From Sulfuriferula nivalis (lineage in GTDB: Bacteria; Pseudomonadota; Gammaproteobacteria; Burkholderiales; Sulfuriferulaceae): DNA of 64,000 nt. Location: contig NZ_AP021881.1 in assembly GCF_009937995.1 (NCBI RefSeq), forward strand, positions 744,001 through 808,000, read 5' to 3'. Shown here piece after piece: positions 1 to 64,000 of this stretch. The position numbers and the translations under genes are program-made. Within the stretch, counting starts at the first letter, position 1; the number at the start of each line of letters is the position of its first letter. Under the pieces are notes generated by a model, which saw nothing but the letters and a program-made list of their open reading frames with translations, searched no databases and was not told where the DNA came from.

Positions 1-639
1 GTCATAAACTAAAGGCAATACTTTTTTCAGTGGGCAGAAAGTTTGGTTACCTTGTGGTTCATCGTTCTTGATGAAATCACCACCTAACCAGAACTGGTAA
101 GCTGCAGCTGCAAATGGCTCAGGACGTAAACCTAATTTAGGCTTGATAATGGTACCTGCAATGTAACCGCCGTTTTGTATTGGACGGCCAAGGATGCGCC
201 ACATGTCGCTGATGTCTTTGGCAGGACCATCAAACAATTGGATAGCGCGTTCTGGTACATAGAAATCGTGGATTTTAGCGTGTTTAATATCGCCCATACC
301 CTGGTTGTTACCGATAATCAATGTCAATACAGACACGATCATCATGCGGCCGTCGATAACGTTGCGATCAAACAATTCCATAGGATATGCAATACGCATA
401 TCTTCAGTTGCTTCGTCGATGTAGTAAACCAAAGCGTCAACGCCTTTGGTGAAATCATCAGTGGTTGAAACTTCTACGTTAGTACCTGTTGAAGATTCAG
501 CTGCAAAGTGTGCAGCTGCTTCTAAGTAACCGTGGCCTGGGTTAGGGCACATTTTGTAAGCAACTAATATGTGCTTACCGCCTTTAATTAAATCTTCTTC
601 TTTCAGACTAAGGTCTGAGTAACGTGCTGATTGATCCAT
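1..639 (-). CDS. cbbM: Form II ribulose-1,5-bisphosphate carboxylase/oxygenase, N-terminal part
   Basis: Cytoplasmic CO2-fixing enzyme of the Calvin cycle. The gene runs off the left edge, so only the first 213 codons are present. The start ATG is at 637-639 with GGAG at 647-650. The translation matches form II RuBisCO, including the usual R. rubrum numbering: N111 in the GNNQG motif, catalytic K166 in the IIKPKLG motif, and K191 (the lysine carbamylated by CO2) followed by the Mg ligands D193 and E194 in FIKNDEPQG. No small subunit is expected for form II. It lies 189 bp downstream of a housekeeping operon on the same strand and probably has its own promoter. The family assignment is secure; whether cbbQ/cbbO or cbbR follow cannot be seen. 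Confidence 0.97.
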
Positions 640-756
640 ATGATAACTCCAGTGGTTGTGGGGGCCTACCTAGGCTGCGTGGTGATGTTGCAACCCATGG
701 ACAGAACTATACATAGCAAAAAGCATAAGATATATTCAATTGTTATTGTTGTTTGT

Positions 757-772
757 ATAAGTTAATGCTTAT
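757..772 (-). promoter_or_regulatory. Candidate CbbR (LysR-type) operator upstream of cbbM
   Basis: A perfect inverted repeat, ATAAG-N6-CTTAT, lies about 118 bp upstream of the cbbM start. It fits the LysR-type/CbbR pattern TNA-N8-TNA. The flanking DNA is very AT-rich. Closer to the gene a possible -10 (TATAGT on the minus strand, near 705) has no good -35, which would suit an activator-dependent promoter. The remaining bases of the 640-828 gap show no gene. Assignment to CbbR is inferred from context only. Confidence 0.4.
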
Positions 773-828
773 GTATTTTTTAATTCTTATTCAGTTAGCG
801 CAGGGAATGCAGTAATGCTGAGTTGTGG

Positions 829-1134
829 TTAGCACAACGTTGATTGCGCAATGACGCCAGGCAGTTTTTTTGGGGATTTGATGCGCAATTGTTTATTGAT
901 ATTCATTTGTCCGAAGACAACTTCGATGTCTTTTACGCTAACGTCGAATTGTTTGGCAAGAAAACGCACCATGTGGTCGGTGGCTTTGCCATTGGTTGGT
1001 TCAGCAGTGACGCTGATTTTGAGCTGGTTGCCTTTGGGCTTGCCGATTTTGTCTTGTTTGGCACTGGGTGTGCCGAGCACGTTGAGGACGAGAACATCGC
1101 CCTCCCAGTAATAAAATGAGGTGTTGCTATTCAC
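829..1134 (-). CDS. DUF167 / UPF0235 (YggU-like) family protein
   Basis: A 101-residue protein of the small conserved DUF167 family, whose molecular role is unknown. Recognisable features are the motif [17 protein letters not shown] (family pattern with PxxGKAN-like core) at about residues 45-61, and the preceding G-PSAKQDKI segment. The length is normal for the family. Its first codons overlap the end of ispH by 8 bp, so it is the last gene of the murJ-to-ispH transcription unit. The C-terminus is somewhat longer than the core domain and carries no recognisable motif. Confidence 0.85.
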
Positions 1135-2056
1135 TCAAGGATTTTGGAATAGGGAAGGTGACGTTTTCTATAATGCCTTCGAGTTCGTTGACTGTTTCGG
1201 CTCCATATTGTTTTAACTGTGCTATCACTTCTTGCACCAGTACTTCAGGTGCGGATGCGCCAGCGGTGACGCCAATATTGGATTTTCCTGTTAACCAGTC
1301 GGCTTGCAACTGGCTGGCATTGTCCACCATATAGGCAGTCACACCTAAATTTTGCGCGACTTCGCGCAGGCGGTTGGAGTTGGAGCTGTTGGGTGAACCG
1401 ACGACGACGACTAGATCGCAGTGTTGCGCCAAAGCCTTAACGGCATCCTGACGATTTTGGGTCGCATAGCAGATGTCGTCCTTCTTAGGTCCGACAATAT
1501 TAGGGAAGCGCGCTTTAAGTGCGTTAATGACCCGCATTGCATCATCTACAGAAAGTGTAGTCTGAGTTACAAAAGCAAGTTTGTCTGGGTCAGCAACATT
1601 GAGTAAAGTAACATCCTCAGGCGTTTCTACCAGATACATGCCACCATTGCTTTGACCCATAGTGCCTTCAACTTCAGGGTGGCCCTTATGGCCTATCATG
1701 ATGATTTCCATGCCTTTGTCGCGCATGCGCGCAACTTCCAGGTGCACTTTGGTGACCAGCGGGCAAGTTGCATCAAATACGGTTAGCCCACGTGCTTCGG
1801 CCTCGCGACGGACGGCCTGGGACACGCCATGCGCACTGTATATCAAAGTGTTACCAGTGGGTACATCATTCAAGTCTTCGATGAAAATGGCACCTTTGGC
1901 CTTGAGATTTTCGACTACAAATTTATTGTGTACCACCTCATGACGCACATAGATGGGTGCACCATAGCGTTCTAATGCACGTTCTACAATTTCAATTGCA
2001 CGATCGACGCCGGCACAAAATCCGCGAGGGTTAGCAAGTTGTATGTGTATGGTCAT
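1127..2056 (-). CDS. ispH: 4-hydroxy-3-methylbut-2-enyl diphosphate reductase
   Basis: Last enzyme of the MEP pathway: a 4Fe-4S enzyme converting HMBPP to IPP and DMAPP in the cytoplasm. The 309 residues match the usual length. The three cluster cysteines are visible: in [13 protein letters not shown] near residue 14, in [12 protein letters not shown] near residue 98, and in [11 protein letters not shown] near residue 196. The conserved [18 protein letters not shown] and TAGASAPE motifs are also present. The start overlaps the fkpB stop by 4 bp (ATGA), indicating translational coupling. The fkpB-ispH order behind lspA is a common proteobacterial arrangement. Confidence 0.98.
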
Positions 2057-2493
2057 GATGTCCTGCCATGTATGGTTAGTATTTCCACTTCAAACTCTAT
2101 GGTTTTACCCGCAAGAATATGGTTGAAATCAATGCTGACGTCATGTTCGGCAATCGCCGCAATTCGGCCACCTAACGTTTCACCATCAGGAAGTTCGAAT
2201 TCAACATAGTTATTGACGACAGGTGGTGCATCATGAAATTCATCTATAGGTACATTTTGCACTAATTGAGGATCATGCAAACCAAATGCCAAATCTGGTG
2301 TAAGGATAAAGACTTGTCGGCTGTTGAGTGGTACGTCAATTAACCAGCGTTCTAAATTAGGTTCCAGCGTTCCGTCGCCTAGAGTAATTGTCATAGGCTC
2401 ATCATCAAATGTGCTGTCTATATCGTCTTCACCCTGAATACGGATGGCAAAATGCAGGGTTATCGTGTCGTTATTTTGTACTTGTAAGGTCAT
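2053..2493 (-). CDS. fkpB: FKBP-type peptidyl-prolyl cis-trans isomerase (FkpB/SlpA-like)
   Basis: A 146-residue protein with the SlpA/FkpB layout: an FKBP fold split by an inserted chaperone-like flap. Seen are an N-terminal strand ending [20 protein letters not shown], the [15 protein letters not shown] segment, the [11 protein letters not shown] region and the C-terminal [15 protein letters not shown] that closes the FKBP domain. There is no signal peptide, so it is cytoplasmic. It sits between lspA and ispH with 4-bp overlaps on both sides, the arrangement also found in E. coli. It probably acts as a prolyl isomerase or folding helper; its particular clients are unknown. Confidence 0.9.
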
Positions 2494-2951
2494 GGTTTTT
2501 TGAAGCTATCCCAAATTAAAAATATTGCACCTAGCGTAATGGCAGAGTCGGCTATGTTGAATGCAGGCCAGTAATAGCTGTTGATATGAAACGAGAGGAA
2601 ATCAACTACATAACCGTGATTGAGACGATCAATCAAGTTACCAAGTGCGCCACCAAGTATAAGGCTGAGCGAGAGTTTGGATAGCACGCTACCGGTGTCG
2701 CGGCGTAGCAGGTAAATTATCACTATGCTGGCAATGCTGGCCACTGTGATAAAGAAACCCTGTTGCCATCCCGGCTGATTAGCAAACAAACTGAACGCCG
2801 CGCCAGTATTGTGAGCACGTACTAAGTCAAAAAATCCCGTAACCTTGAGCAAATCGCCCCACATAAAAACCTGCAAGATGATGTATTTGCTGATTTGATC
2901 CAGAGCGATAACGAGTGCAGCAACTATGAGCCCTTGTTTGAGTTTAGGCAT
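2490..2951 (-). CDS. lspA: Lipoprotein signal peptidase (signal peptidase II)
   Basis: Inner-membrane aspartyl protease that cleaves prolipoproteins before the diacylated cysteine. I start it at the ATG at 2949-2951 (product begins MPKLKQG, 153 aa), which gives the normal family length and an 8-bp overlap with the end of ileS. An upstream in-frame start at 3020 would add 23 atypical residues lying inside ileS. There are four hydrophobic segments. Family motifs present are [25 protein letters not shown] and VVDFLSF...FNIADS; the catalytic aspartates are those in LIDR and NIAD. Confidence 0.97.
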
Positions 2952-5721
2952 GATGTCTAGGCTCTCCCGCACCGTATAAATTGCTGTGACAACGGGCGCA
3001 TAAACTAGGATGGTCAGCAATGCTGCCTACGTCGGCGCGGTAATGCCAGCAACGTTCGCATTTTGCATGCGTGCTGGCGCGGGCTACATAGCGAGGCACG
3101 CTGGTGTCGGCCAGGTGGAGGTCCGCACTGGATGTGATCATCGCAAGACGTAAGTCGTCACCCAAACCGGCGAGGGCGGCATAGTGACTGGCATCAGCGT
3201 AAATTTCAATTTCAGCCTGTAATGAAGAGCCGATTTCCCCTGCTGCACGTAAAGGCTCCAGATCTTTGCGGACTTCTGCCAGTGTTTCACGTATGAGTGT
3301 CCACTGCTCATTAAGTGAGTGGCTATCAGCAGGTAATGGAATCTCATGCCAGAGCTGCAAAAAGACGCTGTCGTGGGCATTGTTACTTAATAGCATCCAT
3401 ACCTCTTCAGCGGTGAAGCTCAAGAACGGTGCCATGATACGGGTCAGCGCGTGGGTGATGTGGAATAGTGCATGTTGTGCAGAACGACGTGCAACTGAGT
3501 CTGGCGCACTGGTGTAGAGCCTGTCTTTAAGTATGTCCAGATAGAAACCGCCTAAATCTTCTGAGCAAAAATGATGCAGTTTTTGTACGATATGGTGGAA
3601 TTCATACTGCTGATAATGCGTTAATACTTCTTGCTGAAACTCATTGAGCATCACCATGGCGTAGCGGTCTATGCTTAACCATTGATCCATAGGCAGTGCG
3701 TGCTGGTGAGCATCAAAGTCGGCCAAGTTGGCAAGCAAGAACCGTAAAGTGTTGCGTATGCGGCGATACGACTCCACAACTCGTTTCAAAATTTCATCAG
3801 AAATAGTGAGTTCGCCTGAATAGTCAGTTGACGCAGTCCACAGGCGCAAAATATCTGCACCATAGCTGTCCATGACTTTTTGCGGCGCGACTACGTTGCC
3901 TTTGGATTTGCTCATTTTGTGACCGTTGCCATCCACCACAAATCCATGCGTGAGCAAAGCGCGATAGGGTGCATAACCATCGGTCGCGCAGCCTGTGAGC
4001 AAGCTTGACTGGAACCAGCCGCGGTGCTGGTCTGAGCCTTCCAGATACAGATCAGCTGGATGTGCGAGTTCCGGGCGTTGCTTGAGTACGCATGCGTGAG
4101 TGACACCTGAGTCAAACCACACGTCTAGCGTATCGGTTACTTTCTTGTAATCTGCTGTATCGGTTCCCAGTAATTCTGCGGCTTCGAGTGAGAACCATGC
4201 TTCTATGCCGACTTTTTCGACTTTTTGCGCAACCGTTTCGATAAATTCAGCCGTGCGCGGGTGTAATTCGCCCGTTTCTTTGTGGATGAATAAAGGCATA
4301 GGCACGCCCCAGTTGCGCTGGCGTGATACACACCAGTCTGGGCGGTTTTTCATCATACCTTCCAGTCGTGCCCGTCCCCATGCTGGAAAAAACGCGGTAT
4401 TCGCAACAGCTGCAGTGGCGTGCTCGCGTAAGCGAGTGCCGTTTTGATCCGTTTTATCCATGCCAATAAACCATTGGTGTGTGGCGCGGAAAATGATGGG
4501 GGTTTTATGCCGCCAGCAATGTGGATAGCTGTGTATGAGTTTGGCATTGGCTAAAAGGGCATCGCGTTCAGTTAATAATGTGATAACTGTTTTGTTGCCT
4601 TCCCATACGGTTTGACCGCCAACGTAAGGGATGCTGTCGAAAAATTTACCGTCGTCGCTGACTGGATTTTCCACTGGTAAATTATATTTTAATCCGACTT
4701 GATAATCGTCAACGCCATGTGCAGGGGCCGTGTGCACGAGCCCTGTACCGGCTTCTGCAGTGACATGCTCGCCACAGATGACAGGCACGACACGGGCCAG
4801 GAAAGGATGGAGCAGGCCTACATGTTCCAGTGCGCTACCTTTACATTGTCCTATCACTTCAACTGATTCAAAGCCGTAACGTTTGATAGCCGCTTCAGCT
4901 AAATCACGGGCTAGTATCAATATGCCTTTAGGCGTGAGTATGCAGTCATAGATGAAGTCGGGGTGTACGGAAACAGCCTGGTTAGCTGGTAGCGTCCATG
5001 GTGTTGTTGTCCAGATAACAGCGTATATAGGCTCGTTTGTCACCGGCAGGCCAAGTTTGGTGGCGAGCGCTGCGCTGTCTTCGACAGCAAATGCAACGTC
5101 AATAGCGGCTGAAGCTTTGTCTTCATATTCGACCTCGGCTTCGGCCAGTGCAGAGCCGCAGTCCACACACCAATGTACGGGTTTCGCACCCTGATACAGA
5201 TACCCGTTTGCCAATATTTCGCCCAAGGTGCGCATGATGCCGGCTTCAAACGTAAAGTCCATGGTGCGATATGGGTGATCCCAGTCACCTAGTACTCCGA
5301 GGCGGATGAAGTCGGCTTTTTGCCGCTCAATCTGGCTTGCTGCGTATTCACGGCAAAGCTCACGGAACTTCGCGGCGGGTATGGCCTTGCCATGTTGCTT
5401 CTCGACTTGCAGTTCTATAGGTAAGCCATGGCAATCCCAGCCAGGTACGTAAGGCGCATCAAAGCCAGATAGCGTTTTGCTTTTGATTATGATGTCTTTG
5501 AGTATTTTGTTGACCGCATGGCCAATGTGAATGTCACCGTTAGCATAGGGTGGGCCATCATGCAGAATAAATTTTGGCCGACCAGCCGCGTGTTTGCGGA
5601 TTTTTTCATAACGTTGCTGTTCTTGCCAGAAAGCTAACCATTTAGGTTCGCGTTTGGCCAGATCGCCGCGCATAGGGAACGGAGTGTCGGGAAGATTGAG
5701 CGTGTTTTTATAATCAGCCAT
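2944..5721 (-). CDS. ileS: Isoleucine-tRNA ligase
   Basis: Class I aminoacyl-tRNA synthetase of 925 residues, the usual bacterial length. The HIGH signature lies in [17 protein letters not shown] near residue 60, and the KMSKS loop in [17 protein letters not shown]. The CP1 editing region contains [14 protein letters not shown]. The C-terminus carries the zinc-binding pair CERCWHYR and LCARCHSNL, typical of E. coli-type IleRS. The start overlaps the ribF end by 8 bp and the end overlaps lspA by 8 bp, as expected for the ribF-ileS-lspA cassette. Confidence 0.99.
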
Positions 5722-6652
5722 GGGTATGTGAGTTTTGAAAGTAATCGTGAGTTTGTGCCACGTCTAGCGCAATTTGCTGCGTCAGCGTAGCGAGATCAGG
5801 GTATTTCGCTTCATCGCGTAGTTTAGCAAGAAAATCAACATGGATGATGCGACCATATAAATTTCCTGTGAAATTAAGTAGATGAATCTCAAGCAACGGT
5901 TGCGCACCTGTTTTAACTGTCGGGCGTACGCCCAGGCTGGCAACTGCCGGTAGTGCATGGTCACTAATGCCATGGATTTCAACAACGAATATGCCAGTAA
6001 GTGGCAGTTTGTTGCGGCGCATGCGGATATTTGCGGTGGGGAAGCCCAGCTCGCGTCCTAATTTATCGCCATGTGCAACTCGCCCGCTGATGCGGTAAGG
6101 ATGACCTAGTAATTGTTTGGCAATGTCCAGTTCGCCGTTAGCAAGCGCAGCACGAACAGCTGTGCTGGAAACGCGAGTGGTGTTGTGGGTGACGCTATGC
6201 ATTGCGGCTAATTCGTAACCATGTTGCGGCGCGAGCTGTTGCAGCAGTTCAAAGTTTCCAGCTCGTTTTGCACCAAAACGAAAATCGTCACCTATGAGTA
6301 AATAGCGTGTTTGCAGGCCATCAACCAAAATTTGTTGGACGAATTGTTCTGCAGGCATGTGTGCCAATGTGTTATTGAAATGGCAAATATGCGTGTGTTT
6401 CATTCCTGCTGCGGCTAAGTTCATGAGTTTGTCGCGCAGGTTGGACAGGCGTGCTGGTGCGGTCTCTGGCGTGAATAACTCACGTGGATGTGGTTCAAAT
6501 GTTATTGCGCATGGTGTTAATTGTCGTATCCGAGCTGTATCCACCACGTGCTGTAGCATGGCTTGATGCCCTAGATGTACGCCGTCAAAGTTTCCAATAG
6601 TGACGGCGCTAGCATGGGATACGAGAGGATGATTGCCGTGAGTGATGCGCAT
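5714..6652 (-). CDS. ribF: Bifunctional riboflavin kinase / FAD synthetase
   Basis: Makes FMN and then FAD from riboflavin in the cytoplasm. It has 312 residues in two domains. The N-terminal nucleotidyltransferase shows the [14 protein letters not shown] motif (residues about 22-35), FEPHPREL and the [16 protein letters not shown] segment. The C-terminal flavokinase shows [13 protein letters not shown] and the conserved GIFVVEI and [19 protein letters not shown] regions. It overlaps ileS by 8 bp and follows murJ by 46 bp, forming a cell-envelope and translation operon seen in many beta- and gammaproteobacteria. Confidence 0.98.
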
Positions 6653-6698
6653 AACCAGTTGTTAAATCAGAGAGTCGCTAATTTTAACCTAGAACGCT

Positions 6699-8234
6699 TT
6701 AGGCCGCACGGCGGATAAACTGTTTGGCATGTATGCCTAGTAGTCGCAAGGTGATGAAATAGGTTCCTGCACCAAGTATGACCAGGCCTGATAAGTGGAT
6801 AATACGTTCATGGAAGTGGGTGTGTAACCAGTGTTCTTGCCCATTCATGCCGAACCACAGTGCGACTGCCATGATGATGGTGGCCAGACTGATTTTGGAC
6901 ATAAAAAGGTACCAGCCAGATTGCGGCTGAAAAACGCCTTGGCTACGCAGTTTCCATAACAACAGGCTGGCATTTAAGCATGCTCCCAACCCTATCGCCA
7001 GCGCCAGTCCTGCGTGTTGGAGTTTCCACACAAAAACCAGATTCATTAGTTGTGTCGCAACCAAGGTGATGATCGCTATTTTGACTGGGGTTTTGATATT
7101 TTGTCGGGCATAAAACCCAGGCGCCAGGATTTTTACCATAATCAGGCCTAGCAGTCCCAGACTATAGGCCATCAAAGCCTGACGTGTCATCCAGACATCA
7201 TGAATCTGGAAATTGCCATATAAGAATAATGTACTTATCAGTGGCACCGCTAACACAGCTAGTGCAGCAGCGGCAGGTAACGCCAGCATCAGGGTGAGGC
7301 GTAAACCCCAATCCAGCAGTTGCGAATATTGCTGAGTGTCGTTATCAGCATAATGTTTGGACAGGCTGGGTAATAATATAGTGCCTAATGCTACACCCAG
7401 CATGCCTGTTGGGAATTCCATTAATCGATCAGCATAATACAGCCAGGATACGCTGCCAGTAGCAAGAAATGAGGCAAATATGGTGTTGATCAGCAACGAA
7501 ATTTGGGCAATTGAAACACCGAATACAGCCGGCCCCATTAGCTTTAATACGCGCCATACGCCTTCGTCGTGCCAGCTAAAGCGGAAGCGGGGTAATAAAC
7601 CCAGTTTATATAAAAATGGAATTTGCAGTGATAGTTGCAATATGCCGCCTAATGCTACTCCCCAGGCTAAAGCCATGGCGGGTGGGTTGACGTGCGGCGC
7701 TAGCCATAGTGTCGCCGCTATCATGGCGACATTGAGCAGAACCGGGGTGAATGCGGGGACACCAAAACGACTATAAGTATTGAGTATGCCGCCTGCGAGT
7801 GAAACCAGTGAAATGAATAGTATGTAAGGGAAAATAATCCGCAACATATTGACAGTCAAAGTAAATTTGTCTGGTTCATTGGCAAAACCGGGCGCGCTAA
7901 TGTAAACCACTGCAGGCGCGGCGATAACACCTATTGCGGTGACAATGATGAGTGCAATGAATAATAGTGTGGCAACGTGATCAACGAGTAATTTAGTGTC
8001 GTCATGTCCACGGCGATTTTTGTATTCGGCGAGTATGGGTACAAATGCTTGGGCAAATGCACCTTCGGCAAACAGGCGACGTAACAAATTTGGAATTTTG
8101 AATGCAATAAAAAATGCATCGGTGTAAATGCCTGCGCCGAAGCTGCGGGCGATAATGGCATCGCGCATAAAACCTAGTATGCGGGACAATAAGGTCATGC
8201 TGCTCACTTTAGCGAGCGCGTGTAGCAAATTCAT
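6699..8234 (-). CDS. murJ: Lipid II flippase MurJ
   Basis: Inner-membrane flippase that moves lipid II to the periplasmic face for peptidoglycan synthesis. It has 511 residues and about 14 hydrophobic segments (MATE-like MVF family). The N-terminus reads KVSSMTLLSRILGFMRD, a hallmark of the family, followed by FFIAFKIPNLLRRLFAEGAF. It is the first gene of the minus-strand operon running to DUF167 and is divergent from rpsT with a 137-bp spacer, a conserved neighbourhood in this class. The ATG at 8232-8234 is the natural start. Confidence 0.98.
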   Translation of the reverse strand: MNLLHALAKVSSMTLLSRILGFMRDAIIARSFGAGIYTDAFFIAFKIPNLLRRLFAEGAFAQAFVPILAEYKNRRGHDDTKLLVDHVATLLFIALIIVTAIGVIAAPAVVYISAPGFANEPDKFTLTVNMLRIIFPYILFISLVSLAGGILNTYSRFGVPAFTPVLLNVAMIAATLWLAPHVNPPAMALAWGVALGGILQLSLQIPFLYKLGLLPRFRFSWHDEGVWRVLKLMGPAVFGVSIAQISLLINTIFASFLATGSVSWLYYADRLMEFPTGMLGVALGTILLPSLSKHYADNDTQQYSQLLDWGLRLTLMLALPAAAALAVLAVPLISTLFLYGNFQIHDVWMTRQALMAYSLGLLGLIMVKILAPGFYARQNIKTPVKIAIITLVATQLMNLVFVWKLQHAGLALAIGLGACLNASLLLWKLRSQGVFQPQSGWYLFMSKISLATIIMAVALWFGMNGQEHWLHTHFHERIIHLSGLVILGAGTYFITLRLLGIHAKQFIRRAA

Positions 8235-8304
8235 TTGCGTGGGTGGTGAGAAGGATAAAGAGCCGTAATAGTAGCGTTAAAGTGAATAATTCGCTAGCTA
8301 AGGC

Positions 8305-8333
8305 TTGCTATTTGAGTATGAGCAACTTATAAT
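8305..8333 (+). promoter_or_regulatory. Sigma-70 promoter of rpsT
   Basis: TTGCTA (8305-8310) and a perfect TATAAT (8328-8333) are separated by exactly 17 bp. Transcription would start near 8340, giving a leader of about 30 nt before the rpsT ATG. The match is among the best in the window, as expected for a ribosomal protein gene. Confidence 0.8.
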
Positions 8334-8371
8334 TGCGTGTTTTAAGTACCCCGATACAGGAGCCTCACAAT

Positions 8372-8635
8372 ATGGCAAATAGCGCACAAGCCAGAAAGCG
8401 TGCAAGACAAAACGACTCACAGCGTGCTCACAACGCTGCCCTGCGCTCAACGCTGCGCACCGCAATCAAGAAAGTACAGAAAGCGGTATTGGCTGGTGAT
8501 AAAGCTGTTGCAACCACCACTTTTAGCGTTTCTATGAGTGTGATTGATCGTATTGCTGACAAGAAAATTATCCATAAAAATAAAGCAGCTCGTCATAAGA
8601 GCCGTTTGAATGCTGCTGTTAAAGCAATGGCATAA
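8372..8635 (+). CDS. rpsT: 30S ribosomal protein S20
   Basis: An 87-residue, strongly basic protein binding 16S rRNA in the small subunit. The product begins [15 protein letters not shown], the family N-terminus, and ends in an alanine/lysine-rich helix ([17 protein letters not shown]). I use the ATG at 8372, preceded by AGGAG at 8358-8362, rather than the upstream in-frame start at 8333, which lies inside the promoter. It is transcribed alone and followed at once by a strong terminator. Confidence 0.98.
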
Positions 8636-8651
8636 GCTGGATTAGTATATG

Positions 8652-8686
8652 AAAAAAGCCTTACGCGTTGCGTAAGGCTTTTTTTT
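8652..8686 (+). terminator. Rho-independent terminator after rpsT
   Basis: Perfect stem CCTTACGC (8659-8666) / GCGTAAGG (8670-8677) with a 3-nt loop, flanked by an A-tract on the left and TTTTTTTT on the right. The symmetric A and T tracts let it stop both rpsT and the convergent DUF3579 gene. Confidence 0.9.
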
Positions 8687-8733
8687 GTCTGTTGATTGCG
8701 TGTTGAGCTTCGTCAGGTGTGAAATTGGGTGGT

Positions 8734-9024
8734 TTAAGTCGTTGGATTGGCAGGGTCGATGATATTCAGGTCGTTGGCTTGAGCGAAACCCATCAGAAAG
8801 CTGTATGTTGCGGGCTGAGCCTGTTGCAAAGCTCGATCGACAATTACGCATTTGATACCGTTGATCGTCATTGGGCGTACATATGGTGAATAGTTCATGC
8901 GGTGATCTTCACCAAATGTCGATAATGAACCAGACAGGCGCTCGGCCCAGTCGCTTGGGCGGAAAGTGCGGCCAGAAGTGGTAGTGCCTTGAATAATGAT
9001 ATCGTTATCGGTAAGTTCGGACAT
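8734..9024 (-). CDS. DUF3579 family protein
   Basis: A 96-residue protein recognised as the betaproteobacterial DUF3579 family, of unknown function. Features include a polar start with IIIQGTTTSGRTFRPSDWAERL, the FGEDHRMNYSPYVRP segment and IKCVIVDRAL. No signal peptide, membrane segment or cysteine pair is present. In related bacteria this gene commonly lies between rpsT and argD, as here, although sodB is also placed between it and argD in this genome. It is convergent with rpsT. Naming relies on family recall; no activity can be deduced. Confidence 0.8.
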   Translation of the reverse strand: MSELTDNDIIIQGTTTSGRTFRPSDWAERLSGSLSTFGEDHRMNYSPYVRPMTINGIKCVIVDRALQQAQPATYSFLMGFAQANDLNIIDPANPTT

Positions 9025-9170
9025 TTATGTTTACTTCACAAAAAAACAACATGGGCGGGATTTTAGCAGACTATCACGCAGTTGCGAATTGATGGAACAA
9101 TTAGGCTAACACCTGCTAGAATATGGCTAAATAGTTTTTTAGTAAACCCTTAGTTGAAATGGAGCCCAGA

Positions 9171-9752
9171 ATGATACATGAATTGCCAGCATTACCTTAT
9201 GCAAAAGACGCGTTACAACCACATATTTCTGCTGAAACTATAGAGTACCATTATGGTAAACATCATCAGGCTTATGTAACCAACTTGAATAACCTGATTA
9301 AAGGTACAGAATTTGAAGCGCTGAATTTAGAAGACATTATTTTACAATCTGCAGGTGGTGTATTTAATAATGCAGCGCAAGTATGGAATCATACTTTTTA
9401 CTGGAATTGCCTGAGCCCAAATGGTGGTGGTGCACCGACAGGCGCATTGGCTGATGCGATTAACGCTAAATGGGGTTCGTTTGACGCTTTTAAGGAAGCG
9501 TTCAGTAAAGCAGCTGTTGGCACATTTGGTTCTGGTTGGGCTTGGTTGGTTAAAAATACTGCGGGCGAACTGGAAATCGTATCAACCAGCAATGCAGCTA
9601 CACCAATGACTAATGGTCAAACAGCATTAATGACTTGTGACGTTTGGGAGCATGCATATTATGTAGACTACCGTAATGCGCGTCCTAAGTATGTAGAGAT
9701 ATTCTGGAATCTGGTAAACTGGAACTTCGTAGCCGCTAATTTTTCTGCGTAA
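9171..9752 (+). CDS. sodB: Superoxide dismutase [Fe]
   Basis: Cytoplasmic enzyme dismutating superoxide to O2 and H2O2. It has 193 residues from the ATG at 9171, preceded by GGAG at 9161-9164; an ATG 12 bp upstream lies before that ribosome site and is unlikely. Metal ligands are visible in the standard places: His in [12 protein letters not shown], His in WNHTFYW, and Asp/His in [14 protein letters not shown]. The [10 protein letters not shown] context, with its glutamine, indicates the iron type. There is no signal peptide. It ends just before a strong terminator, so it is monocistronic, sitting between DUF3579 and the arg operon. Confidence 0.96.
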
Positions 9753-9773
9753 TATCTGCTAAAATATCAAGCA

Positions 9774-9803
9774 AAGGGCGGCGTAAGCTGCCCTTATGTT
9801 TTT
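9774..9803 (+). terminator. Rho-independent terminator after sodB
   Basis: A 9-bp stem AAGGGCGGC (9774-9782) / GCTGCCCTT (9787-9795) with one G-T wobble and a GTAA loop, followed by ATGTTTTT. It separates sodB from the arginine genes. Because the ATG at 9796 lies in its T-tract, the later ATG at 9823 is preferred for argD. Confidence 0.85.
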
Positions 9804-9822
9804 AACTCTACCGAAATCTATC

Positions 9823-10992
9823 ATGTCCTATTTAATGAATACCTATGCTCGGCTTCCTGTGACTTTTGTTCGCGGTGAGGGTGTTTGGCTCATGGATGAA
9901 GCGGGCAACCGTTACCTTGATGCGTTAGCGGGAGTCGCCGTTAATGGCTTGGGGCATGCTCATCCTGCTTTAGTTAAGGCAGTATGTGAGCAAGCGCAGC
10001 AATTAATTCATACCTCTAATATCTATCAAGTTCAGCGTCAAGAACAGTTGGCTGAGAAGCTGTGCCAATTGTCAGGCATGGATAAGGTGTTTTTCTGTAA
10101 TTCTGGGTGTGAAGCCAATGAGGCCGCAATTAAAATTGCGCGTTTATATGGGCATAGTAAGGGTATAGACACGCCTACTATCATCGTGATGGAAAAATCT
10201 TTCCATGGCCGCACGATGGCTACATTAACTGCGACAGGTAATCGCAAAGTTCAAGCTGGCTTTGAACCACTGTTGTCGGGTTTTGTGCGTGTGCCTTATA
10301 ACGATGTCGAAGCTGTGCGCCAGGTGGCATTGCATAATCCTGATGTTGTGGCTGTGTTGGTTGAGCCAATTGAAGGTGAAGGTGGGATCGCGATTCCAGA
10401 TGCGGCTTATTTAAAGCAGTTGCGTGAGATTTGTGATGCACATGGCTGGTTGCTGATGCTGGATGAAGTGCAAACAGGAATCGCGCGGACGGGTGCCTGG
10501 TTTGCTTTTCAGCACACTGATATCGTTCCTGATGTGATGTCACTTGCTAAAGGTCTGGGCTCTGGTGTTCCCATAGGCGCTTGCGTAGCGCGTGGTGTTG
10601 CAGCAGAAACATTCAAGCCAGGTAATCATGGTTCCACATTTGGCGGTAATCCGCTGGCATGTGCAGCAGGCTTGGCAACATTGCAAGCAGTGGCAGATCA
10701 GGATTTGTTAACGCATGTGCAGCAAATTGGCGCAGCTATAGTTACAGGGTTTGAGCGTGAATTAGCCGGTGTAGTGGGCATTAAATCTATACGTGGTTTG
10801 GGCATGATGATAGGTATAGAGCTGGATCGTCCTTGCGCTGAATTGGTGAAATTAGCTTTAGCACAGCATTTGTTGATTAATGTGACAGCAGATAGTGTGA
10901 TACGTTTAGTACCACCATTGGTAATGAGTGCAGAAGAAGCTGCGCTGTTAGTGAGTAAATTAAGCGTGGTTATACGTGAATTTTTAAAGTGA
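9823..10992 (+). CDS. argD: Acetylornithine aminotransferase
   Basis: PLP-dependent class III aminotransferase of arginine biosynthesis (N-acetylglutamate semialdehyde to N-acetylornithine); the family can also act as succinyldiaminopimelate aminotransferase for lysine. It has 389 residues from the ATG at 9823 (MSYLMNTYARLPVTF, the usual family N-terminus). PLP-site motifs are CNSGCEANEAAIK, FHGRTMATLTATG, LDEVQTGIARTG and SLAKGLGSGVPIGA, the last with the Schiff-base lysine. It is followed 7 bp later by argF and starts an argD-argF-argG unit. The ribosome site upstream is weak. Confidence 0.96.
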   Translation: MSYLMNTYARLPVTFVRGEGVWLMDEAGNRYLDALAGVAVNGLGHAHPALVKAVCEQAQQLIHTSNIYQVQRQEQLAEKLCQLSGMDKVFFCNSGCEANEAAIKIARLYGHSKGIDTPTIIVMEKSFHGRTMATLTATGNRKVQAGFEPLLSGFVRVPYNDVEAVRQVALHNPDVVAVLVEPIEGEGGIAIPDAAYLKQLREICDAHGWLLMLDEVQTGIARTGAWFAFQHTDIVPDVMSLAKGLGSGVPIGACVARGVAAETFKPGNHGSTFGGNPLACAAGLATLQAVADQDLLTHVQQIGAAIVTGFERELAGVVGIKSIRGLGMMIGIELDRPCAELVKLALAQHLLINVTADSVIRLVPPLVMSAEEAALLVSKLSVVIREFLK

Positions 10993-10999
10993 GTTGCTT

Positions 11000-11920
11000 A
11001 TGCAAGCCGTTAAACATTTCCTGCAATTCAAAGATTTAACCCGCGAGGAATTTGAGTATATTTTTGAACGCGCAAAATTCATCAAGGCGCGTTTTAAAAA
11101 CTATCAAACTTATCACCCTTTGCTGGATCGTACTTTGGCAATGATATTCGAGAAGCAATCGACGCGGACGCGGTTGTCATTTGAAGCAGGTATGCATCAA
11201 TTAGGTGGTTCGGCGATTTATTTGAATACGCGAGACACCCAGCTTGGTCGTGGTGAGCCAGTGGAAGACGCTGCTGAAGTAATTTCACGTATGGTTGATA
11301 TTGTGATGATACGGACGTTTGAGCAAGACATCATCGAGCGTTTTGCACAACATTCCCGCGTTCCTGTGATTAATGGTTTGACTAATGAGTACCATCCTTG
11401 CCAAATCATGGCGGACATATTTACTTATATTGAGCGGCATGGCTGCATCAAGGGTAAAACAGTAGCATGGGTGGGTGACTCCAATAATATGTGTAATACC
11501 TGGCTGCAAGCTGCAGTAGTATTGGATTTCAATGTGCATGTGTCAACTCCGCCTGGGTATGAAGTTGAACCAGAACGCGCAGGTTTGTATGATACTAGCC
11601 ATTATGAAAGCTTTGCAGATCCTATGGATGCCTGTCGTGGTGCGGATTTGGTGACTACCGACGTGTGGACCAGTATGGGTTTCGAGGCGGAAAATGAGGA
11701 ACGTAAGCGTGACTTCCAGGATTGGCAAGTTGACGCTGAAATGATGGCGATAGCCGCTCCGGATGCGTTGTTTATGCATTGCTTGCCTGCGCATCGCGGC
11801 GAAGAAGTGGCGGCTGAAGTTATCGATGGATCACAAAGTGTAGTTTGGGATGAGGCGGAAAACCGGCTACATACACAAAAAGCATTAATGGAATATCTTT
11901 TGTTGGGAAAAATTGCATGA
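11000..11920 (+). CDS. argF: Ornithine carbamoyltransferase
   Basis: Condenses ornithine and carbamoyl phosphate to citrulline. It has 306 residues from the ATG at 11000; a TTG two codons earlier is possible but has no better ribosome site. Carbamoyl-phosphate site STRTRLSFE is near residue 52, HPCQIMADI is near 133, the ornithine-binding region is [12 protein letters not shown], and [13 protein letters not shown] holds the catalytic cysteine. The stop overlaps the argG start by 4 bp (ATGA). Confidence 0.98.
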
Positions 11921-13131
11921 GCGACGTTAAAAAAGTAGTGCTCGCCTATTCTGGCGGGTTGGATACATCAGTCATTTTGAAATGGCTGCAAGATGAATAT
12001 CAGTGCGAAGTAGTGACGTTTACTGCTGACATTGGCCAAGGTGAAGAGCTGGAACCAGCGCGTGAAAAAGCTGTTAAATTTGGCGTCAAAGAAATCTTTA
12101 TTGATGATTTACGTGAAGAGTTTGTGCGTGACTTTGTGTTTCCAATGTTCCGTGCCAATACAGTTTACGAAGGTGAGTATCTGCTAGGTACATCTATCGC
12201 GCGTCCGCTGATTGCGAAACGTTTGATAGAGATTGCCAATATGACAGGCGCAGATGCGATTTCGCATGGTGCGACAGGTAAGGGTAATGATCAGGTACGG
12301 TTTGAATTAGGTGCATATGCATTGAAACCGGATATCAAAATTATTGCGCCTTGGCGTGAGTGGGATTTGCTGTCACGTGAAAAGCTGCTGGCTTATGCTG
12401 AAAAACATGGCATCCCTGTTGAGATGAAGCATAAAAATGGCGGTAGTCCTTACAGCATGGATGCAAATTTATTGCATATTTCCTATGAAGGTCGTGCACT
12501 TGAAAATCCAGCCATAGAAGCAGAAGCAGATATGTGGCGCTGGACAGTTTCCCCAGAAGCTGCACCAGATGCAGCTGAATATGTGGAACTGGAATATAAA
12601 CATGGCGATATCGTTGCGGTTAACGGCGTGGCTATGAGTGCGGCAACGGTTCTGGCTGAACTTAACCGCTTGGGCGGTAAGCATGGCGTAGGTCGTCAGG
12701 ATTTAGTGGAAAACCGTTATGTCGGCATGAAATCACGTGGTTGTTATGAAACGCCTGGCGGCACGATCATGCTCAGAGCGCATCGGGCGATAGAGTCAAT
12801 CACGCTGGATCGTGAAGTGGCGCACTTAAAAGATGAACTTATGCCGCGTTATGCAAGTCTGGTTTATAACGGCTATTGGTGGAGTCCTGAGCGTCAAATG
12901 TTGCAAACCATGATAGATGCGTCGCAAGTCAACGTAAATGGCTGGGTACGCGTTAAGTTGTACAAGGGTAATGTAATCGTGGTCGGTCGTGATTCTAAAA
13001 CTGACTCCTTATTCGATGCGAACATCTCCACTTTTGAAGACGACCAGGGCGCGTATAACCAAGCCGATGCCGGTGGTTTTATCAAACTTAACGCACTACG
13101 TTTGCGTATCGCAGCTAAATTAAGAAAGTAA
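11917..13131 (+). CDS. argG: Argininosuccinate synthase
   Basis: ATP-dependent ligation of citrulline and aspartate, giving argininosuccinate. It has 404 residues, the shorter bacterial/eukaryotic type rather than the roughly 447-residue E. coli type. The N-terminal pyrophosphatase motif [15 protein letters not shown] is at residues about 10-24; [15 protein letters not shown] and [15 protein letters not shown] are also present. It is translationally coupled to argF. argH is not in the window, so the pathway is completed elsewhere. Confidence 0.98.
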
Positions 13132-13134
13132 AGT

Positions 13135-13452
13135 ATGAGTCAATTTGATCAAGTTAGTGTAATTAAACAAGCCAACATCTATTTTGATGGTAAATGTGTA
13201 TCGCACACAGTGTTATTTGCCGATGGAACCAAGAAAACCATAGGCGTGATATTCCCTAGTCAACTCGTGTTTAACACAGGTTTGCCAGAAATCATGGAAA
13301 TCAATGCGGGTAAGTGTAAGGTTAAACTTGCAGGTGAATCCGAGTGGAAAACTTACCAGACTGGTGAGAAATTCAGCGTACCAGGTGATAGCCGTTTTGA
13401 TATTGAAACACTGGAAACGCTGGATTACGTCTGCCACTTTGTTGTAGCTTAA
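13135..13452 (+). CDS. ppnP: Pyrimidine/purine nucleoside phosphorylase (PpnP, cupin fold)
   Basis: A 105-residue single-domain cupin of the former UPF0345/DUF1255 family; the E. coli member phosphorolyses several nucleosides. Family features include [19 protein letters not shown], the KTIGVIFP segment and the closing [19 protein letters not shown]. Length is normal. It starts 3 bp after argG and is likely on the same transcript, though no functional link with arginine synthesis is known. Confidence 0.92.
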
Positions 13453-13466
13453 AGTTAAGAGTAGAT

Positions 13467-14345
13467 ATGAAACGATCAATATTAGTAGGTGGTTTGTTGT
13501 TGGCGTTAGTAGCGGCAAATAGCTTTGCTATGTCTACCGATGAAGCAAAAATGGTCAGTGATGCCGCTGTGCGGGGTAGTGCAAGTGCACAGGTATTGTT
13601 GGCTGTGATGTATAAAAACGGCGACGGTGGTTATAGCAAAAATGAACAGCAGGCAGCTTACTGGTATGAAAAAGCTGCTGATCAAGGTAATCCCTATGCG
13701 CAAATGGCATTGGGTGACATGTATGAGCAAGGTTTAGGTGTTAATCAGAATCTGAAAGTTGCTGCAGATTGGCGTGAAAAATCTGCTAAACGCGGTAATG
13801 TGCAAGCACAGCTCAAATTGGGAAAAATGTATCTGACAGGTACGGGCGTTGTTAAAAATGTAAATCAGGCAGAATACTGGCTGAACCGTGCCGCTGTGGC
13901 GGGTGACAGCGAAGCACAATTTGAACTTAATAAACTCTACCGTGATCCTAATTGGGCTAAACATAACCCCGCCTTGGCGAATGACTGGTTGGCGAAGTCA
14001 GCTGCACAGGGATATGAGGATGCCGTTGCATTTGTGAATTTCTTTGAGCATCTAGGATTTGAAGCTAAAGAAGATTTAAGTCAACGGCCACCACATATAC
14101 GTCAACTTGCAACTGATGGTGATGCTGAAGCGCAATATCAGTTAGCTATGCGTTATGAGCATGGTATAGGCGAAAAGCATGACAATGCACAAACCATGTA
14201 TTGGTTAAAGCTTGCAGCCAACCAAGGCCATGTTATGGCTATCCAGAGTTTGATACATATTTATCAACAAGGTTTAGATGGTAATGCTGTTGATGCGGCT
14301 CAAGCACAGGTTTGGCAAGATAAATTAAACAGTTTAAAAAAGTAA
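13467..14345 (+). CDS. Sel1-repeat (SLR) protein, exported
   Basis: 292 residues with a cleavable signal peptide (KRSILVGGLLLALVAANSFA, ending about residue 21) and at least five Sel1-like repeats of about 36 residues, recognisable by A..WYEKAADQGNPYAQ, WREKSAKRGNVQAQ, WLNRAAVAGDSEAQ, WLAKSAAQGYEDA and WLKLAANQGHVMA. Such alpha-solenoids bind proteins or peptidoglycan-related partners, here presumably in the periplasm. The repeat after the third is less regular. It follows ppnP by 14 bp and precedes DUF599 by 7 bp. A specific partner cannot be inferred. Confidence 0.85.
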   Translation: MKRSILVGGLLLALVAANSFAMSTDEAKMVSDAAVRGSASAQVLLAVMYKNGDGGYSKNEQQAAYWYEKAADQGNPYAQMALGDMYEQGLGVNQNLKVAADWREKSAKRGNVQAQLKLGKMYLTGTGVVKNVNQAEYWLNRAAVAGDSEAQFELNKLYRDPNWAKHNPALANDWLAKSAAQGYEDAVAFVNFFEHLGFEAKEDLSQRPPHIRQLATDGDAEAQYQLAMRYEHGIGEKHDNAQTMYWLKLAANQGHVMAIQSLIHIYQQGLDGNAVDAAQAQVWQDKLNSLKK

Positions 14346-14352
14346 GGTAGGA

Positions 14353-15045
14353 ATGATAAGCATGATAGATTTTTTTAATGTGGCAGCAAATGATTTCATC
14401 AGTTTTTTTATTAGTGCAGCTTTGTTGGGACTTTACCAGGCATATTTAGCTTATAAGGTTAAAAAACGCCCGACTTACACAGTGCAAGCAGTTAATCGGA
14501 TTGCACGGACAGCTTGGGTAGAAACCATAATGAATGAACGTCGTGATGTCTTGGCGGTACAGACTTTGCGTAATTCGACTATGGCCGCAACTTTTTTGGC
14601 ATCTACCGCAGTGTTGTTGATCATCGGTGTGCTTAATTTGAGTGGAGAAGCAGAGAAATTAAATACGACCTGGCATGCATTAAATGCAGTAGGGGCAACT
14701 AATAATTCAATTTGGTTAATTAAATTGCTCGTGTTGTTGAGTGATTTATTCGTTGCATTCTTCTGTTTTTCTATGTCTATACGTCTTTATAATCATGTGG
14801 GTTTTATGATTAACGTGCCGCTAACTTTGAATCATAAAATGATTTCACCACCTCATGTTGCTTCACATTTGAATCGTGCTGGTAAGTTTTACAGTATCGG
14901 CATGCGTGCCTATTATTTCTCAGTTCCTATGGTGTTCTGGTTGTTTGGGCCACATTTCATGGTGGCTGCGACCATTTTGCTGATTTTTGTATTATATTTT
15001 ATTGATCGTGCGCCTAAAGTGATGGCAGATGATTATGCTCAGTAA
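14353..15045 (+). CDS. DUF599 family membrane protein
   Basis: 230 residues with four strongly hydrophobic segments (about residues 12-30, 73-95, 118-140 and 185-212). The loop RTAWVETIMNERRDVLAVQTLRNSTM between the first two is the conserved signature of the DUF599 inner-membrane family, whose function is unknown. Two in-frame ATGs (14353 and 14362) are possible starts; the ribosome site at GTAGGA favours neither clearly. It is co-oriented with the Sel1 gene before it and yajQ after it. Confidence 0.85.
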   Translation: MISMIDFFNVAANDFISFFISAALLGLYQAYLAYKVKKRPTYTVQAVNRIARTAWVETIMNERRDVLAVQTLRNSTMAATFLASTAVLLIIGVLNLSGEAEKLNTTWHALNAVGATNNSIWLIKLLVLLSDLFVAFFCFSMSIRLYNHVGFMINVPLTLNHKMISPPHVASHLNRAGKFYSIGMRAYYFSVPMVFWLFGPHFMVAATILLIFVLYFIDRAPKVMADDYAQ

Positions 15046-15054
15046 AGGTTAATT

Positions 15055-15540
15055 ATGCCAAGTTTCGATATCGTTTCTGAAGTTGATAAGCAAGAAGTTA
15101 AAAATGCAGTAGAGCAGGCGAATAAAGAAGTGTCGACCCGCTTTGATTTCAAAGGTACCGATGCCCGTGTTGAACAAGCTGATTATGTATTAACGGTATA
15201 TGCTGACAATGAATTCCAGCTTGATCAGGCGCAGGAAGTGCTGAATAACAAATTGATTAAGCGTACTGTAGATATCAAATGCCTGGAAATTGGTAAGGTT
15301 GAAAAGATTACAGGCAATAAAGTCAAACGTTCAGTTACTGTCAAAACGGGTGTCGAGATTGAATTAGCAAAAAAGATAGTTAAAGAGATCAAAGACAGTA
15401 AGCTTAAAGTCCAAGCTAGCATACAGGGCGAGACTGTGCGAGTAACCGGCGCCAAGCGTGATTTGCTGCAAGATGCTATTGCACTGGTTCGTAAACAGAT
15501 TGCAGATTTCCCGTTGCAGTTTCAAAATTTTAGAGATTGA
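15055..15540 (+). CDS. yajQ: YajQ family nucleotide-binding protein
   Basis: A 161-residue UPF0234 protein with the usual N-terminus [27 protein letters not shown] and the C-terminal [12 protein letters not shown] and [10 protein letters not shown]. Members bind cyclic di-GMP or other nucleotides, and in Xanthomonas one modulates transcription. Full length, cytoplasmic. It is the third cyclic-di-GMP-related gene of this window, with the GGDEF protein at 23.2 kb and the PilZ protein at 33.1 kb, though not linked to either. Confidence 0.95.
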
Positions 15541-15610
15541 TGCGGTTGCTGATGGCAAGCATAGTGTAGTATGCTTAGACTAGATTACTCACTGGCTTAA
15601 GGACGATAAA

Positions 15611-16045
15611 ATGATAATTCGTGACATATTAACGGTTAAAAGTGACGAGATTTGTGACATTAGCCCGGTGCAAACGGTGGCAGATGCTGTTAGTCAAATG
15701 GTAGCGCATGATGTAGGTTCACTGGTTGTTCGTCAAGATGGTGTGATGGTTGGTTTATTGACTGAACGCGATGTGTTGCGTGGTATTAGTAAGTTGGGTG
15801 GTACTTTCGTTACGCATAAAGTAAGTGAAATGATGGTAACTGAGCCAATTATTGGTAGCCCGACAGATACGGTTGATTATGTACGCGGTGTGATGACAGA
15901 GAACAGGGTGAGTCATTTACCGGTCATGGAAGGTGATAATTTATTAGGGATTATTTCATTCCACGATGTTGCTCGTGCCTGTTTGAATGCTGCTGATTTT
16001 GAAAACCAGCTGCTGAAAAGATATATCAAGCATTGGCCTGAGTAA
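15611..16045 (+). CDS. CBS-domain pair protein
   Basis: 144 residues consisting almost wholly of two tandem CBS motifs. The first (about 8-66) contains VADAVSQMVAHDVGSLVV and GLLTERDVLRG; the second (about 75-130) contains VDYVRGVMTENRVSHLPV and GIISFHDVARA. Stand-alone CBS pairs bind adenine nucleotides and regulate other proteins. No effector domain is fused. It is preceded by a 70-bp gap and followed by a strong terminator, so it is probably expressed on its own or as the end of the upstream unit. Confidence 0.9.
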   Translation: MIIRDILTVKSDEICDISPVQTVADAVSQMVAHDVGSLVVRQDGVMVGLLTERDVLRGISKLGGTFVTHKVSEMMVTEPIIGSPTDTVDYVRGVMTENRVSHLPVMEGDNLLGIISFHDVARACLNAADFENQLLKRYIKHWPE

Positions 16046-16060
16046 GGGTTGATTCTTTAA

Positions 16061-16093
16061 TGCAAAACGCCACCTTCGAGGTGGCGTTTTGCA
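16061..16093 (+). terminator. Rho-independent terminator after the CBS gene
   Basis: A perfect 14-bp inverted repeat (16061-16074 and 16080-16093) around a TTCGA loop, with a G+C-rich core flanked by AAAA and TTTT. It can act in both directions between the CBS gene and the convergent PAP2 gene. Confidence 0.85.
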
Positions 16094-16117
16094 TTAGAGC
16101 TGTTAATTGCTTTGCAA

Positions 16118-16732
16118 CTATCGCGCTATGCATAGAGCTTTTGATTGTTTAAGTATCCACCATACCAATAATACGATCATCAGGCTCGATGCCCATCCTG
16201 CTAAGACGTCGGCTGGAAAGTGGGCTCCCAGACTGATGCGGGATATGCCGACCCATAATACAAAGCCGATACCTATCACCCTGTATTTATATTTCAACAG
16301 CGGCCAGATACTCGCGACGATCAGCATTGCGAATGATGAATGCCCACTTGGCAAACTATGGTGAAATTCGGGTTTGCCGATGACGTATACACTCGTGATC
16401 GGTAATGCCAATGGTGGGCGTGGAAAATCTAATAACGGTTTAAGCACGCCTAACAAATAGCCGTCTATTACATAAGCGATACTAAAAACAGCTACCGTAT
16501 TTATCCATAATGCTGTGCGCTGCTGATAGATTATAACGTTGGTGGTGGGAGTGCTGCTGACTGTGATGACGGCAAGCCCGCTTAATATCGCCAGATATAG
16601 GGCAAATAACTGGTGATTAGCCAATGCCGTCCCTGCCAGCATCAGGTTATCCCAATAGTCCGTATGAAAGTTATTAATGACGTGGAATAAAGCTATATTC
16701 AGCCCGCCCCAGTCATAAAAAATTGCTTTCAT
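16118..16732 (-). CDS. PAP2 (phosphatidic acid phosphatase type 2) membrane phosphatase
   Basis: 204 residues from the ATG at 16730-16732, which overlaps the preceding DUF4337 stop in an ATGA. A start 66 bp upstream would lie within that gene. The complete type-2 acid phosphatase signature is present: KPLLDFPRP (KX6RP), SLPSGHSSFA (PSGH) and SRISLGAHFPAD (SRX5HX3D), with about five membrane segments. Members dephosphorylate undecaprenyl pyrophosphate or phospholipids at the outer face of the inner membrane; the actual substrate cannot be told. It is the last gene of the TPR-DUF4337-PAP2 unit. Confidence 0.9.
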   Translation of the reverse strand: MKAIFYDWGGLNIALFHVINNFHTDYWDNLMLAGTALANHQLFALYLAILSGLAVITVSSTPTTNVIIYQQRTALWINTVAVFSIAYVIDGYLLGVLKPLLDFPRPPLALPITSVYVIGKPEFHHSLPSGHSSFAMLIVASIWPLLKYKYRVIGIGFVLWVGISRISLGAHFPADVLAGWASSLMIVLLVWWILKQSKALCIAR

Positions 16733-17298
16733 ATGATTGCAGTAACCCACAAACCTATCCCACCCGCGGCTGCGACTGCGGCCACTGAAAACAGCCATTT
16801 TTTCCGCGTGAGTACAGTGATAGAGGCCAAGGAGATAGCAATTTGTATCAGCGTCATTGACTGTGCCAAGCGATGGTGTGGGTGCATTACCAGATCGCTG
16901 TCAGCATTGGCCTTGGCAGATTCAGCCTCCAATGCTTCAGCCTTTTGTTTAATGGCTATTTTGTCTTGCGTATATTTATCAATTTGTTTTTGATAAAAAG
17001 CCTGTTTTTCAGTTGGTGCAATATCTGCAGCCAGCTCCATTAAATGCTGTTTGCTACTTTTGGATTCATAGAAATTCCATTGATCCGAGGCCTGTGTTTT
17101 TTTAAGCACGGCCTCATTTTTAAACATCATGGCTTCGTTTTGTGTCGCGCCTCCTTGATAACTAACCACTGCACCTAGCGATGCCAGAATTGCGGTAAAA
17201 ATGGCAACATATTGACCTAAGCCTGCACCTTTTTCAGCTTCATGCTCGACGGCATGGTCATGCGCACCATGTACATGGAAATCGTGTCCTGACATCAT
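16729..17298 (-). CDS. DUF4337 family membrane protein
   Basis: 189 residues. A His-rich start is followed by a hydrophobic segment (about 28-47, with GLGQYVAIFTAILASLGAVVSY), then the conserved KKTQASDQWNFYESKSSKQH region that marks the family. After it come a lysine/glutamate-rich coiled-coil-like stretch (about 95-135) and two C-terminal hydrophobic segments. The function of DUF4337 is unknown. Two adjacent ATGs (17298 and 17295) can serve as start. Translationally coupled to the PAP2 gene. Confidence 0.85.
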   Translation of the reverse strand: MMSGHDFHVHGAHDHAVEHEAEKGAGLGQYVAIFTAILASLGAVVSYQGGATQNEAMMFKNEAVLKKTQASDQWNFYESKSSKQHLMELAADIAPTEKQAFYQKQIDKYTQDKIAIKQKAEALEAESAKANADSDLVMHPHHRLAQSMTLIQIAISLASITVLTRKKWLFSVAAVAAAGGIGLWVTAII

Positions 17299-17341
17299 TC
17301 ATCCCTGATTATTAAAAATTATTAGTTTATGGTTTCCAGAC

Positions 17342-18175
17342 TTACCAGCCATCGCCACCACTACTGGAGGTATCATCATCCCAAGATGAACTGTCTGCCA
17401 GACCGAAATCCGATCCGCCCATGTCGTATTGTGGTTCTGGAGTGGTCTGTGTTAACGGTGCATTATTAACGGATTCATTGTTATTTGTGCCATCGGTAAA
17501 ATGATGCATCAATGCTTCACCAGCGACGATACCAGCACCAACAGCTGCTCCAGTAGCCAAACCCGAAACGATGCCACCACCAATGCCACTTCCAGCTTGA
17601 GGTGGATAGGTTGCGGCAGGTGATCCAGACCAATTGTTCGGACCGCCATTTGGCATAGGATAGCCTTGTCCTGGCATGCCATTGTTTCCGACGTTGCCTG
17701 TGTAAGTATCATTTCTACGCGATATCATTGACTTAACCAGCCATGTAATCAATACGATAGCGGCAAATCCAATGAAAAGTAACATCCATGGGAAAGTCTG
17801 TGTATTCGTGGGTGCAGGGTTGGTAGCTATATTACTCGTCATGCCTGATCGCTGGCTAATAGCAATACGCTGTTTTAAATTTTGGACTGCTTCGGGTTTA
17901 GCAAAGGGCAACCCAGGTGCCAACCGTTCAGCAGTTTCAAGTTCAGTCTTCGCATTCGGCAGAGCACCTTGCTTAGCCAGAATTTCTGCATCCACGAAAT
18001 GCGCTTTTGCGCTCTCCGGATGGACTTGCAATACTTGTTCAACCATTTGATGTGCTTCATCCAATTTACCCGAATTAGCTGTTTGATAAATCTGATGTAC
18101 CGTAGGTAAATTGTCTGCATAAGCGATATTACTTATGAAACTTAATGCGATGAAAAGTTTAATAATCGTGAACAT
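17342..18175 (-). CDS. Exported TPR protein with membrane anchor and acidic Gly/Ser tail
   Basis: 277 residues. A signal peptide (about 1-20, FIALSFISNIAYA) is followed by two TPR-like helical repeats (about 27-98, with MVEQVLQVHPESAKAHF and ELETAERLAPG). Then come a Thr/Pro linker, one transmembrane helix (about 129-147), a Gly/Pro/Asn-rich stretch with a glycine-zipper-like segment (about 195-222), and an acidic tail ending DDDTSSSGGDGW. The overall plan resembles TPR-TPM-type envelope proteins, but I do not recognise a named family. It lies 43 bp upstream of DUF4337 and probably starts the three-gene unit. Confidence 0.75.
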   Translation of the reverse strand: MFTIIKLFIALSFISNIAYADNLPTVHQIYQTANSGKLDEAHQMVEQVLQVHPESAKAHFVDAEILAKQGALPNAKTELETAERLAPGLPFAKPEAVQNLKQRIAISQRSGMTSNIATNPAPTNTQTFPWMLLFIGFAAIVLITWLVKSMISRRNDTYTGNVGNNGMPGQGYPMPNGGPNNWSGSPAATYPPQAGSGIGGGIVSGLATGAAVGAGIVAGEALMHHFTDGTNNNESVNNAPLTQTTPEPQYDMGGSDFGLADSSSWDDDTSSSGGDGW

Positions 18176-18452
18176 ACCTATTCCTTTAAGAAATTTATGT
18201 TGCTAAGACATCATAAGATGGCGGTGAGTTCGGAAATTTCAATCATATAGACTTTATGCGTGCCTTATGGTCACAATATGCCAGTATCCTTTAACGTCGG
18301 AACGCTTAGCATACTCATGTTAGATGACAATTTATGCAAATACATTCTAAATGCTGGGTTTTATTAGGTGGGGTAGCGGTGTCAAAGTGTACGCTTTGGT
18401 TCACAATTGAATTTCGCGGATAATGGGCTAAGCCATTTAAAAGTTGATGTCT

Positions 18453-18528
<76 letters not shown>

Positions 18529-18591
18529 CACAAGGAAGCGCAATTATAGGCAGGCTGTGGGGTTTTGTAAACACTGCGGGTGGAATATGTT

Positions 18592-19980
18592 TTAAGGGAG
18601 CAGTTTTTCGGGATTAAGCAGGTTGTGTGGGTCAAATTGGTATTTTATTTGACGCATGATGCCTAAGCTGGCCGTATCGATTTCCATGGTGACATAAGGG
18701 CGCTTTTCACTACCTACACCGTGCTCTCCTGTCAGGGTGCCACCTAATGCCAATACTTGGCTAAATAGTTCATGTAGCGCCTGTTTGGCGCGTTGCATTT
18801 GGTCGTTATTGGCAGGGTCGACCATGATGTTGACGTGCAGGTTGCCATTGCCAGCATGGCCGAAGCTGACGATGGGGAGTTGATATGATTGGGCGAGGTG
18901 TTCGATGTGGATGACCAGTTCTGCCAGACGCGATACGGGCACAACGACATCTTCATTGATTTTAAGTGGAGCGATGGTTTTCACTGCATGTGAAAGGGCT
19001 TTACGTGCTGTCCATAATGCAGCAACCGCATTTTTATCACTCGCAATTTGCAAATCGAGCATGCCCGCACCCGTCAAAGCAGTCTGGAGAGCTAGAATTT
19101 GCCGTGGCAAGTCGTCAGCTGCACCATCGGCTTCTACCATGAGCAGGGCGTGGGTGCCTTTGGGTAAGTCGGTTGCAGCCCCTGCAGTCTGGATGGCCTG
19201 GATAGAGAAACTGTCCATGAACTCCAGTGCGCAGGGTATGACGGCCTGATTCATTACTCGGCTGACTGCGCGGCAGGCATCTGAATTGCTGGCATAGCAT
19301 ACCCTTAATGTGGCGCGGGCTTCAGGGATAGGGAGTAGTTTTAATGTGGCTTCGGTAATCAGTGCCAGCGTGCCTTCGGAGCCCACAAGCAAACGGGTGA
19401 GATCGTATCCCATCACGCCTTTGGTGGTGCGGCAGCCGCTGGTGAGGGTGGTGCCTGCGCCAGTGACTGCGCGTAATCCCATGACATAATCACGAGTGAC
19501 CCCATATTTTACAGCGCGTGGTCCAGCGGCATTCATGGCGAGATTGCCGCCGATACGGCTGTATGCTGAACTGCCAGGATCTGGTGGATAGAATAGTCCA
19601 TGTTCACGAGCGATGCGGTCAATTTCTGCAGTCACCACACCTGATTGGACAACGATATAGCGATCTTCAGGGTGGAATTCTAGCACCTGATTCATACATT
19701 CAAAGCTGACAACGATAGAGTTCGGACTCGGTAAAGCGCCACCAACGTTACCTGAACCAGCTCCCCGGGCAATTAGGACTATGCCAAATTCGATGGCAAT
19801 TTGCATGATGGCGACAGTTTCATCATGGCTGTGAGGGAATACCACCGCAAGGGGTAAGCAGTGGCGTGGCGTTTCATCATGGCTGTAAATCTCACAAGTG
19901 CTGTTATCTGTCATAACGCGGTGTTCATCAAGCGCGGCAACGAGCGCAGTAACAGCGAGTGGATTAAGTACAGTAGTCAT
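18592..19980 (-). CDS. FAD-linked oxidase, GlcD / D-lactate dehydrogenase-like
   Basis: 462 residues: an N-terminal PCMH-type FAD-binding domain (about 35-215) and a C-terminal GlcD/LDH cap. Motifs seen are ARGAGSGNVGGALP, SRIGGNLAMNAAGPRAVKYG and LLVGSEGTLALITEATLKL, plus in the cap FGHAGNGNLHVNIM and TGEHGVGSEKRPY. These fit glycolate oxidase subunit D or a D-lactate/2-hydroxyacid dehydrogenase. GlcE and GlcF partners are not adjacent, so it may work alone or with subunits encoded elsewhere. In a RuBisCO-bearing cell a role with glycolate from photorespiration is plausible but unproven. Confidence 0.85.
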   Translation of the reverse strand: MTTVLNPLAVTALVAALDEHRVMTDNSTCEIYSHDETPRHCLPLAVVFPHSHDETVAIMQIAIEFGIVLIARGAGSGNVGGALPSPNSIVVSFECMNQVLEFHPEDRYIVVQSGVVTAEIDRIAREHGLFYPPDPGSSAYSRIGGNLAMNAAGPRAVKYGVTRDYVMGLRAVTGAGTTLTSGCRTTKGVMGYDLTRLLVGSEGTLALITEATLKLLPIPEARATLRVCYASNSDACRAVSRVMNQAVIPCALEFMDSFSIQAIQTAGAATDLPKGTHALLMVEADGAADDLPRQILALQTALTGAGMLDLQIASDKNAVAALWTARKALSHAVKTIAPLKINEDVVVPVSRLAELVIHIEHLAQSYQLPIVSFGHAGNGNLHVNIMVDPANNDQMQRAKQALHELFSQVLALGGTLTGEHGVGSEKRPYVTMEIDTASLGIMRQIKYQFDPHNLLNPEKLLP

Positions 19981-20084
19981 GTTTATGCCTTTGATACATT
20001 TTGTAACGGTTTAGTAATTTTTCGGTATGATAGTTTGGTTATTATGACTACATCCGTATTGGAATACGATTTTAGGAGCATACC

Positions 20085-20420
20085 ATGAACAAAACACTAG
20101 TTTGTATTTTAGGTTTGGCATTAGTTACCCCCGTTTATGCAGCTACGTCTACACAGAACGTCCCTTTGGATAGTATAGGTGGTAAACCTCAGGGAATGAA
20201 CCCAGCTGCTATGCAAGATATGATGATGCAACGTTTTAAACAGTCTGACGTTGATCATAATGGGGCATTAAGTCGTGATGAGGCACAGAACATGCCGATG
20301 TTGGCGCAACATTTTGATGAGCTGGATACCAACCATGATGGGCAAGTGAGTTTGCAAGAAGTCCAGGCAGCGTTTATGCAGCGTATGCAACAGCAATCAG
20401 CAAGTGTGACAAAGAATTAA
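20085..20420 (+). CDS. Exported EF-hand calcium-binding protein
   Basis: 111 residues with a signal peptide (KTLVCILGLALVTPVYA, about 1-19) and two canonical EF-hand loops, DVDHNGALSRDE and DTNHDGQVSLQE, separated by one helix pair. Between signal and EF-hands is a Met-rich stretch. The ATG at 20085 is preceded by AGGAG 6-7 nt upstream. Probably a small periplasmic calcium-binding protein; its partner is unknown. It stands alone between the divergent GlcD-like gene and a terminator. Confidence 0.85.
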   Translation: MNKTLVCILGLALVTPVYAATSTQNVPLDSIGGKPQGMNPAAMQDMMMQRFKQSDVDHNGALSRDEAQNMPMLAQHFDELDTNHDGQVSLQEVQAAFMQRMQQQSASVTKN

Positions 20421-20437
20421 GGCTCACAGTTATCAAT

Positions 20438-20470
20438 AAAAACGGCAGGGTTTAAAACCTGCCGTTTTTT
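20438..20470 (+). terminator. Bidirectional Rho-independent terminator
   Basis: Stem AACGGCAGG (20441-20449) / CCTGCCGTT (20458-20466) with an 8-nt A/T-rich loop, an A-tract before and TTTTTT after. It lies between the convergent EF-hand gene and the gene ending at 20494. Confidence 0.9.
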
Positions 20471-20493
20471 GTCGCTCAAATTAATAAAATAAT

Positions 20494-20880
20494 TTAAGGT
20501 AACATTGCATCTGCAGCTTTGAAATAATCACGTGCATATGCAACTAATTGCTTATCAGATGGGTGATCTACTGTTTCCACCCCGATGATGCTGTTGACCA
20601 GATCATGGTCATGCGTATGTATGTGTTTAATCAACATTAACTTGGCATTTGATGGGCCAACAATGAGGATTTCCTTAGTGCCGCGCAACGCCTCTACAAC
20701 TTCATGATAATAGTGTTGATCTTCAGGTGCATGACCTGAACCTATAGAGCCTCTTTTGTTATGTAAATGATGCGGGGCTTGGGATGGTTTGACGACTGAC
20801 ATCTCAATATCATCGGGATTGATGCTGATGATATGGGCTTCCACGTGGTCTATCCAAACAATTGCATGAGTATGTGACAT
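20494..20880 (-). CDS. eRF1-domain-3-like conserved protein (often annotated translational machinery protein)
   Basis: 128 residues, rich in histidine. The N-terminus HAIVWIDHVEAHI, a middle AALR-type segment (VVEALRGTKEILIVGPSNAKL) and the C-terminal GVETVDHPSDKQLVAYARDYF give the appearance of the release-factor domain-3/baeRF-like fold. From memory this beta- and gammaproteobacterial family is labelled translational machinery protein; no activity is established. A conserved GSGHAPEDQHYYHEV segment lies in the middle. No signal peptide or membrane segment. Monocistronic between terminators. Confidence 0.7.
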   Translation of the reverse strand: MSHTHAIVWIDHVEAHIISINPDDIEMSVVKPSQAPHHLHNKRGSIGSGHAPEDQHYYHEVVEALRGTKEILIVGPSNAKLMLIKHIHTHDHDLVNSIIGVETVDHPSDKQLVAYARDYFKAADAMLP

Positions 20881-20995
20881 AGTATGCTTTCAAAAAAGTT
20901 AACAGGATGTTTATGTCTTTATTATGGGGATGGTAAACCTAAATATCAAGTCTGGCTGGTTAAATATTTGGTGTTGAGAGTGAGTGTGATGTATA

Positions 20996-21029
20996 AGAAA
21001 ACGAGCCTTGCAGATAAACCGCAAAGCCC
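20996..21029 (-). terminator. Probable terminator after bamC
   Basis: On the minus strand a 9-bp stem (arms 21021-21029 and 21003-21011, two G-T wobbles, 9-nt loop) is followed by GTTTTCTTAT. It is placed 14 bp after the bamC stop. Confidence 0.6.
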
Positions 21030-21042
21030 GCTGTACTGAATA

Positions 21043-22185
21043 TTATTTTACTTGTTCAAATAACAGTTTAATAATCTTATTGGCTGTTTCTGGTTGTGCA
21101 GCTTCACCTTTGGCGCTGAGGACTCGTACTGAAGTTGCCGTAGCAGCTGGATTCTCTGCCAGTTCTACCTGGTATTGCTCAGTACTCATCTTATTGCTGC
21201 TCTTCCAGAATGCCAATTTGCTTAAAAAGCCTTTTTTGTTGCCAGTTTCATTGTCAACTTCTGGATCAACATAACGTACAAAATATACGCCTTTTGCACG
21301 ATCACGATCTTCAACAGTGAAGCCAACGCGATCCAGCGCCAGGCCAACACGCTGCCATGCGCGATCAAACGGGTCATTAACCGTCAGTGTGTTATTACCT
21401 TTGGTGTCTTTACCCATTTCAGCGCGTTGCGCCTGGCTGTTATTTGCCATCAAGGCAGCTGCGCGTGCTTTTTCAACACCGAATTTCACCATCAGGCGGC
21501 TCAGCATTTCAGCTTCCAGGCTAGGGTCTGCTGGACGTGGTTGCCAAACTGTATGTTTGCTGTCAGTTCCATCATAAACTTCTATCATGCCGCGATGGCT
21601 GATATAAATTTCTGTTTCTGGCGGATTGCCAGGTGTGCGTTCAATACGGGTGCGGAATTTGTCGCGTTCACCTGTTGAATACAGGCCATCCAGAACTTTA
21701 CCTATGCTGTTACGAATGAAATCTTGTGGAATGTTGGCGCGGTTTTCTGCCCAGACCGTTTCCATAATCCCTGTTGTTGGATTTTCCTGATCAAGAGCAA
21801 GTCCATTTTCTTGCCAGAATTCTTTGATGACTGGCCAGACTTTGTCCGGTGCCTGATCAACTACCAGCCAGCGCTCACTACCTGCGCGCTCTAAACGTAC
21901 TTTTGCTTGCGTAGGTAACACGGTGTTGTCGCTGGCGTTCTTATCACTGCGTTCAGCCGTGTATGCAGAATAAGTAGCTGTACCAGCAGGATTTAGGTCT
22001 GGTACTTTGTAGCGACCGTCAGTGGTTGGCGCAGTTAAATCCGGAGGTACTTCCAGTGTCGGGATTTTGCCTGCAGACTTGTAGTCAATTTTTTTGGTTT
22101 CGAGTATGTCCATGCTGCTGCAACCGCCTAAGCTAATGACGATGCCAGCACAGACAAGCGCTACGGGTAATGATTTGCGTTGCAT
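21043..22185 (-). CDS. bamC: Outer-membrane assembly lipoprotein BamC (NlpB/DapX)
   Basis: 380 residues. The lipoprotein signal peptide ends in the lipobox LGGC (cysteine near residue 22), placing it in the outer membrane. It is followed by the unstructured BamD-binding stretch (DYKSAGKIPTLEVPPDLT, characteristic of BamC) and two helix-grip domains, the first beginning RWLVVDQAPDKVWPVIKEFW and the second near LTVNDPFDRAWQRVGLALD. It forms part of the BAM complex that inserts beta-barrel proteins. It follows dapA by 8 bp; the dapA-bamC order is conserved in proteobacteria. A terminator follows. Confidence 0.95.
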   Translation of the reverse strand: MQRKSLPVALVCAGIVISLGGCSSMDILETKKIDYKSAGKIPTLEVPPDLTAPTTDGRYKVPDLNPAGTATYSAYTAERSDKNASDNTVLPTQAKVRLERAGSERWLVVDQAPDKVWPVIKEFWQENGLALDQENPTTGIMETVWAENRANIPQDFIRNSIGKVLDGLYSTGERDKFRTRIERTPGNPPETEIYISHRGMIEVYDGTDSKHTVWQPRPADPSLEAEMLSRLMVKFGVEKARAAALMANNSQAQRAEMGKDTKGNNTLTVNDPFDRAWQRVGLALDRVGFTVEDRDRAKGVYFVRYVDPEVDNETGNKKGFLSKLAFWKSSNKMSTEQYQVELAENPAATATSVRVLSAKGEAAQPETANKIIKLLFEQVK

Positions 22186-22193
22186 AATAATCC

Positions 22194-23069
22194 TTAAATT
22201 GCGTGGGCGAGGCGCATTGCTACGCGCAGGGTTTCATGATGCTCTGGGGCTAGTTCAGTCAGTGGCAAGCGAATACCATTTGCCATCCGACCCATTTCAG
22301 CCAGCGCCCATTTAACAGGAATGGGATTGGCTTCAACGAATAGTTTACGATGCAAACCAAACAGGCTGTGGTTAATTTCACGACCTTGTTGTAGCTTGCC
22401 TTGAAATGCTGCCACGCATAACTCATGCATTGCGCGGGGGGCGACATTAGCGGTAACAGAGATGACACCATGTCCACCTAGGAGCATAAACGCGTATGCA
22501 CTCGCATCATCACCAGTGTAAATTGCAAAATCAACGGGTGCACGCATAAACAAGTCGGTAGCGCGCTCCATGTTGCCGGTAGCATCTTTGATACCTACGA
22601 TGTTGGGGATTTGAGCCAGTTGTAACACCGTGTCATTGCTGATGTCGCTGACAGTACGCCCTGGAACGTTATAGAGTATCAGTGGTAATTCCACCGCTTC
22701 AGCGATGGTTTTAAAATGTTGATACAAACCTGCTTGTCCAGGTTTGTTGTAATAAGGCGCAACAGACAGACCATAATCAGCACCTGCCGATAGTGCACAT
22801 TGTGTCAGGGTAATGGCTTCTCGAGTCGAATTTGCACCTGTACCAGCAATCACTGGCACGCGTCCGGCTGTTTGATCAACGACGGCCCGGATTAAACTGC
22901 AATGTTCGTCAAAATCTACGGTAGGGGACTCACCCGTAGTACCCACTACGACGATGCCGTCGGTGCCTTCAGCAATATGCCAGTCAACCAGCGCGCGTAA
23001 ACTCGGCAGGTCCAGACTGCCATCAGCGAACATGGGCGTGACTATAGCGACTAAACTACCTGTGAGCAT
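22194..23069 (-). CDS. dapA: 4-hydroxy-tetrahydrodipicolinate synthase
   Basis: First committed step of lysine and diaminopimelate synthesis: pyruvate plus aspartate semialdehyde. 291 residues forming a TIM barrel. [16 protein letters not shown] is the substrate loop, [14 protein letters not shown] and [11 protein letters not shown] hold the catalytic tyrosines and arginine, and [13 protein letters not shown] contains the Schiff-base lysine. Transcribed with bamC and divergent from the GGDEF gene, sharing an 81-bp spacer. No leader peptide or riboswitch was recognised. Confidence 0.98.
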
Positions 23070-23150
23070 GTTGTGTACCTAATTCAAACAATAATGATAT
23101 TCTGTGAGTTTACCCGATAACTGATATTGAGAAAACTCAGGAGTGACAGA

Positions 23151-24185
23151 TTGGAACATTTATTAGCTGTAGCACGCAATAATGAACTGAAGCTCAAACG
23201 GTTCGGTGAGTTAGAGCGTTTGCTGATGACGACGCGTGTGTTCTCACAATTAGTGATGATTATGCTGGTTGATTTTCGACGTTACTTCGATTTGGACGAA
23301 GTAAATTTAGTGCTGCTTGACGCTTCGGGTGACTGGCTGAATGCGCTGGGAGTAGTGCAAGCAGCTGACTTGGCCGCATTAGGCTTGACGCTAGTTGATG
23401 GTGAGCATACTTGGTATCAGCGCTATGCCGAGGATTTCAGGCCGTATCTGGGTAAGTATGATGCGGATATACATGCTGACTGTTTTACCAAAACGAGTCT
23501 GGCAAGTATTGCCTTAATCCCGCTGGCGCGCCAGGGAAATTTATATGGTGGTTTGCATCTGGCAAGTCGTGATCCTGATCGTTTTCAGGCAGGCGATGGT
23601 ACTTATTTTCTGGAACGATTGGCCTCATTCTTGCTGATGTGTCTGGAGAATTCACAATATTTTGATAAATTAGAACGTTTTGGCTTAACCGATGCGCTTA
23701 CTCAAGTAAATAATCGACGTTATTTTGATGCGCGATTGAAAGAAGCTGTCAGCCATGCACTGCGTCATCAGCAACCATTGGCGGCAATGATGTTTGATCT
23801 GGATCACTTTAAACAAGTGAATGATCAGCATGGACACCAAGGTGGCGATAGTGTGTTGCAGCAAGCAGCCAAACTGATACAAGATTGTCTGCGCGCAAGT
23901 GATAGTTTTGCGCGTTATGGCGGTGAGGAATTCGTTGCCTTATTGCCAGCAACAGATACTGCTGCATCCGTTGAAATTGCTGAACGTATACGTTCACGTA
24001 TTGCAGAACATGATTTCATTTTGTCTAGCACGGTTACGTTAAAGTTGACGGTTTCCATAGGTGTTGCTGAGACGGAGCTGGATGGCATAGATGAGCTAGC
24101 TGCAGAACAAAACCTCGTACATGAAGCAGATGCAGCGTTGTACCGTGCTAAGCAGCAAGGACGCAACTGTGTGGTAGCGGCATGA
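23151..24185 (+). CDS. DUF484/GAF-like diguanylate cyclase
   Basis: 344 residues. The N-terminal half (about 1-165) resembles the DUF484/GAF-type sensor fold and has no membrane segment, so the protein is cytoplasmic. The C-terminal half is a GGDEF domain: DALTQVNNRRYFD, MFDLDHFKQVNDQHGHQGGD and the active-site GGEEF at about 257-261. An RxxD inhibitory site (RASD) lies five residues upstream, so it should be an active, product-inhibited cyclic di-GMP synthase. I use the TTG at 23151, preceded by AGGAG at 23139-23143; a TTG at 23127 is upstream of that ribosome site. The stop overlaps scpA in an ATGA. Confidence 0.88.
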   Translation: MEHLLAVARNNELKLKRFGELERLLMTTRVFSQLVMIMLVDFRRYFDLDEVNLVLLDASGDWLNALGVVQAADLAALGLTLVDGEHTWYQRYAEDFRPYLGKYDADIHADCFTKTSLASIALIPLARQGNLYGGLHLASRDPDRFQAGDGTYFLERLASFLLMCLENSQYFDKLERFGLTDALTQVNNRRYFDARLKEAVSHALRHQQPLAAMMFDLDHFKQVNDQHGHQGGDSVLQQAAKLIQDCLRASDSFARYGGEEFVALLPATDTAASVEIAERIRSRIAEHDFILSSTVTLKLTVSIGVAETELDGIDELAAEQNLVHEADAALYRAKQQGRNCVVAA

Positions 24186-24979
24186 CAGTAGCAATTAATA
24201 CGGATGTGCTGGCGCGTGTAAATGGCGCTGAGTTAACTGCTTTCCCGGATGATTTGTATATTCCACCTGAAGCATTGGCAGTCTATCTCGGCGCGTTTGA
24301 AGGTCCGCTGGATTTGCTGTTATATCTTATCCGCAAACATCATTTAGACGTACTCGACATTCCTATGGCGCGTTTGACTGCCCAATATATGGAATACGTG
24401 AATTTGATGCGCAAATCACAGCTCGAACTTGCGGCTGAATATTTGCTGATGGCCGCTTTGTTGATAGAGATTAAATCGCGCATGCTACTGCCGCGTCCTG
24501 CTGCAATTGATGACGATGAAGCTGATCTTGATCCGCGTGCGACGCTGGTGCGACGTTTGCTGGAATACGAGCAAATGAAACTGGCTGCGCAGCAAGTCGA
24601 CGCATTGCCACGCATAGGACGAGACTTTGTGGTGGCGCACAGCTGGCAGGAGCAAGTTGTGCGATTGTTGCCGCAAGTAGATAGTAATGATTTGCGTGAT
24701 GCATGGCTGGGGTTGGTCGCACGGGCGGGAACGCGACGTCATCATCAGGTGACGCAGCAAGTGCTGTCAGTTCGTGAAGCAATGGGGCAGATATTGAATA
24801 CGCTGCAAGGTGACTTGTTTATGGAATTCACGAGTTTGTTTGAGCCAGAGTTAGGCGTCTCCCACGTGGTGGTAAAATTTCTGGCGATGCTGGAATTGGC
24901 GCGGGAACATAGGGTTGAGATCACCCAGAATATGGCATTTGCACCTATTTATGTGCGTTTGGCGGGTGCGGATGTATGA
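24182..24979 (+). CDS. scpA: Segregation and condensation protein A
   Basis: Kleisin subunit of the bacterial SMC-type condensin complex. 265 residues. The conserved N-terminal block FEGPLDLLLYLIRKHHLDVLDIPMARLTAQY, the ELAAEYLLMAALLIEIKSRMLLPRP segment and the C-terminal winged-helix region (VVVKFLAMLELAREHRVEI) identify it. Its start overlaps the GGDEF gene by 4 bp and its end overlaps scpB by 4 bp. The partner SMC ATPase is not in the window. Confidence 0.97.
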   Translation: MTVAINTDVLARVNGAELTAFPDDLYIPPEALAVYLGAFEGPLDLLLYLIRKHHLDVLDIPMARLTAQYMEYVNLMRKSQLELAAEYLLMAALLIEIKSRMLLPRPAAIDDDEADLDPRATLVRRLLEYEQMKLAAQQVDALPRIGRDFVVAHSWQEQVVRLLPQVDSNDLRDAWLGLVARAGTRRHHQVTQQVLSVREAMGQILNTLQGDLFMEFTSLFEPELGVSHVVVKFLAMLELAREHRVEITQNMAFAPIYVRLAGADV

Positions 24980-25551
24980 AAATCAATGAATTAAAAAATA
25001 TCCTTGAAGTAATGCTGTTTGCGCATGGCGAACCGTTGACGATTAGTGAAATGCGTACGGCGTTAACAGAGGACTTAAGTGCGGAGCTGATCTATCGGGC
25101 GTTGAATGAATTGCGTGCCGATTGGGAAAATAAGGGATTGGCATTGGTCGTGGTGGCCGATGGCTGGCGATTTCAGACTCGCGCTGAATATCAGACCTAT
25201 CTGCAACGTTTAAGCCCGGAACGCCCACCAAAATATTCACGCGCGGTGATGGAAACGCTGGCGGTGATTGCTTATAAACAGCCAGTCACACGGGGTGATA
25301 TTGAGGAAATCCGTGGTGTTACCGTGAATACGCAAATCATCAAAACGCTGGAGCAGCGTGAATGGATTAAAACCGTAGGGCATCGAGAAGTGCCGGGGCG
25401 TCCCGCGCTGTATGTGACTACACCACAATTCCTGAGTGATTTAAATTTGCGTGCACTGGCAGAGTTGCCGCCATTAGCCGAGCTGGGACAATTAGTCGCA
25501 CCGAATCCTTATACGCTGGACCTGGAATTATCATCAGATGCGGCGGAGTAA
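24976..25551 (+). CDS. scpB: Segregation and condensation protein B
   Basis: 191 residues made of two winged-helix domains that dimerise and bind ScpA. Recognisable are KNILEVMLFAHGEPLTISEM, the AVMETLAVIAYKQPVTRGDIEEIRGV block and QREWIKTVGHREVPGRPALY. Normal length. Translationally coupled to scpA and followed after 38 bp by rluB, a gene order frequent in proteobacteria and Firmicutes. Confidence 0.98.
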   Translation: MKINELKNILEVMLFAHGEPLTISEMRTALTEDLSAELIYRALNELRADWENKGLALVVVADGWRFQTRAEYQTYLQRLSPERPPKYSRAVMETLAVIAYKQPVTRGDIEEIRGVTVNTQIIKTLEQREWIKTVGHREVPGRPALYVTTPQFLSDLNLRALAELPPLAELGQLVAPNPYTLDLELSSDAAE

Positions 25552-25589
25552 CGTATAATTGAGCATTGTTAGTCAGCATCGGAATCACC

Positions 25590-26561
25590 ATGGCCGTATC
25601 TCCTATTCGCCGTCCCAGTAAACCTTCCACTTCACCCAAGCCTGCGCGTCAAACGCAGGAGCCGGATGCGTCAAAAAACCGTCCAGATCGTCCTGCGCGT
25701 ACAGCGCGACCTGCCGCGCCAGTGCGCCCAAAAGTACCTGAACCAGTTGAGTTGGTCGATGAGGAAGAAGTTGCACCAGCCGAAGGTCATAAATTGCAAA
25801 AAATGCTGGCGGCAGCGGGGTTAGGCTCGCGTCGTGAAATGGAAACATGGATAACTGCTGGGCGTGTGTCTGTTAATGGCGTCAATGCCACGCTGGGTGA
25901 CCGTATCATGCCTGGTGACCGTGTGCTGGTAGATAAACGCCCGGTGAAGTTAAACTTTGAAGTTGAATTGCCGCGCATCCTGATATACCACAAACAAGAA
26001 GGTGAAATCGTCAGTCGTGATGATCCGAAAGCACGTAAAACGGTGTTTGATGCGTTACCGCGTGTGCGTAACGGCAAATGGATAGCTATAGGTCGACTGG
26101 ATTTTAATACCGAAGGCTTGCTGATATTTACGACCAGCGGCGAACTTGCCAATCGTTTGATGCATCCCAGCTTTGAAGTTGAGCGTGAATATACTGTCCG
26201 TATCATGGGTGAACTGAGTCAGGAGCAAATGAAGCAGATGACAGCCGGCATAGAGCTGGAAGATGGTATGGCGTATTTTGAACGTATTGCTGAAATGGGT
26301 GGTGAAAGCTCGAATCGCTGGTATCAGGTGATTATCAAGGAAGGGCGTAACCGCGAAGTACGGCGTATGTTTGAAAAAATGGGCATGATGGTGAGCCGCC
26401 TTATCCGTGTGCGTTTTGGTATGGTGAATTTGCCGCCGCGGGTAAAACGTGGCCAAATGTTGGAATTGGAGACGGCGCAGGTCGCGTCTATATTGAACTG
26501 GGTGGCTTTGCCTGTGCCTGAGTTTTTGCCGCAAAACCGTCCGCAGGATAAAAAGAGATAG
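25590..26561 (+). CDS. rluB: 23S rRNA pseudouridine synthase (RluB type)
   Basis: 323 residues from the ATG at 25590. An N-terminal Pro/Lys/Arg-rich unstructured tail of about 55 residues precedes an S4 RNA-binding domain (LQKMLAAAGLGSRREMETWI, then GRVSVNG) and an RsuA/RluB catalytic domain. The domain carries the aspartate in GRLDFNTEGLLIFT and the downstream EGRNREVRRMF motif. It most likely forms Psi2605 in helix 93. The basic tail is longer than in E. coli in proportion, but such extensions are common. A TTG 24 bp upstream is a less likely start. Confidence 0.93.
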   Translation: MAVSPIRRPSKPSTSPKPARQTQEPDASKNRPDRPARTARPAAPVRPKVPEPVELVDEEEVAPAEGHKLQKMLAAAGLGSRREMETWITAGRVSVNGVNATLGDRIMPGDRVLVDKRPVKLNFEVELPRILIYHKQEGEIVSRDDPKARKTVFDALPRVRNGKWIAIGRLDFNTEGLLIFTTSGELANRLMHPSFEVEREYTVRIMGELSQEQMKQMTAGIELEDGMAYFERIAEMGGESSNRWYQVIIKEGRNREVRRMFEKMGMMVSRLIRVRFGMVNLPPRVKRGQMLELETAQVASILNWVALPVPEFLPQNRPQDKKR

Positions 26562-26566
26562 GTGAA

Positions 26567-26974
26567 ATGAAGCTCGAATTTATATTCTTTGAAGCGGTGT
26601 TGCGTGATCGTTTTGTTGATTATCTGTCTGCCTTGAGTCTGACGAGTGAACAGCGTGATGACCATTTTGGCTGGATAGTTGCCGTACCGGAAGATCAGCT
26701 CGATGATACGTTGATGAATAAGCTCGAAGCTTATTACGAAATTTTGCAAGACGAACAAATGCAAATGGTGGAAGCTGCTGAAGGTGGGCTGGAAAAGCAT
26801 GTGGCTGGATTCTGTGTAGATTTACCCGATGGCAATACTACAACGGTATCTATACCGCCTGAACTGGCTACACGCTTATTGGCCAATTTCAGCATAGAAG
26901 AGGTGCATACGATGTTTTCAGCTGTCGCCAAGAGCGCGTTGCAACCCTATAACGGTCCGGTTTGTAAGCTGTAA
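26567..26974 (+). CDS. Conserved hypothetical protein
   Basis: 135 residues, acidic (many Asp and Glu between 45 and 80), no signal peptide, membrane segment or cysteine motif. The N-terminus [19 protein letters not shown] and the central [14 protein letters not shown] look like a compact alpha/beta domain; the last third ([19 protein letters not shown]) appears helical. I do not recognise the family. It starts 5 bp after rluB and ends 2 bp before crcB, so it is cotranscribed, and its codon use looks like its neighbours. Confidence 0.75.
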
Positions 26975-26976
26975 TC

Positions 26977-27360
26977 ATGGGCGCCATGACTTTTATTGCA
27001 ATCGGTATTGGAGCGGCTTGTGGTGCATGGCTGCGCTGGGGGCTGGGTTTGTGGCTTAACCCAGTGTTTCCAACTTTGCCTATCGGTACGCTCACAGCAA
27101 ATTTATTGGGTGGTTATTTAATCGGTTTGGCCATTGCTTTTTTTGCACAACAGCCTGGTTTATCGCCTGAATGGCGGTTGTTAATTATCACTGGTTTCCT
27201 TGGTGGACTAACGACTTTCTCAACTTTCTCCGCTGAAATCTTTACCTTGCTAAGTCGGCAGCAGTGGTCTTGGGGTGCATTGTCAGTGATGCTGCATATA
27301 GGGGGCTCAGTGTTAATGACGACATTGGGTGTATGGACTTATAAAGTGTTAAGGGGATGA
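26977..27360 (+). CDS. crcB: Fluoride ion transporter CrcB/Fluc
   Basis: 127 residues with four membrane segments; dual-topology dimer that exports fluoride across the inner membrane. Family hallmarks are [32 protein letters not shown] and [15 protein letters not shown], with the central phenylalanine/threonine region. Two nearby ATGs (26977, 26986) are possible starts. Its end overlaps the DUF190 gene in an ATGA. No fluoride riboswitch was seen; there is no room for one directly upstream. Confidence 0.96.
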
Positions 27361-27677
27361 GCATGACACAAGTATGTTTGCGTTTTTATAGCAGTGAAGG
27401 TCGGCAGCATCATGGCAAACTATTACACGTACGCTTGCTGGAAATCGCGCATGAGATGGAAGTGAGTGGTGGTACTGTTACTCGTGCCAGTGCTGGCTTC
27501 GGTCGGCATGGTATGGCTGAAGACAGCTTTTTTGAATTGGGTGGCGAACTGCCAGAGATTATTGAATTTATCGCCAATCAAGCGCAAGTCGATGAGTTAA
27601 TCGCGTGGTGTCGTGAGCAGCAATTAAATCTGTTTTATACCGTCACTCCCGTTATTTCGGGATATACGGGGGAATGA
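27357..27677 (+). CDS. DUF190 family protein (CrcB-associated)
   Basis: 106 residues of the PII-like DUF190 family (small ferredoxin-like fold). The motifs [26 protein letters not shown] and GFGRHG are typical, and the C-terminus is short. The family is repeatedly found next to crcB, so a regulatory or accessory role in fluoride resistance is commonly proposed but not proven. Overlaps crcB by 4 bp and the TauE/SafE gene by 4 bp, so all three are translationally coupled. Confidence 0.9.
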
Positions 27678-28423
27678 CCGAGCAACTGATCGTATTCGTC
27701 GCCTCATTTGCGGCAAACTGGTTTTCAGCATTATCTGGTGGTGGCGCGGGGTTGATACAGTTTCCCATGCTTATTTTTATGGGGTTGCCTTTTGCAGTAG
27801 CACTGGCTACACATAAAGTGGCTACCGTCGCGTTAGGGTTGGGGGCGACCTTGCGCCACTTTAAACATAACCAACTGGAATTTCGTTTCTCTGCCATTAT
27901 CCTGTTGGCAGGCGTGCCTGGTGTCATATTGGGTGCATCAGTGATACTCGCTATTCCACCACAATTTGCACTGTTAAGTCTGGGTGTATTGACGCTGGGT
28001 TTGGGGCTGTATTCCGTATTCAAACCACAGCTGGGGATGACATATACCCCACAGAACCAGTCAGGCTCTGCGCTAATAGTTGGCATGCTGGGGTTGTTTA
28101 TTATAGGTTTTTTAAATGGTTCGATAACATCGGGTACCGGGCTGTTTCTGACCATCTGGCTGATCCGATATTTCGGTCTGGATTACCAGCGTGCCGTTGC
28201 ATATACGCTGGTGTTATGTGGGTTGGTATGGAACGGTACGGGTGCATTAGTGCTCGGCTATCTCGGCCATATTGCCTGGGGCTGGATGCCGGCACTATTG
28301 GCTGGTTCTATCCTCGGCGGCTACCTGGGCAGTCATGTTGCGATTAAAAAAGGCAATGTGTGGATTAAACGCGCATTCGAAGTGGTAACCATATTGATAG
28401 GTTTGAAACTCATATTCTGGTGA
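27674..28423 (+). CDS. Sulfite exporter TauE/SafE (COG0730) family permease
   Basis: 249 residues with about eight membrane segments in two related halves; the repeat can be seen in SALSGGGAGLIQFPMLIFMG and NGSITSGTGLFLTIWLIRYFG. Members are proposed to export sulfite or organosulfonates; the substrate here is unknown. It is coupled to DUF190 by a 4-bp overlap and followed 3 bp later by the CbiM-like gene. Given the location a link with fluoride or small-anion export is possible but speculative. Confidence 0.85.
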   Translation: MTEQLIVFVASFAANWFSALSGGGAGLIQFPMLIFMGLPFAVALATHKVATVALGLGATLRHFKHNQLEFRFSAIILLAGVPGVILGASVILAIPPQFALLSLGVLTLGLGLYSVFKPQLGMTYTPQNQSGSALIVGMLGLFIIGFLNGSITSGTGLFLTIWLIRYFGLDYQRAVAYTLVLCGLVWNGTGALVLGYLGHIAWGWMPALLAGSILGGYLGSHVAIKKGNVWIKRAFEVVTILIGLKLIFW

Positions 28424-28426
28424 ATT

Positions 28427-29089
28427 ATGAATATCCCCGATAGTTTGATACTGGTGAATTATGACTGGCCGTGGCTGGTGCTCGCAGTCGTGCTGGGCTG
28501 GGCGATCTGGGCTGCACCCTGGCGCGTGCTGCGGATGCCTAATATCCTGAATATAATGATGGCAGCATGTGTGCTGGTGCTGGCTTTCTGGCAAATCAAA
28601 GCGGGCATACGTCCGGGATTGAATTTGCATATACTGGGCGCAACCTTATTGACGCTGCTGTTTGGTCCCTGGTTTGCGTTGCTCGGATTGCTGCTGGTGC
28701 TATTGCTGGCGAGCGCATGGGATGGTGGCGGTTGGCATGCGTTTGCGCTGAATGCCTTGTTGATGGGCGTGGTGCCCGTTATGGTGAGTTGGTCAGTTTA
28801 TCGGCTGACTATCCGTTTTCTGCCTGCACATTTTTTTGTCTACATTTTCATTAATGGCTTTATCAGTGCTGGTCTGACTGTGGCGTTAACGGGAGTGGTG
28901 GCGACCTTTGCCCTGGCCGAGATGGGGGCTTATACACTGACTGATTTGGCACATACTTATTTACCCTATTACCTGCTAATGGCATGGTCAGAAGCAGTGA
29001 CCACGGGCATGCTGATTACGATATTAGTCGTCTATCGCCCATTATGGGTGGCGACGTTTGATGACAAGCTTTACATACACGATAAATGA
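28427..29089 (+). CDS. CbiM-like (COG3235) energy-coupling-factor membrane protein
   Basis: 220 residues with about six hydrophobic segments. The stretch GLNLHILGATLLTLLFGPW and the following AFALNALLMGVVPVMVSW resemble the core of CbiM-type substrate-binding components of cobalt/nickel ECF transporters, where an N-terminal His coordinates metal; here the N-terminal MHI-type ligand motif is absent. No ATPase or T-component genes are adjacent. I regard it as a solitary relative of unknown substrate. It overlaps hrpA by 4 bp. Confidence 0.75.
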   Translation: MNIPDSLILVNYDWPWLVLAVVLGWAIWAAPWRVLRMPNILNIMMAACVLVLAFWQIKAGIRPGLNLHILGATLLTLLFGPWFALLGLLLVLLLASAWDGGGWHAFALNALLMGVVPVMVSWSVYRLTIRFLPAHFFVYIFINGFISAGLTVALTGVVATFALAEMGAYTLTDLAHTYLPYYLLMAWSEAVTTGMLITILVVYRPLWVATFDDKLYIHDK

Positions 29090-32000
29090 CAGAATCCACA
29101 CCTGTAGCACCGCGTTATTGGCAACCTCACCAGATTACCTATCCTGAGTCGCTCCCAGTATCTGCACGCCATGAGGAAATCAGCTTAGCCATACAACAGC
29201 ATCAGGCGATCATAGTTTGCGGAGCGACTGGGTCGGGTAAAACAACGCAGTTGCCGAAGATATGTCTGGATGCTGGCCGTGGATTACTAGGGCGGATTGC
29301 GTGCACGCAACCACGGCGGATAGCGGCGCGTACTGTTGCCTCACGGGTCGCGCAGGAGCTGGGTACACGGGTGGGTGAGGGCGTAGGGTACAAGGTGCGT
29401 TTTAGCGATCAGGTGCGGGCAGACAGCGTGATTAAGGTGCTGACCGACGGTATGCTACTGGCGGAAACCACAGGCAACCGCGACTTGCGCGAATATGACA
29501 CCATTATCATCGACGAGGCGCATGAGCGCAGCCTGAATATCGATTTTCTGTTGGGTTACTTGCGCCAGTTGATGACGCGTCGCCCTGAGCTGAAAATCAT
29601 CATTACTTCGGCGACTATCGACGCAGACAGATTCTCCAAACATTTCAACAATGCCCCTGTTATAGAAGTGTCTGGACGAACCTATCCTGTAGAGATACGT
29701 TATCGTCCGATTACTGCACCCGAACGTATTGAAGAGAATGCCAAAGCACGCGAGACCGATGAAGAGCAGGTTACGCAGGCCATACTGGATGCGACCGATG
29801 AGTTAGTACGTCTGGGTGATGGTGACATACTTGTGTTCTTGCCGGGCGAACGCGAGATACGCGACACCGCAGAAGCCTTGCGTAAACACCATCCGCCGCA
29901 TACCGAGATTTTGCCACTGTTTGCTCGGTTGTCAGTGAAGGAGCAGGAACGCATATTCCAGCCGACTAATGCGCGACGGATAGTGTTGGCGACCAATGTG
30001 GCGGAAACTTCGCTGACTGTACCAGGCATACGCTATGTGATTGACCCTGGCTATGCGCGAATATTGCGTTATTCGGCACGTAATAAAGTCGATCAATTGT
30101 TGACCGAGCCAGTGTCGCAAGCGTCAGCCAATCAACGCTCTGGGCGTTGTGGGCGCGTCGCGGCAGGTGTGTGCATACGGCTTTATTCCGAGCAGGAATA
30201 TACTGCGCGTCCTGAATATACCGATCCTGAAATCCTGCGCACTTCACTGGCAGGGGTGATATTGCGCATGTCGGCACTGCGTCTGGGGCAGCCTGATGAT
30301 TTCCCCTTTTTGGATGCGCCCGCACCACGCCTGATTGCTGACGGTTACCAGTTGCTGGAAGAGCTGAACGCAGTGGATGGTAATCGACGCTTAACGGCCA
30401 TCGGCAAACAGTTAGCCAAGTTACCGCTAGACCCGAAAATTGGGCGGGTGGTGCTTGCGGCACAACAGTTTGGCTGTCTGCGCGAGGCATTGATATTGTG
30501 CGCGGCATTGTCGGTGCAAGATCCTCGTGACCGTCCACAAGCGCAGGCGGGTGCGGCGGATGACAGGCATCGCGCTTTTGCGGATGAGGCATCAGATTTC
30601 GCGGGTTTGCTTAAGTTGTGGGCGTTTTACGATGATGCGCTCAAGCACAAAAAATCTAATCGCAAATTACAGGAAACTTGCCGCGAGCATTTTCTTAATC
30701 CAACACGATTACGTGAATGGCGGGAAGTGCATGGGCAACTAGCCACCACTGCATCTGAGCTGGGCTTGCAAGAAAATGACCAGCCTGCGAATTATGAAGC
30801 CATCCATAAAGCCTTGTTAACTGGCTTCCTGGGTAATATTGGCGTGAAAATGGATGAGGGTGGTTTTCAGGGTGCGCGTGGCATCAAGTTCTATGTGCAT
30901 CCTGGTTCAGCGTTGTCGAAAAAACCACCCAAGTGGGTGATGGCGGCAGAGTTGATAGAAACCACGCGGCTGTATGCACGTTCCGCTGCCAAGATAGAAC
31001 CCGAATGGCTGGAAAGCATTGCGGCGCATTTGTTGCGGCGCAATTATTTTGACCCGCATTGGCAGAAGAAATCGGCACAGGTCAGTGCGTTTGAACAGGT
31101 GCAGTTGTTCGGGCTGATTATTATCCCGCGCCGTACGGTGCATTATGGTGTGATTGATGCGGTAGAGAGTCGTCGTATATTTATTCGTTCGGCGCTGGTC
31201 GCGGGTGAATTTGAAACGCGTGCGCCGTTTTTTGCGCATAACCAGCAATTGCTGGAGCAAGTCAGTGAGCTGGAGCACAAAGCGCGGCGGCAGGATGTGC
31301 TGGTCGATGAAGAGCGGCTGTTTGCTTTCTTCGATGCCCGTATTCCCGCAGGCATCGTCAATGGTAGTGGCTTCGAGCGCTGGCGGCGGGAGGCGGAACA
31401 GGCTAATCCAAAGCAGCTCTATCTGACGCGTGATGATGTGATGCGGCATGATGCAGGCAGTATTACCGAAGACTGGTTTCCGCAGACCTTGCAGTGGGAT
31501 GGCGTGAGTCTGCCATTGCAATATCGGTTTGAGCCCGGCCATGTGCTGGATGGCGTCACTGTTACCATACCGCTGGCATTGTTGAATACCTTGCCCGCCT
31601 GGCGGTTTGACTGGCTGGTGCCCGGCATGTTGCGTGACAAATTAACCTGGTATGTCAAGGCACTACCCAAGCATTTGCGCCGTGTGTTTGTGCCCGTACC
31701 CGACGCAGTAACTGCGGCGATGAGTGCGCTGCAACCGACAGCGGCACTCACTGAATTACTGGCGGCATGGCTGGCGCAGCGTAGTGGGCTGAAAATTGCT
31801 GCGAGCGACTGGCATGATGCGCCACCCGCTCATTTGCAAATGAATTTCCGTGTCGTGGATGAGCGTGGTAAAGAGCTCGGCATGGGTAGAGATATCCATC
31901 CCTTGCGCCAGCAGTTGGGTGAGGCGGCACAGCTGACGTTTAGCGCGCCTGACAATAGTTTTGAACGTGCTGGTTTCAAGCGCTGGGAGTTCGGTGATGT

Positions 32001-32817
32001 GCCTTCTACGCTGCCGTTCCGTCGCGCGGGAGTGGAGGTCACGGGTTACCCCGCGCTGGTTGATGAGGGTGATAGCGTGGCATTGCGTTTGTTTGATACT
32101 GAACATGCCGCAAATCAGGCGCATAGAGCCGGTTTGGGGCGGCTGTTCCGTTTGTATCTGGTCGAGCAATTCAAGTTTCTGGAAAAAAATCTTCCCGATT
32201 TTACCAAGCTGGCGCTAGCTTATCGACCATTGGGCGATGCAGATACCTTGCGGGCAGAATTGCTGGCCGCGATTGCCGACAGAGCGTGCTTGGGTGATGA
32301 GCCTATGCCGCGCAGTCAGGCTGAATTCGAAGCGCAACTAGTCAAAGCACGAGCGCGGATTAAGCCGGTGGCCGATGCATTAACCAAGTCGCTGGGACAA
32401 ATTCTGACCTTGAATCAACAATTGCAACCGCAGTTAAAAACACCATGGGCGCATGTGACTAAAGACATGGCGCAGCAACTGCAACAGTTGGTCTATCCAC
32501 ATTTTGTGCTCACTACGCCGTGGAGTGCTTTTCAACATTTGCCACGCTATTTACAGGGTATGGCTCAGCGTTTGCAAAAGCTGCCTGAGCGACTTGCACA
32601 AGATCAACAGCATACTGCCGCGCTGGCGAATTTCACTCTGCAATGGCAAACGCGAGAGCAACAGCACAGAAAAAAAGGTATAGTCGATCCGCAATTATCG
32701 GCATTCAGGTGGCAGTTGGAAGAGCTGCGTATTTCGTTATTCGCGCAGCAGTTAAAAACACCACAGCCTGTATCGATCAAGCGGTTGCAGAAATTGTGGG
32801 AGTCGGTGCAGGGATGA
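29086..32817 (+). CDS. hrpA: ATP-dependent RNA helicase HrpA (DEAH box)
   Basis: 1243 residues. Helicase core motifs: Walker A GATGSGKTTQLP (about 46), the DEAH box in IIIDEAHERSLNIDFLLGYL (about 142), SATIDADRFSKHF, and motif VI QRSGRCGRVAAG. HA2 and OB-fold domains and the long DUF3418-type C-terminal extension characteristic of bacterial HrpA follow. Cytoplasmic; implicated in ribosome and mRNA processing. It overlaps the CbiM-like gene by 4 bp and ends the plus-strand run that began with the GGDEF gene. Confidence 0.97.
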   Translation: MTESTPVAPRYWQPHQITYPESLPVSARHEEISLAIQQHQAIIVCGATGSGKTTQLPKICLDAGRGLLGRIACTQPRRIAARTVASRVAQELGTRVGEGVGYKVRFSDQVRADSVIKVLTDGMLLAETTGNRDLREYDTIIIDEAHERSLNIDFLLGYLRQLMTRRPELKIIITSATIDADRFSKHFNNAPVIEVSGRTYPVEIRYRPITAPERIEENAKARETDEEQVTQAILDATDELVRLGDGDILVFLPGEREIRDTAEALRKHHPPHTEILPLFARLSVKEQERIFQPTNARRIVLATNVAETSLTVPGIRYVIDPGYARILRYSARNKVDQLLTEPVSQASANQRSGRCGRVAAGVCIRLYSEQEYTARPEYTDPEILRTSLAGVILRMSALRLGQPDDFPFLDAPAPRLIADGYQLLEELNAVDGNRRLTAIGKQLAKLPLDPKIGRVVLAAQQFGCLREALILCAALSVQDPRDRPQAQAGAADDRHRAFADEASDFAGLLKLWAFYDDALKHKKSNRKLQETCREHFLNPTRLREWREVHGQLATTASELGLQENDQPANYEAIHKALLTGFLGNIGVKMDEGGFQGARGIKFYVHPGSALSKKPPKWVMAAELIETTRLYARSAAKIEPEWLESIAAHLLRRNYFDPHWQKKSAQVSAFEQVQLFGLIIIPRRTVHYGVIDAVESRRIFIRSALVAGEFETRAPFFAHNQQLLEQVSELEHKARRQDVLVDEERLFAFFDARIPAGIVNGSGFERWRREAEQANPKQLYLTRDDVMRHDAGSITEDWFPQTLQWDGVSLPLQYRFEPGHVLDGVTVTIPLALLNTLPAWRFDWLVPGMLRDKLTWYVKALPKHLRRVFVPVPDAVTAAMSALQPTAALTELLAAWLAQRSGLKIAASDWHDAPPAHLQMNFRVVDERGKELGMGRDIHPLRQQLGEAAQLTFSAPDNSFERAGFKRWEFGDVPSTLPFRRAGVEVTGYPALVDEGDSVALRLFDTEHAANQAHRAGLGRLFRLYLVEQFKFLEKNLPDFTKLALAYRPLGDADTLRAELLAAIADRACLGDEPMPRSQAEFEAQLVKARARIKPVADALTKSLGQILTLNQQLQPQLKTPWAHVTKDMAQQLQQLVYPHFVLTTPWSAFQHLPRYLQGMAQRLQKLPERLAQDQQHTAALANFTLQWQTREQQHRKKGIVDPQLSAFRWQLEELRISLFAQQLKTPQPVSIKRLQKLWESVQG

Positions 32818-32822
32818 TTTAC

Positions 32823-33095
32823 TTAATGTCCCCGCACTACGAGTAACAGGATGGTGGGGATTAAGAATAACAGGGTAAATAATCTGATCAGTTTAGTGTT
32901 GCGGGGTTGCCTGATGAGGTTCTGAACCAGACCGATCAGCGCAGCGAGTGCGAATGGGTAAGCAAGTAATATCAGCCAGCGTGTTTGACTGTTTTTATTA
33001 TCGACCGCTTGGTCTGTGTAATATTCAAAGCAGCCTATTCCAGGCATAAGTATCAATATCAGTATCAGCAGTGTTAGCTTGGGAATATGCTTCAC
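32823..33095 (-). CDS. Small hypothetical membrane protein
   Basis: 90 residues: a signal-anchor-like start (TLLILILILMPGIGC, whose Gly-Cys could be read as a weak lipobox), a short polar loop and two further hydrophobic segments (about 41-60 and 69-86). I do not recognise a family. It is convergent with hrpA (5-bp gap) and 20 bp downstream of the PilZ gene, on the same strand as it. The clear transmembrane pattern and spacing suggest a real gene. Confidence 0.6.
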   Translation of the reverse strand: MKHIPKLTLLILILILMPGIGCFEYYTDQAVDNKNSQTRWLILLAYPFALAALIGLVQNLIRQPRNTKLIRLFTLLFLIPTILLLVVRGH

Positions 33096-33115
33096 GCCGT
33101 TTAATTTTGCAATTG

Positions 33116-33514
33116 CTACGACTGCGAGTTGCGGCGCTGGATACGTCGCATGATGACTAATTTTGCATCACCTACAAAATCAGTAATCTGCAAACCCATG
33201 CGATACATGTTCTGCGACAAGATGCTGTTGCGGATAATGGCATGAACCTGAATGACATCAGTTTCGTATTGTGGATCTTTGCTGGGTATCTCTATCATGA
33301 TGTGTACAGGCTGAGTGGTAGCGATAGTCTGATCGCATTCTACCCTCATGCCTGAAAGAGAAATGTCCCTGACATAGCCGAAAACGCGGAGTGGCCCCTT
33401 AGCTGCTTTAAACATGATAGCTGCTCGCCAGTTAACCGCAATGCGAGGTTCTTGTCTGCGTTCTTCATTCAGTGCTTGAGGAACTACTTGATCAGTTGAG
33501 TCAGGTGTCGTCAT
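33116..33514 (-). CDS. PilZ-domain protein
   Basis: 132 residues, nearly all one PilZ domain. It begins with the family's cyclic-di-GMP-binding arginines in RRQEPRIAVNWRA (about residue 19) and has the downstream DISLSGMRVECD matching the D/NxSxxG motif. Both halves of the cyclic di-GMP signature are therefore present, so ligand binding is expected. No output domain. Its target is unknown; it stands next to a small membrane protein and 104 bp after hemH, facing the same way. Confidence 0.88.
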   Translation of the reverse strand: MTTPDSTDQVVPQALNEERRQEPRIAVNWRAAIMFKAAKGPLRVFGYVRDISLSGMRVECDQTIATTQPVHIMIEIPSKDPQYETDVIQVHAIIRNSILSQNMYRMGLQITDFVGDAKLVIMRRIQRRNSQS

Positions 33515-33618
33515 AGCTTTTATATGCTCTAGGTTATTTTTTGTTAGTCATATGTTTAAAACTAGCCCTAGTATGCCATCCTTTTATGTCAGTAAGTGTA
33601 TCAATGTGTATTTTTACG

Positions 33619-34728
33619 CTATTGTTTAGCGCCTAAAATAATCGCGCGTTGCTGGCTGGATGTCGCTGTTTGCTGGGCGGTTGATTTATCCCAGGCTGGG
33701 CTAACCCAGTCGCCTAAATGGGCTAATGTCATTTCACCTAATGCATTTATCCATGCACTGTTTTCGTTGAGTGCAGGAATATAATGGAATTCGCCACCAC
33801 CTGCTTTGATGAAGTCAGCCTTAACTTCCATGGCGATTTCTTCCAGTGTTTCCAGACAATCAGCTACAAATCCAGGGCAGACGACATCGACTCTGCTGGT
33901 TTTGGCGTGACCAAGTTCTTCCAGTGTTGCAGCGGTATAAGGTTTAACCCATTCAGCACGGCCAAAACGTGATTGAAAGGTGACGCGATATTGGCTGCTG
34001 GATAATCCAAGTGATTCAGCTAATAGTCGACCTGTTTTCTGACATTCGCAGAAATAAGGGTCGCCTTTGTCCAGTGTGTAACGCGGTACGCCATGAAAAC
34101 TCATGATAAGTATGTCGGGGCGGCCATGTTGCATCCAGTATTTATGAATGTTTTCAGTAAGCGCCTTAATGTAGCCAGCATCATCATGAAAGTGTTTGAT
34201 CGTGCGTACCGCGGGCTGGTTACGTTTTCGCATAAGGTAGGCATACACTGCATCCATGGCCGAGGCGGTGCTGCTGGCGGCGTATTGTGGGTAGAGGGGT
34301 ATGGTTAATATGCGGTCGCAGCCTTGTTCACTCATGCGATTGAGTGCGCTTTCCACGGATGGGTTGCCATAACGCATCGCATAATCCACTACAAAGGGCG
34401 ATTGCACATGCTGACCTAGCCATCCTTGTAATAATTTGGCTTGCTTCTCAGTATGGAAACGCAGTGGCGAGCCCTCACGTTTGTCCCAGATACTGGCGTA
34501 TTTTTCAGCGGATTTTTTGGGGCGGGTTTGCAGAATAATACCGTTGAGGATTAGCCACCAGATTGCTTTCGGGATTTCAACTACACGCGGGTCAGATAAA
34601 AATTGTTTCAGGTAGGGTTGGACTGCCTGCTTGGTGGGCGCGTCTGGTGTGCCCAGATTAAGTAATAATATGCCGGTTTTGGCTGTGCTGCTGTGAGTGT
34701 GTTCGGGTTCAGTCAGGTAGCGGGGCAT
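33619..34728 (-). CDS. hemH: Ferrochelatase
   Basis: Inserts ferrous iron into protoporphyrin IX, the last step of haem synthesis. 369 residues. Motifs: [18 protein letters not shown] at the start, [34 protein letters not shown] with the conserved catalytic histidine, and [17 protein letters not shown]. The last 20 or so residues form a polar tail. It begins 5 bp after hrcA; the hrcA-hemH pair next to nadK-recN is a known betaproteobacterial arrangement. Confidence 0.97.
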
Positions 34729-34733
34729 AGAAT

Positions 34734-35753
34734 TTAGTGAAATGAGAGTGCGTTGGAAAGGAGCTTGGCGGTGATGTCCACTATCGGGACGATACGTTCA
34801 TACGCCATGCGAGTTGGGCCGACCACGCCTAGCGTGCCGACAATTTCACCATTGACCTGATAAGGCGAGGTAACGACGCTGCATTCATCAAGTGGTATAA
34901 CTTCGGATTCGCTGCCTATGAATATTTGTACGCCTTCGGCTTGCTGACTTAAATCTAGTAACTGGATAAGTGATGTTTTTTGTTCAAATAGATCAAATAA
35001 ATTACGCATCCGTTCCATGTTGGAAGATAAATCATTAACACGCAACAAGTTTCGCTCACCAGATAAAACCAGCGCTTCATTTTTTTGATTTAAAACGACT
35101 TCGCTGGCATTGAGTGCAAGATTCATTAATCCATTGATGTCTTGATGCAGAGATTGTAGCTCGGCTTGCATGCGTTGCCGTACTTTATCAAACGTCATGC
35201 CTGCATAATGCTGATTGAGCATCTGTGCGGCACGTGAGAGCTCGGCGCTGGTGTGATTGCGCTCGGTGGTGAGTACGCGATTTTGTACTTCTCCATCGGT
35301 AGTGACAATAATCAGCAGGACACGTTTTTCCGCTAATCGCATAAATTCAATTTGCTGAAATGCGGCATTACGACGGCGCGGTATCATGACTACGCCAGCA
35401 AATTGGGTGAGCTGAGATAATAGCTGTGAAGCGTTGGAGACAATGCGTTGTGGATCGTCAGGATGCAATTGCGCTTCAAGCTGGTCTATTTCAATATTGT
35501 TCAAGGGCTTGACGGTCATCAGGCTGTCGACAAATAATCGGTAGCCTTGTACGGTAGGAATACGCCCAGCTGAAGTGTGAGGACTGCATACTAGTCCCAT
35601 GTCTTCTAAATCAGCCATTACATTGCGTATGGATGCCGAACTTAAATCCAGTGCAGCATATTGCGATAACGTACGCGAACCGACAGGTTGTCCATCGGCT
35701 ATGTAGCGTTCGACCAAAGTTTTTAGTAGGATACGTGCGCGTTCGGTTAACAT
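34734..35753 (-). CDS. hrcA: Heat-inducible transcription repressor HrcA
   Basis: 339 residues from the ATG at 35751-35753 (product begins [15 protein letters not shown]). N-terminal winged helix with [20 protein letters not shown] and [20 protein letters not shown]; central dimerisation domain; C-terminal GAF-like domain with [18 protein letters not shown]. It represses groESL/dnaK operons at CIRCE operators when assisted by GroEL. No complete CIRCE element occurs in the window, so its targets are elsewhere. It is divergent from nadK. Confidence 0.97.
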
Positions 35754-35855
35754 ACTGTCATTGTACAAAAAAACAACTATGATTGCGCTAACTATGATTG
35801 CGCTCGGATAGATTTAACGGAAAATTCTTTACCCGCATGTATTAGGATTTTAACT

Positions 35856-36728
35856 ATGTCGAAAAAGTTTAAAACAATTGCTTTGATTGGTAAGTATGAC
35901 AGTCCAGAGATGGGCGTCAGTTTGCCACAGCTCGCTGATTATTTGCGTGAGTTGGGTTATGAGATATTGATAGCGCATAACACGGCGGATCAGTTGGGTT
36001 TGGTAAATCAGCCGACAGCAGAATTAACTGAAATCGGAGAACGTGCCGATGTGGCAGTCGTGTTGGGCGGTGATGGCACTATGCTGTCGATTGCACGGAT
36101 GTTGGCAGTGCATGATATTCCGCTGGTGGGTGTTAACCAGGGGCGTTTGGGATTTTTGACTGATGTACCCGCAGAAACCATGCAAGAAGATCTGGCAGCC
36201 ATTCTCGATGGTGATTATGTTACCGAGAAACGATTATTGTTGAATACGCAGATAGTGCGCCATGGTCAGGTCATATTTTCCGCTTGTGCATTTAACGATG
36301 TGGTGGTCAGTAAGGGCGGAATGGGGCGGTTAATCGAGTTTGAGGCGGTAATCGATGGCGAGTTTGTTTATAGCCAACGTTCTGATGGTCTGGTTATTGC
36401 TACGCCTACGGGTTCAACTGCTTATGCACTTTCGGCGGGAGGCCCTATATTGCATCCAACCTTGGAGGCCTTCGTGATGGTGCCTATTTGCGCACACACA
36501 TTGGCTGCGCGTCCTATCGTTGTGAATAGCCATTCGGTGGTTGAGCTACAATTGATGCAGGCCGACGATGCTCGTGTGCATTTTGATGGTCAGCGTGCCT
36601 TTGATATACAAATTGGCGATGTGGTGCGTATTAGTCGTTCGCCTAAAGCAATTTGCTTGCTGCATCCTAGCGGTTATAGTTATTACAAAACCTTACGGGA
36701 AAAATTGTACTGGGGGAAGAAGCTCTAA
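35856..36728 (+). CDS. nadK: NAD kinase
   Basis: Phosphorylates NAD to NADP. 290 residues with the diagnostic GGDGTMLSIAR motif (about 71-81), GVNQGRLGFLTDV, the NDVVVSKG region and the TPTGSTAYALSAGGPILHP block. No fused domain. The stop TAA shares its last base with the recN ATG (TAATG), giving tight translational coupling. Confidence 0.98.
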   Translation: MSKKFKTIALIGKYDSPEMGVSLPQLADYLRELGYEILIAHNTADQLGLVNQPTAELTEIGERADVAVVLGGDGTMLSIARMLAVHDIPLVGVNQGRLGFLTDVPAETMQEDLAAILDGDYVTEKRLLLNTQIVRHGQVIFSACAFNDVVVSKGGMGRLIEFEAVIDGEFVYSQRSDGLVIATPTGSTAYALSAGGPILHPTLEAFVMVPICAHTLAARPIVVNSHSVVELQLMQADDARVHFDGQRAFDIQIGDVVRISRSPKAICLLHPSGYSYYKTLREKLYWGKKL

Positions 36729-38377
36729 TGCTGCGCCAACTTGCTTTACGTGATTTTGTCATTGTTGATCAACTAGATCTGAGTTTTGAGCAGGGATTTA
36801 CCGTACTGACAGGTGAGACTGGCGCTGGTAAATCCATACTCATCGATGCGTTGGCGCTGGCTTTGGGTGAGCGCGGTGATGCGGGAGTGGTGCGTGCAGG
36901 TGCGGCGCGTGCTGAAATCAGCGCGGATTTTGATGCATGGGCACTGCCATTGCTGCAAACATGGTTAGTGGATAATGAGCTGGATGATGAGGGTAATTGT
37001 CTGTTGCGACGCGTGATAGACAATAATGGTCGGTCACGCTGTTTTATTAATGGGCGTGCGGTAAGTGCGCAGCAATTGCGCGAAGCAGGTGAGTTTCTGG
37101 TTGATATACATGGTCAGCATGCACATCAGTCATTACTGAAATCAGCGACGCAACGTGAAATTCTCGATAGTTATGGAAATGCCAGTGAGCTGGCCGCACA
37201 GGTCGCGCAACACTACCGTCATTGGCAAAAATTAAATGATGCATTGTTAGCGCTACAGCAGGATAGTGGTGCAATCGCAGCAGAACGTGAGCAGCTGGAA
37301 TGGAAAACACAGGATTTGAATGCGCTGCAATTTGATCTGGTTGATTGGCATGCTTTACAGGACGAACATAAGCGGCTGGCGAATGCAGTGAATTTGGGTG
37401 CTGGTATCGCTTTTGCACTGGATGCCCTGAGCGAAAGTGAATCGGCTACGCTCAGTCAAATTAATGTAGTCGCAGTAAAGTTACTCAGCTTGTTGGAGTA
37501 TGACGCTGGTTTGCAAACGGCTTATGATTTAATCGAATCAGCGGGTGTGCAATTACAGGAAGCCAGTCATGATTTGCGGCGTTATGCCGACCAGATGGAA
37601 GCTGACCCAGCACGGTTATATGAAATTGAACAACGCATAGAGCAAGTGCTCGATGTTGCACGTAAGTATCGGGTGAAAGTAGAAACTTTGCCTGAATTAC
37701 TTGCTGACGTGCAACAGCGTTATGCAGAACTCGTCCAAAGTGAAGACTCTGCTGCGCTTGCTGCCGAGGTCGCTGACGCGCATGCTGTTTGGCATGCTGC
37801 GGCAATCAAACTGAGTGAAATAAGGCAAGATACTGCGACCAAATTAGCCGATATTGTCAGCACCACGATGCAACAACTGGCTCTGGCAGGTGGGCAGTTT
37901 GCTATTGCGCTGACCGTGCTGGAAGTGGGTAATATGCATGGTTTAGAACAGATTGAGTTTCTGGTTGCACCTCATGCCGGCATTAGCCCTAAGCCACTTG
38001 CAAAAGTTGCATCAGGTGGTGAGTTGTCGCGTATCAGCCTGGCATTGCAAACCGCAATTAGTCAGGTTGCAGGTGTGCCGACTTTAATATTCGATGAAGT
38101 GGATGTCGGTATCGGTGGCGGTGTTGCAGAAATCGTGGGCCATTTGTTAAAAGGACTGAGCAGTAGCCGACAAATACTCTGTATTACCCATCTGCCGCAA
38201 GTCGCGGCGCAGGGAGAGTATCATTTACAAGTCAGTAAAGTTCAACATGAAAACCAAGTGGTGAGCCACATTCATACATTAGATGCAGTTGCACGGGTAG
38301 ATGAAATCGCACGCATGTTGGGTGGAGTAACGATTACTGACACCACCCGTCAGCATGCACGTGAGATGCTCAGTTAA
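36728..38377 (+). CDS. recN: DNA repair protein RecN
   Basis: SMC-like ATPase acting in double-strand-break repair. 549 residues: N-terminal Walker A TGETGAGKSILIDALALALG, central antiparallel coiled coil (about 160-360, with ISGVQ-type hinge-like turn), C-terminal signature SGGELSRISLALQ and Walker B TLIFDEVDVGIGG, plus QILCITHLPQVAAQG. It overlaps the convergent trxC gene by 8 bp at its 3' end. No LexA box could be assigned because the gene is driven from upstream of nadK. Confidence 0.97.
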   Translation: MLRQLALRDFVIVDQLDLSFEQGFTVLTGETGAGKSILIDALALALGERGDAGVVRAGAARAEISADFDAWALPLLQTWLVDNELDDEGNCLLRRVIDNNGRSRCFINGRAVSAQQLREAGEFLVDIHGQHAHQSLLKSATQREILDSYGNASELAAQVAQHYRHWQKLNDALLALQQDSGAIAAEREQLEWKTQDLNALQFDLVDWHALQDEHKRLANAVNLGAGIAFALDALSESESATLSQINVVAVKLLSLLEYDAGLQTAYDLIESAGVQLQEASHDLRRYADQMEADPARLYEIEQRIEQVLDVARKYRVKVETLPELLADVQQRYAELVQSEDSAALAAEVADAHAVWHAAAIKLSEIRQDTATKLADIVSTTMQQLALAGGQFAIALTVLEVGNMHGLEQIEFLVAPHAGISPKPLAKVASGGELSRISLALQTAISQVAGVPTLIFDEVDVGIGGGVAEIVGHLLKGLSSSRQILCITHLPQVAAQGEYHLQVSKVQHENQVVSHIHTLDAVARVDEIARMLGGVTITDTTRQHAREMLS

Positions 38378-38798
38378 CGTCTTGCGAGCGTAGCCACTGT
38401 TTCAAACCGTTTGCATCCAGCGCGCCGGACATGCGTGCATGTTCTTTGCCATCTTTGAATAAAACTAGTGTAGGGATGCTGCGGATTTGATAGCGAGCAG
38501 CAAGCGCTTGCTCAGCTTCTGTCTCAACCTTAGCAAAACGTACCCGGCTGGCAAGTTCAGTTCCGACTTGTTTGAAAGTGGGTGCCATCATTTTGCAGGG
38601 GCCGCACCAGCTAGCCCAGAAATCCACTAATACAGGAAGTTGATTGCGAGTAATGTAGCGATCAAATGTAGTGGTGGTTAAATCGACGGGTAGTCCAGTG
38701 TGCAATGCCTGACCGCATTTGCCACAATTGGGATTCTGGTTTAAACGGGCTTCGGGGATGCGGTTAATTGCGCTGCAGTGCGGACAAATAAGTTCCAT
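38370..38798 (-). CDS. trxC: Thioredoxin 2 (zinc-binding type)
   Basis: 142 residues from the ATG at 38796-38798, preceded by AGGAG. The N-terminal zinc module has two CxxC pairs (CPHC near residue 4 and CGKC near 25), followed by a thioredoxin domain with the active site WCGPCK. Reduces protein disulfides in the cytoplasm; the zinc module makes members sensitive to peroxide. It is convergent with recN and head-to-tail downstream of grxC, separated by a terminator. Confidence 0.95.
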   Translation of the reverse strand: MELICPHCSAINRIPEARLNQNPNCGKCGQALHTGLPVDLTTTTFDRYITRNQLPVLVDFWASWCGPCKMMAPTFKQVGTELASRVRFAKVETEAEQALAARYQIRSIPTLVLFKDGKEHARMSGALDANGLKQWLRSQDVN

Positions 38799-38813
38799 TC
38801 TTGACTCCTGAAA

Positions 38814-38847
38814 TAAAAAACCCACATACAAACTATATGTGGGTTTT
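38814..38847 (-). terminator. Rho-independent terminator after grxC
   Basis: An ACCCACATA / TATGTGGGT stem with a 5-7 nt loop and a T-tract on either strand lies between grxC and trxC. It should end grxC mRNA on the minus strand just upstream of the trxC start, so trxC probably has its own promoter or receives read-through. Confidence 0.8.
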
Positions 38848-38865
38848 TTTGGATTTTACAAGGGG

Positions 38866-39120
38866 TTAAGCGGCCAGTAACGGATCCAGGCCGCCAGCTT
38901 TATCAAGCGCAGACAAATCGTCAAAGCCACCAATGTGTTTATCACCGATGTAAATTTGTGGAACGGTACGGCGACCAGTACGCGTCATCATTTCTTCGCG
39001 ACGACCCGGTTCCAGATCAACGCGAACTTTGGTGACTTCCACATCCTTGTTGAGTAACAGCTTTTCCGCCATGACGCAGTAGGGACAAGCTGCTGTGCAG
39101 TACATAATAATTTCAGGCAT
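38866..39120 (-). CDS. grxC: Glutaredoxin 3
   Basis: 84 residues with the CPYC active site near residue 12 (TAACPYCVMAEKLL), the cis-proline motif RTVPQIYIG and the glutathione-binding GGFDDLSALD. Dithiol glutaredoxin of the GrxC type acting on glutathionylated proteins and ribonucleotide reductase. The start is directly adjacent to the rhodanese stop (no gap), so the two are cotranscribed. Confidence 0.96.
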   Translation of the reverse strand: MPEIIMYCTAACPYCVMAEKLLLNKDVEVTKVRVDLEPGRREEMMTRTGRRTVPQIYIGDKHIGGFDDLSALDKAGGLDPLLAA

Positions 39121-39534
39121 TTATTTCACCGTGGTTGGTAAATTTGCTTGTTGCCAAGCTGTGATACCACCTCTTAAATTGTAAACTTTAGTAAAACCAT
39201 TTTTACGCAACACGCTGCACGCCATGGCAGAACGTCCACCTGAACGACAGTTAACTACGATGGTGAGTTCTTTGTGTTTTTCCAGTGTTTTAATACTGTC
39301 AGCAAGCTGCCCAACAGGTATGTGTTTGGCATTAGCAATATGACCTGCACTGAACTCGTTAAATTCACGTACGTCGAGCACGAGTGCATTTTCATGGTTA
39401 ATCAGTTGTACTGCTTCTGTAGCATCAACTTCCTGACCACCACCCAGCTTGCTGCGCATATTTGGGAACAACAGCATGAAGCCAGAGAAAGCCGCTAAAA
39501 TAATTAACCAGATATTACTTTGTACAAATTCCAA
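39121..39534 (-). CDS. Membrane-anchored rhodanese-like protein
   Basis: 137 residues: an N-terminal membrane helix (about 7-24, IWLIILAAFSGFMLLF) and one rhodanese domain whose catalytic cysteine sits in VVNCRSGGRSAMA. The HIPVGQLAD and NLRGGITAWQ motifs are typical. It may transfer sulfane sulfur or cyanide-sulfur; in this class it often accompanies grxC and secB, though secB is absent here. It is followed immediately by grxC and preceded by the DUF2892 gene, which resembles the second domain of YgaP-like rhodaneses. Confidence 0.9.
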   Translation of the reverse strand: MEFVQSNIWLIILAAFSGFMLLFPNMRSKLGGGQEVDATEAVQLINHENALVLDVREFNEFSAGHIANAKHIPVGQLADSIKTLEKHKELTIVVNCRSGGRSAMACSVLRKNGFTKVYNLRGGITAWQQANLPTTVK

Positions 39535-39543
39535 AATACGCTC

Positions 39544-39762
39544 CTATAAACCGCAGCTTGATTTTACTCCTGCACTTTTGAGCATCATGTCCATAGGGCA
39601 GAAACGGGTCAGGCCGCTTTGAAATAAATTAAATCCAACAAAGGCGGTAAACCACAGCCAGCTAGGTTGAGCCATATTGATGGCGCCTGACTGGTGGGCA
39701 AGCGCTAATGATAGCATGATGAATAAGCCAGCGATAATTCGGACTATACGTTCTACGGTCAT
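39544..39762 (-). CDS. DUF2892 (YgaP transmembrane-domain-like) protein
   Basis: 72 residues from the ATG at 39760-39762 (product begins MTVERIVRIIAGLF). Two membrane segments joined by a short polar loop, with the conserved FNLFQSGLTRFCPMDMML motif near the C-terminus. DUF2892 proteins match the membrane part of the rhodanese YgaP; here it is encoded separately, 9 bp upstream of the rhodanese gene, suggesting the two work together. The function of the membrane part is not known. Confidence 0.88.
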   Translation of the reverse strand: MTVERIVRIIAGLFIMLSLALAHQSGAINMAQPSWLWFTAFVGFNLFQSGLTRFCPMDMMLKSAGVKSSCGL

Positions 39763-39794
39763 AATGTTTCCTTTTTCTATCAAGTTTTAAAAAA

Positions 39795-42700
39795 TTAAGC
39801 AGTTTTTTCCAGGCGTCGTTCCCACAAATAGTACATTAGCGGAATTACGACTAATGTAAGTACAGTGGAGGCGAAGGTGCCAAATATCAAGGATACGGCC
39901 AGTCCACCAAATACGGGGTCGGTAATCATGATGGCCGAGCCGAGGATAATTGCCAGCGCGGTGAGCATAATAGGGCGGAAACGTACTGCGCCTGCTTCTA
40001 TCACGGCCTGTTCTAGTCCATAACCCTGTTTGCGATAATCAATGATGAAATCGATGAGTAATAGTGAGTTACGCACGACCACACCCGCCAGTGCAATCAC
40101 ACCTATCATCGATGTGGCGGTGAAGGCTTGTTGGGTAATCCAGTGGCCTGGGAAAACACCGACCAAAGTCAGTGGGATCGCACCCATCACGATGAGTGGC
40201 ATCATGAAAGATTTGTAATAGCCTACCAGCATCAAATAAATGAAGACCAGCGCCACGATAAATGCGGAGCCGAGGTCACGGAATACATCTAGTGTCAGGC
40301 GCATTTCACCACCCCATAACAAGTGGTAATTAATCACATCGTCTGGTTGTGCTTCAACAAAACCGAGATTGCCAGTTTTGAATGTCACGCCATTGCTTAA
40401 TTTTTTTCCATCAAGCATTTTATCCAGCGCTAATACAGCGTACACAGGGCTGGACTGGAGTAGTTCACCCCCTATCATAACCACGGGATGCTGATCACGG
40501 TCATAAATAGGCTTGTCCTGCGTTGCGCGTTCTATAGTGGCGATAGCTGACAATGGAATTTGCTGACCGCTCATGTTAGTGATGCGGATAGCCATAATCT
40601 GCTCTGGTGTCTGGCGTTGGCTACGCGGAATGCGAACTGTCAGGTTGATAGGTTCCAGACTGTTATCTATATGTACGGTGCCGATATTAAAGCCAGATAC
40701 ATAGTTGTGTAACAGCAGCGCTACCTGACCCACTGCAACACCGGACAAGGCGGCTTTTTGTCTATCCACTTTGATGTAGAAGCTGTCAACTGTGCTAGTG
40801 ACCGAATTGTCGACGTTAATGATGCCGAATACTTTATCAAAATCATGGTTCACTTCATCAGCCGCACCACGTAGTTTGGTATAGTCCGGACCATATAGTT
40901 CCGCCAGTATCTGTGATTGCACAGGTGGTCCTGGTGGTGTTTCGTACAGTTTGATTTTGGCAGCAGGGTACGCTGTACGTACTTTGTTTAACGCAGCATC
41001 AAGGCGTTTTACAATTTCGTGTGAGGCAACTGAGCGATGGTGCTTGCTGGTTAAATTAACCCGAATTTGGGCAATATTGTCACCCCGTTTAAGCATGTCA
41101 CCCCGAACCAGGGCGGCAAAATCTATCGGTGCAGTCATGCCCAGAAAAGTTTGATAGTCCGTCACAAATTCAGTTTTTGCCAAGACATCGCCAACTGCGC
41201 GAGCGACATTGTCGGTTTCTGCCAAAGTCGTGCCGGCAGGTGTATCCACTTGTAGCAAGAAGGTATTGGTGTTGTCGTTAGGCAGCATCTTCAATTCCAC
41301 ACCCAAAGCCGATAATGGGCCATTGATGCCTGATGGACGGATGAATTGCCAGGCTGGCTGTAGCATGGCTGCAACCAGTAAGGCGATGACGACAACGAAC
41401 AATATGTTGCGTTTGCCGCTGTGTTTGATGAGTGGGGTGATAACCGCTACATAAGCACGATGCAGTGGATCTTTACTGTCAGCGTGATCAGCTTCCAGTG
41501 GCTTGTGTTCTATGAGTGATTTGGCCGCTTTGCCTGCAAGCCAGAGATTGGCTGCCCAAGGTACAACCATGTAGGCAATCAGCAACGACGCTATCATGGC
41601 GATAGGGACATTAAACGGGATAGGCTGCATGAAAGGCCCCATCATCCCTGTAACAAACGCCATAGGCACAAACGCAAGTATCACAGCTATAGTAGCGATA
41701 TTGGTTGGATTGCCGATTTCATTCGTTGCTGCAACTAATGCGGTCTTAAAATCTTTGCCGCCGCCCTGATGCATGTGGCGGTGTATGTTTTCTATTACCA
41801 CGATGGCCGCGTCGACTAATAAGCCCAGGGATAATATCAGGGCAAATAAGGTAATACGGTTAATCGTCTGGCCAGCAAACAGGCCTATGGTCAGGACTAC
41901 AAATAAAATCAGTGGGACGGTGAGGGTGACGATAGCGGCTTCGCGCCAGCCGAGGAAAATCACCAGAATAACCACGACTGAACCGATGGCAATTGCCAAA
42001 TGTTCCATCAAAGTATTTACTGCATCATCCGCTTTGGCGCCATCATCACGCGTGACGCTGACGGTAATGCCTTGTGGAATAGCGGCGCGTTTCAGTACTT
42101 CCAGTTTTTTCAGTACTGCATCCGCAACTACTACGGCATTTGTACCTGCTTTTTTAGCGATAGCGATGGTTACTGCAGGTGCTTCACCTGAGTGAGCCTG
42201 TTTATCGTTGCTAGACGCACCAAATGCAAAACGGCTAAGTTCATCAGTTTCAGCTGCGCCTTCTTGTATAGTGGCAACATCACGCAGGAATACTGCCTTG
42301 CCATTGGGGGCGCCAATAATGATTTTCCCCACTTCCTGGGCGTTACCGATGAAGCCTGACAAACGTAGTGGTTGATCGCGGTTGTTGTTGACCAAGGTGC
42401 CTACTGGGATAGAGACGTTTGCACCCATTAGCATCTTGTCAACCTGATCCAGACTCAGACCAGTTGCCGATAATTTGGTCGGGTCTATCCAGACATTGAC
42501 GGCATGGCGCTCGCCACCGAGTATTTCGGTAAAGGATACACCTGCAACGTTGCGCAGCTGTTCCAGCACATGATTACCTACGTCACGCAGTTGCATGCCA
42601 TTTAATTCGGCGGAACTGAGGGTGATGGTGATAATAGGTACATCATCGACGTTGATAGGTCGCACTATAGGTTGCATTGCGCCGGCTGGCATGCGATCCC

Positions 42701-43079
42701 AGTTTTGCGCGATCTGGTTGTAGAGCTTGACCATGCTGCGTTCCTGATCTTGCCCGACATCAAACTGTACTGTCACCACACCAAAATCAGCTGCCGCATA
42801 GCCATAGCTGTGCTTCACCCCCGATTGTGAGTTCATGATGGCTTCTAGTGGTTTAATGATGGTGTTTTCAATTTCAGTCGATGAAGCTCCTGGCTTGGCT
42901 ACGATGATATTGGCAGCCGGGACGACAATCTGCGGATTATATTCGCGCGCAGTAACAAATAATGCCATTACCCCTGCAAGGGTGATGGCGAGCATTATCA
43001 TTGCAGTGATTTTAGATTCAAGGAAAGTGCGTGCGATTTTCCCTGCAATGTTCAGGTCGCTAGGTTGGTGATCAGACAT
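39795..43079 (-). CDS. RND efflux transporter, inner-membrane permease
   Basis: 1094 residues with the RND layout: a helix after a short N-terminal tail, a large periplasmic loop (about 60-350), five helices, a second periplasmic loop (about 590-890) and a last helix bundle. The motif LGLLVDAAIVVIENIHRHMH in helix 4 contains the aspartate needed for proton relay. It belongs to the MdtB/AcrB-like or HAE group rather than a clear heavy-metal CzcA; the substrate cannot be inferred. It overlaps the adaptor gene by 8 bp and is the last gene of the operon TolC > adaptor > RND. Confidence 0.94.
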   Translation of the reverse strand: MSDHQPSDLNIAGKIARTFLESKITAMIMLAITLAGVMALFVTAREYNPQIVVPAANIIVAKPGASSTEIENTIIKPLEAIMNSQSGVKHSYGYAAADFGVVTVQFDVGQDQERSMVKLYNQIAQNWDRMPAGAMQPIVRPINVDDVPIITITLSSAELNGMQLRDVGNHVLEQLRNVAGVSFTEILGGERHAVNVWIDPTKLSATGLSLDQVDKMLMGANVSIPVGTLVNNNRDQPLRLSGFIGNAQEVGKIIIGAPNGKAVFLRDVATIQEGAAETDELSRFAFGASSNDKQAHSGEAPAVTIAIAKKAGTNAVVVADAVLKKLEVLKRAAIPQGITVSVTRDDGAKADDAVNTLMEHLAIAIGSVVVILVIFLGWREAAIVTLTVPLILFVVLTIGLFAGQTINRITLFALILSLGLLVDAAIVVIENIHRHMHQGGGKDFKTALVAATNEIGNPTNIATIAVILAFVPMAFVTGMMGPFMQPIPFNVPIAMIASLLIAYMVVPWAANLWLAGKAAKSLIEHKPLEADHADSKDPLHRAYVAVITPLIKHSGKRNILFVVVIALLVAAMLQPAWQFIRPSGINGPLSALGVELKMLPNDNTNTFLLQVDTPAGTTLAETDNVARAVGDVLAKTEFVTDYQTFLGMTAPIDFAALVRGDMLKRGDNIAQIRVNLTSKHHRSVASHEIVKRLDAALNKVRTAYPAAKIKLYETPPGPPVQSQILAELYGPDYTKLRGAADEVNHDFDKVFGIINVDNSVTSTVDSFYIKVDRQKAALSGVAVGQVALLLHNYVSGFNIGTVHIDNSLEPINLTVRIPRSQRQTPEQIMAIRITNMSGQQIPLSAIATIERATQDKPIYDRDQHPVVMIGGELLQSSPVYAVLALDKMLDGKKLSNGVTFKTGNLGFVEAQPDDVINYHLLWGGEMRLTLDVFRDLGSAFIVALVFIYLMLVGYYKSFMMPLIVMGAIPLTLVGVFPGHWITQQAFTATSMIGVIALAGVVVRNSLLLIDFIIDYRKQGYGLEQAVIEAGAVRFRPIMLTALAIILGSAIMITDPVFGGLAVSLIFGTFASTVLTLVVIPLMYYLWERRLEKTA

Positions 43080-44163
43080 TACCCACCCCCGTGTTGATGA
43101 CTTTGTCGCCTGATTCCAGATGGTCGGTATTGCTGGTTACTATTTGTTCACCGGTATTCAAGCCTGCCTGAATAGTAGTCATGTTATTTTGGGTGTCACC
43201 TACACGTACCATGCGGTAATGTGCAATCCCCTGGTTATCTACTACGAATACACCTGTTATGCCTGCGCGGTTCAGGATTGCGCTGGCAGGTACATTCAGG
43301 CCGGCGGCCATCCCCGTGGAGAAGCTCGCCTGGATGAACATACCACTTTGCAAACCATGACCTTCAGGCAGGGCGATTTTGACTAAATGGGTGTGACTCA
43401 TAGGGTCAGCGGCCGTGACCAGATTTGAGACTTTGCCTGTGATATCTGTGTTGGTGCTGTCTATGTGCAGGCTGACTGGCGTGCCAATTTGCAAGTGTTT
43501 AAATATGTCTTCTGGGACTTGTGTCTGTACCAGCAGTTTGGCGGGGTTCTCCATGACCAGAATTGGACGTCCTGGTGCGGCGAGGTCGCCAACATTTGCC
43601 AGTTTTTGGGTGATCACGCCTGCAAATGGGGCAGTAGGTGTGGCGTAATTCATTTGTGCACCCGCGCTACCCAAGCCGGCTTTTGCTGCGGCAAATTGTT
43701 GTTGCGCGACTTGGTATTGCAGACGAATTTTATCCCATTGTGCTTTAGGAATGGCTTCTTCCTTATATAGCGTACCGAAGCGTTCATAATCATTTTTCGC
43801 GTCTGCCAATGCAGCCTGCGCTTGCGCCAATCCTGCATTGGCCTGGCTTACCTGACCCTGGATGTCACTAGGATCAATACGAAACAGATGCTGTCCCGCG
43901 CTGACTTTTTGACCTACTTCGACATTGATTTCACGAATGAAGCCCATGATGCGAGAGGCTATTTCTGCTTGCTGTTCTGCGACTACCGTGGCGGGTGCGT
44001 TGGCTATAATGGGCGCACTGCTGGTTTTAATGCTTATGACATTGGCTTTAATTGTGTTTGCCGTTGTGGTGCCAGCTGGTTCTGCCGGTTGTTTGCCGCA
44101 GCCTGTGAGTATGAGGGCGCTCAGAACTGCAATGATAAGTGGTTTTGCAATAGGGTGATTCAC
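43072..44163 (-). CDS. RND efflux periplasmic adaptor (membrane fusion protein)
   Basis: 363 residues from a GTG at 44161-44163, preceded by AGGAG at 44170-44174; an upstream ATG at 44196 would overlap the tolC-like gene by 20 bp and skips that ribosome site. The lipoprotein signal ends in LTGC. It is followed by a barrel-sandwich hybrid lipoyl domain (AEIASRIMGFIREINVEVGQKV), an alpha-hairpin with Gln/Ala-rich coiled coil (about 90-150), and a C-terminal beta-barrel and membrane-proximal domain (NRAGITGVFVVDNQG). It bridges the RND pump and the TolC-like channel. Confidence 0.93.
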   Translation of the reverse strand: MNHPIAKPLIIAVLSALILTGCGKQPAEPAGTTTANTIKANVISIKTSSAPIIANAPATVVAEQQAEIASRIMGFIREINVEVGQKVSAGQHLFRIDPSDIQGQVSQANAGLAQAQAALADAKNDYERFGTLYKEEAIPKAQWDKIRLQYQVAQQQFAAAKAGLGSAGAQMNYATPTAPFAGVITQKLANVGDLAAPGRPILVMENPAKLLVQTQVPEDIFKHLQIGTPVSLHIDSTNTDITGKVSNLVTAADPMSHTHLVKIALPEGHGLQSGMFIQASFSTGMAAGLNVPASAILNRAGITGVFVVDNQGIAHYRMVRVGDTQNNMTTIQAGLNTGEQIVTSNTDHLESGDKVINTGVGNV

Positions 44164-44176
44164 GGTTGGCTCCTGA

Positions 44177-45601
44177 TTATAATTGTTCGGCTTCAAGCTG
44201 GCCGAGGACTAGCTTCAAATTGGCACGCTGGATGGCAACATCGTACTCAGCAGCAACGACATCAGCGCGGGCTTTGTCTAATTGTGCCTGGGCGGCGAGT
44301 TGTTCGGTAATTGTGGCAACACCATTGATATAACGCTTGTTTACCAGGCTGGCAGCCTCTGTTGCTTGTTCTTCTCCGAGATGTCTTGCACTCAGTCGTT
44401 GCTCGGCTTCACTTGCTTTGCGACGGGCATCCTCAACCTGATAAGCGACACCTGCCTCTGCTTGAGCCAGTTTGGCGGTGATTGCTGTTTGTGCAGCACG
44501 AGCACGGGCAACACCGGCTGAAGTGACGCCGCCATCAAATGCTGTCCATGACACAGTACCACCTACGGTATATGAATTAGCGCTGAATCCCAGAGTAGGG
44601 TCGTTCCAGTCCTGCCGTAACATCAGACCTACTTGTGGTTTGTATGCGGCTTTGGCCATGCCGATATTAGCCGCACTCGCTTCCACTTGCTGGCGGAGTG
44701 CATTCACGCCAGGATTGTTTGCAATCGCTGTTTGACGCAATGCTTCGGTAGTCATGGTGGTGGGTTTAATGTCAACCGATGCGCCAACATTTAGTGGTGC
44801 TGTTAATGGCATGCCCAGCAGCAGGTGAAGTTGATCAAGTGCGTTACTGACGGCATTTTCAGCCTGCATGCGTTGTATGCGTATATCTTGTAACCGGACT
44901 TGGCCTGAGAGTAAATCGCTTTTCACGATAACACCGCCTTTAACCAGTTTTTCCATCATGTTGACTTGTGAGTCTGCAGCAGCTTCTGCCTGTTTGCTAA
45001 CGACCAGATAGGCGCGTGCGGTATGCACACCCTGGTAGGCTTGCAGCACATGGAAAATCACTTGTTGGCGTGCTGCAATATCGCCGTTGCGCGCGGCTTT
45101 GATATAAGCTTGAGCCTGTTTAATACCATTGCTGATCATGCCACCTGTGTAGACAGGTATTTGCACTTCCAGGCGAGTGTTTACGTTGGTGACAAAGCCT
45201 GGGTAGTTCAATGAAGTGGGGGCGACATTCAGATTGTTGGGATCGAATTGATTTGCACCAAAATCATTAAAAGTAGCGGTACGCTGTGATAGTTTCATGC
45301 CGAATGCATTCATGGCATCGTTAGAACCCATGGCGTTAATGGACGCGGTTAATTTTGGCATGCGGTTAGCTTGCGCCTGATCCAGCCCCGATTGTGCTTG
45401 ATCGATTTGGGCACGGCTGGATATCAGGTCGAAGTTCTGTTTCAATGCGATTTCGACACATTCGTTAAAACTGAGCGGGGGGCTGAGGGTTTCTTCTTGG
45501 GTTAAATTGAGCGAGTCGGCGTGTGCTGGCGTGTATGGCAGCAGCGCGATCGCGAGTGCCACGGCTGACAAAACGGGTTGATACTTAATATGCAGGTTCA
45601 T
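44177..45601 (-). CDS. TolC-family outer-membrane efflux protein
   Basis: 474 residues. Signal peptide (about 1-27, ending PAHA) and two copies of the OEP helical-barrel repeat, with LSFNECVEIALKQNFDLISSRAQIDQAQSGLDQA-type start and the second half beginning near NPGVNALRQQVEASAANIG. No lipobox cysteine follows the signal, so it is TolC-like rather than an NodT lipoprotein. It is the first gene of the efflux operon and lies 187 bp from the divergent helicase gene. Confidence 0.92.
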   Translation of the reverse strand: MNLHIKYQPVLSAVALAIALLPYTPAHADSLNLTQEETLSPPLSFNECVEIALKQNFDLISSRAQIDQAQSGLDQAQANRMPKLTASINAMGSNDAMNAFGMKLSQRTATFNDFGANQFDPNNLNVAPTSLNYPGFVTNVNTRLEVQIPVYTGGMISNGIKQAQAYIKAARNGDIAARQQVIFHVLQAYQGVHTARAYLVVSKQAEAAADSQVNMMEKLVKGGVIVKSDLLSGQVRLQDIRIQRMQAENAVSNALDQLHLLLGMPLTAPLNVGASVDIKPTTMTTEALRQTAIANNPGVNALRQQVEASAANIGMAKAAYKPQVGLMLRQDWNDPTLGFSANSYTVGGTVSWTAFDGGVTSAGVARARAAQTAITAKLAQAEAGVAYQVEDARRKASEAEQRLSARHLGEEQATEAASLVNKRYINGVATITEQLAAQAQLDKARADVVAAEYDVAIQRANLKLVLGQLEAEQL

Positions 45602-45674
45602 CGTTTATGTTCACCTAATGTGTATGTATCCCTTGAGGATATTACCAGCCTATTCTGGATTTTGCTGATGATGA

Positions 45675-45703
45675 ATTATATTAGAATTTAATTATATTCT
45701 AAT
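45675..45703 (-). promoter_or_regulatory. Efflux operon promoter overlapping a palindromic operator
   Basis: On the minus strand TTAGAA (45697-45702) and TATAAT (45675-45680) lie 16 bp apart, about 74 bp before the tolC-like start. The inverted repeat ATTAGAAT-N8-ATTCTAAT (45680-45703) covers the -35 box and the spacer. This is the classic arrangement for a repressor site, such as a TetR- or MarR-type regulator. The regulator gene is not adjacent. Confidence 0.55.
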
Positions 45704-45788
45704 TAAGCTAATTAAAGCAAGATATAAACAGCAAACCGAGTTGGGGATGTTGTAAAATAGCGTTTTATGAATTGTTGAGAGGTAGTGC

Positions 45789-47138
45789 ATGGCTTTTTCT
45801 GATCTCGGTCTCGTACCTGAGATACTACGTGCTGTGGAGGAGTGTGGTTACACTGAGCCTACACCAGTACAAGCGCAGGTTATTCCCGTTGTGTTGACGG
45901 GCTGTGATGTAATGGCGGGCGCACAAACGGGCACGGGGAAAACTGCGGGATTTACATTGCCGATGTTAAGCCGGTTAGCACAATATGCTACCAGCAGTCC
46001 ATCTCCAGCACGTCATCCTATACGTGCCCTGATCTTGATACCTACGCGCGAATTGGCGATGCAGGTTGAAGAAAGCGTGCAGAAATATGGCAAGTATTTG
46101 CCTTTACGTGCCACTGTTGTTTATGGCGGCGTGAATATGAATGCGCAAATTGATATTCTGCGTGGTGGTATAGATATCCTTGTGGCGACACCTGGTCGTT
46201 TGCTTGATCACGTGCAAAATAAAACCGTTAATTTGTCGCAAGTGCAAATGCTCATCCTTGATGAGGCGGATCGTATGCTGGATATGGGCTTTATGCCTGA
46301 CTTGCGTCGCATTATTGAATTGTTGCCTGAGGGGCGGCAAAATCTGATGTTCTCCGCGACTTTCTCGGGAGAGATTAAGAAGTTAGCAGACAGTATCATG
46401 AATCAGCCGCAACTCATTGAAGTGGCGAAACGTAATGCGACGGCAGAAACGGTGACTCAGATTGTGCATCCAGTGCACAAAACCCGTAAGCACGCTTTAT
46501 TAACCCATTTGATAAAGTCCCGGCAGTTGCATCAGGTATTGGTGTTTTGTAGTACCAAGCTAGGCGCAAATCGATTAGCACAGCAATTAGGCCGCGATGG
46601 TATTCCAGCCAATGCGATACATGGTGACAAATCTCAGCAAGCACGAGTTGAAGCGTTAGACCAGTTCAAGCAAGGAACTATACAAGTACTAGTCGCCACC
46701 GACGTAGCTGCGCGTGGTATCGATATAGATCAGTTACCTGTGGTGGTGAACTTTGACTTGCCGCATGCGGCTGAAGATTATGTGCATCGTATCGGGCGTA
46801 CAGGTCGTGCGGGCGCATCAGGTGCAGCAATTTCACTGGTGTCTGATGATGAGTTTCGTTATCTGAGTGATATTGAAAAGCTGCTTAATAAAAAAATTCC
46901 ATCTGAAATTATTCCTGGTTACGCACCTGATGTTGCTGTCATGCCTGAGTTCTCACGACCAGTACGTAGCGAGCGTGGCAATAGCGAGCGGAATAGTAAA
47001 CCATCCGAGCCAGCACCACCGGTAGCTAAACGTGAACGCGGTGATGTTGATGTGCCTGACATGCCTTTGATAGTTCGCCCCAATCAGCCTGCCCGTAGTA
47101 AGCAAGTCGCCGCTTTGTTCTTGCCACGTAAGGGTTGA
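45789..47138 (+). CDS. DEAD-box RNA helicase, RhlE-like
   Basis: 449 residues. The first core domain carries the Q motif (YTEPTPVQAQVIP), Walker A AQTGTGKTAGF and the DEAD box in LILDEADRMLDMGF with SATFSGEI; the second domain carries VLVFCSTKLGANRLAQQL and HRIGRTGRAG. The tail (about 395-449) is basic and disordered, as in RhlE/CsdA relatives. Acts in RNA decay or ribosome assembly. Upstream a run TGTTGTAAAAT could be an extended -10. It is followed 3 bp later by DUF3301 in the same direction. Confidence 0.93.
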   Translation: MAFSDLGLVPEILRAVEECGYTEPTPVQAQVIPVVLTGCDVMAGAQTGTGKTAGFTLPMLSRLAQYATSSPSPARHPIRALILIPTRELAMQVEESVQKYGKYLPLRATVVYGGVNMNAQIDILRGGIDILVATPGRLLDHVQNKTVNLSQVQMLILDEADRMLDMGFMPDLRRIIELLPEGRQNLMFSATFSGEIKKLADSIMNQPQLIEVAKRNATAETVTQIVHPVHKTRKHALLTHLIKSRQLHQVLVFCSTKLGANRLAQQLGRDGIPANAIHGDKSQQARVEALDQFKQGTIQVLVATDVAARGIDIDQLPVVVNFDLPHAAEDYVHRIGRTGRAGASGAAISLVSDDEFRYLSDIEKLLNKKIPSEIIPGYAPDVAVMPEFSRPVRSERGNSERNSKPSEPAPPVAKRERGDVDVPDMPLIVRPNQPARSKQVAALFLPRKG

Positions 47139-47141
47139 TAC

Positions 47142-47450
47142 GTGGAGTGGTTGGTAATTGCGGTAGCGCTAGGTTTGGCCTGGTTCTGGCTGGACAGCAT
47201 GAAATGCCATGACATTGCCGTCGCACGGGCAAAGCGTGAAACCGACAGCGAGAATGTACAATTGCTTGATGCGACAGTTGCGCTGGATAAATTGAGACTG
47301 GCGCGTGACGATGACGGGCGTATTGGTTTACAACGCAGTTATCGGTTTGAATTCAGTGATACGGGTGATAATCGGCGTACTGGCTGGATTATTATGCAAG
47401 GCAGTACCGTGTTGACGGTACGCCTCGCCCAGTTATGGGTTGTCAATTAG
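47142..47450 (+). CDS. DUF3301 family membrane-anchored protein
   Basis: 102 residues starting with a GTG: a short N-terminal membrane helix (EWLVIAVALGLAWFWL) followed by the conserved DUF3301 soluble part, with a MKCHDIAVARAKRE segment and RSYRFEFSDTGDNRRTGWI. The function is unknown. It follows the helicase by 3 bp and ends convergently with the metallo-beta-lactamase gene, overlapping by 8 bp. Confidence 0.85.
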   Translation: MEWLVIAVALGLAWFWLDSMKCHDIAVARAKRETDSENVQLLDATVALDKLRLARDDDGRIGLQRSYRFEFSDTGDNRRTGWIIMQGSTVLTVRLAQLWVVN

Positions 47451-48396
47451 TCGCTTCGATTTCCAGTACAGCCAGGCTGATTTGTTTACCTAATTGCTCG
47501 GTAAAGCCCGGCAGATTGCGGAATTTCTTCAATTTTGCAGCGACAATGTCTTTCATTTCAAAATCAGCTTTGCCTGCATCGTGCTGTGCTTTGACGGTAG
47601 CGAGCAATGTAGATAAATAATCTCGATACCGTTTCACTATAGCAATCGAACCCGTCTGGCCATGTCCAGGCACATAGCGTTTGTCGTGCAAGCCTATGGC
47701 ACGGTCGCAGGCAGCGATGCTGCCAGCAAAGGTGCCGTCGTCCACACGTCCAATATAATTGTTGAGTACATTGTCGCCGGTGAACAGTGTGGCATCTTCA
47801 ACCACTTCTATCATGATATCGGTTTTACTGTGTGCATTTTCAGGTGCATAAATATGAAAGTGCATACCACCCGTGGTGATGGTTTGATCATCAATGACGG
47901 GAATAGTGGGGATAACGGCTTTGGTTGATGCGGTGTAATTGTCTGTGAGCTGGTTCATGCGATCCACCCATACCTCAGCTTCGCCCTGCTGCGCCAGTTT
48001 GATCATGTCCGGATGTGCGACTAATTTTGCATCAGGATAAGCATCGGTAATAGCCTCATTGCCTAACCAGTGATCGCCGTGAATGTGGGTGTCAAATACA
48101 TAGGTTACTGGAAGTTTAGTCACTTTAGCGATTTGACGTAACACCATGCGTCCCGTTTCCAGGCTGGAGCCTGGATCAATCACTACCACACCATCTTGCG
48201 TGATAATAAAGCCAGGGTTGTTCATAAACCCTTGATTCTTGACTGAGGGCTGACCTAATGGGCCGTGTATTACATACGTATGGGCGGCAACTTTTTGTGC
48301 AGGATAGTTGCGAACTGGGTTGTCTGCGGCATTAGCCGTGATGGGGAGAAGGATGGCAATAAGTTGGCAAGCCAGGATACGTGGCAATATTTTCAT
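47443..48396 (-). CDS. Exported metallo-beta-lactamase-fold hydrolase
   Basis: 317 residues with a Sec signal peptide (about 1-23, ending ANA). The metal site is complete: THIHGDHWLGN (HxHxDH-type), GDN aspartate in ATLFTGDNVL and the histidine in YVPGHGQTG. It resembles periplasmic quinoprotein-relay or SoxH-like hydrolases rather than true beta-lactamases; the substrate is unknown. It is convergent with DUF3301 and 70 bp from the flavin reductase gene upstream. Confidence 0.85.
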   Translation of the reverse strand: MKILPRILACQLIAILLPITANAADNPVRNYPAQKVAAHTYVIHGPLGQPSVKNQGFMNNPGFIITQDGVVVIDPGSSLETGRMVLRQIAKVTKLPVTYVFDTHIHGDHWLGNEAITDAYPDAKLVAHPDMIKLAQQGEAEVWVDRMNQLTDNYTASTKAVIPTIPVIDDQTITTGGMHFHIYAPENAHSKTDIMIEVVEDATLFTGDNVLNNYIGRVDDGTFAGSIAACDRAIGLHDKRYVPGHGQTGSIAIVKRYRDYLSTLLATVKAQHDAGKADFEMKDIVAAKLKKFRNLPGFTEQLGKQISLAVLEIEATN

Positions 48397-48465
48397 TGGG
48401 TATTCCTAGATGATGGGTGGGATGTTGAATTATCCCTGTTGCGGTAGTGCTGGCAAGGTATAAAT

Positions 48466-49164
48466 CTACCACCACTTCTCATAAATAATACGGCTGGCTG
48501 GCACGTCTATGCTGGTTAAAACCGCGCTCACATCCTCCACCATACCTTGTGGGCCGCACAGGTAATACAGCGTTTCATCACTCATTCCTGCCGCTTTAAA
48601 TAACGCGGCATCTATGCGTCCAGTCTTTCCTTGCCATGTGTTATCAGCTTGGGTCAGAGTGACTATATGATGCATATTGGGCAGTTGGCTGATTTTTTCA
48701 ATGTCTTCCTGGAATAAAAATTCATCAGTGCTTGGTATGCTATAAATTAATGTGGCATCCGTTTGCGGGAGTGATGCACCTATATAACGGAAAATACTGA
48801 TAAGCGGGGTGACCCCGACTCCTGCACCGACAAGTACCACACGTGGGCTCATTTCGGCCTGATAGAAAAAAACACCCTGGCCATCAGAGATGCGTACCTG
48901 ATCCCCAACCTGAGCTTGTTCGTGTAACCAGCGAGTGACTGGGTGACGTGTGCTGGATTTAATAGCTAGTTCCAGATGTCCGTGCGTAGTCGGCGTGGAG
49001 GTCATGGAGTAGCCGCCGACTTCCGTTTTCCCCTGTATATCTACGTATAAATCTATCCACTGACCAGCCAGGTAATGGAATGCTGAATCGGCATCATCCA
49101 GCTGAAAAATTTTAACTGTGGGGCTGGCTTGCTGAATAGCGCTAATGGTAACGGTGTGTATCAT
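48466..49164 (-). CDS. FAD/NAD(P)-binding oxidoreductase (ferredoxin reductase-like)
   Basis: 233 residues from the ATG at 49162-49164 (MIHTVTISAIQQ), 2 bp after the msrB stop; a longer start at 49206 would lie inside msrB. FAD domain with VGGYSMTSTP (RxYS-type motif with Gly in place of Arg) and a NAD-binding domain with LVGAGVGVTPLISIFRYI and YLCGPQGMV. It ends EKWW, without a 2Fe-2S domain, so it needs a separate electron acceptor. Partner unknown; cotranscription with msrB suggests a redox-repair setting. Confidence 0.85.
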   Translation of the reverse strand: MIHTVTISAIQQASPTVKIFQLDDADSAFHYLAGQWIDLYVDIQGKTEVGGYSMTSTPTTHGHLELAIKSSTRHPVTRWLHEQAQVGDQVRISDGQGVFFYQAEMSPRVVLVGAGVGVTPLISIFRYIGASLPQTDATLIYSIPSTDEFLFQEDIEKISQLPNMHHIVTLTQADNTWQGKTGRIDAALFKAAGMSDETLYYLCGPQGMVEDVSAVLTSIDVPASRIIYEKWW

Positions 49165-49166
49165 AA

Positions 49167-49562
49167 TTAAGCAGGTATAAATTCTAGGGAGGCGGAGTTG
49201 ATGCAATAGCGTAAGCCTGTAGGTGCAGGACCATCAGTGAAAACATGACCTAAATGGCTATGGCAGTGATTGCAAAGTACTTCTGTACGCGCCATCATCA
49301 GGCTGCGGTCTATACGTTCATCAATAGCCGTATCTGTTGCCGGTTGCCAGAAGCTGGGCCAGCCACTGCCTGAATCATATTTGGTATCCGAATTAAATAA
49401 CAATGCGTCGCATACGGCGCAATGATAAGTGCCAGCAGCTTTCAGATCCCAATATTTGCCTGTAAAAGCGCGTTCAGTGCCGTGCTCTCGGCAAATATGG
49501 TATTGTTCAGGAGTTAATTTGCTGCGCAACTCGTCATCGGTAGGGATAGTTTTTGAGTTCAT
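49167..49562 (-). CDS. msrB: Peptide-methionine (R)-S-oxide reductase
   Basis: 131 residues reducing methionine-R-sulfoxide in proteins. Zinc cysteines in CAVCDALLF and [12 protein letters not shown], and the catalytic cysteine in [12 protein letters not shown]. The tryptophan-rich [11 protein letters not shown] motif is intact. No signal peptide, so cytoplasmic. Divergent from the ferritin-like gene 79 bp away and followed directly by the flavin oxidoreductase. Confidence 0.97.
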
Positions 49563-49641
49563 AAGTTCAGTGATGAATTTGAAATGACTGGTTGTATTAG
49601 GCTAACGAAATAAGGTTTTGTTCATTATAAGGTGAAACGAC

Positions 49642-49935
49642 ATGGCAAACGAAGGCTATCACGAAGCAATTGAAAAATTAAGTGACGCAACCCAAGATAT
49701 GCATCGTGCAATTACCTCGTTAATGGAAGAGTTGGAAGCGGTGGACTGGTATAACCAGCGGGTTGATGCGTGTACTGATCCAGAGCTGAAAGCTATACTC
49801 GCGCACAATCGCGATGAGGAAAAAGAACATGCTGCGATGGTGCTGGAATGGATACGCCGCCGCGATCCAGTAATGGATCACGAGCTGCGCGATAACTTAT
49901 TTAAAACAGGTGCTATAGCTGGCCAACATGGTTAG
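49642..49935 (+). CDS. Encapsulated-ferritin-like (EncFtn) protein
   Basis: 97 residues. The segment EELEAVDWYNQRVDA followed by AHNRDEEKEHAAMVLEW closely resembles EncFtn of Rhodospirillum rubrum, a half-ferritin whose dimer interface forms a ferroxidase centre. By analogy E30, E60 and H63 (an ExxH pair) would bind iron, with W36 and Y37 nearby. Unlike the usual family member it ends soon after the second helix (IAGQHG), without the C-terminal peptide that directs cargo into an encapsulin shell, and no encapsulin gene is adjacent. It overlaps the convergent cbbY gene by 4 bp. A role in iron storage or oxidation is inferred. Confidence 0.85.
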   Translation: MANEGYHEAIEKLSDATQDMHRAITSLMEELEAVDWYNQRVDACTDPELKAILAHNRDEEKEHAAMVLEWIRRRDPVMDHELRDNLFKTGAIAGQHG

Positions 49936-50693
49936 TTTGCTGCGTGCCAGGCACGAATAGCAGCCAGGTTAACGCAAGGCTGACCATGCAGACTGCCACA
50001 CATGATTTGTGGACTGGCATCAGGTTCGCCCATGTCGCTTACTACTGCTGTGGCGCCAGTGAAATCATGAGTCAGCGTATAGTCATTCACTGTGACTAAT
50101 GTTTTTATGCCTGCACCCAGGCTGGATTTAATGCCGTTTTCTGAGTCCTCGAACGCAAAACAGTCCTGCGCACTCAATCCCATTTGCTGTAACGCCCAGA
50201 TATAAATATCGGCTGCTGGCTTTTTGGCCGGTACGATATCTCCTGCTGCAATGACTTCGAACCAGTCATTCGCATCATCAGCTAAACTGTATTTGAGTAA
50301 GGCCGTTACGTTTTCTGGTGTAGTGGTGGTGGCAATGGCTAAGCGTAAACCAGCGTCACGTGCTTCCTGAATTAAGCGTGTGGTGCCTGTGCGCATGGGG
50401 ATGCCGCCTTGCTGGAGTAATTCGGTGTAATGTCTGGTCTTAGCTTTGTGTAGCGCAACCACTAAATCATTAAAATCGGCTGGTTGCTGGTAGCTGGTGT
50501 TGAATTTTTCTACATAATAGCGCATGCGTTCTTTGCCACCAGTGATGGCAAGTAATTCACCATAGAGTGAAACATCCCAGTTCCAATCCAATCCAAATTC
50601 GCGAAATGCGGCATTAAATGCAACACGATGACCATCGCGCTCAGTGTCGGCAAGTGTGCCATCTACGTCAAAAATTAGCGCTTGTAATGTCAT
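49932..50693 (-). CDS. cbbY: CbbY-type phosphatase (xylulose-1,5-bisphosphate)
   Basis: 253 residues of the HAD superfamily. Motif I DVDGTLADTE near residue 9, motif II LAIATTTTPEN, and motifs III/IV in PAKKPAADIY and FEDSENGIKSS. The insert ELLAITGGKERMRYYV closely resembles Rhodobacter CbbY, which destroys the misfire product xylulose-1,5-bisphosphate that inhibits RuBisCO. The family has other phosphatases of sugar phosphates, so substrate is inferred from these residues and the presence of cbbM, 49 kb away. Not next to other cbb genes here. Confidence 0.82.
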   Translation of the reverse strand: MTLQALIFDVDGTLADTERDGHRVAFNAAFREFGLDWNWDVSLYGELLAITGGKERMRYYVEKFNTSYQQPADFNDLVVALHKAKTRHYTELLQQGGIPMRTGTTRLIQEARDAGLRLAIATTTTPENVTALLKYSLADDANDWFEVIAAGDIVPAKKPAADIYIWALQQMGLSAQDCFAFEDSENGIKSSLGAGIKTLVTVNDYTLTHDFTGATAVVSDMGEPDASPQIMCGSLHGQPCVNLAAIRAWHAAN

Positions 50694-50783
50694 TTATAGG
50701 GTTCCTTATTGCTCTAAGAGCATAATTCTGTTATTAAGTAGGTTTGCCTTTTTCAAGAACAAACGGAAGCGATATTAAATACC

Positions 50784-51203
50784 ATGGGTACAGATTTCAA
50801 AAAATTTACGCCGTATACTCCTAAGCCAGATGAAGAGTACATGTCAGCTGCGCAACTAGCGCATTTTCGCAAAATATTGGAGGATTGGAAAGCGGAGTTA
50901 TCTGAAGATATCGATGGCACTATTCATGCGATGCAAGAAGATGCCACTTTGTTTGCAGATCCTAACGACAGAGCCAGTCAGGAATCCGATATGGCGCTGG
51001 AGCTGCGTAACCGTGATCGTGAACGCAAACTGATCAAGAAGATAGAGCAGACTGTCGCTAAAATCGATGAACAAGATTATGGCTATTGTGATGCATGTGG
51101 TGTTGAAATCGGGTTAAAGCGGCTGGAAGCCCGTCCAACGGCTACTTTGTGCATAGATTGCAAAACACTGGATGAATTCAGAGAGCGTCAAGTAGCGCGT
51201 TAA
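50784..51203 (+). CDS. dksA: RNA polymerase-binding transcription factor DksA
   Basis: 139 residues. Long coiled coil (about 30-100) whose tip carries DPNDRASQE, matching the DxxDxA motif of DksA, followed by LELRNRDRERKLIKKI. The C-terminal zinc finger has four cysteines in CDACGVEI and LCIDC. Together with ppGpp it redirects RNA polymerase in the stringent response. The gene is preceded by a 90-bp gap and followed by a conserved small gene, with a terminator at 51665. Confidence 0.96.
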   Translation: MGTDFKKFTPYTPKPDEEYMSAAQLAHFRKILEDWKAELSEDIDGTIHAMQEDATLFADPNDRASQESDMALELRNRDRERKLIKKIEQTVAKIDEQDYGYCDACGVEIGLKRLEARPTATLCIDCKTLDEFRERQVAR

Positions 51204-51230
51204 TCCCTGTGGTTTATAAGGAGTGTTGAG

Positions 51231-51653
51231 GTGAGTGCGTTTCAAGCTAAGTTGGATGGCATGTTGTACAGCTTGTTATCCTGGGACCAGTTAACTGCTT
51301 TCTGGCCGCGTATTGATACGGGTGCTGGTTGGTATCTTTATGCGGTAGGTCAGGAATTGCCTACAGCGGCAGCGAGTGCTGAGCAAGTGGCCGAATTTAC
51401 CAAGCGTATTGATGCGCTGCTGCATAAAGAACATGAAGAGCGTTACTGCGGCATAGTCTATGCCGACGATACGCAAGCGCCTACTTTTGTCGTCATTTAC
51501 GATCCAAATAATTTGGGTGTTTCATGTGGTTCGAGTAAGGACAGGGTGTTGCCAGGTTGGGTAATGAGTCAGATTCCTCCTGAAGCTATGGAGCCTAAAG
51601 TGGTGCCCAATAACCGCAAACATTGGTGGAATAGTTTCCTCGGTGGTGAATGA
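51231..51653 (+). CDS. Conserved hypothetical protein downstream of dksA
   Basis: 140 residues from a GTG with AAGGAG a few bases upstream. No signal, membrane segment or known motif; an aromatic start (MLYSLLSWDQLTAFWPRID) is followed by AGWYLYAVGQ, a helix, then RYCGIVYADD and FVVIYDPNNLG, and a Trp-rich C-terminus (KHWWNSFLGGE). It has the look of a compact alpha/beta domain. I do not recognise a named family. It shares a transcript with dksA and ends just before a strong terminator. Confidence 0.75.
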   Translation: MSAFQAKLDGMLYSLLSWDQLTAFWPRIDTGAGWYLYAVGQELPTAAASAEQVAEFTKRIDALLHKEHEERYCGIVYADDTQAPTFVVIYDPNNLGVSCGSSKDRVLPGWVMSQIPPEAMEPKVVPNNRKHWWNSFLGGE

Positions 51654-51664
51654 TTTTAAATATT

Positions 51665-51708
51665 GCAGACAATAAAAAAGCAGCCTGGGCTGCTTTTTTA
51701 TTGTCTGC
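51665..51708 (+). terminator. Long bidirectional terminator
   Basis: A perfect inverted repeat of 21 bp (51665-51685 and 51688-51708) with a 2-nt centre. Its G+C core GCAGCC/GGCTGC is flanked by runs of A and T, so it can terminate the dksA unit and the convergent pnp gene. Confidence 0.9.
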
Positions 51709-51717
51709 TGTATAGGT

Positions 51718-53841
51718 TTATTCAGCAGCTGGTGCAGCTTCTGCTGATTCTTTAGCAGGTGCTTCTACCAAAGCCTTCATTGACAGGCGTAAACGGCCTT
51801 TCTCATCAGCTTCCAGTATCTTCACGGTAACGTGTTGACCTTCTTTCAGGTACTCTCCTACTGAGTTGACACGCTCATGGGCGATTTGAGAAATGTGCAA
51901 CAAACCATCTTTGCCAGGTAATACGTTAACAATCGCACCAAAATCCAGCAGCTTGATAACAGTACCTTCGTAGGCTTTACCTACTTCAACTTCAGCAGTG
52001 ATTTCTGCGATACGGCGTTTTGCGATTTCGCCAGATTCAGCACTGGTGCAAGCGATTTTAACAGTACCATCTTCACCGATGTCGATTTGTGTACCTGTTT
52101 CTTCGGTAAGCGCGCGGATAACAGCGCCGCCTTTACCGATAACGTCACGTATCTTTTCAGGGTTAATCTTCATGCTGATAATGCGTGGTGCATAAGCAGA
52201 CATTTCGGTACTTGCACCGCCTACTGCTGTTTTCATCAAGCCCAGAATGTGCATACGGCCTTCTTTGGCTTGAGCAAGTGCGGCTTTCATGATTTCTTTG
52301 GTGATACCAGTAATCTTGATATCCATTTGCAATGCAGTGATACCAGCGTCAGTACCCGCTACTTTAAAGTCCATATCGCCTAAGTGATCTTCATCACCCA
52401 GAATATCGGTCAGTACAGCAAAACGGTTACCTTCTTTAATCAAGCCCATTGCGATACCTGCAACGTGAGCTTTCAATGGTACACCAGCGTCCATCAATGC
52501 CAGGCAACCACCGCAAACTGAAGCCATAGAAGATGAACCATTGGATTCGGTGATTTCGGAAACCACGCGCATGGTGTAGCCAAATTCTTCACGGCTAGGC
52601 AATACAGCTGCCAATGCACGTTTAGCTAAACGGCCGTGGCCGATTTCGCGACGCTTAGGTGTGCCTACGCGACCTGTTTCGCCAGTCGCGTACGGAGGCA
52701 TGTTGTAATGCAGCATGAAGCGATCGCTGTACTCACCTTGCAATGCATCAATTTTTTGTTCGTCACGGCCTGTACCCAATGTTGCTACCACCATGGCTTG
52801 AGTTTCACCACGGGTAAACAACGATGAGCCATGTACGCGTGGCAATACGCTATTGCGGATGGTGATAGGGCGCACAGTGCGAGTATCACGACCGTCAATA
52901 CGCGGTTGACCATTCAAAATTTGGTTACGAACGATTTTTGCTTCCAGGTTATGGAAAATGTCGTTAATTTCATTAACTGCCAATGTACCCATGTCGCTGG
53001 TAATCAATTGCTCAGCCATACGGCTGTGGATAGCTTTGATTTCTTTAGAACGTTCACGTTTTTGGCGAATTTCGTAAGCTTTGTTCAAGTCGGCTTCTGC
53101 AAACGCAGCTACCTTGCCAATGAGTTCTTCATTGGCGGCAGGTGCTTGCCAATCCCAAGGCTCAGGATTTACTTCGTCAGCTAGTTCGTTGATCGCGTTG
53201 ATTACAGCTTGCATCTGTTGATGACCGTAAACGACAGCGCCCAACATGATTTCTTCAGATAATTGCTGAGCTTCAGATTCGACCATCAACACAGCCTGGC
53301 TGGTACCTGCAACAATCAAATCCATCGCTGAGTTAGGTAATTCGCTAGCGAGTGGGTTCAGCACGTATTCGTTGTTGATGAAACCCACGCGGGCAGCACC
53401 GACTGGACCAGCAAAAGGAATGCCAGATACAGCCAAGGCAGCTGATGAACCGATCAACGCCAAAATGTCTGAATCGACTTCTGGGTTGCTGGACATCACA
53501 GTCGCGATAATCTGGATTTCGTTGTAGAACGCTTCTGGGAATAATGGACGCAATGGGCGGTCGATTAAACGTGATGTCAGGGTTTCTTTTTCTGAAGGCT
53601 TGCCTTCGCGTTTGAAAAAGCCACCAGGGATTTTGCCTGCAGCATAAGTTTTTTCTTGGTAATCAACTGTCAGTGGGAAAAAGTCCTGACCAGCTTTAAC
53701 ATCGTGTTTGCCTACTACAGTGACTAATACGACTGTGTCATCAACGGTGACTAAAACTGCACCACTGGCTTGACGTGCGATTTCGCCTGTTTCCAGGGTG
53801 ACGGTCTGGCGACCATATTGAAACGATTTAGTAATTTTCAT
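51718..53841 (-). CDS. pnp: Polynucleotide phosphorylase
   Basis: 3'-5' phosphorolytic exoribonuclease of the degradosome. 707 residues: two RNase PH-like core domains (about 1-215 and 310-550; the second contains [16 protein letters not shown] and [16 protein letters not shown]), then a KH domain ([20 protein letters not shown]) and an S1 domain ([20 protein letters not shown]). The tail is Ala/Glu-rich. It follows rpsO after a hairpin and is probably transcribed from the rpsO promoter and perhaps one of its own. Confidence 0.98.
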
Positions 53842-53879
53842 TGTTTTCCTTTAGATTGCTATTTTTTAGCTTTAGCGTT

Positions 53880-53916
53880 CAAACAAAACCGCCCCGCGTT
53901 TATAGGGCGGGGCGGT
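53880..53916 (-). terminator. Hairpin between rpsO and pnp
   Basis: A perfect 10-bp G+C-rich stem (53907-53916 with 53888-53897, loop of 9 nt), followed on the minus strand by TTTTGTTTG. It could be a partial terminator after rpsO. In E. coli this intercistronic region carries a leaky terminator and RNase III processing site; a similar function here is inferred. Confidence 0.65.
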
Positions 53917-53948
53917 ATGTTATTTAGACAGTTATGATGTCCAATAGA

Positions 53949-54218
53949 TTATTTACGTAAACCAAGTTTAGCTAACAGATTATGGTAGCTCGCGTTATTG
54001 GTACGCTTTAAGTAATCCAGTAATTTACGACGACGGCTAACCATACGCAATAAACCACGACGTGAGTGGTGATCTTTAGCGTTAGCTTTGAAGTGGCCGG
54101 TTAAGTCGTTGATGCGAGCAGTCAACAAAGCAACTTGTACTTCAGATGAGCCAGTATCGCCCGCAGCGTGTTGATATTCAGCAACTAATTGTGCTTTTAA
54201 TTCGGTAGTAACAGCCAT
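53949..54218 (-). CDS. rpsO: 30S ribosomal protein S15
   Basis: 89 residues, the exact family length, binding 16S rRNA helices 20-22. The start sequence [15 protein letters not shown], the [18 protein letters not shown] block, [19 protein letters not shown] and [11 protein letters not shown] identify it. AGGAG lies 6 nt upstream of the ATG. It has its own promoter overlapping the end of xseA and is followed by pnp. Confidence 0.99.
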
Positions 54219-54292
54219 GGTGTTCTCCTAAATGGATTAAAAAATCGCGAGGTACTTCGGCTGAAGGATGCGCCTCGTTCGTGAAGCTGTGC

Positions 54293-54321
54293 ATTATAAC
54301 GAAAATAGCTTATTTTTTCAA
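54293..54321 (-). promoter_or_regulatory. Sigma-70 promoter of rpsO
   Basis: Minus-strand TTGAAA (54316-54321) and TATAAT (54293-54298) with a 17-bp spacer. The -35 box lies inside the last codons of xseA. Transcription would begin near 54286, leaving a leader of about 67 nt before rpsO, long enough for the S15 autoregulatory structure known in other bacteria. Confidence 0.75.
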
Positions 54322-55662
54322 ACGATTAGTTGTATATAAACGACGTACCTGCGTATCAACACTATCTTTTGCAAAATGGATGCTGAGTTTGGCGTTGATG
54401 TCCAGTTGCGCAGTGTTGTGAACGATATCGCCTTGTTCATCGCTGACAATGGCATAGCCGCGTGTGAGCACAGCATTCGGACTTAGATGGTTTAATTCGT
54501 TACGCAAATGCTGCAAAGTAGATAAGCGCTGGCTTAATAAATGCTGCATCGTTAATTGCATACGGTTTCGATATTGCGTGAGCTGGCTGCGACGCGTTTC
54601 CATGTTCGGTCGTTTTAATCGGACTTTAAGTTGTGCCTGCTGCCAGATACGCTGTTGTAAATTGGCCTGCTGAGCAAGCCGCAGGCGGTTGGCGAATTGT
54701 TGCAATGTGATGCGCTGTGTTTGTATACGTTTACCTGGATGAACCAGACGGGCAGTCAGGTGTTGCAATTTTTGTTGTCGCTGTGCAATTTGTGATCGCA
54801 ATTGACGACTTAGGCGTGCCTGTATCAAATCTAATGACTGTAAAAGTTGGTCACGATTGGGGCACGCCAGACTAGCAGCCGCAGTCGGTGTTGGCGCGCG
54901 CAAGTCGCTGACAAAGTCCGTAATGGTGAAATCAGTTTCATGCCCTACGCCACTGATTATGGGGATAGGGCTGGCAGTTACGGTACGCGCCACTTGCTCA
55001 TCATTGAATGCCCATAAATCTTCTATGCTGCCACCACCTCGGCAAATAATCAGCACATCACACTCTGCACGCTGGTAGGCAAAATTAAGCGCATTAATAA
55101 TTTGTGCAGGGGCTGTCGTACCTTGCACTTGGCACGGGTAAAGTATGACGGGCAAGCTGGGCATGAGCCGGTTAAGCGTAGTCAGTACGTCACGTAGCGC
55201 AGCTGCTTGCGGTGAAGTGATGATGCCGATTTGGCGTGGCATGGCAGGGATGGCGCGTTTGCGTGCGCTATCAAACAAACCTTCCAGTTCCAGTTTGCGC
55301 TTGAGTCGTTCAAAGGCCTCAAACAGTGCCCCGAGTCCGGCTCGGCGCAGATTTTCCACTTGTAATTGAAACTCACCGCGTGGCTCGTATAGCCCGGCAG
55401 TGGCGCGAACTTCAACCTGCATGCCGTTCTCGGGCTGCCAGTCAATAAATTGGTTACGTCCGCGGAACATCACACAGCGCACCTGTGCTTGCGCATCTTT
55501 CAACGAAAAATACCAATGACCGGATGCTGCACGAGTGAGGTTGGATATTTCACCCGCGACCCATGTGAGCGGTATCGTGCTGATAAGCGTCTGTTGTATC
55601 CAGCGGTTAAAGCTGGTTACAGTCAGGATAGATGCTGGCTGGTTTAACGGAGAATTTGTCAA
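54310..55662 (-). CDS. xseA: Exodeoxyribonuclease VII large subunit
   Basis: 450 residues, the usual size. N-terminal OB-fold (TSFNRWIQQTLISTIPLTWVAGEISNL-type start, here beginning near residue 16) with WYFSLKDAQAQVRCVMF, then the catalytic domain with IGIITSPQAAALRDVL, CRGGGSIEDLWAFNDE and PIISGVGHETDFTI, and a C-terminal helical region for XseB binding. The xseB gene is not adjacent. The ATG lies at the edge of the AT-rich DnaA-box region, which must hold its promoter. Confidence 0.96.
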   Translation of the reverse strand: MTNSPLNQPASILTVTSFNRWIQQTLISTIPLTWVAGEISNLTRAASGHWYFSLKDAQAQVRCVMFRGRNQFIDWQPENGMQVEVRATAGLYEPRGEFQLQVENLRRAGLGALFEAFERLKRKLELEGLFDSARKRAIPAMPRQIGIITSPQAAALRDVLTTLNRLMPSLPVILYPCQVQGTTAPAQIINALNFAYQRAECDVLIICRGGGSIEDLWAFNDEQVARTVTASPIPIISGVGHETDFTITDFVSDLRAPTPTAAASLACPNRDQLLQSLDLIQARLSRQLRSQIAQRQQKLQHLTARLVHPGKRIQTQRITLQQFANRLRLAQQANLQQRIWQQAQLKVRLKRPNMETRRSQLTQYRNRMQLTMQHLLSQRLSTLQHLRNELNHLSPNAVLTRGYAIVSDEQGDIVHNTAQLDINAKLSIHFAKDSVDTQVRRLYTTNRLKK

Positions 55663-55826
55663 GGATTTTCCACAGTGGTTACAAAACGAAACAAATTTAA
55701 AGTAAATAGCTTGACGTGGTCTAATTTTATTATCAATTTGATTATAAAGGATAAATTATAATGTCAAAATTTAGGCAATAGATAAAATTCCTTATGCGCG
55801 GGTCACTTAGCTACTTGATAAACATA

Positions 55827-55862
55827 TTACCCACAAAGTTATCCACAGAAATTGTGGGTAAT
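55827..55862. repeat. Repeat unit copy 1: three DnaA-like boxes
   Basis: Contains TTACCCACA, then AAG, then TTATCCACA, then GAAAT, then an inverted TTACCCACA. The 36-bp unit recurs at 56103-56138 with only a few changes; the core CACAAAGTTATCCACAGAAA is identical in both. Confidence 0.8.
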
Positions 55863-56102
55863 CTAAAAAAAGCCTTGTGTGTGATAGAGTTAGCGTATAA
55901 ATCTATAAGCCAGTCTAATTTCATGATTTGCTTATATTGAATTCTCCACACGAAAAATAAAAGTTTCTAAAATCGCAAGAATTTACTTGACGTCGAGTAA
56001 AAAATATAACTACATGATTTTAAATGATATTTAATATGTCTAAAAAATGACCCGCAGGTAAAAAACCTTACCAGCAGGTAACTTAGCACTCAGACTAACA
56101 CG

Positions 56103-56138
56103 CTATCCACAAAGTTATCCACAGAAACTGTGGGTAAG
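56103..56138. repeat. Repeat unit copy 2: three DnaA-like boxes
   Basis: Second copy of the unit at 55827-55862, with CTATCCACA in place of the first TTACCCACA and GAAAC instead of GAAAT between the inner boxes. The two copies lie 276 bp apart in the same orientation. Confidence 0.8.
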
Positions 56139-56158
56139 CACAAGCTTATTTCGTTATC

Positions 56159-57364
56159 TTAGTTTGCTACGGCCGATGGTATGACCTTGTTCGCAGCCAG
56201 TTTTGCCCGTTGTCTGGCTGTGTCGGTATCGTCCGCACAAGCCAGTGCAACCCCCATGCGCCGACGCACAAACGCTGTAGGTTTGCCAAATAACCGTATC
56301 TGGCTGCGGGGCACGCTGAGCGCATCGGCTACACCATTAAAGACGATACCATCAGCGTCCATACCCCCATAAATCACGGCGGAAGCTCCCGGTTCACGTA
56401 AGCGGGTATCAACAGGCAAGCCTAAAATCGCACGTGCATGCAGTTCAAATTCACTTTGATACTGGCTGCACATGGTGACCATGCCGGTGTCATGCGGGCG
56501 GGGTGAAACTTCTGAAAACCATACCATATCGCCTTTTACAAACAGTTCCACACCAAAAATACCGCGCCCACCCAAGTTTTCAGTGACGCGATGAGCGATG
56601 TCTTGCGCGCTTTTCAGTGCAGCTTCTGACATGGCTTGTGGCTGCCAGGATTCAACGTAGTCGCCTTGTACCTGAATATGACCTATAGGGTCGCAAAAGT
56701 GCGTTTCAACTTGACCTGATGTACCCAAAGCCCGCACAGTAAGCAAAGTGATTTCATAATCAAAATCGATTACACCTTCAACGATAATGCGTCCCTGTTT
56801 TACACGCCCTCCACTCGCAGCATATTCCCATGCAGGTAATACGTCAGTCGCCGATTTAATCATCGACTGGCCTTTGCCTGAAGACGACATGACCGGCTTG
56901 ATGATGCATGGATAGCCGATTTGTTCATCTATCGCAGCTTGTAGTTCTTCCAGACTATCAGCAAACCGATAAGGTGATGTTGCCAGTCCGAGTGTTTCTG
57001 CGGCTAATCGGCGTATGCCTTCTCGGTTCATGGTGAGCTGGGTAGCACGTGCGGTAGGGATCACCTGGCTGATACCGGCTTGCTCGATGGCTAATAATTC
57101 ATCAGTCGCAATGGCTTCAATTTCAGGCACAATAAAATGCGGGCGTTCGGCTTCAACCAAGGCACGTAGTTGGGCTGCGTCGGTCATGTCGATTACATGC
57201 GCACGGTGCGCAATCTGATGTCCGGGTGCATGGGCATAACGGTCAACGGCAATGACTTCTATCCCTAAACGTTGTAATTCAATAATGACTTCCTTGCCTA
57301 ATTCACCGCTGCCTAGCAGCATGACACGCGTGGCAGAGGGTGATAATGGTGTACCTAATTGCAT
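56159..57364 (-). CDS. purT: Formate-dependent phosphoribosylglycinamide formyltransferase
   Basis: Folate-independent third step of purine synthesis: formate, ATP and GAR give formyl-GAR. 401 residues of the ATP-grasp superfamily. N-terminal [19 protein letters not shown] and [12 protein letters not shown], the ATP-grasp core with [15 protein letters not shown], and [14 protein letters not shown] near the metal site; the C-terminal domain has [11 protein letters not shown]. Purine genes are not neighbours. It is followed by the DnaA-box region and starts 10 bp after the Sel1-repeat gene. Confidence 0.96.
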
Positions 57365-57374
57365 AATATGGGTC

Positions 57375-57752
57375 TCAGTTGAGGGTAGATTGACGAGTAT
57401 TGATTTGATCGACGATAGCGGCTGGCGCTTCCGCGATGATGGCTTTCATGCCTTGTTGTGAGCGTTCGTCGCCCTGGCGTGCGGCGAGCTCAAATAACTC
57501 ATAAGCATATAAATAATTTTGCTGTAGTCCGATGCCGCGATAGAACATCAAACCCAGATTGAATTGTGCCTGCTTATCGCCCTGATCTGCAGCTGCACCA
57601 TACCATTTAGCCGCTTCTATATAATCTTGCGGCGCATCCTTGCCTTCGAAATACAGTACGCCCAGATTATATTGCGCATTCACATCGCCGTTTTGTGCGT
57701 CTTCAGTGAGTTTTTTCAGCGGCGCATAGCCAGCCAGTTCGAGTATATCCAT
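57375..57752 (-). CDS. Small Sel1-repeat protein
   Basis: 125 residues with two to three Sel1-like repeats: [40 protein letters not shown] and [19 protein letters not shown]. No signal peptide, so probably cytoplasmic. Such proteins serve as protein-binding scaffolds; the partner is unknown. It lies directly upstream of purT (10 bp), presumably cotranscribed, an association without obvious functional logic. Confidence 0.8.
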
Positions 57753-57942
57753 GATATGTGGGAGTTATGCTAAGAGGCATGAAGTTTAATCAAAAGTGCT
57801 GGCTTAAACAAATAAAAAGCAGAGAAAATTGTAGCCAGACGCATGCAGCATGACATGTAAAGACTGGCAGATCAGTCCATGTGCTGTGTACATCAATCAT
57901 AGACCCCATGGTTCATGTTACTGCAAATGTTGTATTTGTTTT

Positions 57943-57974
57943 TACGTGGTGTCGTTTTGTACATACACCACGTA
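57943..57974. repeat. Perfect 10-bp inverted repeat
   Basis: TACGTGGTGT (57943-57952) and ACACCACGTA (57965-57974) around a 12-nt loop, 14 bp after the stop of the Cache-CheW gene. On the minus strand no T-tract follows, so it is a poor intrinsic terminator; it may protect the mRNA end. The rest of 57753-57942 shows no feature. Confidence 0.6.
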
Positions 57975-57987
57975 TTTCTGCACTATG

Positions 57988-60561
57988 TCAGGCGGCCTGC
58001 TGGATGACCAGCTCATCTGGCATGCTCGGCATTTCACCTGTTTTCAGGGTGCGGCAGATATAGCCGACATCCAGTACCTGTATCAATAAATTACCGTTGT
58101 TGGCTCTGATGACTTGCGAGACCAGCGCGCCCTCGGCACTTTTGGAAAATGGTGTGGAGGTGATGTGCTTATCGCTGAACTCAGGTACGCCATGCAAATC
58201 GTCAACCAGTAATCCAAAGCTTTTCTCTTCATTCTGTACCACGATGACCTGGCTGCTGGTGGTGATTTCGGTTGCCTTGCCGCGTATCATATAACCCAAA
58301 TCAAATACCCAGACGAACTTCTTGTCTCCATTTTCCAGTTTGATTGCGAGCATGCCTATGCGTCCTTCGAATCCATTCATGGACATCGGCAGTATGGCTG
58401 AGGCGGATAGCGCTTCCAGTACCCGTTCGGCAGGAATTGCGAATAAATTGCTACCAATGAAGCAGGTGGCAAATTGTTTTCCGCCTAGTTCTGTAGAGTC
58501 AGCATCCAAGATAGTCGCGGTTTTATTGCGTATCGTGTTGCATTCGCGAACCCCGCCAAAATATTCGAACACTACGGCGATAACATCTTCCTTGTAGCCA
58601 TCGCTCACCTTGAATTCACGATAGCCATTTGAGACGGTGCAGCCCATGCTGGTGTAGTGCTTGTCATGCACAGTGATAGTGGATGTACTCGTGCCATTCT
58701 CTTGCTTAAGTATTTCCGCATTGATGTCGAGTGCGGTGCCTACAGGACGCTCTGGGTCGGTGCTGGCAATAATATTTCCTGTACGGTCGATAAACAATGC
58801 TGTGGTATCAGCTTTGCCGTTCAGTCCACCATGCAGCATGGCGGAAAATTCGGGTGCTGCATCGAATACTATGCCGATGCCACCGACTATCTGATTGGGT
58901 TTTTCTGGATGACGGATGGCCGCGTGGTAGACATAAGTTGGTAAATTGTCGTACAGCGGTGTCGGTGCAAATGGGGTCACGTAATAAGCCTGCTCGTTAG
59001 CCAGTGCGAGTACAGATTGCAGAGTGGTGTAGTCGATATTGGTGCCAATCACTACGCTGTCTGCACCATGATAGGCTAACTTGGTGCTGGCGATGATGCG
59101 TCCGTTTGTGTCATAGACGAAGATGCGCGTGTAAACGGTGTAGAGGCCGTTGATATAAGCCAGTTTTTTAGTGATATTTTCCAGCATGGCACTGGTGCGT
59201 TCTGGCGCAGCCATGACGTCGCGCAACTCTGGAGTCAATGCCCACCAGCGGCAATCATCGGAACGTTCATACAGATTGCGATCGAGCAAATCTACCAGCA
59301 GATGTGACATAAATTCCGCACCACGCAGGCTAGAACCAAGTACGGTTTCGTACAGATTGCTAATAGACAGGGAAAACAATTCATTACTGCGGTTGCCGGT
59401 TTCGCTGATTTGTTCCAGGACGGATTTGAGTTGCAGTAAATGTTCGCTATGCCCCGCAGTCATCACCTGCCCATTCCATACTACACGCTGTATGGTTTCT
59501 GCAGCCTGCATGATTTTGTAGAGCGGGGGAGAAAAACTCTGGGCATGCGATAACAGACCATCGGCAATGGCAGGATCAAGCGAAGCCAGTCTGCTTTGGC
59601 TATTTTCCAGAAAAGCAATCTCTATGGGTATCATTACCTGCCCCTGCCATCCAGGTGGCCCCATGTAGCCTTGGTAACCCTCGGCAACAAAGGTTCGTAC
59701 TAAATATCTGCGACCACCGAACATCATGAGACTGGTGCTCCTGCCACGATTGCTTGGCACAACGGCACCTAATGGTATCCATAACTCGTCGTCGCTGGCG
59801 ATGACGCGATTTTCGCTATCAAGCAGTAGCATGTTGGAACGCTGCTCAGGATCGCGATGCGAATTGAAGATGCCGCGCATTTCTTTTTCAAAATCAAAGC
59901 ACAAGCACAGTATTCCGACCACTTCATTGGTTAATGGATGCAGCATACGTTGCGAATAAATCAGAGATTTTTGATTGCCTGGGCGCAGGTCAGTTTCACG
60001 GAAAGTTTCAACATAGGTTTCCGATGCCAGCGTTTGCGCAATGAGTTTATCAGTGCTGCCTTCGACGTCAGAATGCTCGTTAATGTGCATCAGCACGCTG
60101 CCTTCTTTATCGAGCAACATGATTTCATCATATACAGTGTACTTGTTGCGATAGGCTAATAACCTGGTAAGAATCGCATCAGCATCATCATGCATGTCTG
60201 CGACAAAGGCACATAAGTCATGGTCAGTGGCGAGAAAGCCGATATCTGCCGTACGTTCATATAAATTACGCACAACGATATCAATGACATAGTGCGCTTT
60301 AGTGCCTATTTCCATCAGTACATTGGCGATTTTTTCATTGACCAGATTGGTAACCAGCTCCTGTTCCAGTTCGTCAAAACCAGCCCGTGTTGCCGACATG
60401 GTTTGCAGTATGGATTTGGTTTCTGGCAGATAATTCATTTTTGCGGAGGACTCTATCATCCGCCACATCAGATTCAACTCGCGCAATGATTGCTCGCTAC
60501 GAACCACATCACGCATGTAAGGGAGAAATACGTCATTTTGTTGCAAGGCAGTATTAGGCAT
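57988..60561 (-). CDS. Soluble double-Cache sensor with C-terminal CheW domain
   Basis: 857 residues from the ATG at 60559-60561; an in-frame ATG at 60657 would add 32 residues without a better ribosome site. Two sensor modules of the same design follow each other: each starts with a helical NLYER-type segment (NLYERTADIGFLA and NLYERSDDCRWWA) and continues with Cache-like strands (YDEIMLLDKEGSVLMH; YTRIFVYDTNGRIIAS). The last 170 residues form a CheW domain (FATCFIGSNLFAIPAERVLEAL, GLLVDDLHGVPEF). No membrane helix and no methyl-accepting coiled coil were found, so it is probably cytoplasmic and would couple directly to a CheA kinase. No other chemotaxis gene is in the window. Confidence 0.8.
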   Translation of the reverse strand: MPNTALQQNDVFLPYMRDVVRSEQSLRELNLMWRMIESSAKMNYLPETKSILQTMSATRAGFDELEQELVTNLVNEKIANVLMEIGTKAHYVIDIVVRNLYERTADIGFLATDHDLCAFVADMHDDADAILTRLLAYRNKYTVYDEIMLLDKEGSVLMHINEHSDVEGSTDKLIAQTLASETYVETFRETDLRPGNQKSLIYSQRMLHPLTNEVVGILCLCFDFEKEMRGIFNSHRDPEQRSNMLLLDSENRVIASDDELWIPLGAVVPSNRGRSTSLMMFGGRRYLVRTFVAEGYQGYMGPPGWQGQVMIPIEIAFLENSQSRLASLDPAIADGLLSHAQSFSPPLYKIMQAAETIQRVVWNGQVMTAGHSEHLLQLKSVLEQISETGNRSNELFSLSISNLYETVLGSSLRGAEFMSHLLVDLLDRNLYERSDDCRWWALTPELRDVMAAPERTSAMLENITKKLAYINGLYTVYTRIFVYDTNGRIIASTKLAYHGADSVVIGTNIDYTTLQSVLALANEQAYYVTPFAPTPLYDNLPTYVYHAAIRHPEKPNQIVGGIGIVFDAAPEFSAMLHGGLNGKADTTALFIDRTGNIIASTDPERPVGTALDINAEILKQENGTSTSTITVHDKHYTSMGCTVSNGYREFKVSDGYKEDVIAVVFEYFGGVRECNTIRNKTATILDADSTELGGKQFATCFIGSNLFAIPAERVLEALSASAILPMSMNGFEGRIGMLAIKLENGDKKFVWVFDLGYMIRGKATEITTSSQVIVVQNEEKSFGLLVDDLHGVPEFSDKHITSTPFSKSAEGALVSQVIRANNGNLLIQVLDVGYICRTLKTGEMPSMPDELVIQQAA

Positions 60562-60778
60562 GTTGGTTTCGCTTTGAATTAAAGAGGTGATTGAATGAAC
60601 GAAACTAAGCAGAATTCGAGCCAGATTTCGGCGTGTAATCCAATATCCAGCGGGCATGGGTAATGTTCAGGAAGCGGAAATAAGATGCGGGTATTAATTA
60701 AGAATTTACTGGAATTGTCAGACGGCCTCAGGCCAATTAATTTTTCCTGAAAAGTCGGCTCTTGCTATTGTCGATGCA

Positions 60779-61177
60779 TCAGCGTTGCTGTGATGACATT
60801 TTGCTATTGATCCAGGCTCCCAGCTTTGCGGTGAAAATGCCGGGCAAGGATATGACGAGAAATAACAGCAAACCCAGTGGCCACAAATTGCCAAGCTCGC
60901 CATTCCGAATGGTCATAGCGATAAATTGACCGACGAATAGCGCAACTGGCCAACGCCAAGGACGGTGATTGAAAAAGTATCCAAGCACACCACAAGCAAT
61001 GATGGCTCCTGGATAAGCCAGCGACCAATAATCAGGCGTGTCCCAGGCCTCACGCTTGCCACCAGATGCCGTAGCAGCAAACCACAGGCACATACCAATG
61101 CCTACGGCAATAACATAGGCGGTGAAGTCGGTTTTGCGCATGGTAATGCGCCGGCCGCTGGGATTTGTTTCAACCAT
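60779..61177 (-). CDS. Hypothetical membrane protein
   Basis: 132 residues with four hydrophobic segments (about 17-36, 52-67, 77-90 and 98-118) and a Trp/Pro-rich loop (NHRPWRWPVALFVGQ). It resembles small conserved integral membrane proteins, but I cannot name a family. A second in-frame ATG is 36 bp downstream. It lies 25 bp upstream-to-downstream from the next membrane gene on the same strand. The preceding 217 bp (60562-60778) hold only a weak hairpin near 60724-60734. Confidence 0.6.
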   Translation of the reverse strand: MVETNPSGRRITMRKTDFTAYVIAVGIGMCLWFAATASGGKREAWDTPDYWSLAYPGAIIACGVLGYFFNHRPWRWPVALFVGQFIAMTIRNGELGNLWPLGLLLFLVISLPGIFTAKLGAWINSKMSSQQR

Positions 61178-61202
61178 AACTCAACATTGCCTGACTACAA
61201 GA

Positions 61203-61541
61203 TCAGAGTACACGGATGACAAATTGTGCCGCTATGCTGAAAAACAAAGTAAGAAACAGAATGATATAAATCAGCAGGAAAGCGAGCATGATGTCAGATA
61301 GTTTTGAAAGATAGCTATCGCCCAGAACTTTGTGCTCACGCTTTAGCAGAAATTTGAGCATGGCTAAAGTACCCGCTAGCGTGTTGTGTAAAAACAAAGA
61401 TGGTTTTCCCATGGCTTCGTACTGTGGCATATGTGATGACGCAAGACGTTTGTATAACATTCTTACGAATACAAACCAAAGTATCACCAACAAGAAAATG
61501 CTTGCGAATATGATGAGTAATAGCGTTTCGTCGATGTTCAT
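61203..61541 (-). CDS. Small two-helix membrane protein, UspB-like in layout
   Basis: 112 residues with an N-terminal membrane helix (about 6-27), a basic middle containing KPSLFLHNTLAGTLAML and LLKREHKVLGDSYLSKLSD, and a strongly hydrophobic C-terminus (about 87-112). The plan (two helices, polar middle, about 110 residues) recalls universal stress protein B, but sequence similarity by eye is weak. It precedes the membrane gene at 60779 by 25 bp on the same strand; the two may be cotranscribed. Confidence 0.6.
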   Translation of the reverse strand: MNIDETLLLIIFASIFLLVILWFVFVRMLYKRLASSHMPQYEAMGKPSLFLHNTLAGTLAMLKFLLKREHKVLGDSYLSKLSDIMLAFLLIYIILFLTLFFSIAAQFVIRVL

Positions 61542-61768
61542 TTATTATTCCCTGATAGTCAGACTGAGGTTCAAGCCGCTTTTTGCATGACTCATGCGCA
61601 TGCAAAATTAGAGCACTATACATATAAATTTATCGTGATAACAGCGTTAACCCTGAAGCCGGAACTGCTGGATATGGATTTGCAGTGTTTTCACAAGAAG
61701 TGGCTGGCGTCAGGCTATAAAAGACGCAGGGATTATTCTACAAAGTTAACCATTCACCAATGCGCTAC

Positions 61769-62821
61769 TCAGGCAAACTCTTCACCGAATAATAATGACC
61801 ATGCGCTGCGATAGCCCACCTGATGCCGCGTTTCGCTTGGCAAACGTTGCAGGAAATCCCGATGCTTATGGTCGTATTCGACGATACGGTTAATGCGGTC
61901 TCCACCCAGATCCAGCGCCGATAGGAATCGTTGCGAATAAGCCACGATCAGGTCGCGCCATTCCGCTTTTAGTTCGCCATCGCTGCCCCACACACGCGCA
62001 TGGTGCTGGCCGCTAAGTGGATATACCGAAGCCGCGTCGCCGAATGCCGTATCAAAATACAGATTGGGGTAGCGTTTGATCAAGCTTTCGACGTAGCTGG
62101 GCGAATAGCGCGTAGCGCGCTCGATATAGCGAACCTGCGCGAGATGGCACCAGATAACTTTGGCCTTCGGGTACTGCGCTAGCATCTTCTCCAGCGGTGC
62201 TAGCAACGCATCTTCGATTTCGTAATGGATCTGGAACGGCAAGCCGGTGCTTGCGCTCATGGCAAACAATCGATGTCCGATAGGCCCATCGATCGGGATG
62301 TTGGCATCGCGGTCCATTTCATTGCGTTTCACCTCTCTGGGTGAAGGGTAGTGGCGGAATTCGTATTCTCCCAGCAGCATGATTTGCTTCTTTTCGGCGG
62401 CAGCTGCCTGACCGTCGAGGAATTCGTCTGTAGCCTCTGTTAATACTGGGGATTGCCCGCCATTACCAACCGGGATGAAACGATCCGGATAACTGGCAAG
62501 CAAGCGCTCCGACAAGTTGTCGAAACGAACACCTTTGTTGAACTGTCCATTACCAATATCCGCCGAAAGCGCCATCAGACCGATGTTGAGGTCATCCATG
62601 CTCTTCGCAAAAGCAGCAATATCCAGTTTCGTGGAATTGCATGAGCTTTCTATATCGATATAAGGCAACTCACCCGCGGCCAGAATTCGCTTCAGACGCT
62701 GTGCGTATCCGCTTTTCAGTTTCGAGAAATCCACGATTTCCTGAGCGTTTCCAAGTTCCGGCATGCAGGCAACAAGTGGAAGTGCACAGAACGTCTTGAG
62801 CAACTGGCGTCTAGTAATCAT
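61769..62821 (-). CDS. Amidohydrolase-like exported (lipo)protein
   Basis: 350 residues. The N-terminus TRRQLLKTFCALPLVAC has a twin-arginine-like pair and a possible lipobox LVAC at residue 19. The body looks like a metal-dependent hydrolase of the amidohydrolase-2 TIM-barrel type (PFQIHYEIED, VIWCHLAQVRYIER, LYFDTAFGD). The usual first metal motif HxH is replaced by IDIES (near residue 56), so metal binding and activity may be lost or altered. Substrate unknown. It stands alone between a small membrane gene and a toxin-antitoxin pair. Confidence 0.7.
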   Translation of the reverse strand: MITRRQLLKTFCALPLVACMPELGNAQEIVDFSKLKSGYAQRLKRILAAGELPYIDIESSCNSTKLDIAAFAKSMDDLNIGLMALSADIGNGQFNKGVRFDNLSERLLASYPDRFIPVGNGGQSPVLTEATDEFLDGQAAAAEKKQIMLLGEYEFRHYPSPREVKRNEMDRDANIPIDGPIGHRLFAMSASTGLPFQIHYEIEDALLAPLEKMLAQYPKAKVIWCHLAQVRYIERATRYSPSYVESLIKRYPNLYFDTAFGDAASVYPLSGQHHARVWGSDGELKAEWRDLIVAYSQRFLSALDLGGDRINRIVEYDHKHRDFLQRLPSETRHQVGYRSAWSLLFGEEFA

Positions 62822-62945
62822 ATTGAAGCTAGGCCTCGTTGGGAGTTATAGGAATTTCGGGGTCAGAAGAGATGTAATTGGCAAAATTCATGCTATGTAT
62901 CTAGATTTCCCCTTGCATTTGCGCCCTGATTCTTGGAGCTGATAA

Positions 62946-63239
62946 CTATTGTCGACGGCGCCAATAGCCAGGACGGCGTCTTTGATGTGCAACGGCAATC
63001 ACAAAAATATGGTCAGGAAAAAGACAATACACGATGTTGAAAGGGAAGCGACGCAAAATAAATCGGCGAGTGCCAGCACGCCATAGCGTGCTTAGTTCGG
63101 GATTTTCAGCTAACAGCAGCGCAGCGTTTTCAAATTCTGTAATTAACGCCAATCCCAATTGTTTACTTGCCTGCGAAGTGTAAAAATCAGCAGCATTATT
63201 AAGATCATCTGCGGCTGCAGGATGAACAACTACTTTCAC
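62946..63239 (-). CDS. ParE/RelE-family toxin
   Basis: 97 residues of the RelE/ParE fold: AAADDLNNAADFYTSQASKQLG helix pair, then RRFILRRFPFNIVYCLF and IFVIAVAHQRRRPGYW near the C-terminus, which are typical of this toxin family. The start overlaps the antitoxin stop by 4 bp. It may cut mRNA at ribosomes or poison gyrase; which one cannot be told. Antitoxin first, toxin second is the normal gene order for such pairs. Confidence 0.88.
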   Translation of the reverse strand: MKVVVHPAAADDLNNAADFYTSQASKQLGLALITEFENAALLLAENPELSTLWRAGTRRFILRRFPFNIVYCLFPDHIFVIAVAHQRRRPGYWRRRQ

Positions 63240-63460
63240 TTGAGCGTGGCTCGGGCTTGTGCAATGACCTCTGCAAGTGGCGTACCAATAACCAAACCTC
63301 CTTCAACCTCGGCAATGCGGTTCTCAACTTCAGCAGCCCAAGCTGAATCAATTTCATTATCTCCATCAAGGCTGGCAATAATATGTTCTGCCAATAATGC
63401 ACGCTCGGTAGGCACTAGCTTTAACACCTCGGCCTCAAGTATCTCAAATTGTGTTGTCAT
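63236..63460 (-). CDS. Addiction-module antitoxin of the ParE/RelE pair
   Basis: 74 residues matching the short addiction-module protein family (Unstab_antitox type): EAEVLKLVPTERALLAEHII, ASLDGDNEIDSAWAAEVENRIAEVE and PLAEVIAQARATLK. Helical, acidic, without a clear DNA-binding domain. It is 4-bp overlapped with the toxin gene, which lies downstream. Upstream of its start a ribosome site GGGAG is present at 63470-63474 on the minus strand. Confidence 0.88.
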   Translation of the reverse strand: MTTQFEILEAEVLKLVPTERALLAEHIIASLDGDNEIDSAWAAEVENRIAEVEGGLVIGTPLAEVIAQARATLK

Positions 63461-63616
63461 GGCATTTGCTCCCTATTGACTAGGTTTGAATTGTAGCGCG
63501 CGTCGAGTTGTAGGTAAATGTTAATGCACCTTACGTTCGGGGGATGGCATCGTATTTGACGTTTGGTTTGGTGAATTTGCGATAACGGATAAAAAGTAAG
63601 ACCTGCCCCCGTGCAT

Positions 63617-64000
63617 TTATGTAGTCACAGCATAAACGCAGGTGTTACGGAGATTACCATCAGGCGCTTTGCGCTCGTTGACCATGATACCCTCAAGCGA
63701 GAAGCCCGCGCGTTCTGCAACCAATCGGCTTGGCATATTGTCGGCATCTGTGATGCATTCAATGCGGCGCATGTTCAGGTAAGTAAGGGCAAGCAGGGTG
63801 ATCCCTTTGACTGCTTGGGTGATTAATCCTCGTTTCAGGTAGCCACTGTGCCCCCAATAGCCAATCTCGCACTTTGGCGCTTCCCAGTTCAGGCGGTGGA
63901 GTCCAGTAGCGCCAACAAGAATATTTTCGTCTTTAAGAAAAATCAGCATAGGCATATCCGTGCGCGCCAAAAAAGCATGATGGCTTGCATGGCAATATTC
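63617..64000 (-). CDS. GNAT N-acetyltransferase, 5' end beyond window
   Basis: The reading frame is open to the right edge, so at least 127 residues are visible and the true start lies outside. RimJ/RimL-type GNAT features are present: LVGATGLHRLNWEAPKCEIGYW, the acetyl-CoA loop region YLKRGLITQAVKGI and the C-terminal NMPSRLVAERAGFSLEGIM. Such enzymes acetylate ribosomal proteins or small molecules; the target cannot be inferred. The 156 bp between it and the antitoxin show no feature. Confidence 0.85.
   Translation of the reverse strand, partial: EYCHASHHAFLARTDMPMLIFLKDENILVGATGLHRLNWEAPKCEIGYWGHSGYLKRGLITQAVKGITLLALTYLNMRRIECITDADNMPSRLVAERAGFSLEGIMVNERKAPDGNLRNTCVYAVTT

Follow-up and report, generated by a model that had tools for sequence, protein, structure and literature searches.

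The DnaA-reactivating loci DARS1 and DARS2, whose function, the conversion of ADP-DnaA to ATP-DnaA, is known from E. coli, share the spacing of their DnaA boxes, with box I opposite in direction to boxes II and III (PMC5742627). The head-to-head arrangement of boxes I and II is characteristic of DARSs and functionally essential (PMC10380432). In E. coli, DARS2 activity requires sites for IHF and Fis and declines when the IHF site is displaced by 5 or 10 bp (PMC4245941). Another E. coli locus, datA, also has DnaA boxes and an IHF site outside oriC (PMC5742627); its reported action is the opposite one, ATP hydrolysis. As to the spread of these elements, the DARS2 core has been presented as confined to relatives of E. 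coli among the gamma-proteobacteria (PMC4245941), E. coli-proximal beta- or gamma-proteobacteria have been mentioned in the same context (PMC5742627), and DARS1- and DARS2-like sequences have been described as conserved in many proteobacterial species (PMC10380432). Their occurrence outside the enterics is hence not new as such. We found nothing specific in the literature on DARS in betaproteobacteria and, in a search that did not cover the two founding DARS papers, no published report of locations at xseA, priA or hemE, of a tandem pair or of the order core-Fis-IHF.

Here we describe a locus in a Sulfuriferula-like betaproteobacterium that, judged from its sequence and by analogy with E. coli, is likely to be a tandem pair of DARS-type elements converting ADP-DnaA to ATP-DnaA. 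The window, a stretch of 64,000 nucleotides, corresponds to C1:744001-808000 of a 3.36-Mb contig, and the locus lies mid-arm at 800 kb. When a DnaA box is defined as a match to TTATCCACA with at most one mismatch on either strand, eight boxes are found between 55666 and 56137, in agreement with the count of about eight in 496 bp given in a preliminary description; the two perfect boxes reported there are the exact copies of TTATCCACA at 55839 and 56115, both on the plus strand. Such a density had been held to be unexpected, and dinucleotide shuffles of 55663-56158 indeed average 0.157 boxes, with a maximum of 3 in 2000 shuffles. Eight is also the top count for any 500 bp in the 881 kb sampled from this genome, the runner-up having 4. 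The tract had been described as gene free and placed between two metabolic genes, and the genes that flank 55663-56158, xseA and purT, were both confirmed with NCBIfam models. What had been missed is that six of the eight boxes belong to two copies of an ordered 35-bp module, 276 bp apart, each of which consists of a box, 3 bp, a box, 5 bp and an inverted box (9-3-9-5-9). The features are listed here in order of position; the IHF-like and Fis-like sites are predictions.

54310..55662, minus strand: xseA, exodeoxyribonuclease VII large subunit, flanking gene (TIGR00237, 483.5 bits)
55666..55674, plus strand: additional DnaA box TTTTCCACA, 161 bp upstream of core 1, an offset that recurs in several genus relatives
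55731..55743, plus strand: IHF-like site of unit 1, TATCAATTTGATT, 96 bp upstream of the core, one mismatch to YAANNNNTTGATW
55762..55776, plus strand: Fis-like site of unit 1, TGTCAAAATTTAGGC, 65 bp upstream of the core, one mismatch to GNNYANNNNNTRNNC
55780..55861, plus strand: copy 1 of an 82-bp direct repeat found by repeat search, ending with core 1
55827..55861, plus strand: DARS-type core of unit 1, with order and spacing as in the E. coli DARS1 and DARS2 cores
55827-55835, plus strand: box III of unit 1, TTACCCACA, at most one mismatch to TTATCCACA, followed by aag
55839-55847, plus strand: box II of unit 1, TTATCCACA, exact, followed by gaaat
55853-55861, minus strand: box I of unit 1, inverted, TTACCCACA, at most one mismatch to TTATCCACA
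55942..55950, plus strand: additional DnaA box TTCTCCACA, 161 bp upstream of core 2, at most one mismatch to TTATCCACA
56007..56019, plus strand: IHF-like site of unit 2, TAACTACATGATT, 96 bp upstream of the core, one mismatch to YAANNNNTTGATW
56038..56052, plus strand: Fis-like site of unit 2, GTCTAAAAAATGACC, 65 bp upstream of the core, exact match to GNNYANNNNNTRNNC
56056..56137, plus strand: copy 2 of the 82-bp direct repeat, ending with core 2, 76% identical to copy 1 and 276 bp away from it
56103..56137, plus strand: DARS-type core of unit 2, with order and spacing as in the E. coli DARS1 and DARS2 cores
56103-56111, plus strand: box III of unit 2, CTATCCACA, at most one mismatch to TTATCCACA, followed by aag
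56115-56123, plus strand: box II of unit 2, TTATCCACA, exact, followed by gaaac
56129-56137, minus strand: box I of unit 2, inverted, at most one mismatch to TTATCCACA
56159..57364, minus strand: purT, phosphoribosylglycinamide formyltransferase 2, flanking gene (TIGR01142, 591.2 bits)

Each module closes one copy of the 82-bp direct repeat, and boxes I and III of the window (TTACCCACA, CTATCCACA) are each one base off TTWTNCACA. An inverted-repeat element was also considered and was dropped, as 55600-56200 holds no inverted repeat pair. The genome has 72 exact boxes, and only three pairs of them are less than 500 bp apart: beside dnaA, at the window locus and at C1:3253686-3253708. A third core of this genome, a single one, is located on the other arm at C1:3253686-3253720 (L260:8686-8720), downstream of hemE and at a distance of about 108 kb from dnaA; its IHF motif, at -97, and its Fis motif, at -65, each have one mismatch.

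A scan for the three-box geometry gave one match each in the E. coli DARS1 and DARS2 intergenic regions. The DARS1 core reads TAATACACA-tgg-TTATCCACA-ggaat-AGTGGATAA and the DARS2 core TTCTTCACA-act-CTATCCACA-gaaaa-GGTGAATAA, and the order and spacing of the boxes, with box I head-to-head to boxes II and III, are identical in both to those of the window units. The geometry was not found in the E. coli datA region, in E. coli oriC, in the oriC region of the organism itself or in 800 kb of background. With DARS1 (bioD-uvrB intergenic region) the window units also share TTATCCACA as box II; unlike them, DARS1 lacks an IHF match upstream of its core. With DARS2 (rppH-mutH intergenic region) they share predicted IHF and Fis sites on the box III side, at fixed positions relative to the core (-96 and -65 in both units), and a non-coding setting away from oriC, here 0.8 Mb from dnaA. 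However, the order in the window is core-Fis(-65)-IHF(-96), whereas DARS2 has its IHF match at -87 and its exact Fis match at -125, that is, core-IHF-Fis (IBS1-2 and then FBS2-3). The window locus further differs from DARS2 in its genomic place, its stronger boxes and its two tandem copies. On account of the core-Fis-IHF order, we file it as DARS-type and not as DARS2.

It had been suggested that the cluster be looked for in relatives, and there the core proved to be conserved across the genus, while the xseA locus, with purT or an exbB-like gene, recurs within the order. Conservation was scored with a loose pattern of the core geometry that fixes 17 bases and tolerates one mismatch, the reversed pattern serving as a control. 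All 18 genus genomes have this pattern, without a control hit, as do 311 of 370 class genomes, with one control hit, and most class genomes carry one to four cores. When the spacers were shifted from 3+5 to 4+6 bp, class matches fell to 5 of 370. A draw from the phylum gave matches in 167 of 299 genomes, with four reversed-control hits overall; our own tally assigns 97 of these genomes to the class (114 in the draw), 38 to family f206 (39 in the draw) and 32 to the remaining 146 genomes. The tandem pair, at 275-276 bp, is seen in five genus genomes (G000, G012, G013, G014 and G017), and several others have a single unit. The nearest named relative of XseA, 78% identical, is from Sulfuriferula (Sulfuricellaceae), and its record also has a pair 276 bp apart. 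Family f206 lies outside the class; its genomes carry up to nine cores each, and most other outside families have none.

The positions of the IHF and Fis motifs were examined in 162 non-redundant contexts anchored on the core alone, with YAANNNNTTGATW at up to one mismatch taken as the IHF motif and exact GNNYANNNNNTRNNC as the Fis motif. An IHF motif lies 94-99 bp upstream of the core in 107 of the 162 contexts, compared with 0-8 in control windows of equal width, and is missing at the expected offset in about a third of them. This offset is occupied in 22 of 26 contexts at xseA, 51 of 70 at priA, hemE or rpmE and 34 of 66 at other loci. The exact Fis consensus gives 59 hits at offsets 65-67 and at most two at any other offset.

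Genes for DnaA, Hda, IHF alpha and IHF beta are present in the genome (NCBIfam models, with DnaA and both IHF subunits above the cut-offs), as is one for a Fis candidate, a 92-amino-acid HTH_8 protein whose C-terminal 40 amino acids best match Fis models. The trans-acting factors of the DARS2 subtype (IHF, Fis and DnaA) are hence all represented. DiaA is a stimulator of DARS assembly in vitro; the single SIS protein of this genome scores 317.7 bits, above the cut-off, as a phosphoheptose isomerase, and 216.8 bits with the DiaA model, whose cut-off is 352.

From the E. coli elements, we infer that DnaA, IHF and Fis bind at the window locus, that ADP is released there and that initiation is affected. 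On boxes II and I, which are head-to-head and 5 bp apart, two ADP-DnaA molecules would meet via their AAA+ domains, in a complex stabilized by box III at its distance of 3 bp from box II. This complex would be activated through DNA bending by IHF and Fis, bound at distances of about 96 and 65 bp, respectively. Release of ADP would follow, and the apo-DnaA would leave and take up ATP, such that ATP-DnaA would rise ahead of the next initiation at the oriC beside dnaA. The tandem duplication may double the dose or add redundancy. Several observations weigh against the DARS-type reading: the one-base deviations of boxes I and III, the difference from DARS2 in the order of the Fis and IHF motifs, a genomic position unlike that of either DARS1 or DARS2, the score of the SIS protein below the DiaA cut-off, the third of contexts with no IHF motif at the usual offset, and the constant orientation of cores relative to priA, rpmE and exbB-like genes, which would equally fit a transcriptional role.

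The preliminary description had noted that the cluster is not beside dnaA, which is correct, as dnaA is at C1:684, about 0.8 Mb away, and had proposed a displaced origin, a second initiator site or a DnaA sink. What stands of this is a predicted conserved DnaA-binding locus away from dnaA. DnaA boxes in a gene-free tract with AT-rich flanks are reminiscent of oriC and would fit a true or second chromosomal origin displaced from dnaA; we nonetheless give this reading almost no credence and reject a displaced origin on the basis of skew and dnaA position. The cumulative GC-skew minimum, which was to be sought at the cluster, falls instead in the dnaA region. Sampled in 40 stretches of 20 kb and in the window, the skew is positive from 0 to about 1.7 Mb, including both sides of 0.8 Mb, and mostly negative beyond, and its cumulative maximum is near 1.7 Mb. 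A 40-kb interval around the contig junction has its cumulative minimum 500 bp from the junction. Positive-skew stretches at 3.23-3.32 Mb make the sampled global minimum broad (3.15-3.36 Mb), yet it is far from 0.8 Mb. Moreover, two exact boxes (positions 149 and 184) lie immediately upstream of dnaA, the window has three-box cores with an opposed pair and not the same-direction arrays of oriC, and a related copy is present elsewhere in the same chromosome. In two genomes of the same genus, G001 and G012, the contig begins with dnaA as well, and the homologous site is at 1.08 of 3.45 Mb and 1.05 of 2.88 Mb, respectively. Very probably, 55663-56158 is not a replication origin but a doubled switch of the kind that recharges DnaA in E. 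coli. The sink retains some plausibility, although we think it unlikely. As a datA-like site or a plain sink, the boxes would bind excess DnaA or, together with IHF, promote DnaA-ATP hydrolysis, leaving less free ATP-DnaA, and this would accord with the highest box density of the sampled genome, with the IHF-like sites and with titration reported on the E. coli chromosome (PMC12371093). However, a sink has no need for a fixed 3+5 bp spacing, yet one-base spacer shifts abolish nearly all matches, and one to four cores in most genomes would amount to few titration sites. Identity with datA is considered improbable, since the searched E. coli datA region is without the three-box geometry. The strict box order and spacing shared with DARS1 and DARS2, in combination with the positioned IHF and Fis motifs, thus favor a DnaA-reactivating site over a passive sink.

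The genes next to the cores bear on a further alternative. Within the order, cores occupy two places, one at hemE/priA and one at xseA, together with either purT or an exbB-like gene. Across the class, a position upstream of priA or rpmE is common; among these neighbors, XseA, PurT and HemE apart, names were given by reading the sequence and not with a family library. Others are found beside proS, thrB, recG, lon, aceE, rapA and more. No dnaA is present within the fetched flanks of any core. Core orientation is constant relative to priA, rpmE and exbB-like genes, and cores 5' of priA, xseA or exbB-like genes are often within 50-180 bp of them. The constant orientation beside priA leaves room for a transcriptional role, in which DnaA, IHF and Fis would control transcription of the neighbor (xseA here, priA or rpmE elsewhere) and so tie repair and restart genes to the DnaA cycle. 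We regard this as very unlikely, since an equal architecture is found beside the unrelated proS, thrB, recG, lon and aceE, the third core of this genome is downstream of hemE, and the window cores, 165 and 441 bp upstream of xseA, point away from it. The diversity of neighbors argues against a promoter of a single gene, and a promoter of xseA as the sole role was rejected for this reason.

If the DARS-type reading is extended beyond this genome, it is quite possible, and we propose it tentatively, that an ancestral class of DARS with the order core-Fis-IHF governs the DnaA cycle throughout the beta- and gamma-proteobacteria, as well as in one additional family of the phylum. Such elements would be located preferentially beside priA, xseA/exbB or hemE and would have been tandem-duplicated in the Sulfuriferula-like lineage to raise the dose, E. 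coli DARS1 and DARS2 being derived or relocated. DARS function is known from E. coli, and the strict architecture in 311 of 370 class genomes offers a handle for searches: with the core and the IHF and Fis motifs at fixed distances, candidate DnaA-reactivation loci can be found in most beta- and gamma-proteobacteria. This raises the question of whether the ADP/ATP-DnaA switch is a general cell cycle control or an enteric speciality.

Several other arrangements of the core were seen. Strict cores occur in two records labeled alphaproteobacterial (L203 and L206, a Paracoccus MAG and a Paracaedibacteraceae MAG), for which binning contamination is possible. In Collimonas records and in G024, two cores lie about 455-465 bp apart (L163, 2436 and 2892; L168, 5952 and 6406; L060, 1044 and 1509), which appears to be a separate tandem arrangement; the Collimonas pair sits between hemE and priA. 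Cores on opposite strands can also overlap with a 12-bp offset, so that an inverted box is common to the two, as at L257:4242 and 4254, G604:C1:229670-229706 and G223:C62:64822-64858. Finally, genome G626 has an unusually long array at C1:249540-250477, with six cores in about 0.9 kb on one strand, three of which match the pattern exactly and three with one mismatch.
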